Shown here: positions 1-64,000 of the stretch, piece after piece
Layout of the letters: every line of letters begins with the position of its first letter
Numbering within the stretch: the stretch's first letter is position 1
NCBI GenBank assembly: GCA_947650285.1
Contig: CANTFL010000478.1
Coordinates: 185,135-249,134 of the forward strand
Reading direction: 5' to 3'
DNA length: 64,000 nucleotides
Source: Hyaloperonospora brassicae
Lineage: Eukaryota; Oomycota; Peronosporomycetes; Peronosporales; Peronosporaceae
Made by a program: the position numbers and the translations under genes
The notes under the pieces: generated by a model
What the model saw: the letters and a program-made list of their open reading frames with translations, nothing else
The model's database searches: none
Told to the model about the DNA's origin: nothing

Positions 1-970
1 CTCGATGCCTTTATCGTCGACTGTCTTCAATTTAAAGCATAGATCCTTCTGCCCATCTGGCGACTGATCGCCCTCTATGTACCGATGGATCGTAGAGATT
101 AGTGGAGAGACTTTCGTGGGTAGATATACACCAATCTCGTGCTGCAGACACCGCCCTTCTCCATCCCTCGCGATCTCGTAAGACTGATTTCTGGACTTTT
201 TTTGTTCTTCACTATCCATGGTCGGGATCGCGTCCGGTTGATAGATGGAATGTCTTTGCCTACGATCAGATCCCTCGCATTCGGTATTCCCTGTCACGGT
301 CGGCGTCACCACTCTGCTAGCCTTACTCGGCCTGGTTTTACGCGCTCATCGTCTAGCGTCTCGTCATTTGTATGCTCCGTCACAAGTACCTTGATCGATC
401 GTTGGTCGTTCTTCATGGAGCAATCATCAGTTTCATTCTCATCTGTATACTGTATCATATCCTCTTCGATGACGATTTCACCAGGTTGTATTTCGTCAGC
501 AATGCAATCCTTTGCCTATTTTTCTATCATCACCTCTTGGCGTTTAAAAATCTTTCTCGGCGTAGAAGATATTAGATGATTAATTTATGGTCCTTTATAC
601 TCTTCGAATGAGACTTCTTTTCGATCTGTCGTAGCTTTAAACTCAAGCTTCTGCAATTCTTTATAACGTCGCGATCCCACAGACACATATATTTGCGATC
701 GAGTAATCACGTCCGCTACCATCAACAGTCCTAGCAAGGTTTCCTAGCGCAAAATCACCTCGCGATCACTCAAGTTGGTGATCTGCAGGTGGTTGATTCT
801 GCCTGTCCCGTTAGTCACAGTAATTACTCATTCGACGTCTGGTCTTACACAAGGTTTAGCTCTTGATGGCGCGACATCTATCCTCAGTTCTGTCGGTTTG
901 CCGACGGAGATCACCACATGTTGATCATTCAGGTTGATCACTTTTATCGTCGATCTACAAGTGGCTTACT

Positions 971-1222
971 TCATGCTAGACAGATGCGAACTTTATATGG
1001 TAGACATAGCGTTCCGTCCACTAGATCTAAGCGGATACCCACTGGAAGAATGAAGTCCATGCCTCGTAAAGCCTCTTGACTCACTTGATCATCGACCCAT
1101 ACGTCGAAATAATATACTAGTCGGCCGTCCAATGTGATATTGACCTTCGCGCGACCAGTTGTCGTGTATACGATTCGCCTATACCGACACATTCTTAAGT
1201 CCAGCATTCGTCGATCATGCAC
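971..1222 (-). pseudogene. Retropepsin C-terminal part of element A
   Basis: An 83-codon open stretch contains GRAKVNITLDGRLVYYFDVW followed by a GMDF(I)LP turn, the typical second half of a gypsy aspartic protease (beta strands followed by the G-M-D-F segment). The catalytic D-T/S-G triad would lie upstream, near 1400-1500, and I did not find it intact. It is part of the element A polyprotein, not a separate gene. Confidence 0.6.
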
Positions 1223-1725
1223 CCTACCTTGCGAGCAAAGGCAGTGTCGATAGTTTACACTTCAGCACCGGAATCGAATGGCATATTTGGCCTTATCATT
1301 ATTGATCTTGACAATCTCCTTCGCTTGCTAAAACATTTTCCACGGGTGTGATATTTTTTATATCTTCGTGATTCCCCTGGTGTGAGATCAACCTAGACCT
1401 TCACAGCTGATCGGTGTATTCATCGATTCTTTGCTCACTAGAAATAGCGGGGACACAAGTTGAATCATTACATATAGTAGCGATTGGCTCGGCCTGATCG
1501 TTAACTTCTTGATCTTCGATTGTCTCTCAACGAATGCATATATGCGGAGCCCAGAACGCTCGGCTCGTACCAGAGTCCGTCCTGTCAAGATCCCTATTTT
1601 AACATCTTCTCCGCCGCGGACGTAAGAAATAATGCGTGCTTGGTCGGCACATACCACTTGCACATCAAATTGTAATAATTTTCCAAAGGCTACTTGCCAC
1701 TCTCATGCACTTTTACATAAGCTGC

Positions 1726-1836
1726 ACACGCATAGAAACACTTGTCTGATGGGTGTTCTTTGCGGCCGCACTTCTTGCATGTCAATCTATTCCAGCAGCC
1801 ACGATCATTATGCTTAATCGATCCACAGTAAGTGCA
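1726..1836 (-). pseudogene. Gag nucleocapsid: two CCHC zinc knuckles of element A
   Basis: On the minus strand this reads CTYCGSIKHNDRGCW and, ten residues on, CKKCGRKEHPSDKCF. Both follow the C-x2-C-x4-H-x4-C knuckle used by retroelement Gag proteins to bind RNA. The knuckles are intact although the surrounding gag frame is interrupted. They fix the orientation of element A and place the protease downstream (lower coordinates), as expected for gag-pol. Confidence 0.8.
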
Positions 1837-4599
1837 CGCTTTTGATCGTTATCCGTGATTACGTAGCCCCACCCGATTTGCTTCTTCATGTGCATCCGAT
1901 GAGCTTAAATAAACTTCACGTGATTGTAGGCAGTGGTTGCACAAATTCGACGTCGGTCCGCGTCATCTTCCGAACCACAGCAGTTTGACTTCGAACTGCT
2001 GCTCTCGCTTTTCACCCTGATCGCTCGTACTGCTCGGGTCGATGTTTGCGGTACCTGATCAGCATGAGCTTTTGATTGCTGACAAAAAATTTCCCGGTCT
2101 TATCGACGTCTTGGTGCACCGGTTTTCCAACCGCAGATACGCACGCAACGCTTCTTTTATGTCGTCGGCATCCGACAGTCGCAGTAGAGTAAACTATTTT
2201 GTCAATTACGATCATCCAGCGTGGAAATTAAGTGTTTCGCGTGATCCCGACGCGAAGCGCGTCTACGCTCTCGAATCGCGACCTTGGCACGGATCGCTGC
2301 CCCATAGAATCGGCGCAAATATTCCAGAGAGATTTCGTCCGTTCGTTTGCGCGCGTGATAATACTATCTGGCATTTGATAAACCATTTCATCCATATTGT
2401 ACCATAAATTACCATAGCATATTTCTCCGCGTGCGAAGAATAGGGCGAATCAGTCGACTGTACCAATTTTGTAAGTCAGTCGCTAAACACCAGGCATTTT
2501 TCTTCATTTGGTATATGGTACTCAAGGAACGACAACTTGACCTTGCTTATCCAGCTAGCGCGACCTTCTTCTTGATCTTTACCATTAAACTTCTTCATTT
2601 CGCCGATCACAGAGAAACGAATACGCTGAGGAAGAAGTCCTTGGTGTATCGAAACTTATGTTGGAGCCAATAATCAACGCCTCAAGTCCAACTGTTCGAT
2701 TCGTACGGGGTGGGATCACCCCAGTCTGATCGTCTTTTAGACGATCCGAGATATTTTATCTCGACATCTGGGAAACAGATTTCTCGAGATCTTGGCATCT
2801 TGATCGCTTGACTTGGATATATATCATGACAGGCTTGACTAAGTTGTCTCTGTTCGTTCTCTTAATAGGTATGTCGATATAATAGAGCAAATGGCCTTGG
2901 ATTTTTGATGTATCATCTCCGGTGGCGCGTGTAGCCGCCCATCGCGACTCGGCCTGGATTCCTTTTGCGTAAACAAGCAGATAAGCGGGATCAATGGGGC
3001 CTATCAACATTTGCTAAATGCAGATAGAGTCGTCTGACTCGATACCGGATTCCGCTGAAGCACACTGCGACGATCAGGTGTGGCATTCAATCGACATATC
3101 CGCGCTCAAGGTAATTACTTGACTTTCAATCTTAGATTTGCCTGTGAGAGTGATCAGCTTCTCGTATAACGATCGGCATGCGTAGGATATTTGATCTGGA
3201 TCACACTTTATCAGTTTTCTCACATCGAACATCTTCGCCACGAATCCAGCTTCATGCAAACGTTGCATAATCCCGTAGATTATATCCAGCATTTTTGATG
3301 TACTTTCCGGGATCGATAATGGAACTTGAATCTCAATGATCGGTTTTCGCTTTCTCACTTAGAGTTCTGGGTCATTTAGTAGTAGATTCTTTAATGCCTT
3401 TCGCTCTTACTCCTTGGTCAGCTCTTCACGTAGTCACCATTCGTCCTTATTTCGCTGTCTGGGAGCTTGAAAGATTTCGGAATCTTGTTCTAAACTTTAT
3501 AGCGTTGGTCTAGTTTGTCGTTGTTTTCTTAACCTTCGCCGTCTTCGATTTATATTTTTTCGAAATCGCGGTTGTAGACTTATATAACTTTTGCTCGGTT
3601 TACCAGATGGGGTTTCATTCTACAAATCATGCTTTGCAGAACAATCCGCGGTGGTCTTCAAAGGCACCTCAAGAGGAAGTCAAGGTTTACTTCCCAGATA
3701 GAGTGATCGATCTTTCTCTGTTATTTTCATTTCACCAGATCCACTCCCAGTACTCTGAAATACTGGTAATCTTTCAGACTCACGCGTCTGTGGCTATTCG
3801 TTGGCCTTCGACAATTCCAATCTAAATTCATTATCAATCATTACATCTCCACCTATGACTCACGTTAAATCCCAAGTCACCGGAAGCGTCGGGCACGCGC
3901 ATCATTTTAATGGAGTGTCGATCGCTCTTTTTTTTAAGGAGTCAATACCAATTATCCTCTGGAGCCCGGACGACCGACTTACGGAGGAGGCACATCGGCT
4001 TACATTTCCTTGATAACCTTCCACATCTTGTGTACTTGTCGGTGGGGCGGTTTGCACTCTTCCAGGTGGACTCGTGTCAATGGAAAACTTGCCCGTGGTT
4101 GCGATGGGGTCGAGGTTTGATCTCAGTGTGGAAATCTTCACATTGCGATCGGGTTTGACGTGATCCCGTAAAATTCTTCACGGGATTACTTCTATGCTTG
4201 TAAGATTCTCGATATGAGTCACCCTGATCTGAAACCGATCACCTTGTCCGAATGTAGAACTTGATTCGCGAGCCTTCTGACAACTGGATCTGTCTCGCTA
4301 TCTCGGGTCTTCAACCACAAATGGTTTTCCTGCGTCCAGTAGTAGTTGGGGTGTTGTTTGAAAGTACTCGATCCATGTCCAAACAATCCAGGGATACCAC
4401 TTGATTACAGTATGTAACTTTTTTTGACGCCGGGTAGCCAATGATTCACCCGGAGGAGAAGCCGACACGTGTGCTTTGAAGCAAATTAAACTATGTTTAA
4501 TGATAACCAATCAAACTCAACAATCCTATTCGTATCCCATTGTCTTGTAGATTGCATGCCACGTGTCGTTCTCGCCAGAAGATAGCAACCTTGTAATTG

Positions 4600-4862
4600 C
4601 ATGGCACACACCTGATATACTTGTCCGATCGCAGTCGCTTTTCTGGTCGCCGATCGTGCGGTGCAACCCACACTAGCTTGATCGCGATCATATACCTGAT
4701 CACCGATCGCGATCTCGATCGCCTTGCTGATCGCGGGTCACATTGTGTGGCACGCACTCCTGTATCCGCGATCGCTTTTGTGTTCCACACCAACCTGATC
4801 GCGATTACACACCTTATCGCAGATCACGATCTCGTTCGCCTCCTTGATCGCGGTTTCGTACT
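4600..4862. repeat. Imperfect tandem duplication rich in GATCGCGATC
   Basis: Two diverged units of roughly 120-130 bp (about 4605-4740 and 4741-4862) share the order GCGATCGCTTTT-like, CACAC..CTTGATCGCGAT and GATCTCG(A/T)TCGCCT. The self-complementary GATCGCGATC core recurs several times. No coding role seen. It lies just upstream (minus-strand sense) of the element A gag block. Confidence 0.5.
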
Positions 4863-5526
4863 TGATCTCCAGACCGTCAACGTAACTGTTTCCTTTCCAC
4901 TAACCCCATATCCATGACTCGTACCCTTCTCCCGACGTACTTTTACCCACTATCGCCGGTCCTATCCTGTCAGATCTTATATTACGGTTCTGTCTAACCG
5001 TCCAGTAGACGTGATCCCATCATTTGTGGGACCCGCGTTGCCAACCGTCTGCCAACTCGTATTTAGCTGGAGTGCGCCCCCTTCTCGTGTCGCAAATTTC
5101 ACTATTCGCTTCACCACAATACCGTTGCTCCCGGATTTCACTAGAAAACTTTCCAAGGTATAAATGAGCGACCTGTAGACCGCTCAGCTGGTTTAATTAA
5201 TTTTGTGCGGGACCCGTGAGAACATATCCAAACAAAAGGCACTTCTCTTTATCTAGAGCATGGTTTTGTAGGAATGGGGACTTGTGGAGAAGCGGGAAGG
5301 AATAATCAAGAAAGTGTGGATCGCCCGACCACCTAAAGTGCGAAACCGGTTTGATTGGTGGAGCGCGTACAGATATGGGCCTGTTGGGACGAGGAAGATG
5401 ACCAAACGACTGATGAAGGGATACGACTGTCCAAGTCGCTCAGGTTGGTCCACCTTATATCCTGGATACCGCTGGGTGATGTGGATCACATAATTGGTGT
5501 GGATCATATACCGCATCCACCACACC

Positions 5527-5585
5527 GCGATCCACTGTGGAGCGATCCACTGTGGAGCGATCCGCTGTGGAGTATCCGCTGTGGA
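5527..5585. repeat. 15-bp tandem repeat, four units
   Basis: Units GCGATCCACTGTGGA (5527-5541, 5542-5556), GCGATCCGCTGTGGA (5557-5571) and a 14-bp variant (5572-5585) follow each other without gaps. Each unit holds the near-palindrome TCCACTGTGGA, so the array is also rich in short hairpins. It lies in non-genic retroelement debris. Confidence 0.85.
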
Positions 5586-5859
5586 CCACATGAGGTGAGA
5601 GATGAATGACATAGACAGGCGATGCACAACAGTTGACCTATCGAAAAGATAGGCATAGTCATCGGGTTTGGATTTGGTTGGTTGACGTTAAACAGAATTG
5701 AATTTGCAACGGAAGACACGCGTAGACTTTTTCCGGGTAGGATCTTTGGCATCCCTTTGAATAGAGAGTCACATACGTCTCTGCGAACTTCGTCCTAAAA
5801 TTGTTTGGCCTGGCGGAACGTCGATTCTCACTCCTCTCCCTCAACTGCGATAGGACGCA

Positions 5860-6190
5860 GTGAAGCTTACGGTTCAGATTTAAGATCGCGAGACGGCTCA
5901 AGTGGTCATAAGGCTCGCGTATCAAGCATCACCCCTGGCAAAGGCGACTCTGGGAGACCGCCCAAGTTACAAGCGATCGATTTAATATATTCCACGCGAT
6001 CAGCACCTACGTTTGACCGGGTGAGGCATTTCCACCCGATCAATACCTATCCATAAGACGGTCAAATTCAGCTTCAGCTCAAGTCCGCCAAGAAGAGCGC
6101 AACCCGCCCCACCGACGGGTACACAAGGTGAGCAAGAAGACACAGAGCACGTAATCGGGGTACCACCTCCTTTAGTCGGTTGTCCGGGCG
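5860..6190. repeat. Inverted fragment C of the element A/B gag block
   Basis: Its reverse complement matches both 3950-4290 and, in two pieces, 7725-7745 plus 9525-9800. Shared landmarks are GCGCCCGGACRACCG, the ACCCGTCGGTRGGGCGGGTT segment, and AAGATCGCGAGA.GG..CAAG. Translated in the matching sense it gives the same SRDGSSG(H/Q)KAR string as the minus strand near 9790. C lacks the DNA element that interrupts B, so it preserves the empty target site. Confidence 0.7.
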
Positions 6191-7745
6191 CCAGTGGAGA
6201 GTCGGCGTCACAAGGAAATTGTGATCATCACTCTACCACAGACTTGATCTTAATAATCCAACTTCTGGACCACTTTTCATCCCTGTCTTTTCTGTTAAAT
6301 TTTTTACAGATACGCGATTGAGGACACCCAAATCCTCGATGCGCTAAGTACGATAGCCGGTGCTATTTCCGCAGTCGCTACCAGTGTCCGTCTGAGATCG
6401 TTTTGCCCAAATTCGTCGGAATCTCCTCCTTCTGGGTAATAGGTATCCGATATGTCTTGACGCGATCCGACCTATTCCATCACGACATCCAGGATTTAGG
6501 TCTCCTGCTCCCTCGCATGTCTCTAGGTCTGACGTGGATAGAAGGCTTGTCGAGCTTGTTATCGTTGCTCTTGTTAAAATCATAATATGAAGCTTCGAAA
6601 TACGTCTGTTTGGGCATACATCCTCTATGGCGCACGAAGATGCCGAGCACGAATCGTCCTTAATCCTCACCATGCAATCTTGCAGATGAGATGCCCCACT
6701 TTTACCTAGCGCCATCTGCTGAATACCGATCAATCCATCTGATTTGATCTCTGATTCAGCTGATGCGTACTGCGATGATCCAGTGTGATATCCTCGGGGC
6801 ATCCGCAATCGCCAGAAACGCTTATTATTCGAGCTTGTATTCGTCCTTCATCAAACTGCCTGGGCCATCCGCGATATCCGGGAGCATTTGATCTTCGTTC
6901 TTGTATTCTCCCGTCAACGGAATCAGCCCTTTATACAGCGATCGACTCGCCCTATTCACTTGATCTTATTTACAATTCAGTAATTTCTTCGCGTCGAATA
7001 CCCCTCGACGAATCCTGCATTTCATATCAGCTGGATGAATTCGTTGACCCCTTTTATCGTGTTTGATTCTGGCACTGGAGCTGAGATTGGGCCTTGACAC
7101 TTCCCTATAAGCTTGAGCTTCAATTTTTGTAGCACCGGGTCGCTTGATAGCAACGTCTTGAGATTCTTCCAATGATATTTCATTTACAAGTTTTATTTGC
7201 CAACCTTCCGTCGTATCTTCTTCTTTTATAACCCATACCGGTCAATACTCAAATGGAGCGATCGCTTTGTTCAATCTCTGACGCTGCTTTCTTAGTATTT
7301 GTCACTTAAAACCCTTTCTTCTTCGAAATCACAAGAGTGTTGTTGGATCAATCTTGTTCGGTTTTGACCGATAGATTTCTACTTTGCTAATCATACTTTG
7401 TAGCACGATCCGCGGTGGTCCTCGAAGATACCTCAGGAGGAAGTCGAGGTAAATTTCCCAGATTGAGTGATGGATCTTTCTCTGTAATTTTCTTGTCACC
7501 AGAGCCACTCCCAGTACTCTCTCATACTCGTAATCTTTCAAATTCACGCGTCTACGGCAACTCCTCTGTCTCTGACGCTTCCATCCCAGGTTCAGTCTTT
7601 ATCTTGTCATCTTCGCCAAGGACTCACGGTAAAATCCCGAGTCACCGGAAGATCTGGGCACACGCACCATTGTAGTGAAGTAATGACCGCTCTTTCAAGG
7701 ATTCGATCTCAACTCCGACTAGCGCCCGGACGACCGTCCAACGGG

Positions 7746-8005
7746 AAAATCTTATAAGAATAGGTGTTCGCCTGAAACAATGTGTTATATTACGCTATCC
7801 ATCAGTCTTATTTGATATACACCAAAAAGGGTATAGAAAATGCCTCTTTTTATTGAATTTCAATATATATATTTATGCAATAATTAGGACACTCCGCTTT
7901 TTTAAAAAAAGGTTTGTAATTCCAATTTGTTGATAGCCTTCTCAGGGCAATGCCCTTGCACACGTTCAGCAATCGCTACACTTGCATGCCTTAACGTCGA
8001 ATGTT
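7746..8005 (+). repeat. Left terminal inverted repeat of the nested element
   Basis: About 260 bp, complementary to 9265-9524 with roughly three quarters identity by eye. Contains two inner imperfect direct AT-rich tracts. Exact inner end uncertain. Confidence 0.65.
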
Positions 8006-9022
8006 TCACGGACCATTCACCGATATTGCTCCTGTTTCTTTTCTTTTCTCGGTCGTCCCTTCCGCCGTCTTCAGAGATCTTCCACCAATTATTAGACGTC
8101 GGTCTAAATCATTCCACGGACATCGCAGCGGGAACCATATGCGATAGAGGAAGACGTGACTACCGAACTGGGGTACGCTAGAGGTAATTTGAGGCTGTCC
8201 TATACCACGTTGAATGTGCCGATTGTTGCGGGCTTGTGTTTGTGTATTTTGGGATTCAACCCCTTGCTGGACCCACGCCAGCGACTGTACTCAAGTTGAG
8301 TATACAATAAATGTATAAGGGGGACTGGCTAAGCAGTGGGTGGAGCCATAGACAAAGCGATACGAGAAAGAGAGGGACAGAGTGTCCTTTATAGTCATGG
8401 CTGATGACTGAGTAGTTAACAGACTAAACACCGTCTGTTGTGGTTATTGCCATTGATGGTATACTCCTATTTATTGTTGTTTCTGATGTTGTGCAGGCAT
8501 TCGATGGTGTCGCGTTCTGGAGTTTGGAGACTTTTTGGCTGGTGCCAAGTTTTTACTACCAGTAGTTTCCAAGTACGTGGATGTGCGTAAGAAAAAATGA
8601 GGTACGAGAATTGAATGCTGGTAAATAATTATGTGGCGATGGTCTCAGCGTGCCTGGAGCGATCATGTTCACCATAATTGGATTAATGTCTATAAAGGCG
8701 AATATGAAGCCGTCGCTTGGCTCGGATGTCGAAGCTTCTAATGTAAAATCAGAGCAAGTACTACCCGGGGATATATATAAAATGCCTCGATGCAACTTAC
8801 GGTGTCCGCGATCAACCCGTAGTGGCTTGCGTCTTATATTGACGCAATGCATCAGATACTTGAGATGCTGCGTGGAATACATACGATCTATACTTGAGCT
8901 AAATGATCTGTGTTGTTAAGGAGACTGCAGTGTACGGCACCGGTATACTCGAGTTTACGCTGGCTCTAGCCTTCCTATTTCCCATCGGCGTATATTGTGG
9001 TGTTCTGTCATGGTTTTACTCG

Positions 9023-9280
9023 CTACTTCCCCGCTTTAGAACGTACTAGCAAATTGGTAAGCTGTGCTGCTGCTGATGAGTTTTGAGCAACACGGCTAAT
9101 CAGCATCGCGTGTGTATTTTGGATTTTTACACCATTTAGGATCACACCATCAAATAATATGGCGTGGGTTGGTGTGCTTTCTGCAAGCACTAGATATATT
9201 TCGCGCAAAGTTATCGTTGGATTACTTTTTTGTTGAATCCAATAGATGATACCAAGGAGACATGACATTACGGCATGCAC
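9023..9280 (-). other. Unassigned open frame inside the nested element
   Basis: An 85-codon frame without internal stops runs from the right TIR into the element interior. It could be a relic of a transposase, but no DDE, zinc-finger or other motif is visible. A plus-strand frame at 8650-8919 (89 codons) and a minus-strand frame at 8556-8882 overlap each other and are equally unassigned. Probably non-functional. Confidence 0.25.
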
Positions 9281-9524
9281 ATGTAGGGATTGCTGAGCGT
9301 ATGCAAGGGTAGTACCCTGAGCAGGCCATCAACTAATTGGGACTGCAGTCCTTTTTCAAATTAGCGGGGTGTCCTGATTATCGTAGAAACATTTATTTTA
9401 ACGTTCAAATGTAAGTGGTATTTTCTTTACCCTTTTTACTATGTAATAAATAAGTCAAAAGGACAGCCCAACCGTAACACAATATATATTAAGGCGAACA
9501 CCAATGTGTTATTGAGATTTCTTG
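9265..9524 (-). repeat. Right terminal inverted repeat of the nested element
   Basis: Inverted partner of 7746-8005. The outermost conserved string AAGGCGAACACC is at 9491-9502 and its complement is at 7762-7772. Confidence 0.65.
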
Positions 9525-10168
9525 ACTAACTGACGGGGTACTCCGATTCCGTGCTGTATGCTTTGCTAACCTTGTTTACCCGTCGGTAGGGCGGGTTGCA
9601 CGCTTCCAGGTGGACTCGAGTCGACGCCAGGATTGACCGTGCTTGGGATTGGTGTTGTCGCGTGGAAACATTTACACGATAGCGGGTGTACTTGTAAGGT
9701 GCTTGATATAATACACCTTGATGTCTACGAAATTGCCTCGTCCAAAGTAGATGCTTGATCCGCGAGCCTTCTGACCACTTGATCCATCTCGCGATCTTGC
9801 ACTCTTCTTCTTTACTTGCCTTCTGCGTCCGATCGCAGGTGGGCGTTTTGTTGAGAGTCTTTGATCCCTAGCCAAACAATCTAGGTATATCACTTGATTT
9901 ATGTATGTGACTTTCTTTGACAATAAGTGGCCAATGATCGAACCCGGAAGAGAAATTGACACGTCTACTTAAGAGCAAATCGAACTATATTTTATAATGT
10001 CAACCAATCAACTCCGAAAAACTAGTACATCGCTAGTCCTATCTGTATCAGGACTTTCGAAGCCACGCGTATTCCTCCGAGAGATCGTCCCCTTTTATCT
10101 ATGTGGTTTACACCAAGTTCGGTCTCTGGAACTTTAGTGCTACCTACACCCGACTTGTGTTCAACAAA

Positions 10169-10206
10169 TCGAGATCGAGATATCTGATCGAGATCGAGAT
10201 ATCTGA
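10169..10206. repeat. Perfect 19-bp direct tandem duplication
   Basis: TCGAGATCGAGATATCTGA occurs at 10169-10187 and again at 10188-10206. It sits between element B and the truncated start of the chromodomain gypsy element. Confidence 0.85.
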
Positions 10207-10353
10207 TCATGATTATGAGCCACCCGTTTTAGCACGTATTCTTCCAATCAGAATTCGTCTTGGTCTTAAATGACGACTGAGATCTGTAACTTCCGTGTCC
10301 CAACTCAATGGCAAAAATATATTGAATTCTTTGCCAAATCAGATTCTTAACTT

Positions 10354-11186
10354 ATGCGCAAGTATAAGTTGTACGCCAACCTCAAAAAGTGTATATTTGC
10401 TGATAACGAAATACCACTTCTTGGGTACACCGTGGGTCAAGACGTCGTACGCCCTGATCCCGAAAATATCGAAGCGATAGCGGACTGGCCAGTGCCAGTC
10501 GATTTCAAGGGACTTCGTAAGTTCCTTGAGCTATCGACAAACTTGCACAAGTACTCGCGCAACTATGCCGAGATGACTGTGCATCTTTCTTGTTTACCCA
10601 ATACAAATGTGAAGTATACATGGAACGATTATTGTCAGCGTTTCTTTGAAGGGAAAAAGCAAAGCTTGATACAATCGCCCATCTTGGCGATTGAAGATCA
10701 GGACAGACAATTTCACGTGGTCTGTGACGCCAGCGATTTCGCGATCGGCTGCGCGTTGATGCAATATGACACAGATGGTGCAGAGCGCGTCATCTGTTAT
10801 CAGTCGCGTCAGCTGCAACTAGCTGGGCGTATTTATCAGTCCATGACAAGGAACGCCTTGCCATGAAGTACACGCTGACCAATTTTCGCGTCTATCTCTT
10901 AGGAGATAGACCGTTCATCGTCCTAACGGACCATGGATCGCTACTCACGGCGGTACACAGTCCACAACTCTCGCAACGAATGGCGAGGTGGCCGTCTTTC
11001 TTTGAGAAATCTAAATTCTCCGTCAGGTCTAATTTAGGACGACTTAAACTCATCGCTGATGAGCTATCGCGCCGATGCGGTTTCGAGCCGGGCGCGTTAT
11101 CAAATTGTAGAAGAAATCCCACTTTTGTGATACTTACGGTCAGTGTCCCGTCGTCAACATTGCTTGACGACGTGAAAAAGGCCTAA
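10354..11186 (+). pseudogene. Gypsy RT thumb/connection and RNase H, frameshifted
   Basis: The first frame (10354-10866) has the RT tail (KCIFADNEIPLLGY, LRKFLELSTNLHKYSRNYAE) and the RNase H start (VVCDASDFAIGCAL, whose first Asp is catalytic). Frame is lost near 10836, where one base appears deleted from a TATTCAGTCCATGAC-like string. The rest of RNase H continues in the next frame (10863-11186) with MKYTLTNFRVYLLGDRPFIV and LTDHGSL. The copy at 63469 shows the uninterrupted arrangement. Confidence 0.85.
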
Positions 11187-11279
11187 GAAGAATATAAGGA
11201 TCCTTTGCGCTTGATGAGTCATCTTGCAAACCCATCCCGGAAATCCTTGTCGGATTTGCCGGCTCGATAACGATCCTCT

Positions 11280-12767
11280 TTGGATCGGTACACGACTCGC
11301 AATGGCCTGCTGTATTGCACAGCAGTTGCTGATGCCACACCTCGTATCGTCGTCCCCAATCACAATATTTTGCGCTTTCGCATAATTTATGAGTGTCACA
11401 ATGTTCCAACAAGCGCGAATCGTGGTAGGGAAAATACTTACCTTACAGTAAGTCGTAACTTTTACTGGCCCTGCCAGTATCAGTATGTCCGCAATTACAT
11501 TCGTTCTTGCGAGGTTCGCAAGTACATACGTTTTGCGAGGTGCGCCAACGGGTTAAGCCTAGTCCTGCATCCCGTGCACCATTAAAAGCTCTGCCGGTGC
11601 CGGCAGAATGTTGGGAGTCCGTTTCCATGGACTTTGTCTTCGGTTTTCCCGAAGACACTCACAAGAATAATGGTATTATTGTGTTTGTCGATCGTTTCAG
11701 CAAGATGGTGAATCTTGCTGCGACCCCGAGCCGATAACGGCTCAAGGTTGTGCGCGTGCCTTCATCGACACGATATTTCGACTCCACGGATTACCCCGTG
11801 AGCTCGTATCCGACCGTGGTCCTCGGTTCACGGCGGATTTTTGGCAATCTGTGTTCCGCACTTTGGGAGCACGATCAAAGATGTCAACATCTTACCATCC
11901 CGAAACATATGGTCAGACGGAACGTGCCATACGTGTCCTCGAAGAAATACTTTGACAATATGTCCACTCGTTAACGAGTTGTAGTGAGTTCTTGTCGATG
12001 GTGGAATACGACATCAACAACTCCGTGCATGCGTCCATGACGCATACTCCGTTCTACGTGAATGGCTTACGCCACCCACGTATTCCCGCACCTATACAGA
12101 GTGACTCTGGGTTAAGGGGGGGGTTCGCTCGAGCAAAAACCGTTTTGGCTCTTGCTCATAACGTATCATCGCACATGCCGATACGTTCGATGTCGATGTC
12201 GATAATGTAGACATCGAAGAAGTTGATCTTAGCAGTAGCGATGACGCTGCTGCTACTTCAGACAATGATGAAGATGCTGGGATATTCAGCATCTTCAACG
12301 ATTATTTCAGCGAGGAAGAGGACAAGCTCGCTGAAGAAGAGAAGAATCTATTAGCAGTGCGCACAAGGCGAACTGAACAAAACAACGCCGAGCCAGCAGA
12401 ACGATTTCTGCTAGCTCGTGAAGCAGTGGTCCGTTTCGTGCAGGATTCCATCGCTCACGAGGTGGACCGCCAGAAACGAAACGCAGACAAGAATGGAAGA
12501 GCAAATGTTCTTTCATTTAAAGTTAACGACCTAGTACTACTGTCTACGGTAAACTTACCTGGACATGCAGTCACTAGTGTCGGCAGTAGTAAACTACTGT
12601 CGAAATACATTGATCCCTTTCATGTATTGCCCAGAAAAGGCAATGCATACACCATTGAGTTGCCTCGCAGGATGAGAACGCATACTACGTTTTATGTTGG
12701 TAGTCTCCACCCGTACTATCAGCACGAGGTCTCTTCCAAGAGCGGAAATGTCCAGCACGTTCAATAA
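11280..12767 (+). pseudogene. Gypsy integrase: zinc-binding domain, DDE core and C-terminal domain, broken
   Basis: 11280-11585 encodes an HHCC-type region in which several ligands are altered (the usual CxxC end reads CEVRKY). The core starts at MDFVFGFPED (about 11627) with the first catalytic Asp. Frame shifts at about 11735, after which LHGLPRELVSDRGPRFTADF carries the second Asp. YHPETYGQTERA follows near 11895. Further frame changes occur at about 11955 and 12120. The C-terminal part (12480-12767: KVNDLVLLSTVNLPGH, FYVGSLHPYYQHE) is open and typical of gypsy integrases. Confidence 0.85.
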
Positions 12768-13200
12768 TCCCCAACAGATTCTTGTGATCACGGACCAAAC
12801 ACTCAATTTTTTCCTTCAGCAACGCAGTCTCGCGACGAGCCGCCTCTAGCCCGTCGTGCAAATGTCGCCTCTCGCGTTCGTTCTCAAGCTGCGTGAACGC
12901 GAATTCAGATCGGTCTTTCTCCCGATCGAAGCGGAAACGTCGTACGGTCGACAACAAGTCGTGTCGACGATCGTGTTCGGGGTCGAAGTCCTCCCTCAAC
13001 TCGGCCAGGTAATGTTCACGGTTACCCAAAGTATCATGCAGGCCCGGCAGCTGAGCCAGACCTTGTCTTTCCACCACCACCGGAGCCACAAGTGGATTCT
13101 CACGGTGGTAGAAGCTTTCACGTGGGGAGTATCTTGAGCCACCGCGTGAAGAACGGGGAGCGGACAAGTTACCTTGTCCGCTGGTGTAAATATCCACCAT
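12685..13200 (-). CDS. Antisense open frame over the integrase-chromodomain linker, coiled coil predicted
   Basis: 171 codons on the minus strand; the frame is rich in Arg, Glu and Leu. A heptad-like stretch (about residues 95-155: LENERERRHLHDGLEAARRE then TALLKEKIECLVRDHK) would form a coiled coil. It lies antisense to the chromodomain region, and the plus strand here encodes the known pol C-terminus. It may simply be a by-product of the plus-strand codon bias, or the distal part of the antisense gene at 13395-14277. No family recognised. Confidence 0.35.
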   Translation of the reverse strand: MVDIYTSGQGNLSAPRSSRGGSRYSPRESFYHRENPLVAPVVVERQGLAQLPGLHDTLGNREHYLAELREDFDPEHDRRHDLLSTVRRFRFDREKDRSEFAFTQLENERERRHLHDGLEAARRETALLKEKIECLVRDHKNLLGIIERAGHFRSWKRPRADSTGGDYQHKT

Positions 13201-13304
13201 CTTATGACAGCTGGGAACCTCGATCCCAGCTTATGACTGATGTTGAGAGTCTCGTCCACCAGTACGACAAGAATCATCCGGTTGGTCCTCGGGCTCATCG
13301 GTAA
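13092..13304 (+). pseudogene. C-terminal chromodomain of the gypsy integrase
   Basis: The frame reads FHVGSILSHRVKNGERTSYL then VRWCKYPPSYDSWEPRSQL and ends shortly after YDKNHP. This is the chromodomain fold with the aromatic and WEP signature that targets chromoviruses to chromatin marks. It is separated from the integrase C-terminus by about 320 bp in which the plus frame is interrupted. The opposite strand is open across it. Confidence 0.85.
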
Positions 13305-13394
13305 ACACGCGCTTTTGGAGCTTGTAGACGGATTGCCAGTTTGCAATCGCGTCCCGCATCTCAGCAGAGATGTCTGCCCTTTTCCAGGGCGAAC

Positions 13395-14277
13395 TTAGGG
13401 AATAAACATCCCTATGTGCACGTTGCGAGTTGTCAACACAACTCGCACAAAGACCACCCCAAGTGAGGCAAGGAATGACTGCCTCACTCGACAAACGATG
13501 CAGCCGGTACCTTGTACCGGTTGGTGTTCGTTTCTCAAACTTGATGCGTACTGCGTCAAGTTTTTGGAGCCATCCTTCTCGTCCAAAATTCTTGACATTT
13601 TGGACGAACGCGTTTCATGCAGCCAAAAGCAAAGCTTTGTCACGCTTTTGATTAACAGTGTACCATCGATGCTTGAGGAAAGCATCGAGATAGAAGTCTT
13701 CTCCAGCGCAAAAGTTCTTCTCGCTGGAGCTCAAGCCATGGATCTCGCTCGCATCAAATAATGAAATTCGATGATGTTGACTTGTCTCATGAGACAAGCT
13801 ATTGATGAGCTGTTCAGGCAAACGCCACGTCTTCAGCTCGTCACGCTTCGGCGTGGTATCTTTGCCGGTACCGCGGGTTCTAATATGACGACGGCTCGCG
13901 CCATCGTCAACGCGCTCGTGCGATGGCGCACGAGTTGATCGCGGTGATGAGTAATCATACTCATCACCATATTCATCATCACTGCCGAACAGACTGTCAC
14001 GCATGTCGCGAGTCCGTTCTTTCGGCAGGTCTTTTGGCGAGCGAGGCACCGCGGGTGCGCGCGATGCCTCTAGCGGCTTTATCGAGTCAGACACATCTGA
14101 CTTGCCTGAGTAGCTGACCCCTAGCTCGAGGTCACTGTGTGCATGTGGTGCGATACCACATGCGCCTGCAGCAACACTTGCTGCAGGCAGAGAACGAGCA
14201 GCAGACGACGAATCGTCTGCCGCAGAGGCTGGCACGGTAGCAGACTGTGTCGTCTTTGAATCACCCCGCATAGACAT
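13395..14277 (-). pseudogene. Antisense gene-like ORF between chromodomain and 3' LTR (unknown function)
   Basis: From ATG at 14277 (MSMRGDSKTTQS) an open frame runs to 13615, continues after one frameshift near 13630-13680 and ends at 13395, about 290 residues in all. The first third is Ala/Ser-rich. An acidic patch (SLFGSDDEYGDEYDY) and a basic patch follow, and then a folded-looking part (TWRLPEQLINSLSHETSQHH, LFDASEIHGLSSSEKNFCAG, FYLDAFLKHRWYTVNQKRDK, and after the shift NLTQYASSLRNEHQP and QSFLASLGVVFVRVVL). The plus strand has no long frame here. The sequence looks like a real protein that was coding until recently. No domain recognised. Confidence 0.5.
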
Positions 14278-14404
14278 GTTAATTATGCGAGAAAAGTCAG
14301 AATGAATGGATCTGACCAACAAGTGCTCCCCGTCCCTTTGACATCCAACGGGTGGCCACAGAAGTTTCGATAGTCACACGGTGACTATCAGCTAAGGGGG
14401 GTGA

Positions 14405-14847
14405 TGTAACGATACAGCCCGTTACATGATATTGTCATTAAGTCTAAAATGACAATAAAGAATATTACGTTGAATATTCTTTCAACAATATCACAGAGCA
14501 TGATGATATTGTTGGAGATGACCGAAGGGTCTACTCATTAGTTGATATCGTGATGATATCAACCCACCAATCGGTGCTAGACGCGCGCAATGGGTGGTGA
14601 GTAGACGTCATCATACGTTTAGTTAGATTAATATAAATAAGTCAGGATAAACAGAGACATAATATTGATAGGACTTGATTGTATTAAATAACAGTTTTAC
14701 TTTTACCAGAGACTAGAGTGTTCACTTAGTCTCCTTTCCTTCCTCTGTGTTGGTGCAACACTTAGCAGGGCAATGACTATCATTGTTGTCAGTGGAAGTG
14801 AGCTCCGTATTGGTCAACCAGTACGTTGTCACCAGTGCCCTGTTACA
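14405..14847 (+). repeat. 3' LTR of the chromodomain gypsy element
   Basis: Begins TGTAACGATACAGCCCGTTA directly after the polypurine tract and ends GCCCTGTTACA: 443 bp with TG...CA ends. It contains the motif GCGCGCAATGGGTGGTGAGT followed by AGACGTCA (14583-14610), shared with the three other LTR relics in the window. A TATAAATAAG-like promoter string lies at about 14632. Confidence 0.85.
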
Positions 14848-14859
14848 TTCACTGACTGC

Positions 14860-15278
14860 AGTTAGAAATAGTTACCTGTTATAAAGCTTACACAGTACGC
14901 TTTAGAGAAAGGCTAAGCACTAAATGACTAGGCTTAGTCAAAGAAAAGGAAAACCGTATTGATAGAATCAAGTCCAGAAAATGTGTCGCATCTTTTAGTC
15001 CTGTCTCTACTATATTATAATCAAAGTGTGTATGGTGACGTCTACTCACCACCATTGCGCGCGTCTATCAGTGATTGTGGGGTTGATATAATGGCCATTT
15101 CGACCAATGAGTAGACCATTTGGTCACTGCAACAATCTCACTGAACTTAGTGATATTGTAGTGAGAATATCAGACTTGAACTTGGTGGTATTGTAGTGAG
15201 AATACAAGACTCGATATTCTTTATTATTATTTTATTGTTGTAAATGATGTTATTACGTAACAGGCTCACTTCGTTACA
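14860..15278 (-). repeat. Inverted LTR relic, tail-to-tail with the LTR at 14405-14847
   Basis: The minus strand starts TGTAACGAAGTGAGCCTGTT at 15278 and holds the shared LTR core (complement of GGTGACGTCTACTCACCACC then ATTGCGCGCG, 15034-15062) and further matches near 14960-15010. The left end is diverged, so 14860 is an estimate. No internal retroelement sequence is attached on its far side, so it is a solo or truncated LTR. Confidence 0.7.
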
Positions 15279-16547
15279 AGGTTGAGCTAGTGATCAATGA
15301 ATGTCACACCTTTACTAGTGCTGCACGTGGCTCGTTCAAGGCCAGGTGACGATGAGACAGACTGACATTTCTCGTTTGATTGTAACCTGCAAATACGTAG
15401 ACATCAATCAAGTTCACAACTGCTGTGCGTGATGTCATGTGCGTAGTGGCGACACTCTGCTAACGTCGGTCAGCACTGTCGATAAAGCCGAGAGCTTGAA
15501 ACAAACTACTTGGAGGAGGGATGGGAGACCCTTATAAAGATCTGACTCGAATAACATGGCAGCTCACGCAGTAGCTCCGTTGCTGATGCATTCGAAGACA
15601 GTATCAGTGATCAGAAGTTGGTAGGATCGTACTCGAGAATTGCTCACTTGTGGGAAAATATAGACTCGATGCACTTGTGACGATGCTGATGTTAGATGCG
15701 CTCACTTGCGTTCGTCACGCACAATGCTTCTTTATGTCATGACCAAGCCCAACGTGAGCGTGAGACATACGCTATGCAAAGCGTTATGTCTTTGGCTACC
15801 GCAGCATTCCCAGGCGCTGAGAAGATTCCATCAACGGTTGCGAATGGTACGAAAGGATGGACGTCGCGTCGCTTGTCATTATCGAGTTACTGCAGATACT
15901 TTACATCTGCATCAACGGAATGCGTTTCTACTACATTCATAATGCAAGCGTCTAAGAGGCAAGCTAGTCACTTGTTTCCGACAACTCGGACAAAGAAGCC
16001 CACGTTCTTCTCACAGACTGCATTGTTCACGAAGCGTTAGCGAACAACGGCGTGGTCCGACGGTAGAACAGATAGGGGCTCTTGGAACAAACTAGTGACA
16101 CCGTGTTAGCTACGCCCGAGAAAGGTACAACGGCGAGTGATCTCGTTTGTTGTCGTAATCACAGCAGCATCAACGGCTTCCGTTGTCCGCATGACAACGG
16201 CCACGACTCTTCTTCCTATAGTCAAGCTGCGGAATCGAGTCGACGCCACGTCGCTGTCATGAGGCAGCAGCTACGCTGCACCAGTGCTCGCAGTGTATTT
16301 GCAAACGCTTTGCTCGAAACCACTCGCGCAACTCGCCACGGTATCGTTCGTTCAGGCGGCAGCTGCATCGCTGTGTGCAGTCTCCGTCGGAAACGTCTGT
16401 GAAGCACAACAGACGCTGATGAAAGGTCGACAAGTGTCGGTCACGACGTGGTGAGGTACTTGCGCGCGGTCGAACGTATCGCTTCTATAGACGGCGAACT
16501 GACCGCTACTTTCCATACGCGAGAGCTGTAGGGATTCAGCGGGTAGC
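15279..16547. other. Spacer without recognised gene; probable transposon remnant
   Basis: Short open frames occur (plus 15696-16040 and 16082-16402) but none shows a domain, sensible codon bias or conserved motif. Perfect hairpins such as CCGTTGTC/GACAACGG (16180-16200) resemble those in the adjacent gypsy element, suggesting that the retroelement-derived sequence extends beyond the LTRs. Base composition rises toward the gene island after about 16.5 kb. Confidence 0.5.
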
Positions 16548-16814
16548 GTGGATTCGACTCCAAATCGAAAGCTCCACGGGACACTGTCGCTCCCCCATCG
16601 CACAAAGGCTCTCTCCCTTCTCTCTCTCTCTTTCTCTCTCTCTCTGCACATGCAGTACGCATGCGGATCATGCTACGTGGTCACTTGTCGTGGGACAAGT
16701 CGCCAGAGAGCCGGTCGGCTCGAGAGCTACCGTACACGAGGATCTCGAACAGCTCGAAGGGCCGACCCACTTGCTACAGTGAGACAAGTTCAACCTGTTT
16801 TCGCACGCGGCGAC

Positions 16815-16884
16815 CAGGACTCCATCACCCACTTCGCCACCCACCCACCCACTTTGCCACCCACCCACTTTGCCACCCACCCAC
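16815..16884. repeat. CCACCCACTTTGCCAC-type tandem repeat
   Basis: CACCCACTTYGCCACCCACC is repeated about four times with unit lengths of 16-20 bp. It lies about 240 bp upstream of the start codon at 17118, within a CT-rich region (CT tract also at 16615-16645 and 17060-17083). Confidence 0.75.
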
Positions 16885-17117
16885 GCGGAAGTGCACGTAA
16901 GCCAATCACCGCGCTGCATCGCGCGTCACGATCGCTGCTGATTGGCTCGAATCCCCGCTCCACTGCACCGCGCGTTCGCTCCCGCCCACAGTCCAAAAGC
17001 TCCCGGAACGCCCACAAACCTTCGCGAGCCGTCCGCCCATCAGAGCGACCAGAAGCCTCTCTCGCTCTCTCTCTCTCTCTCGCTCTGGACGCGTTCGTTA
17101 CCCATTTTGCACGTACG

Positions 17118-17783
17118 ATGGCCACCATCTACAGCGGACTGCCCGCCCACATGCGCTTCCCGTTCGGCTCTGCCCACACGCACTACACGTCCAACGACGA
17201 CGCCGCGGCGCAGATTCAGATGCAGATGCAGATGCAGCAGCAGCAGATGCGGTACAGTCCGTACGTGTCCGAGCCGAGCGCTGTCGAGGGAGTTGTCCTC
17301 CGCCGACCTCTCTCGCTGTCTTCGGCGGCCTCTACGGGCGCGCCGCTACTTTCCACGGCCAGCGGTACATTTGGCCGCGCGATGAAACCCCCCGCGCACC
17401 CGCTGGGCCCGTTGTACCCCAGTCCCGAGTCGGCGAGCCACGTGTTTCGCCCTGCGTCGCCGCGCTTTCGGTCGCACAGTGTCGCCGCTTGCGCCTACAC
17501 GCCGCCCTCGAGGATGCACGAGACGTACGCGTCGCCGCCGCCGCTGCCGCAGCACCAGCAACCGCTGCTGCTGTACGCGTCGTCCCGTCTGGGGGACCGC
17601 CTCCAGCAGCAGCAGCAGCCGTCGCTCGACGTGCTGCTCGTGTCGCCCGGTGTCCCGACGCCAGTGGAGCTGTCGATCTATGAGATCAAACAGCCGACGG
17701 GTTTCCTCCACGTGACACGTGGCAATCAGACGGTCGAGTTCCTGGACGGTGTGGCCAATATGCCGCCGCCGAAACAGCGGTAG
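17118..17783 (+). CDS. Gln/Pro/Ser-rich protein of unknown function, 221 aa
   Basis: The open frame extends upstream to 16548, but that part is CT-repeat-derived, so I place the start at ATG 17118 (MATIYSGLPAHMRF). Residues about 35-45 are a Gln-Met tract (QMQMQMQQQQ) and a second poly-Gln lies near residue 160. The middle is rich in Pro, Ser and Ala. The C-terminal 50 residues look more ordered (LDVLLVSPGVPTPVELSIYE then LHVTRGNQTVEFLDGVANMP) and may be the conserved part. GC3 is high, as in neighbouring genes. There is no signal peptide or membrane segment. CCCATTTTGC at 17101-17110 resembles an oomycete initiator, but it would leave a very short leader. A protein-coding gene is likely; function unknown. 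Confidence 0.6.
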   Translation: MATIYSGLPAHMRFPFGSAHTHYTSNDDAAAQIQMQMQMQQQQMRYSPYVSEPSAVEGVVLRRPLSLSSAASTGAPLLSTASGTFGRAMKPPAHPLGPLYPSPESASHVFRPASPRFRSHSVAACAYTPPSRMHETYASPPPLPQHQQPLLLYASSRLGDRLQQQQQPSLDVLLVSPGVPTPVELSIYEIKQPTGFLHVTRGNQTVEFLDGVANMPPPKQR

Positions 17784-18261
17784 ACGCCGAAGTGCGCTCT
17801 GGCCCTGTGACAGCTTTTTACGGTTAAGAGAAAGAAGAGATGTTGGGGCTCGCTCGACTCGCGGTCTGTCCTCGAGATACGACGCCACGTCGCCAAGTCA
17901 AGTGCTGGTACAACTGCTGCTGCTGCTATTCTGAGGGCGTTTTCTGCGACGGATGCAGTAGCTGCTGGATGCACTGGTGGAGCGTTGATGCGAGTGCTGG
18001 AAGTTGCCGGACGCGATGGAGTGGGTTCGAAGCGCTGTGGTCGCAGGCGTTCGTCATTGTGGTGTGTGTGTGTGTGTATGCGCGTCAAGTGTCGTCAAGA
18101 GGCAGTCGTCAGCTCTTCTCTTCCGTGTGTATTCTATCGGCAGCAGCTCGAGCACGTCGTGGTGGACTGTTCGCTCTCAGTCTCTCTGTGTCTGTCTGCC
18201 TGTACCTTTCCCCGCTCCAACTCTTGATCCCATCGTTGACAAAGATAATAAACAGTTTTGC

Positions 18262-18440
18262 TTTCTTCGCTCTGCTGTCTGCTCTGCTCTCTGCTGTCTG
18301 CTGTCTGCTCTGCTGTCCGTTCAGCTGTCTGCTGTCTGCTCTGCTCTCTGCTGTCTGCTGTCTGCTCTGCTCTCTGCTGTCTGCTCTGCTGTCTGCTGTC
18401 TGCTCTGCTCTCTGCTGTCTGCTCTGCTGTCCGTTCAGCT
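18262..18440. repeat. CTGTCTG/CTCTG minisatellite
   Basis: About 180 bp made only of CTGCTGTCTG, CTCTGCTCTCTG and TGTCCGTTCAGCTGT variants, with a higher-order period in which CTGTCCGTTCAGCTG recurs at about 18313 and 18426. It lies between the convergent genes ending at 17783 (+) and 18443 (-), probably in their 3' regions. The long frames through it are Leu/Cys/Ser repeats and are not real proteins. Confidence 0.9.
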
Positions 18441-18442
18441 GA

Positions 18443-19379
18443 CTACCTCGTGCACCTCGCGGGCAGTACCGCCACAGCTTCAGACCCAGACGAAGTCTCA
18501 ATTGCCTCCGAGCGAAGAGCTGTTGCAGTGGTAGTAGGAGTAGTAGTAGTAGTAGTTACCTGCCGGGGCAGTGTCTGTGCTGCGCCCACACGACCCGTGA
18601 GAGCTGCGTGCTCGCACACGAGACTACCGACAACTGCGGCTGCGTCGCTCGTGTCAAAGACGAGAACGCCGTCGCTCTGGTCCGCCAGCCCCAGCTCTGC
18701 CTCGGAGCAGATCATGCCCTGCGACACTTCGCCACGGAACTTGGCCTTTTTGATCTTGAGCGTCCGGCTGAGGGTGTCACGAGGATGTCGGACAGACACA
18801 CACAGACACACACAGACACACATAGACACACACAGACACACATAGACACACAGACAGACAGATATTCATAGACAGTGAGTGAGTGAGCACGAGCGAGCGA
18901 GCAATCCACAACCTCTTGGGCTGTGGTGACCCATTGCTGTGTCGCATTTGTCACAAGGAGAAGCGCAGAGGAGAGGCACAGGTGACGTACAGCTCCCCCG
19001 TCTCGGGCTCTCTCACGACCAGTCGAGTGCCCACTGTCGCTACGGGGACCCGCGCGCCCTCACGAATGTTCGTCGCCCCACAGACGATCGTCAGCAGGTC
19101 GTTCGCGTCCCCAATGTTTACGCTGCAGACGCTCAGACGACCTGCTCGCGGGTGCGGGTGGAAGGCCACGATCTCACCAATGACCAACTTGTCCCACGTC
19201 GTCTCCAGTGCGAGTGGCTGTTGCTGCTGCTGCTGCTGCTGTTGCTGCTGTTTGTTCTCGAAGACTGCAGTCGCCTCGTCACCAGCAGATGTGGCAGCAG
19301 AGAGTGGCGCTGCAAAGTGGCGGCGAACCTGTCGACGGCGTACGGCTACAGCAAAGCGGAACGAGAGGGACCGAAGCAT
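18443..19379 (-). CDS. tRNA-binding OB-fold protein (PheT/YtpR-like), probably mitochondrial; two exons
   Basis: Exons 19379-18991 and 18767-18443 join in frame (donor GAGCT|GTACGT, acceptor CCCTCAG|C), giving 237 residues. The N-terminus MLRSLSFRFAVAVRRRQVRR is Arg-rich without acidic residues, as in a mitochondrial presequence. An 11-Gln tract follows near residue 45. Then comes the tRNA-binding domain (about 57-170): LVIGEIVAFHPHPRAGRLSV, TIVCGATNIREGARVPVA, and across the splice LKIKKAKFRGEVSQGMICSE then AELGL. This is the EMAPII/Phe-tRNA synthetase beta N-terminal fold, which binds tRNA. The tail is poly-Thr and low complexity. It lacks any catalytic synthetase domain. Splicing is inferred from domain continuity. 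Confidence 0.75.
18797..18866. repeat. CACACAGA/CATAGA microsatellite inside the intron
   Basis: GACACACACAGACACA units repeat about eight times. The tract lies wholly within the 223-nt intron (18768-18990) of the tRNA-binding protein, near its acceptor, where it supplies the pyrimidine-rich strand (TGTGTC)n on the coding strand. Confidence 0.85.
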
Positions 19380-20012
19380 TTCGACTTTGGCGGAACTGTC
19401 GGTGACGCGCGCAATAGCTCAATTGGCTGTCAACACATCGACCAGAAAGAAACTGTTTCCATATGCTGACGTTCGATGCAAGTCGAGTGGAGTGCATTTG
19501 TTGGCATATATCAAATAACAAATGCCAACAAATGGACTCGCAATGCTAATGCCCATCGACAGTGTCGGCACTTCTCCTGGAGTTTGCTCAGCGCGAAGTG
19601 CAGCAGAAAGAAGCGACTGCAGAAAGCTCAGAGTTTGCTGAAACCTCCGCCTTCGTACGAAGACTTGTAGGTCGTGATGTGTGGCTTCATCACGGCACTG
19701 AACGACACTTTCTTTTGCTATGTGTGATCACCGGCACGCCAACGTGAGGCACTTGTCCTGCTTCGCGTGCCTATGCTGCCAAAGTTGATCACCATCAGCA
19801 GTAATATCCAGGAAGTCCATACGAAGAATTGGCTAGACATCTCGATGACAACCCGAGTGCTAAAAGAAGCTGTTGCACAATACAATGGCCATCAAGATTC
19901 GACTAGCAAATTGTTGGCACATGCTGGCGCCTTACACGACCCTCTGCTTGTCCGGCGTCACAGCTCTCTGCCGTAGCTGCGCATGGTGTAGTACCCACAG
20001 CCATCAGTCGGT
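19380..20012. other. Spacer between tRNA-binding gene and ARPC2
   Basis: No convincing gene. The region holds the promoter of the minus-strand tRNA-binding gene and the 3' end of ARPC2. Short frames at 19476-19670 and 19767-19976 show no motif. Confidence 0.5.
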
Positions 20013-21500
20013 TCAAGCACGTGCGAACGTTCGACCCGTGATGGTCTTTTTCTGGGTCTTCGATTGATCTTTCTCGGGACGGGCACGGTTCAACACTAAC
20101 ACATCGCAACAAGTCAGATACGCTGGACAAACAACGTCAACACATTTGAGATAGACCGACCTTGCAGCAGCAGGTCCACGCGCTTCCGCATGCGGATGTG
20201 CAAGTACGTCTTGGAGGCCTTGATGTGATAGTGGAGGTAGTTGCGAAGACCCTGGACGAGCGTCGCCGCCTTGATGCGCTTCTCCGTTGTGTCCACGTGC
20301 GTGGGGAAGATGGCGAGGCTCAAGTAACCCACGAGGTCCGGTGAGTTACGCAGACCTGGAGCGCCACGAAGCTCGAGGGGCGGGTCCTTGCCAAACGCAA
20401 CAGGGGGCGCATTGTTCACCGTGCGTCGAGTGTCGACGAATTCCTGTGGCACGAGTGACAAAAACAGGCTCATCGATTCGAACGTTGTTGCAATACTGCA
20501 TCGACTTTGACATGGACTCACCTGCAAGAAGACACGTGCGATCGCCTGGTCAGTCTTGTCATCAAAACAGACCGAGTACACGATAACGATACGGTCGGCC
20601 TGCGGGAGCACATAGATGGTCTCGTTCCGACGATACGGGATCTGCACCGGGCTAAGCGTGTTCGCATTGCCATTCTGCAGTGCTTCGAAACACTGCTCGA
20701 AGGGCGCAGCAATGATGTTGCGTTTCAGCACCGCAATACGGTCAATGAAGGAGGCTACAGCAATAACACGACGCCAGCATGAGAGAAAAAAGCAGTTCGT
20801 CGACTCGCGTGAGAACCGCACAAGATCGAGCTGGTCGAAGCAAATCGATCAACAGGACGCACCCGCGTTGTCCGGTGTAACAAGGTCCACATTGACCTGC
20901 AACGAAAAGTCAAACCCCGCCTTGGGGGCAACGTGCTGGAACTCTGGGTACGTCGCGGCAAACATCTGCTGGGCACCCAATCTAATCACCATCGAAAAGT
21001 CAGCACTCTGCCTGACCGCACAAACGGAATCGATGTATCGACTGCGAAGCAGAGGCAACCACATATACCCTTCCAGTATCTTGTACGGTGGGTAGGCCAT
21101 CGAGACCGTCAAGAGGGTGCCCACAATCGACATATCATACTGCACGTCTAGTTTCCAGCAGACGAAGCGTCAGTACCTCACGGTATATACCGTCCCCTAA
21201 CCCGCGACAGATACAGCGCGCTATTGCCGTCGTTATCGCAGTAGCGACATCCATCCAGTCGGTATTACCGTCAAAGTCGCACAGACGAATCTCCAACGGC
21301 TCGACGGGACGAGGAGCTCTGCGCATTGTCAAGACGTAACCCCACATCAGAAAAAAAACACTGAGCACACGAACGAGCTGTAGGCACGTGACAGCAGTCG
21401 ACAGAGAGAGAGAGAGAGAGAGAAACAGCACACACTTTTCCCCCAGACGTGCAGTGAGCACCTCCTTGATGATCTTATTCTCCGACTCGAGGAACAGCAT
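20013..21500 (-). CDS. ARPC2: Arp2/3 complex subunit 2 (p34-Arc), seven exons, 302 aa
   Basis: ARPC2 forms the structural core of the Arp2/3 complex with ARPC4 and contacts the mother actin filament during branched nucleation in the cytoplasm. Inferred exons on the minus strand: 21500-21436, 21318-21269, 21147-21125, 21007-20863, 20754-20522, 20443-20161 and 20122-20013. All phases fit and the total is 302 residues, close to the family's usual 300. Hallmarks in order: MLFLESENKIIKEVLTARL start, EIRLCDFD, DRIAVLKRNIIAAPFEQCF, RRNETIYVLPQADRIVIVYS, EFVDTRRTVNNAPPVAFGKD then PPLELR, VGYLSLAIFPTHV, LRNYLHYHIKASKTYLHIRM, and the tail NRARPEKDQSKTQKKTITGR. Introns are 38-121 nt. The 23-nt exon and 38-nt last intron are unusually small. 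The start lies 244 bp from the divergent PH gene. Confidence 0.92.
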
Positions 21501-21744
21501 CTCGCAGTGCACTCGACAGTCAGTCAGTCGCCTCTCGCACTTCTTGTGGATGCGAAAACTGGTTCCGTCGCTCGTCGTGCAGTCGAGCTGTTGTCGTATC
21601 GGTATATCGAGCTACCGGTTCATATCCGGTATACCGACTAACCCTTGGCAAAAAGCACCAGCGTTATCGCTCGACCAATGACGTGGTCGAACGGGTACCG
21701 GTAGCCTTTACCGGGGTCGACGACACCAGTCCAAATACGCCGTG
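21501..21744. promoter_or_regulatory. Divergent promoter between ARPC2 (-) and the PH gene (+)
   Basis: Only 244 bp separate the two start codons, so they probably share a bidirectional promoter. The DNA holds repeated ACCGG/CCGGT strings (CTACCGGTTCATATCCGGTA at about 21612-21631; GGGTACCGGTAG and TTTACCGG near 21693-21713) and an inverted repeat TCGGTATA/TATACCGA (21599-21606, 21628-21635). GTCATTGGTC-like initiator strings occur, but no single start site can be chosen. Confidence 0.5.
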
Positions 21745-23315
21745 ATGACATCGTCGCGCCCGCCGCTGGCGTCCTCGACGTCGTCTCTGAGCCTCGTGGG
21801 CGGCCCAGAGGAGCTCAATACTGATATCAGCAGTCGCGTGCTGTGCTGTGGTCCACTCGAGAAGCGTCGCGACGGGGCAGTGCGTGGTGGATGGGCCTCG
21901 CGGCTCTTTGTTTTGACGCCCGAAGCGCTGTACTATTACCGCAAAACGGCTGAGTCGGAGCTCTTGGGCGAAGAACGCGGTCATGTGCGGTCAATAGAGC
22001 TGTAGCAGTGGACAAATGGATTGCGCTCTTGCTGGCGATCCCATGTGGTGATGTGCGTAGCAGTGCCGTCGTCAGCTCACGAGTGGGTACACGTTCGATG
22101 TGCGTGTGTTTAGATCGCGCTCGCATCGATCACGAGGGTACGCGCCATGCCGCAAGACGAGGCGCCTGCAACGACGGCAGAAGTGGGTGTCGAGCACTAC
22201 TACCTGGAGATCTGCACGGTCAGTTTGCACTGTGTGTGGAAGAGGAACTCTACAGCGAGTGCTATCTGTTTGGAGACTGGTTGGTGACGTTTCTTGTTGT
22301 TGTTTTTGTGTGTTGGCGGTCGCAGGAAGACCATCTGTACTTGATGCGGACCTTACTTCGAGAGGCGTCGACGTGCGAGAGCTGGTCAACTGCTATCGAG
22401 GAGCAGCGCAAGGTGTTGCGCGTGGGAAAAGGAGAGCAATGCACTAGCAGTTCGACCATTGTGGCTTCTGCAGAGGTGCTGCCTAGCCCTACTTTGCTTG
22501 CACGGAACCACGACACTTCTACGCGTTTCGTACGTCGATCGCCTTGCGACACGATTGTGTGTCGTGCTTTGTGCTCTGGATGTGGACGTGGTGTGTAGAC
22601 TAACGTCGAGACGTTGTTTACCGATTGTGATGGCTGACTTGCACGCGAACAGGACGCCTCGCAACCTCGGGTGGCCATGGTCTCGGTTGTGCATGCTAGC
22701 AAGCAGGACGCGCAGCCAGCGGAAAAGGTGATCAAACGGCGGATCGAATGGGGCGAAAGACTAGATCTTGGCGTGATTCCGCAAGGAGGAGCATGCGTCA
22801 TGCTTCTTCAGAATGGCGGTCTCGGTCGTATAGGCACGCAAGCGCTCATGAGCAACTGGGACTCAGGCCGTGCCTGCTGGATCGAAGTTGCGGACGCCGA
22901 GTGTCCTACGGAGGTCGAGATCTCAGTAAGTTGCAAGGTGTTGTCGCAAAAGAACCGATCGAGGTCGACCAAGCCTTCGTGTGCGCAGGAACGACTTCCG
23001 AAGTGGATGGAGTGGGTGGATGAAGGCGCCAGCATCGGTTTCCTGCTCATGTGCCTGTTCGTTCACTTGCTATACGGCGTTGACGGCTTCCACTGGTCGC
23101 ACAAGTGCTGCCTTACCGTTGGTGCTGCTCTCGCCATTTCGACGATTCTGAATGGATCTGCGAGAAGTTCACCAACGCCTGTGCCAACGCCGAGGTACTT
23201 GAGTCCGACGAATTTTCTACCCAAGCTGCAGTTTACCCTCATTGTTCATCGATGTCGGATAAAGAGGGAGGGTATGGAGTACACGTACCCGCAGGCAACC
23301 AGCGGTCAAGAGTAG
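21745..23315 (+). CDS. PH-domain protein with C-terminal membrane segments, five exons inferred
   Basis: Exons 21745-22001, 22137-22218, 22326-22412, 22653-22925 and 22989-23315 join in phase (donors GTAGCA, GTCAGT, GTGTTG, GTAAGT), giving about 341 residues. The PH domain spans roughly residues 30-140: VLCCGPLEKRRD, WASRLFVLTPEALYYYRK, VEHYYLEICT, EDHLYLMRTLLREAS, and the closing helix with its conserved Trp, CESWSTAIEEQRK. A second module (IEWGERLDLGVIPQGGACVM) follows, then hydrophobic stretches IGFLLMCLFVHLLYG and CCLTVGAALAISTIL that look membrane-spanning. The likely role is phosphoinositide-dependent membrane association; partner unknown. The first three exons are the best supported. 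The last exon and stop could differ. Confidence 0.6.
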
Positions 23316-23516
23316 GCAATGTGCGCCGCATGAGATGGTTTGTGAGCAGCGCGCTGGTTTTCGATACTACGGTCCGATCGGTCGACTCAAGTGACAGCAG
23401 ACTGGCGATCAAGCCATATGAGATGAAGCAGCTTCAGAGAAATAAATTACTTGCCCTACTAAGGTGTTCCGACGCCTACGCTGCGACCGACCTCCAGGTC
23501 CGTACGTGTCGTCTTC

Positions 23517-25946
23517 CTACTCGTATAGATTCAGCGTCTCTGAACTGCGGTTCAAACGAGGATCCGTCTTGTCGGCGCTGCGTGCCGTATCCAAGAGCGA
23601 GACCACAGCCTGGCGATCGGAGTCGGCGTATCCGAGCTCGATCAGGCGCTGGCTGAACTCCTGGAGCGTGAGCGCACCACAAGAGAGACTGCTCATGCCG
23701 AGCATCACGTCCATGAGGATCGTCGGGCGCTTGATCTTGAGCAGCGCCGCTCGCTCGATGACACCCATCGAAGGAAACGACAGATTCCACAGCTCGCGAA
23801 ACTTGCGCTCTGCCAGCTCAGGGTCTTCGACGCTGAGGGACATATCCGCGCTCGCTTCGACGTGACAAGTCTCCAGCTGAAAAGACCGAGTGCGAGGTGC
23901 ATCTGGATGACGATTGCTGTTTTCGAGTTGTTGCAGCGTATCGACGATGCCTTCGGATGAGCTGCGTTCGCGGAGAAACTGGTCTCGCGGGGACTGCAAC
24001 TCGCGTCTGAACTGCTGGCGCGAGCGCTCGTGTTGATGGCGTGGCTGCGGCTGACGGTGATTGCTGTAACTTCTCGACGCAGCGGACGGACCTTGCGGCT
24101 GCTGCCTCGCTCCACGCTGATTGTGCTCCTGGATGTTGCCAGCTTTTCCCACAGAGACAAACACTTCAGCTTCGTCGGGCAACCCTCCAATCTCGTCTAC
24201 ACAGGTTATGGGCTCGCCGTCGTCTCGTGAGATATCGATGATTTGGTTTTCCTTGACGCTGAAGCGAACTTTGAGCACGTCCATGATCACCTGTGGCTCC
24301 GTGCCTTCGAAGTACGAGATGCACACCGTGCGCCCAAATGTCGACAAACTGTTGACGTTCAGGTGCTTGCAACGTTGCTGCATGCGCGATTGAAGCCCCT
24401 TCCGCGACCGTGGCAAGTTGATCTGCCACAACCTGCTCACACACACTTGACACACACGTCGAGGACGCTGTTCGTCCACTACACTATTGCTCGCAGCACT
24501 TTTCTCACGTTCCGGGTTCGCCAGTCGCGTGTTGGTGCATTTGCTGCAAAAGGCTTTGCGACAGTAGCTGCACTTGTGCTTCCATTCCAGCAGCGAAAAC
24601 ATTTTGTGGCACCGCGAGCAGTTTTCCGTCTTGTTGGATTGCGACTGGAGCGGAACAGGTCGATCTGGGATCAAGTTCTGCAGCAACGTGTCGACCTCGT
24701 CCGAGGTGATGCTGTTTCCCTTGTACAGACGGAACTCTTCCACCATGAGGGACTTGACGAACCCTTGGTTCGGGTACACGACGCCCCGACTAGCCAAGGC
24801 AAAGTTCACGGCCGTAACCAGCGACCATTTGTTCGCGCGCATCAGATACATGATCACGAGGGTCGCCGAGCGTGAAATGCCCTGCGTACAGTGCACGAGG
24901 ACGCGGCCATGTTGCGTTCGCTTGGCCGACTCGATGAACCGGTACGCCGCGTCAAAGTACAAGCTAATGTCTGCTTCCGGGCGGTCTTTGATCGTCACGT
25001 TCAAGTACTTGACGCCGTCGCTTTCGAACGTGTTGCCCACATCCAGACTCGCGTTCACGACGTGGGTGATCGCAAGATGCGACATGACCTGTTTGCTCTG
25101 CGCGTGCCACATATTGCCGAGAAACAAAAACCCCTCGAGGACTTCGTTCGGGTAATTCAGGTTGTGCGTCCCGCTCTTCGTCCGCTTCAGTTGGCCCGAG
25201 ATCTCGTCGATGAGTGCCGACGTGGTGTAAAACGGGTACCGGTACTTGAACGTCAAGAAGCCGTCGTACATGAGCTTGACACTCGTCACGAGTCCGTCGT
25301 CAATGATGAGCTGTTCGAGCTGTCGAAGCCAACTGCCACTCGCGTTGTGTTTAGCGTCCACCCCGTCGTCCGCCACGGACTTCTTCACTGCGTCTCCAAA
25401 CAGCACCACGTCCCGCAGCTTTCGCTTCTTGCTGGAAAACAAGTAGCGCTGGTCGTCCACGAGCTGTTTCTCCACGTCTTCCAGTGTCTCACAGCCTGCC
25501 ATGGGCGGAATCGAGAGGGCCGAGGGGATCGAGTCTTGCTCGTACTCGGCTTTGCTGCGCGTATCAATGAGGATCATCCCCCGCGACGCCTGCACCTGGT
25601 TGTACAGCCAGCGGCAATTGACCTCGCCGCGACGGACGAGTCGCTTGCTCGGCGCTGCTGACTGCGCGTCGGACGTCACCAGAGCCGCTGCGCCCGCGCG
25701 CTCCGCTTGTTGTTTCTCGGCCACGTCTTCGTCGCCCGCACTCGCGTCGGCGCTGCTGTCCGTGCAGAGGTCGTGCCGCGCCATGGCCCGCGTCGCTGCT
25801 GCTGCTGCTGCTGTTGTCGTCGTCGTTGTTGTGGTTGTTGTGGATATTGTTGGGGTTGTGGCTGTGCAACAGGCGCTAAGAGAGCTGGTGCCGGTCGACG
25901 CCGCCTCGACGCTCGCCATTGGAGTCTGAGGCGCTGCCACGAGCAT
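23517..25946 (-). CDS. Rhodanese - dual-specificity phosphatase - FYVE fusion protein, 809 aa
   Basis: Single open frame. The frame is open to 26018, but the first ATG is 25946 (MLVAAPQTPM); another is at 25919. A Thr/Ala tract (residues about 35-55) precedes a rhodanese/CH2-like domain (about 108-240: MILIDTRSKAEYEQDSIPSA). The usual rhodanese Cys loop is replaced by VVLFGDAVKKS, so it is probably a binding module as in MAP-kinase phosphatases. The DSP domain (about 260-405) has the active site VHCTQGISRSATLV with catalytic Cys353 and the general-acid Asp in IKDRPEADI. The zinc finger at about 440-500 (CSRCHKMF, WKHKCSYCRKAFCSKC, RVCQVC) is FYVE-related. A later region and a C-terminal helical segment (FRELWNLSFPSMGVIERAAL) are unassigned. 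Likely a protein phosphatase recruited to endosomal membranes, perhaps acting on MAP kinases. Confidence 0.85.
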   Translation of the reverse strand: MLVAAPQTPMASVEAASTGTSSLSACCTATTPTISTTTTTTTTTTAAAAAATRAMARHDLCTDSSADASAGDEDVAEKQQAERAGAAALVTSDAQSAAPSKRLVRRGEVNCRWLYNQVQASRGMILIDTRSKAEYEQDSIPSALSIPPMAGCETLEDVEKQLVDDQRYLFSSKKRKLRDVVLFGDAVKKSVADDGVDAKHNASGSWLRQLEQLIIDDGLVTSVKLMYDGFLTFKYRYPFYTTSALIDEISGQLKRTKSGTHNLNYPNEVLEGFLFLGNMWHAQSKQVMSHLAITHVVNASLDVGNTFESDGVKYLNVTIKDRPEADISLYFDAAYRFIESAKRTQHGRVLVHCTQGISRSATLVIMYLMRANKWSLVTAVNFALASRGVVYPNQGFVKSLMVEEFRLYKGNSITSDEVDTLLQNLIPDRPVPLQSQSNKTENCSRCHKMFSLLEWKHKCSYCRKAFCSKCTNTRLANPEREKSAASNSVVDEQRPRRVCQVCVSRLWQINLPRSRKGLQSRMQQRCKHLNVNSLSTFGRTVCISYFEGTEPQVIMDVLKVRFSVKENQIIDISRDDGEPITCVDEIGGLPDEAEVFVSVGKAGNIQEHNQRGARQQPQGPSAASRSYSNHRQPQPRHQHERSRQQFRRELQSPRDQFLRERSSSEGIVDTLQQLENSNRHPDAPRTRSFQLETCHVEASADMSLSVEDPELAERKFRELWNLSFPSMGVIERAALLKIKRPTILMDVMLGMSSLSCGALTLQEFSQRLIELGYADSDRQAVVSLLDTARSADKTDPRLNRSSETLNLYE

Positions 25947-27456
25947 AGGGAGACGCCCGTCGGCCCTCCGAGTCGCTGGCGCTCGCTCGCTCTTTCGGGC
26001 CGCGCACGCGATCTGCACGTCCCGATGCTCTCGCTCTCTCTCGGCGGTCGCGCGCTGTCTATTCGGTGACTACGGTCGGCTGTCTGCGGTCCGCGGTCTA
26101 TTGTGTGCTGTGTGCTGTGCCGCAGTGGACTGTCGTGGGGCGCGGGGCACGAGGCAGAGCGCCACACGCCAGCGTCGAGATCCGGAGCTCTGCCGGCGCT
26201 TAGGGTCCGAAACAGTCGGCCAGCCGGACAGACAGACAGCCAGTCAGACGGTCAGACGGACGGACTGGCTCTGTGCAGAGAGCCAGCGGATCCTCGAGTG
26301 TCGAGAGCCGGAGCGCGGACGGAGAACACGCGCTGTGGTCGAGGGGCTGCTGGGTAGTGGATTATAGAGTCTCGTGTGGCAGAGAGGGTATGTCGATAGA
26401 AAGTAGGGGCCGAGGGACGGCCTAGCTCCGTGTAGTTGTAGTTTGTAGTGGTTGTCGTATCGTGTTGGACGGGTGGATGGATGGATGGTCGCTACCCTCT
26501 TTGTCTCTTGACGGAGAGCAATTACTGGTCACGTTGTATGGCCGATGCCCATCTGAGCGCTACGACACTGCAGCTGACGGTGCGATTAAGCGCCTCGTCG
26601 ATCCTTCTCAGCACTGTGTGTAACGCGCTGCAGGGCAAGTAAGTCCAGTAAGTCTCGACAACTGTTGCGTTCGGTCCTGAGGTGACTGTTCGACTGACAT
26701 GTGAGTGGGTGTGGGTGGAGGGCTCACGCAGCTGCATGCAGTTGTGTCCATGGCGTCAACGCGGGCAGCAGCAGCCGGCAGACTGGCAGACTGCGCAGTA
26801 CAGGATGACCAGAACGACGCAGTCACGTGGTCGTCGTGCCATACAGCGCCGAATGTCGCAACGACGAGGCCAAGAAGACGGCTCGAAAGGCACCACCTGC
26901 CTACTCTCTCTGTCTATCGTTCTGTCTATCTATTTATTTATTCATTTATCTATCTATCTCCATCTACCTCTATCTCTCTACATGGCGATGAGGACCATTG
27001 CAACGTGCTGCATCTCGGACATCGTGTACATGACAGCGCATGGGCCGTACGCTCATGCGACAGGTATGACACTGCTGCTTTATCGAAGCCCACCTCAACA
27101 GCCTCTTTTACTGGTCCGCTCCATCCGTCATACATTCTGTTTAGACCGGTCGCTCGCGTTGAAGCACGCTGCAAAGCCAGCAGCGCGGTCGCCATTGACG
27201 AGAAGCGCTCGCGGCAGACGAGTCGTGACCTTGAGGGCTCGACGTCCAGCCGTCGGCGAAACGCAGCAGGTGGTGGCGTAGCGGCTGTTTGTCGCGTTCT
27301 TTTTCCAGTGTCCTGCCCGTCGTGGCACAAGCTCTGTCTCTACTGTTCTTTCGTGTGACAGATCTCTGGACTCCATTGCATCTCAACTCTGCTTGTTTGA
27401 CCCTGCGATAGGTGTCGAGCCGCCGTTTCTCGCGCTCTTGGGCGGTACGCTGGTCA

Positions 27457-27666
27457 TCAATGAGCTTCCAGCGGCGGTAATGGCCCAAAGGGGACACACG
27501 TCGGAGCAATGGCCGCATCGAGTCCACCCCGACTGTCTTTGTCTCTCTCGGCGGTCGTCGACTCCTTTGCAAGAAGCACACGGGGAGGGAACCTGTCACT
27601 CGCGCAGACGACGATGCATGAACACAAGACACTCAGCATGATGCAAATGTGCAGACTGTGCAGCAT
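27457..27666 (-). CDS. Possible small secreted peptide (doubtful)
   Basis: From ATG 27666 the frame gives 69 residues beginning MLHSLHICIMLSVLCSCIVV then CAS: a short positively polar start, a hydrophobic core and a small-residue site, i.e. a signal-peptide-like N-terminus. The remainder has no RXLR, LFLAK or cysteine-rich pattern. Overlapping frames on both strands are equally long, so chance is a serious alternative. Confidence 0.2.
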   Translation of the reverse strand: MLHSLHICIMLSVLCSCIVVCASDRFPPRVLLAKESTTAERDKDSRGGLDAAIAPTCVPFGPLPPLEAH

Positions 27667-27982
27667 TGCGCCCACTAGAGACGGTTTGCCACTCCGTCAA
27701 AGGAGCCGCCATCAAGTCTTGTTGCGCCGTCATCAGGGCATTGACTGGCTGACGCTCCCTTTGCCACCACGTGCGCGTATCGATCCACGCGCCGAATCTC
27801 TCTATGCGAAACGCGGTCCATGGGGAACCGCCTCTTGCACCCCCAACGCTATGGCCATCTCTTATTCAGAGCTGAGGCCGACGTGGCGGGTCGAGGCGCT
27901 ACTGACCCTCCGTCGCACGGGGCCCCATCGTGTCTGCGCTGCTGACTCTTTCACGCCGCATACTGTATGTATGTATATATGA

Positions 27983-28975
27983 ATGTTTATGCTGTTCCGT
28001 TTCCTAGTCAAAATTTGGGTGACACGTATCCGCGTTCGCGCGCGTCTCCGGCGCCAGCTTCAAACGCCGCGATCAGCTCGAGATTACGGCGAGCGAGCGA
28101 GCGGAAAGGAGTCGGAGGGAATAATCAATGGCCCGAAGCCGGAGCGAAAGCCTCGTCTCTCGCCGAGTTGGCTACACCTGCTTCGTCACATACGGCAGGC
28201 GGTGCATAGGCGCGCGACGACCCGCGAGAGATCTGCTGCATGTCCAACAGACGTGCGTGTGGACTCCAGTGAACTTCAGAACGAGGCTCCGTCTAGTGTC
28301 CGTGTGGTTTCTTGCGCGGGCGTCGAACAGTCAGCTCCATGCAGCCGATGCCGCTGGATCTCCCTCTCTCTCTCTCTGGCTATGGGGCGGGCATTCACTT
28401 GCAGCAGTAAAGAGAATCGACAGCAGCCACGAAGTACACACTCCCGTGTTGAGCACAGCTCGAGCTCGTTTGGTTTTCTCGCGGGGCCAGTGAGCGCTTG
28501 GAGCCATTCGGTGTTGGGCCACCTCACGCGTCAGGTGTTCTGGCTAAAGCTCTGGATCGAGCGAGCAGCGGGTGCAACTCCGTTGACACGTCCTGCACTC
28601 CGACAGCTTTGGGAGTCGGCTCTGATTTGCACTGATATATCCCGAAAGAAGTGTAAACGTCTCGAGCAGATGCGTCTCCTTCGATTGCCGGTCACTTCCC
28701 CTGGAGTCGGCTCGCTCTCGCCCCCTTTCTTCCGTCATGCCCCGTGTCGTTCGTACCCTCAGGCGATGGACACGACAGGACGAAGTCCGGCCACTTCCGT
28801 CCAACTTTGTCGCGCCACTGACTCAGCTCTCATACAAACTACACGTTTGATCGTCCAAGTCTGCATCCGAGCGCCACTTTGCCCCCTCACTTCTCTCGTT
28901 GCAGCTCTCGCTCGCTCGCTCGCTCTGAAGTATGAACAACCGACAACGGACTCGCGGCCGCTCCCAAGCACCTGA
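27983..28975 (+). CDS. Long open frame, 330 codons, no recognised domain (doubtful)
   Basis: Starts MFMLFRFLVKIWVTRIRVRA (hydrophobic then basic) and is rich in Arg, Ser and Leu throughout. It crosses a CT repeat (SLSLSLA) and shows no family motif. A frame of this length is unlikely by chance at this base composition, but the composition looks untypical of a folded protein. It ends about 230 bp before the PHD gene start and could be leader sequence of that gene. Confidence 0.25.
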   Translation: MFMLFRFLVKIWVTRIRVRARLRRQLQTPRSARDYGERASGKESEGIINGPKPERKPRLSPSWLHLLRHIRQAVHRRATTRERSAACPTDVRVDSSELQNEAPSSVRVVSCAGVEQSAPCSRCRWISLSLSLAMGRAFTCSSKENRQQPRSTHSRVEHSSSSFGFLAGPVSAWSHSVLGHLTRQVFWLKLWIERAAGATPLTRPALRQLWESALICTDISRKKCKRLEQMRLLRLPVTSPGVGSLSPPFFRHAPCRSYPQAMDTTGRSPATSVQLCRATDSALIQTTRLIVQVCIRAPLCPLTSLVAALARSLALKYEQPTTDSRPLPST

Positions 28976-29206
28976 TCCACCTCCTCGACCATCACATGCA
29001 CGTGCACATGTGACTAGTGTGTTTTTTCGTTCTAGAAGAAAACACTTTTTTTTCCTGCCGCTTTTGCAAGGCGGAATAAAGCACCAGCTGCGCTAGCATC
29101 TGAAAGTAACGCTTAAGTGCAGCACCCGCCGCCGCCACTCCACACACCACTACACCGTTCCATCGCCGCCGCCGCTCGGCGATCTCGTGGCGTTCCCGTG
29201 GCCGCC

Positions 29207-32200
29207 ATGTCCCGTCCTGCCGCGTCCACGTCAACCGCACCGCATGCGCTCTGCACCTCTGCCGCGTCGGCCGCTGTCTGCTGTATCTGTATGGAGCGCG
29301 AGGAGAGCCACGCGACGCGTCTTGTCCAGTGCCGGCGCTGCGCCATCTGCGTCCACGTCAAGTGCTACGGCGTGCGCCTCTCGAGCCCCGAGGCGCCCAC
29401 GTGGCTCTGTCAAGCGTGCGCGTCCATCACTGCTGCTACTCCAGCGCCCACACTACCGCCCCAGTGCGCCGTGTGTCCCATTGCGGGCGGAGCTCTACGA
29501 CGCACCAATCAGCGCGACGTCTGGTGCCACGTGCTGTGCATCAACTGGATCCCGGAGCTCTTTCATAGCCTCCAGGGCACAATGGACGAAGCTGTGGACA
29601 TTTCGCTGCTGGACAAAAGCCGCAGTGCCCTGCGCTGCCTCATCTGCGGCCTCCGTGGCGGCTGCATCCAGTGCGTCAGTGGCCGCTGCGCCAAAGCTTT
29701 TCACGTCCTCTGTGCGTTTCGATGTCCCTCGAGTCTCTTGTTTACAGGCTACACGGCCGACTTCCAGCAAGTCTATCATTGCAAGTTGCACCTCTCGGAC
29801 GTCCCGACGTCGCTGCTGACGTCCAAGCACGAGCTCGTGGACACGTCGTGGCTGCAGCTGCCAGCAGTGCAAACTTATGTCCAGGACCATCCCGTAGCAA
29901 GTGACGGCAAGTGCCGCTTTTGCAGCACGAAAGTCGCGGCAGGGAACAAAGACGGACACGAGACGCAGTGTCTACTGGGATGGCTGGCACGGCAGGATGC
30001 ACTGCATCGGAAGCAGGAGATGCATCGTCTGGGACTAAAACCGGTTGAGATTGTGTACCAGAAGAAGGACACGCTGCGTGCGGCGAGAAAAGGTGTCGGT
30101 AAGTCACGGAGGAAACGCAGTCCTCGCCAGTCGCAGCACGGCAAGCACCAACGACCTACAACGCCGGTGCGCGAGTGTCCTGAATGTGGCGCTGCAGTGC
30201 GGGAGACGCTCATGATGGGGCATTTGCGAAAAAACTGCTCCAAGAGTCGGCACGCGGCAACGCGCAAGAACAATTTGGTGTCGCCGAGGAACCTTGTGTA
30301 TGGCGTCCGGGACGATGCGGAGGCTGCAAACATGTCGGGCGTGTTGTTTGCCTCGTGGCCAGGACAGAATAGCGGGGCGCCAATGGATTCAGCGCACTTT
30401 TGGAAAGTAGTGGAGAAGCACTATTTTAGCAGCAGTACGCTTGAGAAAAAGAGCATCGAGCAATTGTCAAAGAGTTTGTGCGGTGTGAAACTGGAGGAGT
30501 TTGCGACGGTCTTGCATCGACGGCCGGTGCAACCGTCTGACATGCACTGTCGAGACACGATGCGATTCGAGCGAGACACTGCCGCGTCGAAACAGCCTCT
30601 AGTGCTCAGGAAAGTTGCGCACAAGTGCGATTTTGTCATGCGTGCAAGCCACTGTCGCTGTCTGAGCGACTCTCTTGCCAAGCCGACGATTGAAATTGGC
30701 CATAATGTCGGGCGCAAGCAGCTAGACACTAATCGAAGTGTTGATTCCACAGAGATACACGTCCCTGTAGACGGCATTAACACAGACATAAGCGTACTGT
30801 TTGGAGATGGATGCAATGCAGTAGTTGCGTGCAAGTACTCGATGCGCCTTGCGCGAGGAGAGACTACTACGGGCCAGCAAGCTGCCGATAAGGAGATGTT
30901 GGCGATCAGTTTTCGGCATGACTGTATGTCCACGTTAGTTGGATTCGACATGCAGACGAACAAAGTGCCATTGGCTAAGGGCAACATGTTGCTGGTATCT
31001 CTTGACGCTTGGACTCAGGTAGAAGAAACAAGACAAGTGGAGGGTCCCTCGCAATGGACGTCGACTGTAACTCATGCTGCTGAAACGACACTTACTGATG
31101 AATTGACACCGGCGATCAATGTGCTTATCGAACACCTCAAGGATACGACAGAAAAGAACCGGTACCGCATTTGTACGCCATACATGAAGCTGCAAGAAAG
31201 TGAGGGTGACGAGATAAGGTTTCAGGTGCTAGCACAGATGACCGACATGTACTATCGCGAATTTTCGGCGTGGAAACGCTTTTGTATGAGCTTGCTAGTC
31301 GGTTATAGTAGCAGTGAGTGCCACGAACATGACGATGAAAGGATAGGCGCTGGTGAAGAAGCACACGAGTCTTCAGAAGACGAGAACGACACGATCGATG
31401 ACGGCACCTGCGTCGTGTGCTTCGACGGCCAGTCGCCTGAAACAAACCCGATTATATTCTGTGATCGCTGCGAGCTGGCGGTGCATCAGCGCTGTTATGG
31501 GATGGCCAAAGTTCCTAGCAATGAATTCATTTGCGATCGTTGTCTGGCTACGAAAGATGGGCTGGATCCCGCACGAGATGTCTTTTGCCAGTTGTGTTCC
31601 TTGAACGACGGTGCGTTTAAGCGCACCATTGACGGAAAGTGGGTTCACATCGTATGTGCGCTGTGGTGCCCGAAAGTATGGATCGGCAATCTGTGTGAGC
31701 TGTCCGAAATCAGCTTGGTTAGTACGACGAATCAGGTTCGATTTATGAACTCGGTGGAAGAAATTGATATGCGCATCAAGCTGGCATCGGGCGAGCAGCA
31801 TTCTACTCCAAAACATGACGAACAGCCGGAAGTTCCTGCGGTAAAGTTAGGCGATCTTTGCGTACACTGCAGAGTCGCTTGTGGTCGCACGATTGCGTGT
31901 TGTCACCCAGGATGTTCGACATCCTTTCACCCTCTGTGTGGATGGTATGATGGCTTGCCTATGACAGTCTCACTTGCCAACAATCGATACGTGTATGCCG
32001 GTGGCGGAGCGGGGCTTTACTTTCAGCTATTTTGCCCGAATCATTTGCCAGATCATTATCCTGCATCAGAGCGGCTATCAGAGCGTCGTCGGCGAGCGCG
32101 TTTTCGGATCGATTCGTTCTTCGTTCTGCTCAACAAAGACAATTACAGAAGCGGTGCGAAGAAGAGTTCCGACGATGAGTCGTCTTTGCTATCTGGTTCG

Positions 32201-33754
32201 ATCGTGCAAGCGGTGTTATCAGCTGAGAACAAGATGACGGCGTCCGCAGATGGCTCTCTTACGACAGATTGGACCGACATGGCGGTATGCTCGGCGTGCT
32301 TCGAGTACTGTTCGCCTATCGCAGAAGGGCTCGTGGACGTGAATATGCTACATCGAAGGCAGTTTATGATACGTTGTCAGTACTGCAATGTCCATATCCA
32401 TCCTGAGTGCTGCATTTCGGACATTGGGTCATCCGCTACCATATTCAAAAGCAACTGGATATGCGAGCGTTGTACGCAAACAGGAGACAAGGAGGTGCCA
32501 GAGTGCATTGTCTGCAACAAGGCGACCGACTATATGATGCCTTGCATCGAACCGCTTGCTTTAGCGAACCATGTGAATCCGCAAGCTTTTGTGGACCCAG
32601 CGCCAGCATTCACAGCGATGCGCTCGGGTTTGGGCGGAGGGCAGCAACTTTGGTTGCAAGCCCACCAGAAAATGCAGCGGGAACAGCAAGGGCAGACTGA
32701 TGCATGCGATAGCAAGCAGCCTTTGCAGGTGCAGCGGCACGGAAGCAGCAAAGCATCCAGTCCTCCTTCGAACCGATGGATGCACGTTTACTGTGGCAAG
32801 TGGCAGAAAGCAAAGACAGTGAAGAGGCATCACATGCTCTGCGCCTACGCTCCTGTAGTAACACAAGAGGGTATTGCAACGCGATGCGAGCTTTGCGATG
32901 AAAAGGGAGGGATGCTCGCAAACTGTGCGAAGTGTCAGCGCCGGTTTCATCCGATTTGCGCGGCACAGAAGAAGTTATATTGCGCACGATCGAACCGTAC
33001 CGAGTGGAAATTCTATTGCGAAGATCATCCTCCTCCAGATGCAGCCTTTGATATAAATCGCCAAACATGGATCACGCAAGCGATACTAGGGCAGTTGCGA
33101 GACCTTCGTCGCTCGCTCGAGCGCGGGAGAATGCTGCTGGAGATGTCCCGTCAGCGAGATCGCCAACAGAAACGGCTGCTTACTTTTTGCAAGCTACCGC
33201 TCATGAAGGCATCGATAGAAGTGGTTTTGAAGAGGCGTCCGACCGCACCGATGAAGGAAGTATATTATGATCTGACGGGAAACACGTTGACCGACGCACG
33301 ACGTCGCGCTAAGGCAGTCCAAGTACCGCCACGCAATTTGCAAAACCGCCCACGAAGCAGTCTGCGCGCTACGACTGGAGGTCGCTCCATCCGCGCAAGC
33401 AAGCGTTCGGCTGTGCATGCACCTGCAACTCCAGAGAGGAGTTCAAAGCGCCAGCGTGCACACTCAGGTTCCGATGGCTTGAGCATCAATGATCGCAACG
33501 CTGGGCGGCGGATTGCCAACCAGAGGGACGTGAGGTATCGAGAAGTAGACAGTAGCGATGACGACGACGACGAATTTGAACTGCAGCAGAAGGCGTGGGC
33601 GGATCTTGCAGTACCCGAGGAAGTCGATGATTTTGATTTCGTTGTCGCTGAGCTCTATCCTGAACTCGTGGTACGTTGTGATTGGCAAGCTTACGCAAAG
33701 CCTGTTTCCGCGCTCATGTGTGGTTGTCTTGTGCTTTGTGACAGGACTAAGTAA
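29207..33754 (+). CDS. Nuclear protein with three PHD-zinc knuckle-ePHD (PZP) modules, 1515 aa
   Basis: Start at the first ATG, 29207 (MSRPAASTST); the frame is open but lacks an ATG further up. Module 1, residues about 26-193: CCICMEREESH, VKCYGVRL, then the extended PHD with CAVCPIAGGALRR, WCHVLCINWIPE, CLICGLRGGCIQC and FHVLCAF. Two C2HC-like fingers follow (CRFCSTKV near 232, CPECGAAV..HLRKNC near 324). Module 2, about 733-950: CVVCFDGQSPETNPIIFCDR then CELAVHQRCYGM, FCQLCSLNDGAFKR, WVHIVCALWCPKVW, FHPLCGWY, FCPNH. Module 3, about 1026-1275: CSACFEYC, CIVCNKATD, WMHVYCGKW, CELCDEKGGMLANCAKCQRR, FYCEDHPP. A coiled coil (about 1285-1345) and an acidic tail (SSDDDDDEFE) end it. PZP modules read histone H3 tails in BRPF/JADE/AF10-type proteins. 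No catalytic domain is visible. Confidence 0.9.
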   Translation: MSRPAASTSTAPHALCTSAASAAVCCICMEREESHATRLVQCRRCAICVHVKCYGVRLSSPEAPTWLCQACASITAATPAPTLPPQCAVCPIAGGALRRTNQRDVWCHVLCINWIPELFHSLQGTMDEAVDISLLDKSRSALRCLICGLRGGCIQCVSGRCAKAFHVLCAFRCPSSLLFTGYTADFQQVYHCKLHLSDVPTSLLTSKHELVDTSWLQLPAVQTYVQDHPVASDGKCRFCSTKVAAGNKDGHETQCLLGWLARQDALHRKQEMHRLGLKPVEIVYQKKDTLRAARKGVGKSRRKRSPRQSQHGKHQRPTTPVRECPECGAAVRETLMMGHLRKNCSKSRHAATRKNNLVSPRNLVYGVRDDAEAANMSGVLFASWPGQNSGAPMDSAHFWKVVEKHYFSSSTLEKKSIEQLSKSLCGVKLEEFATVLHRRPVQPSDMHCRDTMRFERDTAASKQPLVLRKVAHKCDFVMRASHCRCLSDSLAKPTIEIGHNVGRKQLDTNRSVDSTEIHVPVDGINTDISVLFGDGCNAVVACKYSMRLARGETTTGQQAADKEMLAISFRHDCMSTLVGFDMQTNKVPLAKGNMLLVSLDAWTQVEETRQVEGPSQWTSTVTHAAETTLTDELTPAINVLIEHLKDTTEKNRYRICTPYMKLQESEGDEIRFQVLAQMTDMYYREFSAWKRFCMSLLVGYSSSECHEHDDERIGAGEEAHESSEDENDTIDDGTCVVCFDGQSPETNPIIFCDRCELAVHQRCYGMAKVPSNEFICDRCLATKDGLDPARDVFCQLCSLNDGAFKRTIDGKWVHIVCALWCPKVWIGNLCELSEISLVSTTNQVRFMNSVEEIDMRIKLASGEQHSTPKHDEQPEVPAVKLGDLCVHCRVACGRTIACCHPGCSTSFHPLCGWYDGLPMTVSLANNRYVYAGGGAGLYFQLFCPNHLPDHYPASERLSERRRRARFRIDSFFVLLNKDNYRSGAKKSSDDESSLLSGSIVQAVLSAENKMTASADGSLTTDWTDMAVCSACFEYCSPIAEGLVDVNMLHRRQFMIRCQYCNVHIHPECCISDIGSSATIFKSNWICERCTQTGDKEVPECIVCNKATDYMMPCIEPLALANHVNPQAFVDPAPAFTAMRSGLGGGQQLWLQAHQKMQREQQGQTDACDSKQPLQVQRHGSSKASSPPSNRWMHVYCGKWQKAKTVKRHHMLCAYAPVVTQEGIATRCELCDEKGGMLANCAKCQRRFHPICAAQKKLYCARSNRTEWKFYCEDHPPPDAAFDINRQTWITQAILGQLRDLRRSLERGRMLLEMSRQRDRQQKRLLTFCKLPLMKASIEVVLKRRPTAPMKEVYYDLTGNTLTDARRRAKAVQVPPRNLQNRPRSSLRATTGGRSIRASKRSAVHAPATPERSSKRQRAHSGSDGLSINDRNAGRRIANQRDVRYREVDSSDDDDDEFELQQKAWADLAVPEEVDDFDFVVAELYPELVVRCDWQAYAKPVSALMCGCLVLCDRTK
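33671..33744 (+). other. Possible terminal intron of the PHD gene
   Basis: A donor GTG|GTACGT at 33671 and an acceptor TTTGTGACAG at 33744 frame 74 nt within the open frame. If spliced, the protein ends after YPELV with one extra Asp and a stop at 33748-33750, replacing the last 28 residues. Both versions are open, so either could be the main form. Confidence 0.45.
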
Positions 33755-36700
33755 GTCCAGGATTGAGGAAGAGTTTTTGGTGCAGGAGAGCAATGCCTCA
33801 AGCGGCCACACTTCTCGCAAGCTACAACACGACTGTGGTAGTCGTGAGGGACTTTGTAAGGCATGTTGGCCGTCCACCCGCACCATAAGCGAGGCATCGA
33901 TGGAGAACTAGATGCAAGTAGCCCGATGGACTCGTTGTGATTTTCGTAGACCTGGGCCATCACTTCTGCTTCGAAACGGACACTACCGATAAAAGGGAGG
34001 GCATTTGCAGCTGCGAGGGATGCTTGGACCACGTGGACGCATGCAGTCGACGACGAAACTCAGCAGAAGCCTTGTAACCCAACGGATGGGGACCAGCCAG
34101 CACCAGGTTGTGTGGGAATAGTGACTCATCGCATGCATCTGCTGTTGACATACGATTGGATTCATCAGCTTTTCCACGATTCTTCGCGAACTGTATGCGA
34201 AATGATCCTGCGGGCGGGTACAAAAGATGGGATCACGGGTGGCTACAACTCGTGCGCGACGACGACTAGATGGTGCTGAGCGATAGCTTTGTGCGTGGAT
34301 TCGAGTTTATACGAGGCGAAAGAGCACATATGATCGTCTGCAGTAGAATAAGCCTGTGCTGTCGGCGGTATACAGGACAGCGAATCAATATTGGAGTGAT
34401 GGATCGATTGCCTGCGTTGAAGAGCACAAGCTTTGGCCCGTGTCCAACGACGTGTCGATTCCGGATGATGGACTTATTTATTAGTGTGGAGGCGATTGTG
34501 TGCGCCAACATCGTCAAGCTCTAGTCTATCTCCGACAGCGTGTTGGCTCTGGAAGAAACTAATTTCTCAGTGTGTAGAAGGTTGCATGCGCCGACGAACT
34601 GTGGCTTTTGTTCGTTGTATCCACTTCTCGGATTCCAGGGCAATCAGCATTTGCAGCGGTGGAAGTCGAGGTGTCAGTATGTGCCAGTTGTCTACAATCC
34701 CGGAAGAGGTGTCGGTGTCCTGGAATGTGCCTTTGGCCGTAGTTGCATGGCTAGTTCGATCGAAGAGGCATTGTCGGTGCGCTGAAGCTGATTGCTCGAA
34801 AGGCTCTGTAACACAAGGGCAAACCACCACAGACAAGGGCTGTGCACGATGCTGGTTGTGGTTCATGTTTGTCGTCGATGCTGGTAATGGTATGGACTTG
34901 AACTAGGGGCGAGTCAATTTGCACTGCGGGCACCTAGCCCTTTGCTAGTCGAGCATAAGATTGTCGGGTTGCAGAACGGTCTCTTGCATGCAGATTCTAC
35001 GACGGGTTATTCTTACAAGTCGCGCAGACAACAGCCTTCTCTGTTCATTCGAGGATATACACAACAAGCGTCGAATAGAATCGGGATTCGCTTGCTCATT
35101 TGCAAGCAGTGGCGCTGCAATACCACCGTGCACGGTCATTTCGCGAGCACGATGTATCGTTTTCGAATGCCTTGTGTCTAATTTATTGAGGGTGCACGGG
35201 TCAGTGCGTCGGGAGACAGAATTGGATGATCCCGTGATGAAGTTGGGGCAATTGCACGTTTCGAATTTGCCTCACACTGGACGCTGACGGACAGGCCTTC
35301 GAGCGGAGTGGTGGATTTTGTTCTGGTGGATTCTGCAGTCGTTGAGGGAAACCGACGCTGGTACGGATATGCAAGTCGTGCGCTCTTCAGCATCACGAAT
35401 ACACACGAGATGATTTGGTGCTAAGGAACGGCATCGAAATCGTGGACTTTCCGCTTTTTGATTGCATCCTGAGGACTTTTGGCGGTATCGCACAACATCT
35501 GCAGTCATCAAGCTAAACGACGCCACCAGAAGATTGGACACTGCTGATGAGCGAGTAGACCATTGCCGACATTTGAATGAATGAGGAGAAGCTGCGTGAC
35601 AGCTTATCCGACAATGTCGAACACGGATGAGTCGCTGCGAGACTATTGTGGATATGCTGGACACGAATGTCAATTGAATCAGCATGGGACAATGCAGCGA
35701 ATGAAGGGCAGTCAATGGCGCTTGAAGAATCGCGAAGCGACCGCAGAACAGAACTGTCACATATAGGTGGAGAGGAGATAAGTGGATACAAACGAGTCGA
35801 ACGACGACGGGACCCTGCTCATCATTATTTAATGCTGCTTCTAGCACATCCACGCAACCATCGGAACAGCAAGTTTAGTCATCAGCGTTTGCAGCAAAGC
35901 GCGAGTCAGTACAACCTTGGCATTGCTGATCGGGGAGTCGGAGCAAAGTTGTGAATGCGATCATTGTCGCTTCTCAAATGTGCAAGTCAGAACACGATCG
36001 GTGCACTATCAGCTGCAAAACGGACGCAAGTCGAACAGTTGTGGAGCTGAACTGCGCTTGACACAGGTAGCAGCGAACCGGTTGACATTGGATGCGTGTG
36101 ACTAAATGAAGTAACTATGAGACAAAGTCTGATCTGCGATTGATGGATCACTGACAGCTACGACGACGTGTGCGTGCAAGTGCGAATCAAGTTGACTTGT
36201 CTTCTTGACCCGTTGCGATCTTTTGACTGCGTGTATGGACGCATTCGCCGCCATAGTGCTGTTCCAGAAACGGACACTACGAAGTTCTGACCACACCCTT
36301 ATCTTGGTAAGGTACTACAGCTTTGAGCTTGCGCTCATAAGGTGTCGTATTCGATACAGCCGTTCTTGGTTCAGAACCACAGAACCAACGAAGCGAAGCA
36401 AACGTGCGACGGTCATCTTTCACACTGTTTTGCAGATTAGCGTCCGTAAAGCCATACGTAGAGGTCGCTCTCAGTCGCAAAGACAGCATTGTCAGCATTG
36501 TCAGCATCGTCAGCTTTACTAGCGGAAATGAGCGAATAGTGCCTTGGCATCTCATGTGTAGAAGCTCCTCCTGCCAAGTCAGTGAAGTTGGGAGGAAAGA
36601 TCTCGTGCGTGAAAGGCTTCCGCTACTCAGAACTGGCGATCGTACATCGCAGAGCACGAGCCTTGAACTACAAATGCATTGCTTACCACGCTCAGTGCTG

Positions 36701-39350
36701 TCGATGGACTGCCCGCTCGCCTATCCAAAAGACCGATATCATTGAAAGCACTGGGATGCTCAACTTGCCCATCGTTATCTTGAGGCCGTAACGCCGAGAA
36801 CACTGCTCCGCCTTGTAGACAAAAACACCGTCCGCGTCGTGGTGACAAACTTACCGCTGGTCTTGGGCTGTCATGACATTCCACCGCTGCAACTGCGCGG
36901 TCGATGTTCAAATGAACGCGTGTGCATTGCTGCTATCTGCACCTTCCTTTCTTGTCGCAGCCTGACCAAAGGGCCAAGTTGTAGGCCAAGTCGTAGATCG
37001 TCGAGTGCCTCGACACCCGGCTCGTTCGGCACTCCTCGTATCTGTCTATGATTTAGACACTCGTGCTCGATCGCACTGCGTTCTCGCCACCATCTGCAGA
37101 CGCTCCAGTGTCAAGTGCCCATGCAAGAGATCGAATGCAGGTTACTGTCCTTGTTCGAGCGCTCTGACTCGCGTTGGCGATTGATTCAATCACTACCGCA
37201 CATTGGGTTTGCATGGATCTGGTCAGCTTACCGACACTCGACGCCGTATTGACAAGGACAGAGCCTATTTCGGTGAAAGATGTCAGCCTCCCGAGCCACG
37301 TTGCGGTGACCTCTGGTGCACACAACATGCCGACTGTCTATCGCAAAGCTCCATCAGCGTTACTCGTCTACGATTTAGCAGTTCGGTGGGGAGCGTTGAC
37401 CCAAGTCAGCGACCTACTGCTGGTGCACATGTATTTACATCAGAACGTTGTGATGTCGAGCGCGAATTTATAGCTGACATGCGAAATGTGTCGAAAGACA
37501 GGTAGCGTTTCCACGGAGAGTTCGAGACCCCACAGTCGGGTGGGGCCACCCGATAAACTTGCGCGCTCACATGTAAATGCGATGATATGTTGCTTCCATC
37601 TGCTGGTAAGCAGAATAGCCTGCGTTTCGTCTCTCTCTCTCTCTCAGGAACGTTTACAACTTGAGCACAACGGTGGCAAGAATAGTCGTCTCATGACAAT
37701 GAGAGGGCCAAGTCAACTCGCTGGCGACACAAGCGCCTCTTGTGCTCGGAGAAGTATGCAAGCAGCTGGCGGAAGGAGGAGCTATGGCATTGGAAGTTGC
37801 ATCGAGTAGCGATGAGTTGCAGGATGTTGAGCAGACGCCCAGTCCAGTCAGTATCTGGAGGGCAGCCTTTTTGCCTGCTCCTTACCCTCAGCTCGTTCTG
37901 CAGACCGATTGTTGGAAAAGTAGTGGGACCCACGTGCTCGATCGGAGCATTTCCTATCATTCCCTTGACATTCCCTCCAGCGCTTGCAATGCACATTTGC
38001 ACAACATCTCACTACAACAGTCGTAGCTGTTGCCTAATGCGGTCGTATACAACTCGCAGACAGTACAAAGCAGCTTCTCGCTTTCCCAGTTGCAATGGTA
38101 AGTAGAGTAAAAGAAGAATTTGCTTCGACAAGCAGCACCGCCTGCGACGAGCCATCGCCATTGACGCGCGGAAGAGGAGTTATACAGATAGCTCGACCAG
38201 TTCAGACGTTGTGGTCGACGCGGCAACAAGAGGCCGAAAAGAATAGCAATACTCGCCTGTGTGTTTGCAGCGAGTGGAGCACCCAGGCGAGTATCGCATC
38301 AACCCGAAAGATCCCAACGTGTTGTCTGCTATGCGGTATCGTCATGCGCAAGCAGTGCGGTCTCAGTGGTCGTGGCTCCCACCGCACGGACGAGTTTCGT
38401 TGGTCCCACTTCGTCATGTGGCTGTTTCGAAGATGGGCATCGCCACTTCTCTGACCTGCTGCAGTGTGAAAACCCCCGCAGGGACAACACGAGCTGCACG
38501 CGACAGATGATGGCTCCATTGGTCTCAGCTGACTTAATTACATGAAACGGGTGAAAGGACGCGTGCCCTTCTTGCCAGCTTTGTCCCAATGCTTTGCTGC
38601 TGGGCGATAAGAGAGGGCAGACCGTCTGTCAGAGCTACTGATCACTGCGTAAGGTATCTGTTAAGCGGGGGCGCCACCTCGGCCGTCGACCATGACATGA
38701 CCCTTTTCCTACCGCGTTCCTCATTCTGCCAACTCGATACTGCAGGCGTCACGGGGGACACTCCTGAAACGCCACGTGAGAATAACCGTTGACCCTGTCT
38801 GACGTTGGAACTACATGTACGTGCGCCCTCTTGACCGGATGGCTACGCTTAGCTCCTGCTTCCATCTGCTTTGGGCAACAGAGGACGCATAGGTTGAAGA
38901 TCCGTTCCACTCAGGAGGTCCGGGATATCGGCGGATTGCTTTCGTTGCCTCTCGTAGCACACGCGCAGCGGAGAAAAAGACCTCTGTCCCTATTGACTTT
39001 GGCCTTACGAACAGGGGACTTCCCATTCACGGTGAGGATGCCAGAAGACTGGCTCTTCCCGGACGCCCTCCTCGTCCCTGTCCACGTTCGCACCAGGGCG
39101 TGAATTGGGAAGTCGCGGATCTTGAAGTTCCGAGGGTCTGTCCGATCCAAACCGTCGGATTCAGCCTCGTTTCGACAGCAGACGCAGCTGGAGCTCCTGG
39201 ATGCGGCCATAAGGTGGCCAATCTGACCACTGTGGGTCATCCATATGTATACCATACATTAGGCGTCGCGACCGCCTCGGAGCTCTCCTCTCTGCGTCTA
39301 AACGGTGCACGCGTCTTAGCAGATTATTCCGTCTTCCCTCCTCCCATCAG
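33755..39350. other. Eroded region without intact gene
   Basis: Across 5.6 kb no frame exceeds about 190 codons. Several pieces look formerly coding: 33990-34262 is open for over 90 codons (includes THRMHLLLTYDWIHQLFHDS) and continues in another frame at 34270-34524 (VRGFEFIRGERAHMIVC, INIGVMDRLPALKSTSFG). 37174-37473 is open with VSLPSHVAVTSGAHNMPTVY, and 38259-38510 reads EHPGEYRINPKDPNVLSAMR. No family could be assigned to any of them. Probably one or more decayed genes plus retroelement debris (about 38.8-39.3 kb). Confidence 0.45.
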
Positions 39351-39372
39351 TCATTCCCCTCCCAATCGACCA
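39351..39372 (+). promoter_or_regulatory. Candidate oomycete initiator element of HGD
   Basis: TCATTCCCCTCCCAATCGAC fits the oomycete initiator consensus (TCAYTYY followed within a few bases by a flanking element with CAAT-like sequence). It lies 135 bp upstream of the HGD start codon, a normal distance for a transcription start in this group. Seen by eye only. Confidence 0.35.
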
Positions 39373-39485
39373 GTCGCACGTGCGACGTATCGAACGATCT
39401 ATGTATGACATGTACTTAGGTTCGATACAACAGCCCGAAACAGCGGAACCAGTTCCCAACTCGCACTGAACCCAAGAGATCCGTC

Positions 39486-41370
39486 ATGACCGACACAGCG
39501 TGGAACTCGCTGCCGTACCTCTCCGGCTTTGGCAATACCTTTTGCTCCGAGGCGCTACCCAATGCGCTTCCAAAGGGGCAAAACAGTCCGCAAAAGGTAC
39601 TTGTCACACTCTCTCTGGTGATCGCTTTTCCAATAAAGATACAAACGCAATAATTTTCTCACTCCCCTTTCTGCCATCATAGTGTCCGTATGGCCTCTAC
39701 GCCGAGCAGCTCTCAGGGACTGCATTCACGTTGCCACGGCACAAGAACCAGCGCTCGTGGCTCTACCGGATCCTCCCGTCGGTATCGCACGGCAAGTACC
39801 AGAACGTCGAGCACCCGTTCGTGAAAGGGGACTTTGCGCACGAGAACCTCTCGCCGCAGCAAATGCGGTGGAGCCCTATGCCGCTTCCAGATCCGTCGGA
39901 CAAAGTGGACTTTGTCGCTGGGTTGCGGACCATTGGTACGAAAATTGGTTCGGTCGAGCATTTGAGCTCGCGAGCACTGGGGTCGACGAAAAGAGAGAGA
40001 CGCAAGTGGCACTAATTTGGTGCGACGGTGGGCAGGTGGTGCGGGAGACCCGACCATGAAAGCGGGAATGGCTATTCACATGTACGCGGCCAATGAATCC
40101 ATGGTGGACAAGTGTCTGTACAACTCGGACGGAGACTTTCTGATCGGTACGCTCTTTGGAGTATCGCAAATGCATTCCAAGCCATCGCTGCAATTGGACT
40201 GTGCTGACGCTCTGTTGTTGCAGTTCCACAAGTTGGCACGCTGAAAATCACGACTGAATTCGGGCGACTCCAAGTCTCGCCGCACGAGATCTGCGTGTTG
40301 CAGGTACGAACGCGGTGCATGGAATGGTAGTGCAAAGATGTGTAGGTGTGTGACTCTGCAGTTGCAATGTGTGTGTGTGTGTGTCTCAGCGCGGTATCCG
40401 CTTTACGATCGAGCTTGACGAGCCTTCACGTGGCTACATTTTGGAAGTGTACAACCGTCACTTTATTCTCCCGGACCTTGGACCGATCGGCGCCAACGGA
40501 CTCGCTAATCCACGTGACTTTGAGCACCCGAGTGCTGCTTATGAAGACCGTGACTGTGAGTACATGGTCATCAACAAGGTGAGCTGTCAGAGAGTTGCGT
40601 GACTCTACAATAAAACGTCTGGCTGACTTGTATGGTTGCTGTAGTTTGGGGGTCAGCTGTTTTCAGCTCGCATGACACACTCCCCATTCAATGTCGTTGC
40701 TTGGCACGGAAACTACGTTCCATACAAGTACAATCTCGACAAGTTCTGCACGATGAACTCGGTCAGCTTTGATCACCCGGTACGCCGTTGAGGGCGATAG
40801 TTATCAATTGACAATGCTCCTAGTGCAAAACCCTCGTACTGACGTTGTTGCTGTACTTGCCAAATTGTTGCCACAGGACCCCTCGATTTACTGCGTCCTT
40901 ACATGTCAGACTGAAGAAGCAGGGAATGCAGTTGCAGACTTTGTCATCTTCCCGCCCCGATGGATGGTACCTGATCGTTTACAGCGCACCAAAATGTCAT
41001 GCAATGTCTCACATCTCTTGCACAGGTTCAAGAACACACGTTCCGCCCTCCTTACTTCCACCGCAACTGCATGAGCGAGTACATGGGCATGATTCATGGT
41101 ACCTACGACGCCAAGAAAGATGGTTTTGTTCCGGGTGCTGCTTCGCTTCACAGCGTCTTCACACCACACGGGCCAGATGTGGCGACCTTCCTGGCTGCCT
41201 CGAACGAGCAGCTCGAGGCACGGAAGTTCGACGGTGGCTTGGCTTTTATGTTTGAGACGACGTACTTGATCAAGCTGACGGACTACGCACTTGGCTGCGA
41301 CCAAAATGACCAGCACTACTTGGACTGCTGGCAAATAATGCCCAAGCTCTTTAATCCCAACCAAGCTTGA
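39486..41370 (+). CDS. HGD: Homogentisate 1,2-dioxygenase, eight exons, 437 aa
   Basis: Iron-dependent ring cleavage of homogentisate to maleylacetoacetate in tyrosine/phenylalanine breakdown, normally cytosolic. Exons 39486-39596, 39683-39935, 40036-40146, 40224-40303, 40390-40578, 40645-40779, 40877-40966 and 41026-41370 join in phase with GTACxx/GTGAGC donors. The 437 residues compare with about 445 in animals. Diagnostic strings: [118 protein letters not shown]. The iron ligands fall at His335 and Glu341 ([10 protein letters not shown]) and His371 (FTPHGPD), the same numbers as in the human enzyme. The gene appears intact. A (GT)n tract lies in intron 4 near 40366-40384. Confidence 0.95.
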
Positions 41371-42016
41371 TGTGGCGAGCTGCTGGATCAGTATGTCCTG
41401 CGCACGTGCATCCGAAGGACAACATATCGAATACGGTTATATACAAGGTCTACTCTTGCACGTATCGTTACATGACAACTACATCAAAAACTTAGATTGT
41501 CTTGTCTTTCAGTCGGGTGTAGGTCGCGTGTTTACGCAATACGTTGTCATTGCAGTGCGTAAAGACGTTGAGACAAAGGACCACCCTGTTGCCACATGCT
41601 GTACCAATGATCCCAAGACCTCAAGTACGAGCGAGAGGCGTCGACTATTACAGCAATGCTTCGCTTACCTCCTAGAATACATGAACTTGGCAGGCGACAA
41701 ATACCTCCACGGTCGCATAATCACTGATATCGAATCTTACGCACACGCTCGAAAAATGCTACGACTTGCGCTCTTTGCGGCCAGGTCACGTGTATACAGT
41801 CAGTACACACTAGCATGACGGTATCATCGACACGCGTTTGCCCTTTGTACCTAGTGTTAAGTTCGCTCTACCTCTCGTGGAACGATCACTCAGCACATCC
41901 AGCGTTCAAAAAACCTCACTCTCGTTCGAGTACCTACTGACGCCTCATACCAAACATCGTACCAACCACATCAACTGACCTAGAACCGCATACGTCGAGT
42001 GCTGTAGGATCCCTTG
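41371..42016. other. Spacer with one unassigned frame (41393-41818, +)
   Basis: A 141-codon frame from ATG 41393 (MSCARASEGQHIEYGYIQGL) includes VFTQYVVIAVRKDVETKDHP and FAYLLEYMNLAGDKYLHGRI. It is not recognised and could be a fragment of a decayed gene. It directly follows the HGD stop and precedes the GH47 pseudogene. Confidence 0.35.
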
Positions 42017-43392
42017 ATGCACAATAAAGATGAGAAGCTGGTTGATGACGCTACATTGCAACGGGTCTGGAACGGGCATGACACCTATGCTTACGGTCAC
42101 AATTTGCTGGATGCCAAGACGTTCCAAGGCACGGGACGGTCGGAATATGCCATGGCTTTGACGCCCGTCGATTTACTTGATACGCTAAGAAGTTGGCGTG
42201 CTCGATGATGCTGATCGTGCTAGCGAATGAGTCGCCAGTAAGATGGAGTAGCGGGTCGTAAGCCGTAGATATTTTCGCTTCTTTACAACGTCAGGTCGGC
42301 TCATGGGAGGATTGCTCTCGTCGAACTACTTGTCGAGGCAGATCCATGTGCTTGTGATTGCCAATGAGCTCAGAATGGCGCGTTCTCCGACCTTTGACGA
42401 GTCGGAACACTGCTTACCAGGCAAACTTTTGGCGACGCGGGTAGCTGGATACTCGGAATACGAGGAGCGAGTGGACCGCATTGCAGATACCGCAAGGCGT
42501 ATCAAGAGCGGCGTGGCTTGGACCACTACTCTGCTTGACCAGCGAACTTTCGTCAACTAGGTCGTGATTGCAGTTTGCAACACGAGTGGGCAAATGGATT
42601 CGGACGGTCTTTTGCCAGTTCTCCTGGATCAGGGAAGTGGTGAGGCCACGAAGTCTAAGGCCACCGTAGGTGCTACTGGCAATAGTTACTGCGAGTACCT
42701 GCTCAAGCAGGTACATACATGTCGACGTCTGACGCTCACGCGATATGGGTACTAACGTTCACGCTTTTGCTCGTGAAGCCGACTTTATCGGGCGAAAACG
42801 ACATCAGGTATAGATCCCAGTACATGCACGCGGTCGATGGCATTAGGGACAAGCTTGTGAGCAGCCGAAGTCCAATGATATGGTGTGCATCGGGGAACTC
42901 GTGCGTGGCAAAGTCGAGCCCAAGTTGGATCATGAGGTGTGCTTTGTGCCTGGTATGCTGGCGTTAGACCACGTAGACAGCATGTTCAAGGCGCACCTCA
43001 CGCGAATAGAACAGCCTGTCAAGACTTGCTACCAAGTGTGCGAGCAGATCGAGACCAAACTTGCTACCCAAATCGCGTACGCTAGCGTGAAGGAAAGTGT
43101 CGAGAATGGTTTGGTCGTCAGCGCAACAGACGCACTCGATCTGTCGTGTCCTGGAACGGTGGACAGTCGAATGATGGTTCGCTACCGCGGCACAAAAGAC
43201 GAGAAGTATTGTGCATACGGCCGCGAAATCACGAAGGCATTCGACTTGCACGATGTTGTCAGTATTGGTATGACCAGCAAAGTTCGACCGAGCTCGAGTC
43301 CACGCCGGAAGAAATATAGGGCAAGTAGCAGTGAGACGGATGGTCGTAGCCAAGTGCGACGCGATGGTTCAATGGCTCTTATCAACGAATGA
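42017..43392 (+). pseudogene. GH47 class I alpha-mannosidase relic (ER/Golgi or EDEM type)
   Basis: Pieces of the family appear in the right order but in changing frames. 42017-42208 has VWNGHDTYAYGHNLLDA and ALTPVDLLDTL; family members have a W-x-G-Y..YAWGHDEL..LVDSLDTL pattern. About 42281-42340 has FTTSGRLMGGLLSSNYLS (family ETTIRVLGGLLSAYYLS). 42590-42717 has DGLLPVLLDQGSG and NSYCEYLLKQ. 42765-42870 has YMHAVDGIRDKLV. 42880-43392 has KLDHEVCFVPGMLALD, KTCYQVCEQIETKL and TVDSRMMVRYRGTKDEKY. The middle between DTL and ETT is largely missing, and frame breaks near 42215-42280 and 42870 are not explained by introns. A GTACAT-AAG intron at 42715-42776 seems to survive. Such enzymes trim mannose from N-glycans. 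This copy is very likely dead. Confidence 0.75.
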
Positions 43393-44788
43393 GCATATCA
43401 TGGGCCTGGTCACCTCATCACTACGCACGTCCTGATCAAAAGACGCCCCTGGCGGCAAGCAGTACTACCGGCTACCTGCAAGCAGGCGGCAATCTAATGA
43501 CGGACCCGACCTGACGTCATCGAATCGGGTCTAGTCACGAGCGCTGCCATCAAACACCGACATGCAGCAAAACCCAAAGCCCGCCAGCGTTTGCGACCGG
43601 CTACAAGGCACACAACGTGGTCTATCGAAGTGCCTAGCGGCTTCAATAGTATGTGACTGGAGACGTTGTTACGCGTAGTGACGCCGCAGCCTTTGTGCGC
43701 TTCAGTAGCAGCTCAGACCGTCTCGCCCGCACAACGTCGTGGACCGGTCAGGTGTAGTGTTTGGCTGTTCACATGCTGTGGCTCACCCTTTGGCTTTTCC
43801 AACCGTATTCGCTACGACTGGACCCTGTCACCTCCGGGCATGTAAACTCATGTTCAGCACTTGCTCCAGAGAATCCTGCGGCAGTCTGTCTGATCGATTC
43901 GTGGCCATCGCAGTCGCCTCCAGCTGCTGCCAGGTGGTAATCTAGCGTGAGACCGTCCGTAGCATGGCGAGTGGCCCATTTCCACAGGCAATCGGTTGTG
44001 ATTTCCAGCGACTTGAGCTCCGCGCGCGAACGTCTGTGGCAGACAGCAGCAGATGGTGTTGCAGCGTCGTGAGCGTTTCGTCTCATCGCCTGCGTCTCGT
44101 GTGTAACGCTGTTGCTTCCCACGTGACACACACGTACCAATGCATTCAGGCGGCGCTACTGCCCTGCGCGAAGTAGTTCAAGACACTCTTCCTCCATCAA
44201 TGTGTACAAAGCCCAGCAGCCACTACTGCAACTCCTGCAACTACTGTTACTGCCGTGCAAAACGTCCCTGAGACGCGCTCCTTCTTCCTCTGTCGCGTAA
44301 ACACTGTGCTTTCTGCTAGTGCCACTGGTCGTGTTACGCACGACCAGAGCGTCCAACCTGCTTCTACGCACACCGCCGCCCGTCCACACGCGTGTCACAG
44401 GTCGCACGATTACCAGCTGCAGTAGCGCTCCTTCTGCCAGCCAGCCAGCCACCTGCCGAGTCCCACTTGACGCCTTTGGTTGGCTTGTCGCGCAGTGGCG
44501 GCGGTCGTCCCTTTCGTGGCCCCCATCACCGCTCGTGCCTTGAGCCCGTGTTGCTTCACTTTTGAACAAGGCGGTCGCTCGCTCGCTCGCTCTCCACAGA
44601 TTGTGGTCGGTCCCTCGTGGCACTAACGACGTCGGAAAAACGAGGAAGAGGGGCAACGAAAAGCACGTGCAGAGACTGGGAGCTCTGCGACAGCCCTCTC
44701 GCTCGAACAGCCTCAAGGCGCACCTCCACGTCCCTTCCCCCACACACGTATATACACACACACGTACACATACACACAGCGCCTCAAT
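43393..44788. other. Spacer upstream of the Ser/Thr-rich gene
   Basis: No gene recognised. Contains (CT/GCTC) repeats at 44572-44592 and a CACACACGTATA-type dinucleotide tract at 44740-44780 just before the next start codon. A 255-codon minus-strand frame crosses these repeats and is not considered a gene. Confidence 0.5.
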
Positions 44789-45682
44789 ATGCCGCTTCTG
44801 AACGACGTGTCGCTGAACCCGCTCTACTCGCCAGTAGACTACGACTCTAGTGAACCGCCGAACGCGTGTATGACGCCAATGGCATTTCGGGAAACCAAAG
44901 TCACGGCCCACTTGTCCCGACACAACAGCGCCTCGGACCCCATGACCACTACGACCAAGAGACGTATGTTCCCGACCTCTTCGATGCGGTCGTCAGCCAC
45001 TGCGTCGTCAGCTGCGGCAGTGTCGGCCGCTTTTCGACTGAAGTCGAATCTGTCTACTGCTACGAAATTACCCATTGCACGACAACGTCCGACGGCGATC
45101 CGGGCAGGAACTGTACCCGACGGGAGTACCGCCGTGCGCGAGGAGTGCCCGGTCAAGTCGCTCGCGAGGTCCCACACCGAGTCGGCGGCTGGAAAACAAC
45201 ACGACCAGGCGAAGACCGCGTCGCAACGGTTTGCCATGTCGTCGATTATGCGGCTTCGGACCGTCTCAAAGGACAAAGTGCACTCGAAACTCGCGGCTGT
45301 TACCCACCTCAAGAAATCACACGGCGGCCGACTGAAGCGCTGTACGAGCACAAACAGTAGCGGCACTTATGCCGACAGCGAAGAAGAGGCTGAACTGAAC
45401 GGCGAGTGTACTTCGTCGAAAGCTCACAAGTCGGCTATGACCTCTGCCTCGCGCTTTGTCAAGGGCATGCCCACGATGCTAAGACGCGCAGTCTCGACGA
45501 ACAACCCATTGGATGAGGCCCAGACGAGTCCGTTCGATGGCAGCGACTGCTACACGCCGCAAGATGAGACGGCGACGGACGATACAGAAGACGACCGGCA
45601 GTCGTTGCTGCTGATGCTGCAGGTGCCCCAGACGCGAAGATACTCCCAGCTCCCACTCATGGCAGCCAGCGAAGGCTGGTGA
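44789..45682 (+). CDS. Ser/Thr-rich basic protein of unknown function, 297 aa
   Basis: Intact single-exon frame from ATG 44789 (MPLLNDVSLNPLYSPVDYDS), GC-rich in third positions like neighbouring genes. The N-terminal third is Ser/Thr/Ala-rich. A basic middle (RFAMSSIMRLRTVSKDKVHS, LKKSHGGRLKRCTSTNSS) is followed by an acidic stretch (ADSEEEAELNGE), a second basic piece (RFVKGMPTMLRRAVS) and an acidic end (DETATDDTEDD) before QSLLLMLQVPQTRRYSQLPL. No signal peptide, membrane segment or known domain. Many SP/TP and RxxS sites suggest a phosphorylated, largely disordered protein. AATAAA at about 46023 could be its polyadenylation signal. Confidence 0.65.
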   Translation: MPLLNDVSLNPLYSPVDYDSSEPPNACMTPMAFRETKVTAHLSRHNSASDPMTTTTKRRMFPTSSMRSSATASSAAAVSAAFRLKSNLSTATKLPIARQRPTAIRAGTVPDGSTAVREECPVKSLARSHTESAAGKQHDQAKTASQRFAMSSIMRLRTVSKDKVHSKLAAVTHLKKSHGGRLKRCTSTNSSGTYADSEEEAELNGECTSSKAHKSAMTSASRFVKGMPTMLRRAVSTNNPLDEAQTSPFDGSDCYTPQDETATDDTEDDRQSLLLMLQVPQTRRYSQLPLMAASEGW

Positions 45683-48600
45683 ATGAAGCAGACGACGAGC
45701 TGTCTGTCTTTCGTACATCGTGCGCTACTTTGGGTAGTAACTTGACGTCACGTTTTGCGAAAGTAGCAACGCACACGAGCTGAGCTCTTTCACGAGTATA
45801 TATCTAATTATCGCTTTGGACGATGATCACGTTGGGACGACTGTGCACATACATGTAGATTAACGCGGCCATCAATGCGTTGTCTCTCTGTTAACGGTTT
45901 GTACTCGTTCGATAATGTGCATTCCAATGCCATCTGAACGTTGTCATCGCTTGCGTTGACCAGAAATTAATTTGCTTTTCGTGTTCAGTGTGCATGGTTG
46001 GAGGTTACAGTGCGGAAGCGACAATAAAGCACCGTATCGATCTGGGATGATCAACGTCGTGCTGATCGGTTTGGCTGAGTACGTAGATCTCACGTGCTGA
46101 CATTTGTATGTTATCGAATAAAAGTGTACATCTTAGGTTGACGATTCTATGTGTACCACGTAACACACTTAGTACTGGCAGTATTTAGGCGACGTCAATC
46201 ACCAAAGATCGATAACAAGATATACAAGTATGTGTCCTTTGCGCAAGAGTGCATGCCTTGCAAATGCAGTTGTCTCTGAAGCATTTTGTATTGTTATTCT
46301 GTGAGGAGCTGCTGTAACGTATTGGCTAGTTGGATTTTGAGGTACGCTCTTCAGTACCTGTTCGTTCGTGTAATTAGCCGCCGTTCGATCCTATGTAGGA
46401 TCATTACGTTCTCCGATGCATCAATCTTTTTGCTTCTGTGCCCTTATCTGATGCTGAGAATACTGCAGCCGTGCTGCAATACTCATGCCAAGTTGTTGCA
46501 GTCTAAGTAAGTCGTACTCGCAGTATGTGTTTCAGGTACAACGGCACGCACGTTATGCTGCAAGATAGAGAGATAATACAGGTAGATTGATGCTAGAAAG
46601 ATGAGCTGGAGAAAGGCTGCTAATTACGAGACGGGAACGATACACTCGCACTCAGTGTATGCGTGATCGTGTCTTGAGGGGTGCACTATACTTAACTGTG
46701 TGACAGTGCGAATGCAAGCTGCGAGTAGTACGTTATTTGACGCGTTGTAGATACATACACGGCACTAATGTCTGGCATATAACGGTCGGGTATAACAAGC
46801 ACCAGAATTGCGTTAGTGTCGGCCATCCTTCCCCATTTCTGTCGTCCGTGATGCGTTGTCTCCCGGACGGGCCTTGTCAGGAATAATTTTGCTGCATAAA
46901 CTTCGTCACGCAGATTCGATATGTGCATTTGGGCAAGTAGTGTGCTGTTCCACATTGACTTGATGCAGATTTAGGTTAGTACCGGTCACAATAGCTCTTT
47001 TGCATATTCCTTCGTATGATATCAAACGTCTGGAATTCAGCACGCTACCGTATCCCCACTGTAACGAAAAGGGGTGCATTACTAGTGCAATCGCTCGGCT
47101 ACTTTCGACAGAATTTGTCGATCGAGAACTTCCGATGTTGAGCATGTACAAAATGCGACTGTGTACATTATGCGTACGACCATGATCGATGCCAACATCA
47201 ATATCAATATTTGAGGCTGTTAATCTCAATATTGGCTCATTAAAGGGTCTACACTACCAGTCAGGGATACAAAGGCTGGCAAAATACAAATTATCTTGAG
47301 GCTATGATCGGCACAACCACACTGATGGTATTAGGATGTTTGCTGGTATTACCTACGTCAAATTTTATATTTCGAAGCGCTCAAATGACCCAACGCGTCT
47401 TCAGGTTATTTCTGTGTTTTCGTATATTAGTATATTTATGCGATGTATAATGTACGTATATATTGAATATTTATATATTATCTCACGAGAATAAAAAGAT
47501 CTCCTCAGTTTGATACTATGCAATATTATGATACCTTAAACTTAAAAGCTACACCATAAGCGAGCAAATTAGTGCCCCAATATAAAGAAAAGTGAGCAAA
47601 TGAGGTACACTGCACAATCGAGCACGTGCGTGTGTGGGATTAGTCACATCCATTGCGCATATCTTCTTACTCCTTTTTAAATCCCACTCATCATGATTCG
47701 TACTGGTTCTTTTCGTCGACAGACGTTCAAAAAAGAGATACATTGATCCGGCGATCCGAGGATAAATGAACGAATAACTAATCGTTCGACTGTCATGTCG
47801 AATTTCTGTAATTTGATTGATTGAAAAATACGGGATGACATTGTAGTAATGTAGCCTTAGTCTTGGCGTTACAGATTTAAGTTACTGAGATGCAACAGTG
47901 CCGTATTCTAAATGACACGTATAGAAAGCTATGCAGTAGGTGTAAATGAGATTGTATTCGCCCGAGATAGCACGCAATGACTTATATGCACGCACCACAA
48001 GGAAGGGGTGAGATCGTGGAGATCAGCAACACGATTAGGATTGATTGAAGGCGGTCTAGGGGATGATTGTGAAATTACATAGTGGCTTGCACCCCCCACA
48101 AAACACGCTATATTACGAAAATGTTAGTTAGTATCACAACAAAGACTGCTGCTGATGGAAATGATGTCCTTCTGTATACTGCAGAAGAATAGAATTTGAA
48201 CAAAGTAGCAATATTGATATCTAGATTGGAGCACAAAATGAACAGCTGCATAGCAGATCTCCTTTATCGATCCACATCGAATGAATAGCATATTAAAATT
48301 CAGTAATTTACGTGACGATATTATAATCATGGCAGCCGTTTTTGTGACTGCATAATACTTTGACGCTCACATAGCTGATGTATACTATGTGACAAATTCG
48401 TCAGCGTGCCAACAAATCATCTGGTAATATAGATTACTGATGGAGAAAAAGACCGATCCGGCACCATCAAGCAGCAACATTGATCTTTCTATACTTGTAT
48501 AAATTAGGCTGTTATGAGATCGTACAAAATCCTTCTATTCTTACCCATGAGATCTCTCTCACTTGTTCCTTCTGTCAATTGGTATGCATCAGTGATGCAT

Positions 48601-49914
48601 TCTTTATACCTAAGTTTCCGTATTGTATTGCTTCGTTATCTTGTGGTGTATTTTTATGAGCTTACATTGTCGATTCATTTTTGACTGGTACTCCGAAGCA
48701 TTGCGAATTATCTTAAGCTCCATTGTGATGCATTTTGCTCTTATTTTATGTTTTTTATTACGCGATGGATCCGTGTATTACGTAATCTAAATAACTTTTG
48801 ACATTTTAAAATGGTATAGAAGCCTGTATCTTATTTACTGGGTGTAGAATATCATGTACTAACGTGCTAATGATGATAGAACCAGACTCTGTATTAGCCG
48901 GCAAGACATTGACCCGTATTGTATTGTCTAGTAAGAATCTTACTTAACGTATTGTTTTTGAGAACAAAGAATAGTGATTATAAAATTCACTATAAAACAA
49001 GAGCGCATCTTCATGCACATAAGTGTAAGCATTAACATTGTTATTTGTCCCCTCACAACATACAATTATGAAGAAGTACAACAACGTGAAACTGTAGATG
49101 CATACTATGTACTTTAATGTACGCGTACACTTGCTGAATCGAATACATTATTTTGAATTTGCGCTCGGTAACCAATTGTACATAGATATCAGTGTGATTC
49201 CAGAAACGTAATGAAATGTCTCCGCGCAACATAATGCGGCCTTTTATTTAGTGCATTGGTGCTGTATTATCCCATGTAAAGCATAGGCAGACAATGTATA
49301 TCACTGGCAACGTAGAAGTGTGCTTGGTCGAAGTATAGGCTGTATATAGTTTTTCTTTAATTGATACGAAGAATGTATATAATTTAACGTCGTCCCTTAG
49401 TTGATAAAACAAATCGCTTCGTCTATCAATATTTACTTTTATTATCATTTTCATCACTTTGCGGTTGAATAATGGGCATATGTGCGACTAAAATCTTACC
49501 GTAAATGACACGCAACTGCATCGATGCAAGAAGCCTGGTGAATTTTGTGACTAATTTGCAAATAAATTTTGTTGAAGGGCCTTACGATTGCGGATGAGAT
49601 AGCTAACTAATAAACAGCTGTCACGATGTGTACTCACTACTTTATTTCTCCAATTATCGCTTATTGCCACACTCTACAGACGGTTTTGTTATTCGTCTTA
49701 AGCATGCACTGCGTAAAAAACTGCATTATTTAATAAAACATTAATCTTAGATAAAATTGCTAAGTTCTGATGCTTATCGCCATTTCCATCGCTCTTTCTT
49801 ACTGCGCAATACTACAATATGTGTTTAAGAACGCTCACGTATAATACCTGCATTCGGGTTCGTATAAATAGAAGCTCATATTGATTCGATCAGAAAATGC
49901 ACACGACTGGACAA
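45683..49914. other. AT-rich gene desert, first part
   Basis: After the Ser/Thr-rich gene the sequence becomes clearly AT-richer and open frames fall below about 110 codons, all without motifs. No repeats longer than simple sequence were picked out by eye, and no RNA gene was recognised. Confidence 0.6.
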
Positions 49915-50361
49915 TTATGCCACATAATGAGGTAAGCCTGATATTTGATTTTAGTGCTACATGTTCTGATGATGAGAAACATTGACCTATATGTTGCTAT
50001 TACATTAGTGCAACACAACGTGGTATTACTTCAGTAAATCAAGGATTATCTCATTAGTTGATTATATGAAATCATATCAACACACCATATCATGCTTGGA
50101 GCGCGCAATGGGCGATGAGTAGACGTCAACATACCTTTTTGTATATTAAATATAAAAAAGACTAATTGACCACGAAGTGATTTCAGGACGGAATCCTATT
50201 CAGTTCTGTTTTGCTTATACCACTATTACGCTACACTCTCTTGTTAGTTGAGACTTTCTGTGTATAGTATACGTGAGGTGGTAGGTCTGATAAAGAAATG
50301 CTTCCAGGAAGAGTATGTTTCGTACTGTTCACTAGTACGTGACTGCCAGTGCTCTGTTACA
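49915..50361 (+). repeat. Diverged solo LTR (gypsy), plus orientation
   Basis: Contains ATCTCATTAGTTGAT, then AGCGCGCAATGGGCGATGAG and TAGACGTCAACATA (50101-50134), matching the LTR at 14405-14847. It ends GCTCTGTTACA at 50361. The 5' end is placed by comparison with the 443-bp copy. No internal retroelement sequence adjoins it on either side. Confidence 0.65.
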
Positions 50362-53300
50362 CGCCATGTACCTTCCAGTATTTCAGCAGATAATGACCAA
50401 GAGACATTTCGGCGCGCATATTCTCAACCCACATATCGCTAAATCAGAGACGGGTCTATTCACTTTCACAAACGATTTATGTGCTACATCGATGACGGCT
50501 TTTCCAATGCTAACAAAGGAGAGAATACAGAATATGGATAGATTAATGCTTCTATTACATATTAGTAACGATCAGCAATGATTCTGATATCTCGCCAGCG
50601 GTTATCTTGTATCCTCATTGCTGTGCATTTTCAATCAATCATGCGGCTCCAATGGCCTATTTAGCATAATTTATACATAAATAGACTGTATACTACTACG
50701 ACTAATCGCCGCGGTAGGAAACTGTCTCGTTTATATTATTATAATATTATATGATGTACTTCTGGCATGCATTCCAAAAGGTGTAACTTTAATTGTTAAG
50801 TGACATATAGCCGATACGTGTTACATATATATATATATATTGATGGTTGCACTAAGTGATCATGAAAAAAGAAGAAGGCACCAGTCGATTCCAAGTTAAC
50901 AAGAAGTTGAATAAATCTGCATCCGTTCGATCCTTTATGTGTACAGACGTACGTCTAACTTCCAACATCCTAATTTTCTTTTAAGGATTACTCAAGTCAC
51001 ACATTTGAAATAGATTGGTAAGTAGGCATCAACAGATTTGATTATATCGAAATGTGCATCAACTGTTGTATATTGAGATGTTGTTTGATCGTTCAACGAT
51101 ACATTCATGTGTGTCCAGCACACCCATCAAAATTTTGTCTATAACTTTTGTGACTAATAGCTGTGCATTGTCCGCCTCTTCAACACTTTTCGAGAAATTG
51201 ATTGCACCTTGTTCAATAGATGTAGACGCATTACGATGCTAAAGGTTAATTGTGAACACGCGGTCGAGTGCAATACCGCGTCTAAAAGACAAGGCATCCT
51301 ATTGACATGATGTACAATAGTTTATGCTGCTTCTCTCATCTGTTTTTTGCAGGTGGCTACGTAAATGCTTTTGTACAAATAAGGAATAAAACACTTTGCC
51401 GATATACCACAGCAACCTGCCAGAGAAATATTTATCGTAACGATCGACTTAGTTTTTCGAGCGAAAGCCAATCTCACACGTCAATATCATCAATGCAAGC
51501 GCGATTCAAAAAAAGTACACAAGTTCTAAAAAAGGGTTTAGAAACATTTTAACTTCAAAACACTACTCGATGATTACAGTAACACATAACAGTTTCATAC
51601 TTGGATATAGAATCCAGATTAATATTTCTTCTAAAGGAAAAAGTGACAATGGACAGACAACGTAGGTAGATATTCTTGACATTACTCTGTATAAAACATT
51701 ATACAGGCATGCGTTCCATATTGCCTGAATTGTATGATGGTGTTTATAACATGGTGCCGTCAATATCCCATTCGCTACTTATAGGTGCGGGTTTGCTCCC
51801 TAAAAGAGTATACCAGATAAAATATTGCTTGGACGGTCAACAAGCGTCATCCCCTAGGCCAATTACATACTAAAATACTGACTTGAACTAGCGGTTCACC
51901 TCAGGGTTACACGAAACTAGACGATATCTATATTTTGACCGTGTGTTAGAATATTTGCATCTTGACAAGACACGCGATACTTTTACAATAAGGTGGTATT
52001 TATATGTATGGTGCTATTTCTATTGAAACTGATTTCAATTTTAATATATTGTATTATCGATCATAATGCAAAGATTGACGCAATTTTGGTAGTTGCAGTG
52101 GAGGATATGAGATGCAATATACTGATGAAATACAATAATAAATTTGTGAAGAAGTCTTTTACATCTGTTGTCATCTAATTATGGTGCTCTTTGATGTGGC
52201 AAAAGCGCCCGCGTGTTAATCATATCCATGGTGTAGATAGATATGATGTATATAGACCAAAGACGCACCTATAGCTAAAAATTCGTAATGCTCTGTTGCA
52301 AGATCTACTGAAAGTTATTTTTCATATATATCATATATTCGAAGCTTGTACACACTAAATTCATATTTTGTAAATATGGTCGTGCAGAATGCAACAATCT
52401 TGCTTACCTTTTTATCGTACTTTTGCTCAGTACTCCAACCTTGTCTTATTTTTTCTCATTTTTATATATTCAACCGGGTTTTTTTTCTCATCTTGTAGAA
52501 ATAACGAATTCACAATATGCCTTAACATAAGATATAAAATTGTAGTGTCAAATTTACTGAACAGTCGAAAAATTGGCAGTGTGGAATAAAATGAGAAGAC
52601 GTAGTTAATATGAATGGCGAGATATTTTACAACCGCAAATAAATAGTCATCATGTGGTATAAAGGAATTCAGATAGCTAATGATAAAATGCAGCAAACAA
52701 TTCATTGGAATGCATAAGCAATGAACCTAAGAATAGGAATTTATATGTGCTTTGACAAGAACGACACATTTGTATGTGAATGTTGCTATTCATATTATAT
52801 ACATGCATCAACAATATGCTATAAAACGAGCATACACGACATGTGGCTGAATGATCAGATCGGCTGTTGAGTAATCAATTGAATATAATCATCTGAATGT
52901 GACAGCAAACGGCACGCAACACATATATAATGATTTCGATTAAAATCGAATCTAATGTATCCTGAGCGAGCATCTCCGTCTCGAAGAATGTACATCTAAT
53001 TTTGATAAGCAGGTGGTACTTATAGACTTTTTTCTGCTCACATTCTATTCGCACGACAAAAGCTCGATTCATGGTCAATCTAATTCCTAAAAGGCACGTA
53101 TGATTTGTAGGTCAATACGAACCTGGAGGAAATACCCGAGCATTCTACTTACAGACGCGAAACATATTGCAAGTTGAAGTCATCATTTATTATAAAAACC
53201 GCTGTACAATATTACAAATTCGTCCAAAACAAAATGCATTACCTTTCAATACAGCTATATACATCTACAAGACCTTTCAATGTAGTGGATGTGTGTATAT

Positions 53301-56300
53301 GCATTTACATTTCACTCAAAGAGACGCTATTTAATGTGCAGAATGCCGATATATTATCTAAATTATAAGAAGGTATACGTCCGGCAAAATAATACCTTTT
53401 GCATCTATACTAGAGTAAACATATATGAAGGATCATTTTTTAAAAATTCGCTCGAAATACATATTTATAGATTTATGTAGTCTTTTTTGCTCGTATTTAC
53501 GTCATGCTGCTTCAAGCCATAAATATCTTTCTCGTGGTACACAGACTACGTGCCATTTCGATACATGGTTGGCTCCTCTTTTCATATAAATTGTTTGCCA
53601 GGTAGAAACCTACACAAATGTACGTAAATGATGATATGAAATGGTGCAAGCATTGTGAACGTGACAGTGAACGACTTGTAATCTTCCAAAGTACATTGTT
53701 ATCATCAGCGAAAATAATCATTATTTCGATTTAAGGGGTGATGGTAGAAAATTAGGGTTTTCACGATGATAAATGAATAGAAAGCAACTATTAGCAAAAG
53801 CGTGCTTGTGTAATATGGATAGCTTGTATATGGCTGTCCATTAGTACCGCTAGTACATTTTATAGTATTATGTAATCAGAGAAATAATCGTGTGTAATAC
53901 TTCTTTCACCTCTACTTGGATTGCAACTAAAACTTCTTCATATTTGCAATACGAATTGTTTCGCGATTATCTGGTGCGTTGTCATAAAACTTTATCGACA
54001 CTGTGTTTTATCCGTATAATGGATACATCATTATCACATCGTAGTTTATTGGTGCTCCCATACTATATATCAATGAGCATCACAAGGTATGAGATCATTG
54101 GTAATCCGATTAGACTGAACCCTTATGCACTTTTCTTACTCTTTCAAGATTTACTCCAGAGTTCACTGACCACTAGATTGATCTTTACAAGGTTGTGGTA
54201 TCATGGCTTCTTGCGTTACATGTCAAATCATTCATCATCATAACAGTCGTAGTGAAAACAAGGTCATTCCGTAATAGAAGCGTATTAAGCTAAATGTAAA
54301 TGTTCTGTACGCTACTTACAGACGATTTAAGCGGTGAATGTCACAATTTTCAAAAATTGAACCGAATAGCGGCGTTGTGGACTCTGAGTGGGATGTCAAT
54401 CTAAGCGCTCTATGTTCGATATGGTGAGTCCGAATGGTTTGCATCACCTGTATATAATGGTTTTTTAAGCTAGGTTTTGACGTGTATGCTGATTGATAAA
54501 ATTTATATAACTTTGCTGTATATTTGTGTTTTTTTTCACCTAGACAATACAAGTAGCTTGAAATTGACGCACGCAAGTAGAAGGAGCGTTCTGCTATGAA
54601 AGACTATATTATTGCCTGTGACAATTCTAACATATTGACCAATAAGTTGATACTATTTCTAAGTACTAGCGTACTGCATAAATAGCAAACGCATATCACG
54701 GAGCCACGGCAGAGGCAAATATTTTTCAGAAAAGTTGACATATTGCAAAATTCGTCGTTCTCAATCATAAATTTGCTGATTGACAGTATAGGTTAGAGAA
54801 TTGAGTGCCTAATGAAGCATTAATTACTATTAAAGGAACGGTCTCTGCTACGCACGTTAAGGAATTGTTACGTATTATATTTTAATACCGATGTAACTGA
54901 TTATCGACTTGCTGACATGTTTGATAATTTACGGCCTACCGGCTGCGACAATTCGACCTGATGTATTTTCCTCACTAAATTATCGACCGCTTGCAGACAT
55001 GACTGGTAGAACTCCCATACCGTCATCTTTATCATCTCGTCAATGTTAAGGGCATCATACAGAGTATAGGCTTAGTGGTCCTTGATCTCAAACTTAACCT
55101 GACCTGGTGTCATATGTCATAAGGCGCTAAACACTTAAACTGACAAAGCGCAAGATATCTGTATCACGAAATATGTAATAGGCCTACAGATACCACACTT
55201 ACACCTTAATGTAGAACAATGTGTCGAACAAGAAAGTCGCTTATGAAACGAGAAATTGAGACCTTAAATGATCTAAAGTACGGTGAGACCTTGTACGATC
55301 TATACCAATTTTATAAAAGCTGTTTTTAAAGCACAAGCTATATGTGTAAATCTGTTTAATCACAACTTAATTCGCGCCTCTAAAAAGGATCGTTGTGTTG
55401 AAAAATTCTAGAACTGTCTAAATTGACAAAAAGGCTTACCGGGGACGGATAATACCTTTAAATGTAACATTCCTTCGATTTTTTCATCAGAATTGCCTTT
55501 TAATGGAACATTGAATAAATCAGCAGTGAACATGTGGTAAACAAGGTTATGTTGAGTTAACCCGTTATACGAGTCCATATCCTAACCAGCACTTGCTATA
55601 AAATAATGAGTGGCGATAAAATATAAACAGCGACGTTTTGGTCAAAATTAAGTCAAAATATTCTAATTTAACTCATACCGGCGAGTATCACATGAAACAT
55701 AGTCCATGCGGTGCGCTAGCTCATTTGGAAAGATAGCGGCTGCTGTGATGTGCTCTACAACCAATAAGGCATTCAAAGACCTTGTTGCAGTATACCACTC
55801 GACGACTGCGAATACTGATGTGACTGCAACGTTGATATTTATAGATGCATGTGTTATGTACAAGTTCGACTTACGCGCTACTTATGTGTGGGAGAGAAGT
55901 CCCGTTGAGAAATTCTTATGGAACTACACACTTATTCTGGCAAGTAAGTTGAAACATCTGACTCAAAACGACCCGCTGATCATTCTTGTATAAAAGTGGC
56001 TGTTTCTTTGACGATATGTAAACCTCCACGTGTTTTCTACCTTAAAGAGGCAGATCGCCTTTAAAATCTTAAAAATATATGACACATCGGACAGTTTGTG
56101 TACTGTAATTTTATACTACTCGCTTGAGCGTGACGTGATAAGTCGTCACAGTGACCTTGCTTTTCTTGATGTGGGCGGTTACTCATTTTTAACACACCAT
56201 ATTTAGATTAACTAATTTAATCGAAACGACCGTACTGTCGATACATCTCGTATGACTCGACCTAATAGATATTGTTCCAATATTATAGAACCAAAAAAGA

Positions 56301-58742
56301 TTATAATTAAACGGATTTTCTTAAGAATATTAATGAAAATCCACGTATTGATTATGTATCGCTTTTGCAGGATGCCGTATGTTCCACCACCGCGTGATAT
56401 AGATCAGGGTGTAGAGCGACCATTATACAGGATCATTATCTCTTGTTCGAATCGTCAAGGCCAAATCGCCTTGACTTCAGCGAGAAAATTGCATCACTGC
56501 CTACAACTTTTACATTGATATCTGAAGATTACATCGGTAGCACAGCCGAAAGCGAAATTGTGACGATTCGCGTATGTTCAACCGTAGAAGATGTACATTT
56601 AGAATCAAGAATGGTATGGCGTCTATTACTGATACATATCATACCGCTACTCGCATTAACCAAATAATATATACTCCACCCGGTTCGTGGTATGAACTGC
56701 ACTGTTTGTGTTTAGAGCCACGCTTGACCTGTATTACATGGGTCGACTCGTGTCTTAAAGCTATAAACACAACCAGAGTGCCCCTAGCGAGTATTCTTCC
56801 CTGACCATTCCCATTGGGGGCACGCATTGTTATAAAGAGCAAGAAGATCAATCGATTTTAAGCCCTTGCAAGCGCATAGGACATTTGTTGTCGGATGGGC
56901 ACTATAAAAATAGGTTGGGATTCTAAGTTCTGTTGGTTGAAGCCAAACTCTTCGGTAGTTAGATTATAGCAGAGCCCCCAGATATCTAAAGTAGGAAACT
57001 TCCGCAGTATCGGAAGAATTTTAGCAATATCTTTCTACGAGTCGCGAGTTTTTGAGATACTCTACAAAAACTACTTGAATACCGTACCATGTTTTACGGA
57101 CGTGTTAAGACGAGAAGACCTGTCCCTGCTCAATTGCCGGATATATTTCATTGGGAAGCCGAGAGGCTAATATGTGAACAACGTAAGGATCGAAATAATA
57201 AGGAAATCAAACGCCGAAATTGACCAATAATATGTAAAGGCATCGCAACGATCTCGAGAACGATAGAGCAAGCAATCGTACTAATTTTGTGATACGACGT
57301 TATATAGATGGGTGAAGGGTGTTCTGCAGGTAGATATAATAGAAGCTGGTCAGAAAAATCTTAATAATCAAAGGAAGTCTCATATATATATATATATATA
57401 TATATTCTGTATGGACACCAGTGTAGTGAGCAACAGATCCTCGGGAAAACTCATGAGCTAACTAGTTTTTGAAGCCGTCAGAAAAGTCTCGAATTGACAG
57501 TAAAAGCATATACAACACACTCATAGCTTAAACTTTGTGGTCCTCCTTTGTAATATAAAACGTATATGCGTTGCCTAGGAGATGCAGCAATATAAGTAGG
57601 AAATTGTATAAAGCACTTGTTGACAGCGTTGGATCTCACTTGGCTGGCGGACGGTCGCTACCCACTTGTGTAAGTAACATTAGTCTTGGCGCAGTATACT
57701 CAGAGGTGCAGTGTCTTTTGTTTTGACGACGATTCCTTCCTGAAGAGAGGGTACGCTCTCAGTTCACGTAAGAAACTTCCATTATTATAAACTTCTAATT
57801 TCCTGTCGTCCCTCAGATAGGTAGGTAGAAGAGCTATATATATTCCTGTCTACACCTCAACCTTCCTCGTCCGTCACTGAACTCGCTTGATCTATTTATC
57901 GCACTGAAAAGCGGTATAGGTGGGAATTGACGGCACCATCCGAAAATCCCTGGATAAGCTTAGCGATTTTTGTGTGCTTATTATCTAAGGAAGTAGTCTT
58001 TCGACTCGAGAGAGGTATCAAATGTGCTGCGCGTGAGAATTCACGTCGACTTTATCGACCTGAGTTTCAAAACCTTATCAAGAGCCCTATCGTCGGCGTG
58101 TAACGGCCCAATTTTCTGTCTAAATCGGCTCTCAAAGTTTTTTACCATTCAAATGCATATGGTCAAGAAGTCGATCCCAATGGTCTTCAAGCCTTGGATC
58201 CTCTAGCCATAGCTGGACTGAACGAACTAAACTTGCACCTTGTCTTCAATGATGCGACGAACCCTTATAACATTGTGCAACTCGACAAACCACCTTCATA
58301 AGAGTCTACCTCGACTCATCTGTACAATATTTATTTATCGGTAAGATGAAAAGCGAAGCGTGTGCGTTGACCCGCCCACAGCAGCAATAAATCGCTGTTG
58401 TTTTAACAGCTGTGTCGGTTTTTAATTGAATTCTACTAACGATCTGCTTGTTATTTGCCTTGCTAAAGCAGCAGGGCTACTTTCTCCCTTTCTCAAACAA
58501 GTTCAGTCTAAGTGATCATGTTAATCATGGCTAGTTGTTGGTCTCGGGCAAGATACAATAACACGCCACTGGTGGCGATGTCACGTATAAAAATAAATGT
58601 ATGTCTATCTTTGAACACTCAAATCTAATTAGCCTTCACGTGTGGCGTGAACGCTTCCTTTTAAATACTCAGCACGTTTTATTAGACGAGAAATCGTGGT
58701 CCTTTAACGGACCACAAAGTGCTCCCCGCGTGTAATGTGGCT
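50362..58742. other. AT-rich gene desert, second part
   Basis: More than 8 kb with no convincing gene. Simple repeats: (TA)n at 50826-50840 and 57380-57405. Possible coding relics are 55706-55993 (+), which reads SFGKIAAAVMCSTTNKAFKD and ATYVWERSPVEKF, and 56252-56667 (+, two frames) with YVPPPRDIDQGVERPLY. Neither was assigned to a family. Otherwise nothing recognised. Confidence 0.55.
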
Positions 58743-59185
58743 CACTTCTTACCATAAAGTGACAAGCCCTTGTACCGGAGTGATACAAGAGTATATGCTT
58801 TCAAATTGCACGTATTTCATACGTGCAGAGGATGAATACAACAAGAGCAAGAGTAATAAAAAAGGAGAACCTTCTTCGCACTATTTAAGCTATGTCTCTG
58901 TAATAAACCTTTCTTATTTTCTTACAGTATTTTCAAGTACAAATCTCCCTAATAGAATCACACTCACCACTTATTGCGCGCGTCTAGCAGTGCTTTCTTG
59001 TTTTTCGGTTTGTATCATAGCGTAATCTGTTATGAAATTAGTAGCTAAACCAAACATTTTCCTCAACGGTAATTTTCCCACTTTATATTGACTCGCACGA
59101 TCAAAATTGTTACTAAAATTCATGAAGAATAGACGTACCTTGACAGAGTTCTGATAATGTTATGCAGAAGGTTTACTTCGTTACA
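58743..59185 (-). repeat. Diverged solo LTR (gypsy), minus orientation
   Basis: On the minus strand it starts TGTAACGAAGTAAACC at 59185 and contains the shared core (plus-strand CACTCACCACTTATTGCGCG at 58961-58980, then CGTCTAGCAG). The far end is estimated from the length of the best copy. It lies about 0.5-0.9 kb upstream of the gypsy element at the window end but in the opposite orientation, so it is not that element's 5' LTR. Confidence 0.65.
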
Positions 59186-60051
59186 CGGCTGGTCAAAATA
59201 TTGACTTCGAGCGGGGCTTTGAGTAAGCGTGGAAGTAACCCATCTTCTATAATTGGACTAAGCAGTTTGATAAACAATTGGAAATCGAGAGTTAATTTAA
59301 CGAAGCCATTCATATATTTGGTATGAATGACCACGTTTGTCACGCTTTAAACTGTCACTTTGCTGTTTGCAACAAAACTGATCCGCTAGACGAGTTTGCC
59401 GCATCTAGGAGAATAATGCGGGTCATCACGGCGACGCATTAGTCAGAGTGCAGTAGATTTTCGTCTTCCCAGCGTAGAGGTGCCACGCCGCCTTAAACCT
59501 CGTCCGGTTGATGTAACGGAGTTACGAATCGACTGGAAGTCTACAATAGGTGTTGTGCACACAAGAGGTGGGATACCTTTTAAAGTGATATTCAAACACC
59601 GGATCAATTGTTGAAGACTGATGTCTGTCAATTATTAATTACGAGATCTTGCGAGAGGTACATATTGAACATTAGTGAATAGATTAAGAACGTTGTTCTA
59701 AGGTGTTCTTTTAGGTTAAAAGAAGAAATAAAATTAAGATTTGAATTTGATACGAAAGACACGTGTCTCTCTGAGGCGTTTTGTGATCGTTTGAAAAGTT
59801 TAGCAACGCCTTGTTAAGGCAGCTACTCCTCGTGCACTCTGTGCGTTGGTTTTCTGAATCTTTTGGTCCCCCTAAAACAGGGACCGTAAGGAATCTGAGC
59901 TTGTTGACTCTTTGAGTCGGGTTCTCTGAACCAAAGTTGCTAGTGGGGCGTTAGGTCTTCCTCTCACATAAGGAGCTCTGTAGCTCCGCTACACTAGGTA
60001 GCGCTGGTTAACAATCTACGCCTGAATTGTTTCGATCGATCCTCTGTGAGA
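59186..60051. other. Spacer and probable leader of the right-hand gypsy element
   Basis: No gene. From about 59690 the sequence resembles a gypsy leader: it includes the palindrome AGACACGTGTCT (59757-59768) and leads into the gag start at 60052. I could not define a 5' LTR or primer-binding site. A minus-strand 62-codon frame at 59443-59631 is unassigned. Confidence 0.4.
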
Positions 60052-60990
60052 ATGGAACAATCCCCATATCACTCTGAGGCCTAAAAGGTCGCGCAGGATA
60101 AGTTGACCGCGGCTGTAATCCCTGAGTATGCTTAGTTTCTAGCTGCACAAGGTCCCGATGTGCTCAATGCACAAGTCGATACCTTCATGAAGTATACAAC
60201 GGCCCTTTCAGGGCAGGTTCAAAACCAATGATCGTCAGCTATGCCAACACGATGCGTGGCAATGCTACATGAAGAGGCTAAGCCTCGTCCCCTCTGGGTG
60301 GACAATAAAAATTTCTTCGGGAGGGAGAAATCTTACCCTCTGCATCCGTGAAATTGAGATGGCCATGAGATCGGGCCTTATCTCACTCGAGATCAGCGGG
60401 TCTTGCTGGCGATATCGAATCTCGATGGAAGAAATATAGAGTAAGACTTGACGTGTGGCACGTCTGTCGACTTGGCATTCCCACATTGGATTCGCTCAAG
60501 GTTGGCCTTTTGCGAGTTTTATCGCCGCCTAATTAGGCTTATTGCGTGCGATCACACTTCTTATCGACTTGCCAGGGTAAGAATTAGTTAACGTACTATG
60601 TCTAAGGGTTGAGAATTTCGATGGCTGCTATGCAGTCTGACCCTCTCCCTGAGACATTATGTGTGACTGTATTCATGGAAGGTCTTCGCACTGGCGTGGC
60701 CAGAACCGAGGTGTTTCGGGTCCATCCCTCTACTTTTGAGGAAGCTGTGAGCATCGCTCAAAATGTTGAGCCCAACTTCAAGTCGGCCAGAATTGGTTGG
60801 AATGGATACATTCCAAGCTTTGTGAGGGAAACTCCAGCAAACACTTCGGCTTACTGTAAGCCATAGATCGATGGGTCTCAGCCATGCTGAAGATGAAGGT
60901 GAAGCGGAGTGTCATGTTGCAGAGCAACGACAGGGAGTGATACGCAGTTACATTTGCGGAAGCACGAGACAGTTGCATTCCGCTTGTCCT
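60052..60990 (+). pseudogene. Gypsy gag, interrupted
   Basis: ATG 60052 begins MEQSPYHSEA and then meets in-frame stops; LTAAVIPEYA and NAQVDTFMKYTTALSGQVQN follow. The capsid-like part is open at 60609-60866 (LPETLCVTVFMEGLRTGVAR, FRVHPSTFEEAVSIAQNVEP). The zinc knuckle near 60940-60990 reads SYICGSTRQLHSACPLRKQR, so the first Cys of C-x2-C is replaced by Ser. Dead gag. Confidence 0.8.
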
Positions 60991-61165
60991 TTGCGCAAAC
61001 AGCGCTAGACAACTATGAGTCGAAATCCCGGTCCCAACTAGAAATTTGGTATGACACGGAGAAGCGTCGACATCGAGTAGGCACGGGGCGCCCTAATATG
61101 TTAGAACTAGATTTTTCTACTTCTCTACGTGAAAGAGGATACAGGGCTTATCCCCACAGAGCTCT

Positions 61166-62167
61166 GTGCCCATCAGCACAGAGCGTGGATACAATCCTTG
61201 CTTTTTAGTCGCTGAGGCGACAGTGAGAGGCTTTGAAAAGCATTGGCCGATCCTAATCGATATAGGGGCATCATGTAGGTATGCTCGACGTCGTAACCTT
61301 AAGGGAAGTCAGCGACACGCCAAAGCGCTCAAAGCGCATGAGGTGGAACGATCACCGTTACGTTTAGAGACTGGTAGTCGCGTCTCAGTGCCTAAAGTTC
61401 CGTTAAACTTAGGTGTAAGGTTTTTGGACTTTGACAGCACTAAACGCTGTATTGTACTCGATTTGGATTCGAGAATCGATCTCATCTTAGATATGGCTTG
61501 GCTTGAACGCCATGAGCCATGTATAGATTGGAGGTCGAAGACCTTAGGCGCAACGCGCAATGTTTCTAGAGAAGCTTTGGAGGGTCATAAACCCATCTTT
61601 GCTAGGCAACAGACGCACTATTGGCGCGAGCCATTGATGGAATATGTCAACGTGCTGGACATTGGTATGTCCGAGTTTGTTAACTCTATTTACAATGACA
61701 TAAAAATTAAACCGAGCTCTTATACCGTATGTGAAGAGTGTCGTACTACGTTGAGTGATAATCGTTGTGATACTGAGTCACTGCATGATGCAGACATGGT
61801 TGGCCTAGAACCAAGACATCAAGAATGTAATTTCTCTGGTGTGACTGGGGTTGCACGTAAGAATCCACCGAGTGAAGGAGGCCGTGATGGTACCACACTG
61901 AACTTCGTTATTGCCATTGTTGGTGAACAGCCGGAGCATTCAGAGCAAGGACCACATGATGTACGTGAAGTGGTACGTGTCAATTCACTGGGTGAAGAGT
62001 TCGAGTTATGTAACTCTTCACTAGATGTTGATAAAGGCATGAGCTCTTGTATAGAGCGTACTACGATAACTAGCAACCACGGGGACACTGCTGTCCCGGC
62101 CTCGAGGAGGCGTAAGGTTTCTTTTAGGATACAATTTCAGCGTAGATTGGCAACTGTTAAGCGCTAA
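61166..62167 (+). pseudogene. Gypsy aspartic protease and pol linker
   Basis: A 333-codon frame, open because it is part of the polyprotein (its first codon is not ATG). VRGFEKHWPILIDIGASCRY carries the protease active site, with Ile in place of the usual Thr/Ser after the catalytic Asp (61259-61261). The flap-like part and RIDLILDMAWLERHEPCIDW with GMxWL-type geometry follow. The rest (from about residue 140) is the poorly conserved linker before RT. The substitution should impair proteolysis. Confidence 0.75.
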
Positions 62168-62473
62168 ACTTCTAAGAAGTCACGAAGTGATAATAGTAAA
62201 AATACACTATATACACTTGTCACTGGATTGACTGGCCAGATTGATGGCAATATTAGTCTTGAGACTCTTCCATCCTTGGACCCACTCTTTGACCTAGACG
62301 AAATGTTCGATGGCGAATTTAGCCAAGCCTTGCAGGCAAGAGAACTATCTGGGTTAGTGGTCATTCGACCTGATGTTGAGTTGAACTTATCCTCGTTATT
62401 GGACGAGTCAGACCTTAGGAAAACTGGAGCGTTATTTTGTGCCCGTAGTGAAATTTAAATCCTAAAGGAAACT

Positions 62474-63190
62474 ATGGATCAGTTCTATTCTTTGGTAAAA
62501 AAATTCCAGGACGTGTATTGTCAAAACCCACCGTCCGTCTTACCTCCCGATAGAGGTGTACGTCATGAGATTGACTTAGTTCCTGGAACTGAATACTGCG
62601 TAATACGGAAGTGGCCTTTTCCTAAGAAACAGTGTGACGTCATTGAAGAATTCTTTCGTGCAAAGCACGCAGCAGGAATGGTTCGCGGGAGCAAGTCTCC
62701 TCATTCAACACCGACATTTGTGTCAGCAAGCCCAATGGAAAGTGGCGCATCGCTCATGCTTACAATATGCTTGATGCCACCACCATTCCGGCTTTGACAC
62801 CAATCCCTTGAAAAGATGTTCGTCAGAAGAACATGGTTAGATGTCCGATGTACAGTGCGCTCGACTTAGTCGATGGTTAATACCAACTGCTCATTCAGAA
62901 GAACGATATTCCTCTGACAGCGGTCAGTACTCCGAGCGGTATGCTCTGGGAGTGGCTCTTTATGACGCATGGCTTGTCAAATGCCCCGGCTATATTTAAT
63001 CGCTTTGTAACGCAACTGTTTCGACTTCACCGAGGTGATGCACAGACATACTTTGATGGCATCTTTGTCCATAGTCGTGCTATGAACGTTCGGTCAGATG
63101 TGGACAATCGCATTGACCATTTACGAGCAGTGCTCGACTGCATGCGCACAAATAATTTGTACGCCAAAGCCTATGTGCATCTTTAGTGCC
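62474..63190 (+). pseudogene. Gypsy reverse transcriptase, frameshifted, active site altered
   Basis: 62474-62720 gives PPDRGVRHEIDLVPGTEY and FFRAKHAAGMVRGSKSPHST. The frame then shifts, with SKPNGKWR-type and LTPIP-type strings in the next frame. Another shift and a stop near 62877 precede the palm segment (62941-63186: MLWEWLFMTHGLSNAPAIFN, FVTQLFRL). The catalytic YxDD reads YFDG (about 63050-63061), losing the second Asp. Not functional. Confidence 0.85.
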
Positions 63191-63468
63191 GAAGAGATTC
63201 TTTTTTTTAGGATGCTTCATTGGTAAGAAAGGCTTTAGAGCGGATCCCGATCATTTAAAGGCCATAATTGATTGACCGGTTCCAAAGAACCAAAAGGACT
63301 TACGTAAGTGGCTTGGCCTTGCCAATAACTTACACAAGCATAGTGCGAATGACGCAGATATTTTCGGCCATCATCCAATCTCCTTAAAAGGATGTGGAAT
63401 GGTGCTGGACTGCCACCGAGCATGATGCTTTTCAAGCAGTATAGGAAAGCCTCCTTCATGCACCAATC

Positions 63469-63711
63469 TTGGCTTTGCCCGATCATGATCGACCTTTCAA
63501 TGTCATCTGTGACGCATCTGACTTTTCCATAGGCAGTGCTCTGTTACAAACAGATGCTGATGGACGAGAACGCGTCATTGCATTTGAGTCCCGACAGATG
63601 AAAGCTGCTGAGAAGAACTATTCAGTTCATGACAAAGAGCTACTTGCAATGAAGTATGCTCTCGTCAAATTCAGAGTTCATCTTCTTGGCTCTAAGCCGT
63701 TTGTGATCTAA
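63469..63711 (+). pseudogene. Gypsy RNase H
   Basis: Open from 63469: FNVICDASDFSIGSALLQ, VIAFESRQMKAAEKNYSVHD and KELLAMKYALVKFRVHLLGS, with the catalytic Asp and the Glu of the HDKEL motif both present. A stop at 63709-63711 cuts the frame just before the usual T-D-H; the next codons read ANQSCVTT-like. It shows the uninterrupted SVHDKEL string that is frameshifted in the copy at 10836. Confidence 0.8.
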
Positions 63712-64000
63712 ACCAATCATGCGTCACTACGCACTGCGACCTAGTCGCCTCGCCTCTCTCAGAGAATGGCTCGTTGACTATCCTTCTTCGCTGAGTACAA
63801 CTTCGAGGTGAAGTGTAAGACGGGGAAGCAGAATTCTTTGGATAATGCGTTGTCACGCAGGCCTAAATATGAGCTTGCTCATGTTACGACTATGTCGTCG
63901 TCGGTCACTGATCTAATCCGTACGGCATATGCCAAGGATGAACACTGTGTAGCTCTGCTACGTGCTCTAGGGAGCGAGGAGTTTAAGGACTCGGACATAG

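Follow-up and report, generated by a model that had tools for sequence, protein, structure and literature searches.

A Ty3/gypsy retrotransposon family of Hyaloperonospora brassicae filled with short perfect hairpins whose arms are likely kept by selection

Ordered RNA structure on the scale of a whole genome has been described for viruses, where pairing predicted from sequence is tied to reduced recognition by host defences. Among LTR retrotransposons, the genomic RNA of yeast Ty3/Ty1 is folded, including the part that codes for reverse transcriptase (RT), and the sections of that report which bear on the present work describe a conventional fold whose core takes up about 19% of the sequence (PMC11381356). 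A further comparison is offered by RNA hairpins made through template switching, which have perfect stems, short loops and compensated changes and which Monttinen and Loytynoja, in the part of their study considered here, argue to be both created and maintained by that process (PMC8794818). The element family described here shares with the viral genomes a folding energy below that of shuffled sequence (on both strands of four sampled chunks), but it is an LTR retrotransposon, and its pairs are perfect and local, have a preferred small size and show no preference for G.U. Nothing resembling its roughly 110 perfect local hairpins appears in those sections of the Ty3/Ty1 account (PMC11381356) and, unlike the hairpins attributed to template switching, its stems change slowly relative to matched sites and are crowded into one element family (PMC8794818).

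The window analysed is a stretch of 64,000 nt from H. brassicae contig CANTFL010000478.1 (assembly GCA_947650285.1, positions 185,135-249,134, forward strand). It contains, at 10339..14847 (+), a 5'-truncated copy of the family running from pol to the 3' LTR, which blastn aligned to X 5424-9918 of the element in copy L012 with 86% identity over 4532 columns. The 3' LTR, at 14405..14847 (+; 86.5% to the L012 LTR), carries five consecutive hairpins in its first 160 bases and was found alone, with no 5' LTR. Copy L012 has two 442-bp LTRs, 99.1% identical, enclosing 7737 bp, and Pfam gives its pol the domain order RVT_1 (124-289), RNase H (353-483), H2C2 (601-658) and rve (678-770); RT and RNase H followed by integrase, between paired LTRs, place it among the Ty3/gypsy elements (Metaviridae), and the hairpin-rich element is one such family in the 20 copies examined. 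The post-integrase part of pol in the window copy, at 12357..12767 (+), includes a Tf2-1-like SH3 domain (PF24626, E 9e-11 on 12357-12764). An antisense ORF of 235 codons, at 13615..14322 (-), overlaps many hairpins and gave no match in a Pfam search. The first-pass annotation had correctly named the hairpin-bearing parts as pol, antisense frames and LTR.

Across the family, about 110 short inverted repeats, with arms mostly of 7-11 and short loops, are spread over gag, pol and both LTRs, and hairpins including their loops cover 2662 of the 7737 bp, about a third of the element. The excess in the window starts near 10,000 and stops near 14,640, and all of the following hairpins are given for the + strand. 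Upstream of the LTR, arms of 11 occur at 12269..12297 (loop 7; one compensated pair apart from L012), 13579..13607 (loop 7), 13943..13968 (loop 4) and 14164..14188 (loop 3), and arms of 10, each with a loop of 4, at 13159..13182 (in the post-integrase stretch) and 13424..13447. Arms of 9 are found at 10890..10911 (loop 4), 11149..11172 (loop 6), 11635..11657 and 11698..11720 (loop 5 in both), 12186..12218 (loop 15), 12306..12335 (loop 12), 13462..13488 (loop 9), 13666..13688 (loop 5), 13898..13929 (loop 14), 14141..14163 (loop 5) and 14369..14389 (loop 3), with an 18-bp palindrome at 13781..13798. The five hairpins of the LTR are at 14404..14427 (arm 8, loop 8, at the LTR start), 14430..14457 (arm 10, loop 8), 14457..14482 (arm 10, loop 6), 14483..14514 (arm 11, loop 10) and 14541..14563 (arm 9, loop 5). 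All 17 arm-to-arm repeats listed in the first-pass annotation, 16 in this element and one in a second gypsy element towards the right of the window, proved perfect, and both its palindromes, 13781-13798 and the 14-bp one at 61155-61168, were exact; for 14483-14514 the perfect pairing held and the arms were 11 bp long rather than the 10 bp given.

This density is far above that of shuffled sequence. Within 11590-14563 we counted 20 perfect repeats with arms of at least 9 and loops of at most 20, where 100 dinucleotide shuffles averaged 0.18 and never exceeded 2; with arms of at least 8 there were 30, against 0.77 (maximum 3), so that the saturation originally claimed for this interval is borne out and its extent is larger than first reported. 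Over the 20 family copies with their flanks (132,965 bp), 493 hairpins with arms of at least 9 and loops of at most 12 were counted where 6.2 were expected. Codon-preserving shuffles were made on the pol ORF of L012 rather than on the broken frames of the window copy, and here too the 20 hairpins present compare with a mean of 0.43 and a maximum of 2 in 200 shuffles. At the same setting (arm at least 9, loop at most 12), host DNA, represented by the whole 30-kb stretch 16,000-46,000 of the window rather than by annotated exons, gave 2 hairpins against 1.9 expected, in keeping with the earlier impression that it has no excess; thirty other integrase loci gave 2 against 3.4, and three loci of related gypsy families gave 1 against 0.2. 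L061, a related locus whose ORF has 1606 codons, shows a single arm of at least 9 in 4.5 kb. The thirty loci, 27 of which form one group, showed no tblastx similarity to the hairpin element at E <= 1e-6 and are taken for Ty1/copia. The integrase and related gypsy loci rule out the hairpins as a trait of all the retrotransposons of the genome, and the 16,000-46,000 stretch rules them out, for the DNA tested, as a host-wide one. That chance, base composition or codon usage produced the hairpins is refuted by both kinds of shuffle and by the other element families; we found no point in its favour and regard it as practically negligible. The second gypsy element had been described as a gypsy copy with milder versions of these repeats; its listed repeat and palindrome are exact, as noted above, but it belongs to a family that is related but distinct, with 50-62% identity between translated RT/RNase H pieces. 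One further locus, L064 (C55), reached through a related LTR, had a slight enrichment (9 against 2.4, arm at least 7); neither blastn nor tblastx gave similarity to the L012 element at E <= 1e-5, and the locus was dropped.

Inserted retrotransposon copies decay neutrally and only the active lineage is open to selection, so that the copies form a fossil series in which selection is more easily told from mutation. Changes private to single copies were as frequent in stems (34.0% of columns) as outside them (33.9%). Between two sublineages, with stems defined on one clade and change measured in the other, the ratio of stems to matched non-stem windows fell with increasing agreement, from 0.36 and 0.39 (60%) through 0.15 and 0.22 (75%, where the counts shift by a few sites with tie-breaking between arm definitions) to 0.05 and 0.14 (85%), and all bootstrap intervals lay below 1; stems are thus 2.6 to 19 times slower, varying with the cut-off. 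This slowdown depends on the cut-off and is weakest at 60% agreement. A plainer count gave 24/1662 and 23/1583 changes in stems against 158/3888 and 161/3921 elsewhere. Among third codon positions, 1/158 had changed in stems and 20/343 outside, and the loops vary like the rest of the element (13/328 against 116/3179). Equal copy-private change in and outside stems, together with slower stems between sublineages, was counted for selection. Stems would also be slowed if paired sequence were less mutable during the retroelement cycle.

The slow stems bear directly on template switching, by which the element's RT or a host polymerase would snap back and copy one arm from the other, creating or re-perfecting quasi-palindromes without selection. 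Perfect Watson-Crick arms with short loops and no G.U preference are what such copying should leave, and it would also suit that, among the families sampled, a single one with an RT of its own carries the hairpins. However, copying between arms establishes mutations as often as it removes them, which should give compensated changes at the neutral rate, and the stem substitution rate is below neutral (ratios 0.05-0.39), with compensated changes below the ordinary substitution rate. We therefore set aside template switching, which had been proposed at the outset, as the maintaining force, since stems change less than matched windows; it may still account for the origin of the stems, at a time before the copies examined diverged. 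The pattern of changes is likewise divided. In the earlier comparisons, in which stems were defined on L012 with L012's own breaks masked, the 45 listed compensated pair changes include double transversions and, in hairpin 16 of copy L016 and hairpin 50 of copy L027, the joint change of two neighbouring pairs, as copying would predict, but the others are isolated pairs, and one-sided changes have no bias to either arm (504/505, 202/213 and 72/63). As a full account of the hairpins we consider template switching unlikely.

Compensated changes appear between diverged LTR lineages. Of 53 pairs, 46 were unchanged, four were doubly changed, all of them Watson-Crick, and three were changed on one side, so that 4/7 changed pairs were fully compensated, while random non-stem pairs were single-sided in 40%; with lineages at 60% agreement there were three double and three single changes among 52 pairs. 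Two of the three one-sided changes are G.T, a state that would suit plain RNA folding. Covariation within sister LTRs alone is weak, with 23 doubly changed Watson-Crick cells against 15.5 +- 3.3 in shuffles (maximum 26) and 17-31 in slid versions. Across the family, stems mostly differ on one side only, and compensated changes exceed slid controls by a modest margin: 41/819 among single-copy private changes (controls 14-26), 30/349 among changes common to two or three copies (7-16) and, with no excess, 5/102 among those common to at least four (0-8).

Traces at the protein level were sought in relatives. In 12 relatives at least 71.5% identical, stem codons are more conserved than predicted from 108 more distant proteins (circular-shift fraction 0.001), and 60/193 amino-acid changes leave the hairpin encodable where 32.7 +- 3.3 were expected. 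At the protein level, these hairpins thus leave traces in relatives as distant as about 72% identity. The relatives known from their proteins include P0035 of P. matthiolae and P0002-P0010 from metagenomes. A Ty3/gypsy element of Peronospora effusa (P0001), compared by protein only, has a pol 88% identical to that of the family and could still encode 19/24 pol hairpins, as judged from protein rather than DNA. The idea that hairpin gain forces amino-acid changes was not supported (difference -0.0035, circular-shift fraction 0.41), and a search of viral and bacterial/archaeal collections with six peptide patterns found no relatives. These results and the LTR pairs also bear on a neutral ratchet, in which hairpin bases mutate less in the retroelement cycle and hairpins pile up. 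Such a ratchet would explain both why stems are slow between sublineages and why copy-private change is equal inside and outside them, but the compensated LTR changes and hairpin-compatible amino-acid changes fit selection better, and a preferred stem size is not predicted by it. We know of no mutation shield of this kind for paired bases and consider the ratchet quite improbable.

The preferred span of the hairpins is about 20-28 nt; the excess over shuffles is concentrated at arms 7-11, with little at arm 4-5, and the bases just beyond the arms pair at 17-33%, near random. In four sampled 250-nt chunks of the element, both strands had a folding energy lower than that of shuffles (z -2.3 to -8.8, 40 shuffles each), and two host chunks gave z about 0 (40 shuffles each). 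The low folding energy of the sense chunks, the conserved stems with free loops, and the compensated LTR changes with two G.T intermediates could all be expected of ordinary sense-strand RNA structure, that is, a genome-scale ordered fold such as RNA viruses and the Ty1/Ty3 RNAs have, with a role in packaging, translation control or stability. Inside the element, however, A.C mismatches equal or outnumber G.T (47 against 28 among pair states present in at least four copies) and no loop motif shared among the hairpins was seen by eye. Ordinary sense-RNA folding fits poorly because there is no G.U preference inside the element, and we assign it a low probability. Of the 'selected RNA structure' suggested in the first-pass annotation, selection is supported by the slow stems and compensated LTR pairs, and 'RNA' is no more than possible, G.T not being favoured over A.C inside the element.

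Because stems are slow between sublineages and LTR pairs are compensated, we argue for selection on pairing, and the arms are likely kept by it; selection, rather than lower mutability of stems, appears to be the cause. Our working hypothesis, which we regard as about evenly balanced between right and wrong, is that purifying selection on the transposing lineage keeps about 110 stems paired and that each strand folds into a stem-loop chain hiding it from host small RNAs. Selection on the active lineage would hold the arms in Watson-Crick pairing, and sense and antisense strands alike would then form a string of small stem-loops. From pairing without sense-strand G.U preference we infer that folding is required on both strands. 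Self-folded strands would avoid sense-antisense duplexing and small-RNA targeting, and this escape is the benefit we propose; the shield would be partial because the hairpins take up only one third of the element. Small RNAs of Phytophthora infestans match gypsy LTR elements in either orientation, and the part of that study relevant here assigns to LTR elements 21 and 25/26 nt classes (PMC3522703). More speculatively, and with considerable doubt, the hairpins may form a second code laid over the genes, of perfect stem-loops of about small-RNA length whose Watson-Crick pairing is preserved in both strands, such that sense, antisense and derived small RNAs would all fold on themselves rather than on one another and the element would be self-armoured against silencing across downy mildews.

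The evidence points to maintained pairing at roughly a hundred sites of a single mobile element, both in its coding and in its non-coding sequence. Should the shield reading be true, this would be a protein-free, sequence-level counter to RNA silencing. Even without such a function, the family would be a natural test bed for the origin and persistence of perfect stems.

The hairpin-bearing element of the window is a 5'-truncated Ty3/gypsy copy (10339-14847) with a 3' LTR at 14405-14847 (+). The first-pass annotation had described it as saturated with perfect short hairpins, and all 17 arm pairs that it gave (16 here and one in the right-hand gypsy, a related element of the window) and both palindromes are exact. 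Between 11590 and 14563 there are 20 perfect inverted repeats with arms of at least 9 and loops of at most 20, against a mean of 0.18 and a maximum of 2 in 100 dinucleotide shuffles. When the window was tiled (arms of at least 6, loops of 3-20), the excess began near 10,000 and ended near 14,640, and from 10,000 to 15,000 repeats made up 14-34% of bases per 500-base step, compared with about 4-6% in shuffles. A 601-base piece of the copy, searched against the genome (100.56 Mb, 898 contigs), yielded 1337 first-look candidates; 40 of them were scored and listed, and long sequences were taken for 20 of these 40, one shortened by a contig end. The reference used here is one of these 20 copies, L012 (7737 bp, two 442-bp LTRs at 99.1% identity, flanks included in the completed locus; X denotes coordinates of its element sequence). 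It has gag in two overlapping frames and a 922-codon pol ORF whose Pfam domains, RT, RNase H, H2C2 and integrase core, follow the gypsy order. Elsewhere, the closest protein belongs to Peronospora effusa (88% identity), with contig proteins next at 72-81% and a P. matthiolae protein at 80%, which makes a downy mildew or a near relative the probable host.

Saturation extends over the whole of L012, with 97 perfect repeats with arms of at least 8 and 60 with arms of at least 9 (loops of at most 20, both LTRs included) located in the gag region, pol, the 3' region with antisense ORFs and the LTRs; its flanks (3.2 kb of 500-base bins wholly outside the element) hold no repeat with arms of at least 9. 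Codon usage does not account for the excess, as the pol ORF contains 20 repeats against 0.43 in 200 codon-preserving shuffles. With arms of at least 9 and loops of at most 12, 20 copies of the family (132,965 bp including flanks) gave 493 repeats with 6.2 expected, whereas 30 other integrase loci (99,141 bp), 27 of which belong to one group, gave 2 with 3.4 expected, and three loci of related gypsy families (10,103 bp) gave 1 with 0.2 expected. The impression that nearby host DNA lacks the excess held when counted in the same way (window 16,000-46,000, 2 observed, 1.9 expected). Two distant, decayed members are still enriched at arms of at least 7: L065, 74.6% identical (11 against 2.15), and L066, whose 2501 bases match at 82% identity over the first 936 (7 against 1.32). 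Gypsy ORFs of 1606 codons from a related family lie on contigs C871, C56, C10 and C778, and the sole locus of that family that was read, L061 on C871, is without hairpin saturation, making this a natural control family. A similar hairpin occurs in the right-hand gypsy (window 61992-62021) and at L061:907-938, with arms GTGAAGAGTT and GGTGAAGTGTT and a loop of 10 in both; this may be one conserved hairpin in a family that has no others.

Certain hairpin sizes are favoured. Relative to shuffles, the excess is concentrated at arms of 7-11 and loops of 1-12, with little at arms of 4-5; for arms of at least 8 it fades as loops lengthen (2 at loop 12, 1 at 13, 1 at 14-15, 0 at 16-20), and loops of 21-30 leave a small residue (6 against 0.75). 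L012 has 114 non-overlapping repeats with arms of at least 7 and loops of at most 12, spanning 2662 of its 7737 bp at a median centre spacing of 49.5 bases; within this already restricted set the total span has a median of 23.5, 77 of the 114 fall at 20-26 and 2 exceed 30. Bases directly flanking the arms are paired at 17-33%, near random. Arm sequences of the listed hairpins, LTR pairs excepted, are unlike one another by eye, which rules out one mobile hairpin copied many times. The L012 LTR stem at X 2258-2293, with 14-bp arms, differs in length between the two LTR lineages, three of its four outer pairs being unpaired in most sister LTRs.

Across 21 copies, 128 hairpin centres were identified, 26 in a single copy and most common to several. 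Columns with single-copy differences, which probably represent mostly decay after insertion, occur just as often inside stems (34.0%) as outside them (33.9%), so stems are neither protected nor repaired by host replication. Differences shared by a sublineage should mostly date from when the element was still moving, and were compared between nine near and 12 far copies, the two sublineages of the family. A repeat counted as a stem when two or more copies of one side carried it without a mismatch. Matched windows outside stems had to be intact and identical in two or more of those copies, and 62 of 92 and 43 of 84 hairpins had them. With agreement set at 75%, 4/1525 and 7/1391 stem sites differ, as do 480/27349 and 194/8630 sites of matched windows, the latter to be read as rates because the windows overlap. 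Dividing stem by window rates gives 0.36 and 0.39 at 60% agreement, 0.15 and 0.22 at 75%, and 0.05 and 0.14 at 85% (widest interval on bootstrapping over hairpins, 0.18-0.76). A plain contrast at 75% gives 4/1517 and 7/1457 for stems, 72/3482 and 75/3515 outside and 9/361 and 6/328 in loops, and is weaker at 60% (24/1662 and 23/1583 against 158/3888 and 161/3921 outside). Since a one-side definition conceals breaks on that side, the fair plain contrast sums both branches, with 0.74% in stems against 2.1% outside at 75% and 2.9% against 4.1% at 60%. Under the same caution, where far copies are at least 85% uniform L012 departs from them at 6/1344 sites in stems, 13/328 in loops and 116/3179 elsewhere; for third codon positions of pol the counts are 1/158 in stems and 20/343 elsewhere.

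Compensated changes were sought by comparing the family's LTR with 21 sister-lineage LTRs (20 of 44 matches listed plus the window's own fragment, to which they are 73-82% alike), omitting the outer four pairs of the 14-bp stem and two further stems, one overlapping another and one without sister letters. At majority level 46 of 53 stem pairs are unchanged, three changed on one side and four on both, all four being Watson-Crick and two arising via transversions; at 60% agreement there are three double and three one-sided changes among 52. Random non-stem pairs show one-sided change in 40% and change on both sides in 13%. Because L012 supplied the stems, breaks on the family side are hidden, and the shortage of one-sided changes is only partly evidence. 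Shuffles within the sister LTRs lend weak support to covariation. Within the family compensation is only modestly above slid controls, with no excess over them among changes common to four or more copies. Slow stems with rare compensated change are the pattern expected of selected stems.

If sense RNA alone folded, its stems should accept G.U pairs. Among L012 stems that are 10 or longer and have a single mismatch, this is G.T in 7, A.C in 12 and of another type in 15; one-sided cells over all copies number 479 G.T and 521 A.C, pair states in four or more copies 28 and 47, and one-sided changes at majority level lean towards A.C. A sense-strand preference can be set aside for the internal part of the element; LTR one-sided states are two G.T and one A.C. 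An A.C mismatch on one strand is a G.U pair on the opposite strand. This does not allow a preference for the minus strand to be claimed, since changes outside stems lean similarly (51 G>A or T>C against 34 C>T or A>G). Predicted RNA folding was stronger than shuffles on both strands in all four element chunks and in neither of two host chunks.

Deeper relatives were approached by asking, for 24 L012 pol hairpins and 120 relatives' proteins, whether a perfect hairpin could still be encoded in place. Among these relatives, the 12 that reach 71.5% identity or more could encode 8-14 of 19-24 hairpins, P. effusa 19 of 24; below 70%, among the rows listed, there is a stepwise drop to 3-6 of 22-24. 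Where arm residues have changed in the closer clade, the hairpin is still encodable in 60 of 193 cases, against 32.7 ± 3.3 (maximum 42) in 200 redraws of the changed residues from 108 outsider proteins, a control weakened in that clade proteins are close kin whose changes may be more conservative. Stem codons in the clade are also more conserved than expected from how variable the outsiders are (circular-shift fraction 0.001). These protein comparisons suggest that the hairpins arose before this element and that of P. effusa diverged.

The 3' third of the window copy has antisense ORFs at 13615-14322 (-), with no Pfam match, and 12685-13200 (-); those of L012 lie at X 8186-8851 (-) and X 8951-9454 (-). 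Non-stem sublineage differences at X 8275-8850 number 1/115, 5/112 and 10/105 by phase and peak at the antisense third position, suggesting that the antisense frame encodes a real protein; no such skew is seen at X 8951-9454 (6/115, 8/116, 9/105). Just 3' of the window copy, at 14935-15170, lies an inverted LTR fragment about 76% like the family's LTR, one of many diverged sister LTRs (2275 first-look candidates in the genome); another short LTR relative at window 50050-50160 is 78.6% identical to 14534-14641.

By the titles and abstract openings among the matches listed, we found no description of a hairpin-saturated retrotransposon. Among known systems, the genome-scale ordered RNA structure that viruses show (PMC3950689) and the folding of Ty3 RNA (PMC11381356) come nearest. 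In Phytophthora infestans small RNAs match gypsy elements in both orientations, and those of LTR elements fall into 21 and 25/26 nt classes, the former Dicer-dependent (PMC3522703). On the mechanism proposed here, a chain of hairpins, each about one small RNA long and perfect on both strands, would make small-RNA targets and guides both fold on themselves and leave fewer sense-antisense duplexes. Stems of such length are too short for Dicer. Self-folding of both strands would explain the Watson-Crick symmetry, would together with this shortness explain the upper size limit, and would explain why hairpins occur in coding and LTR sequence alike.
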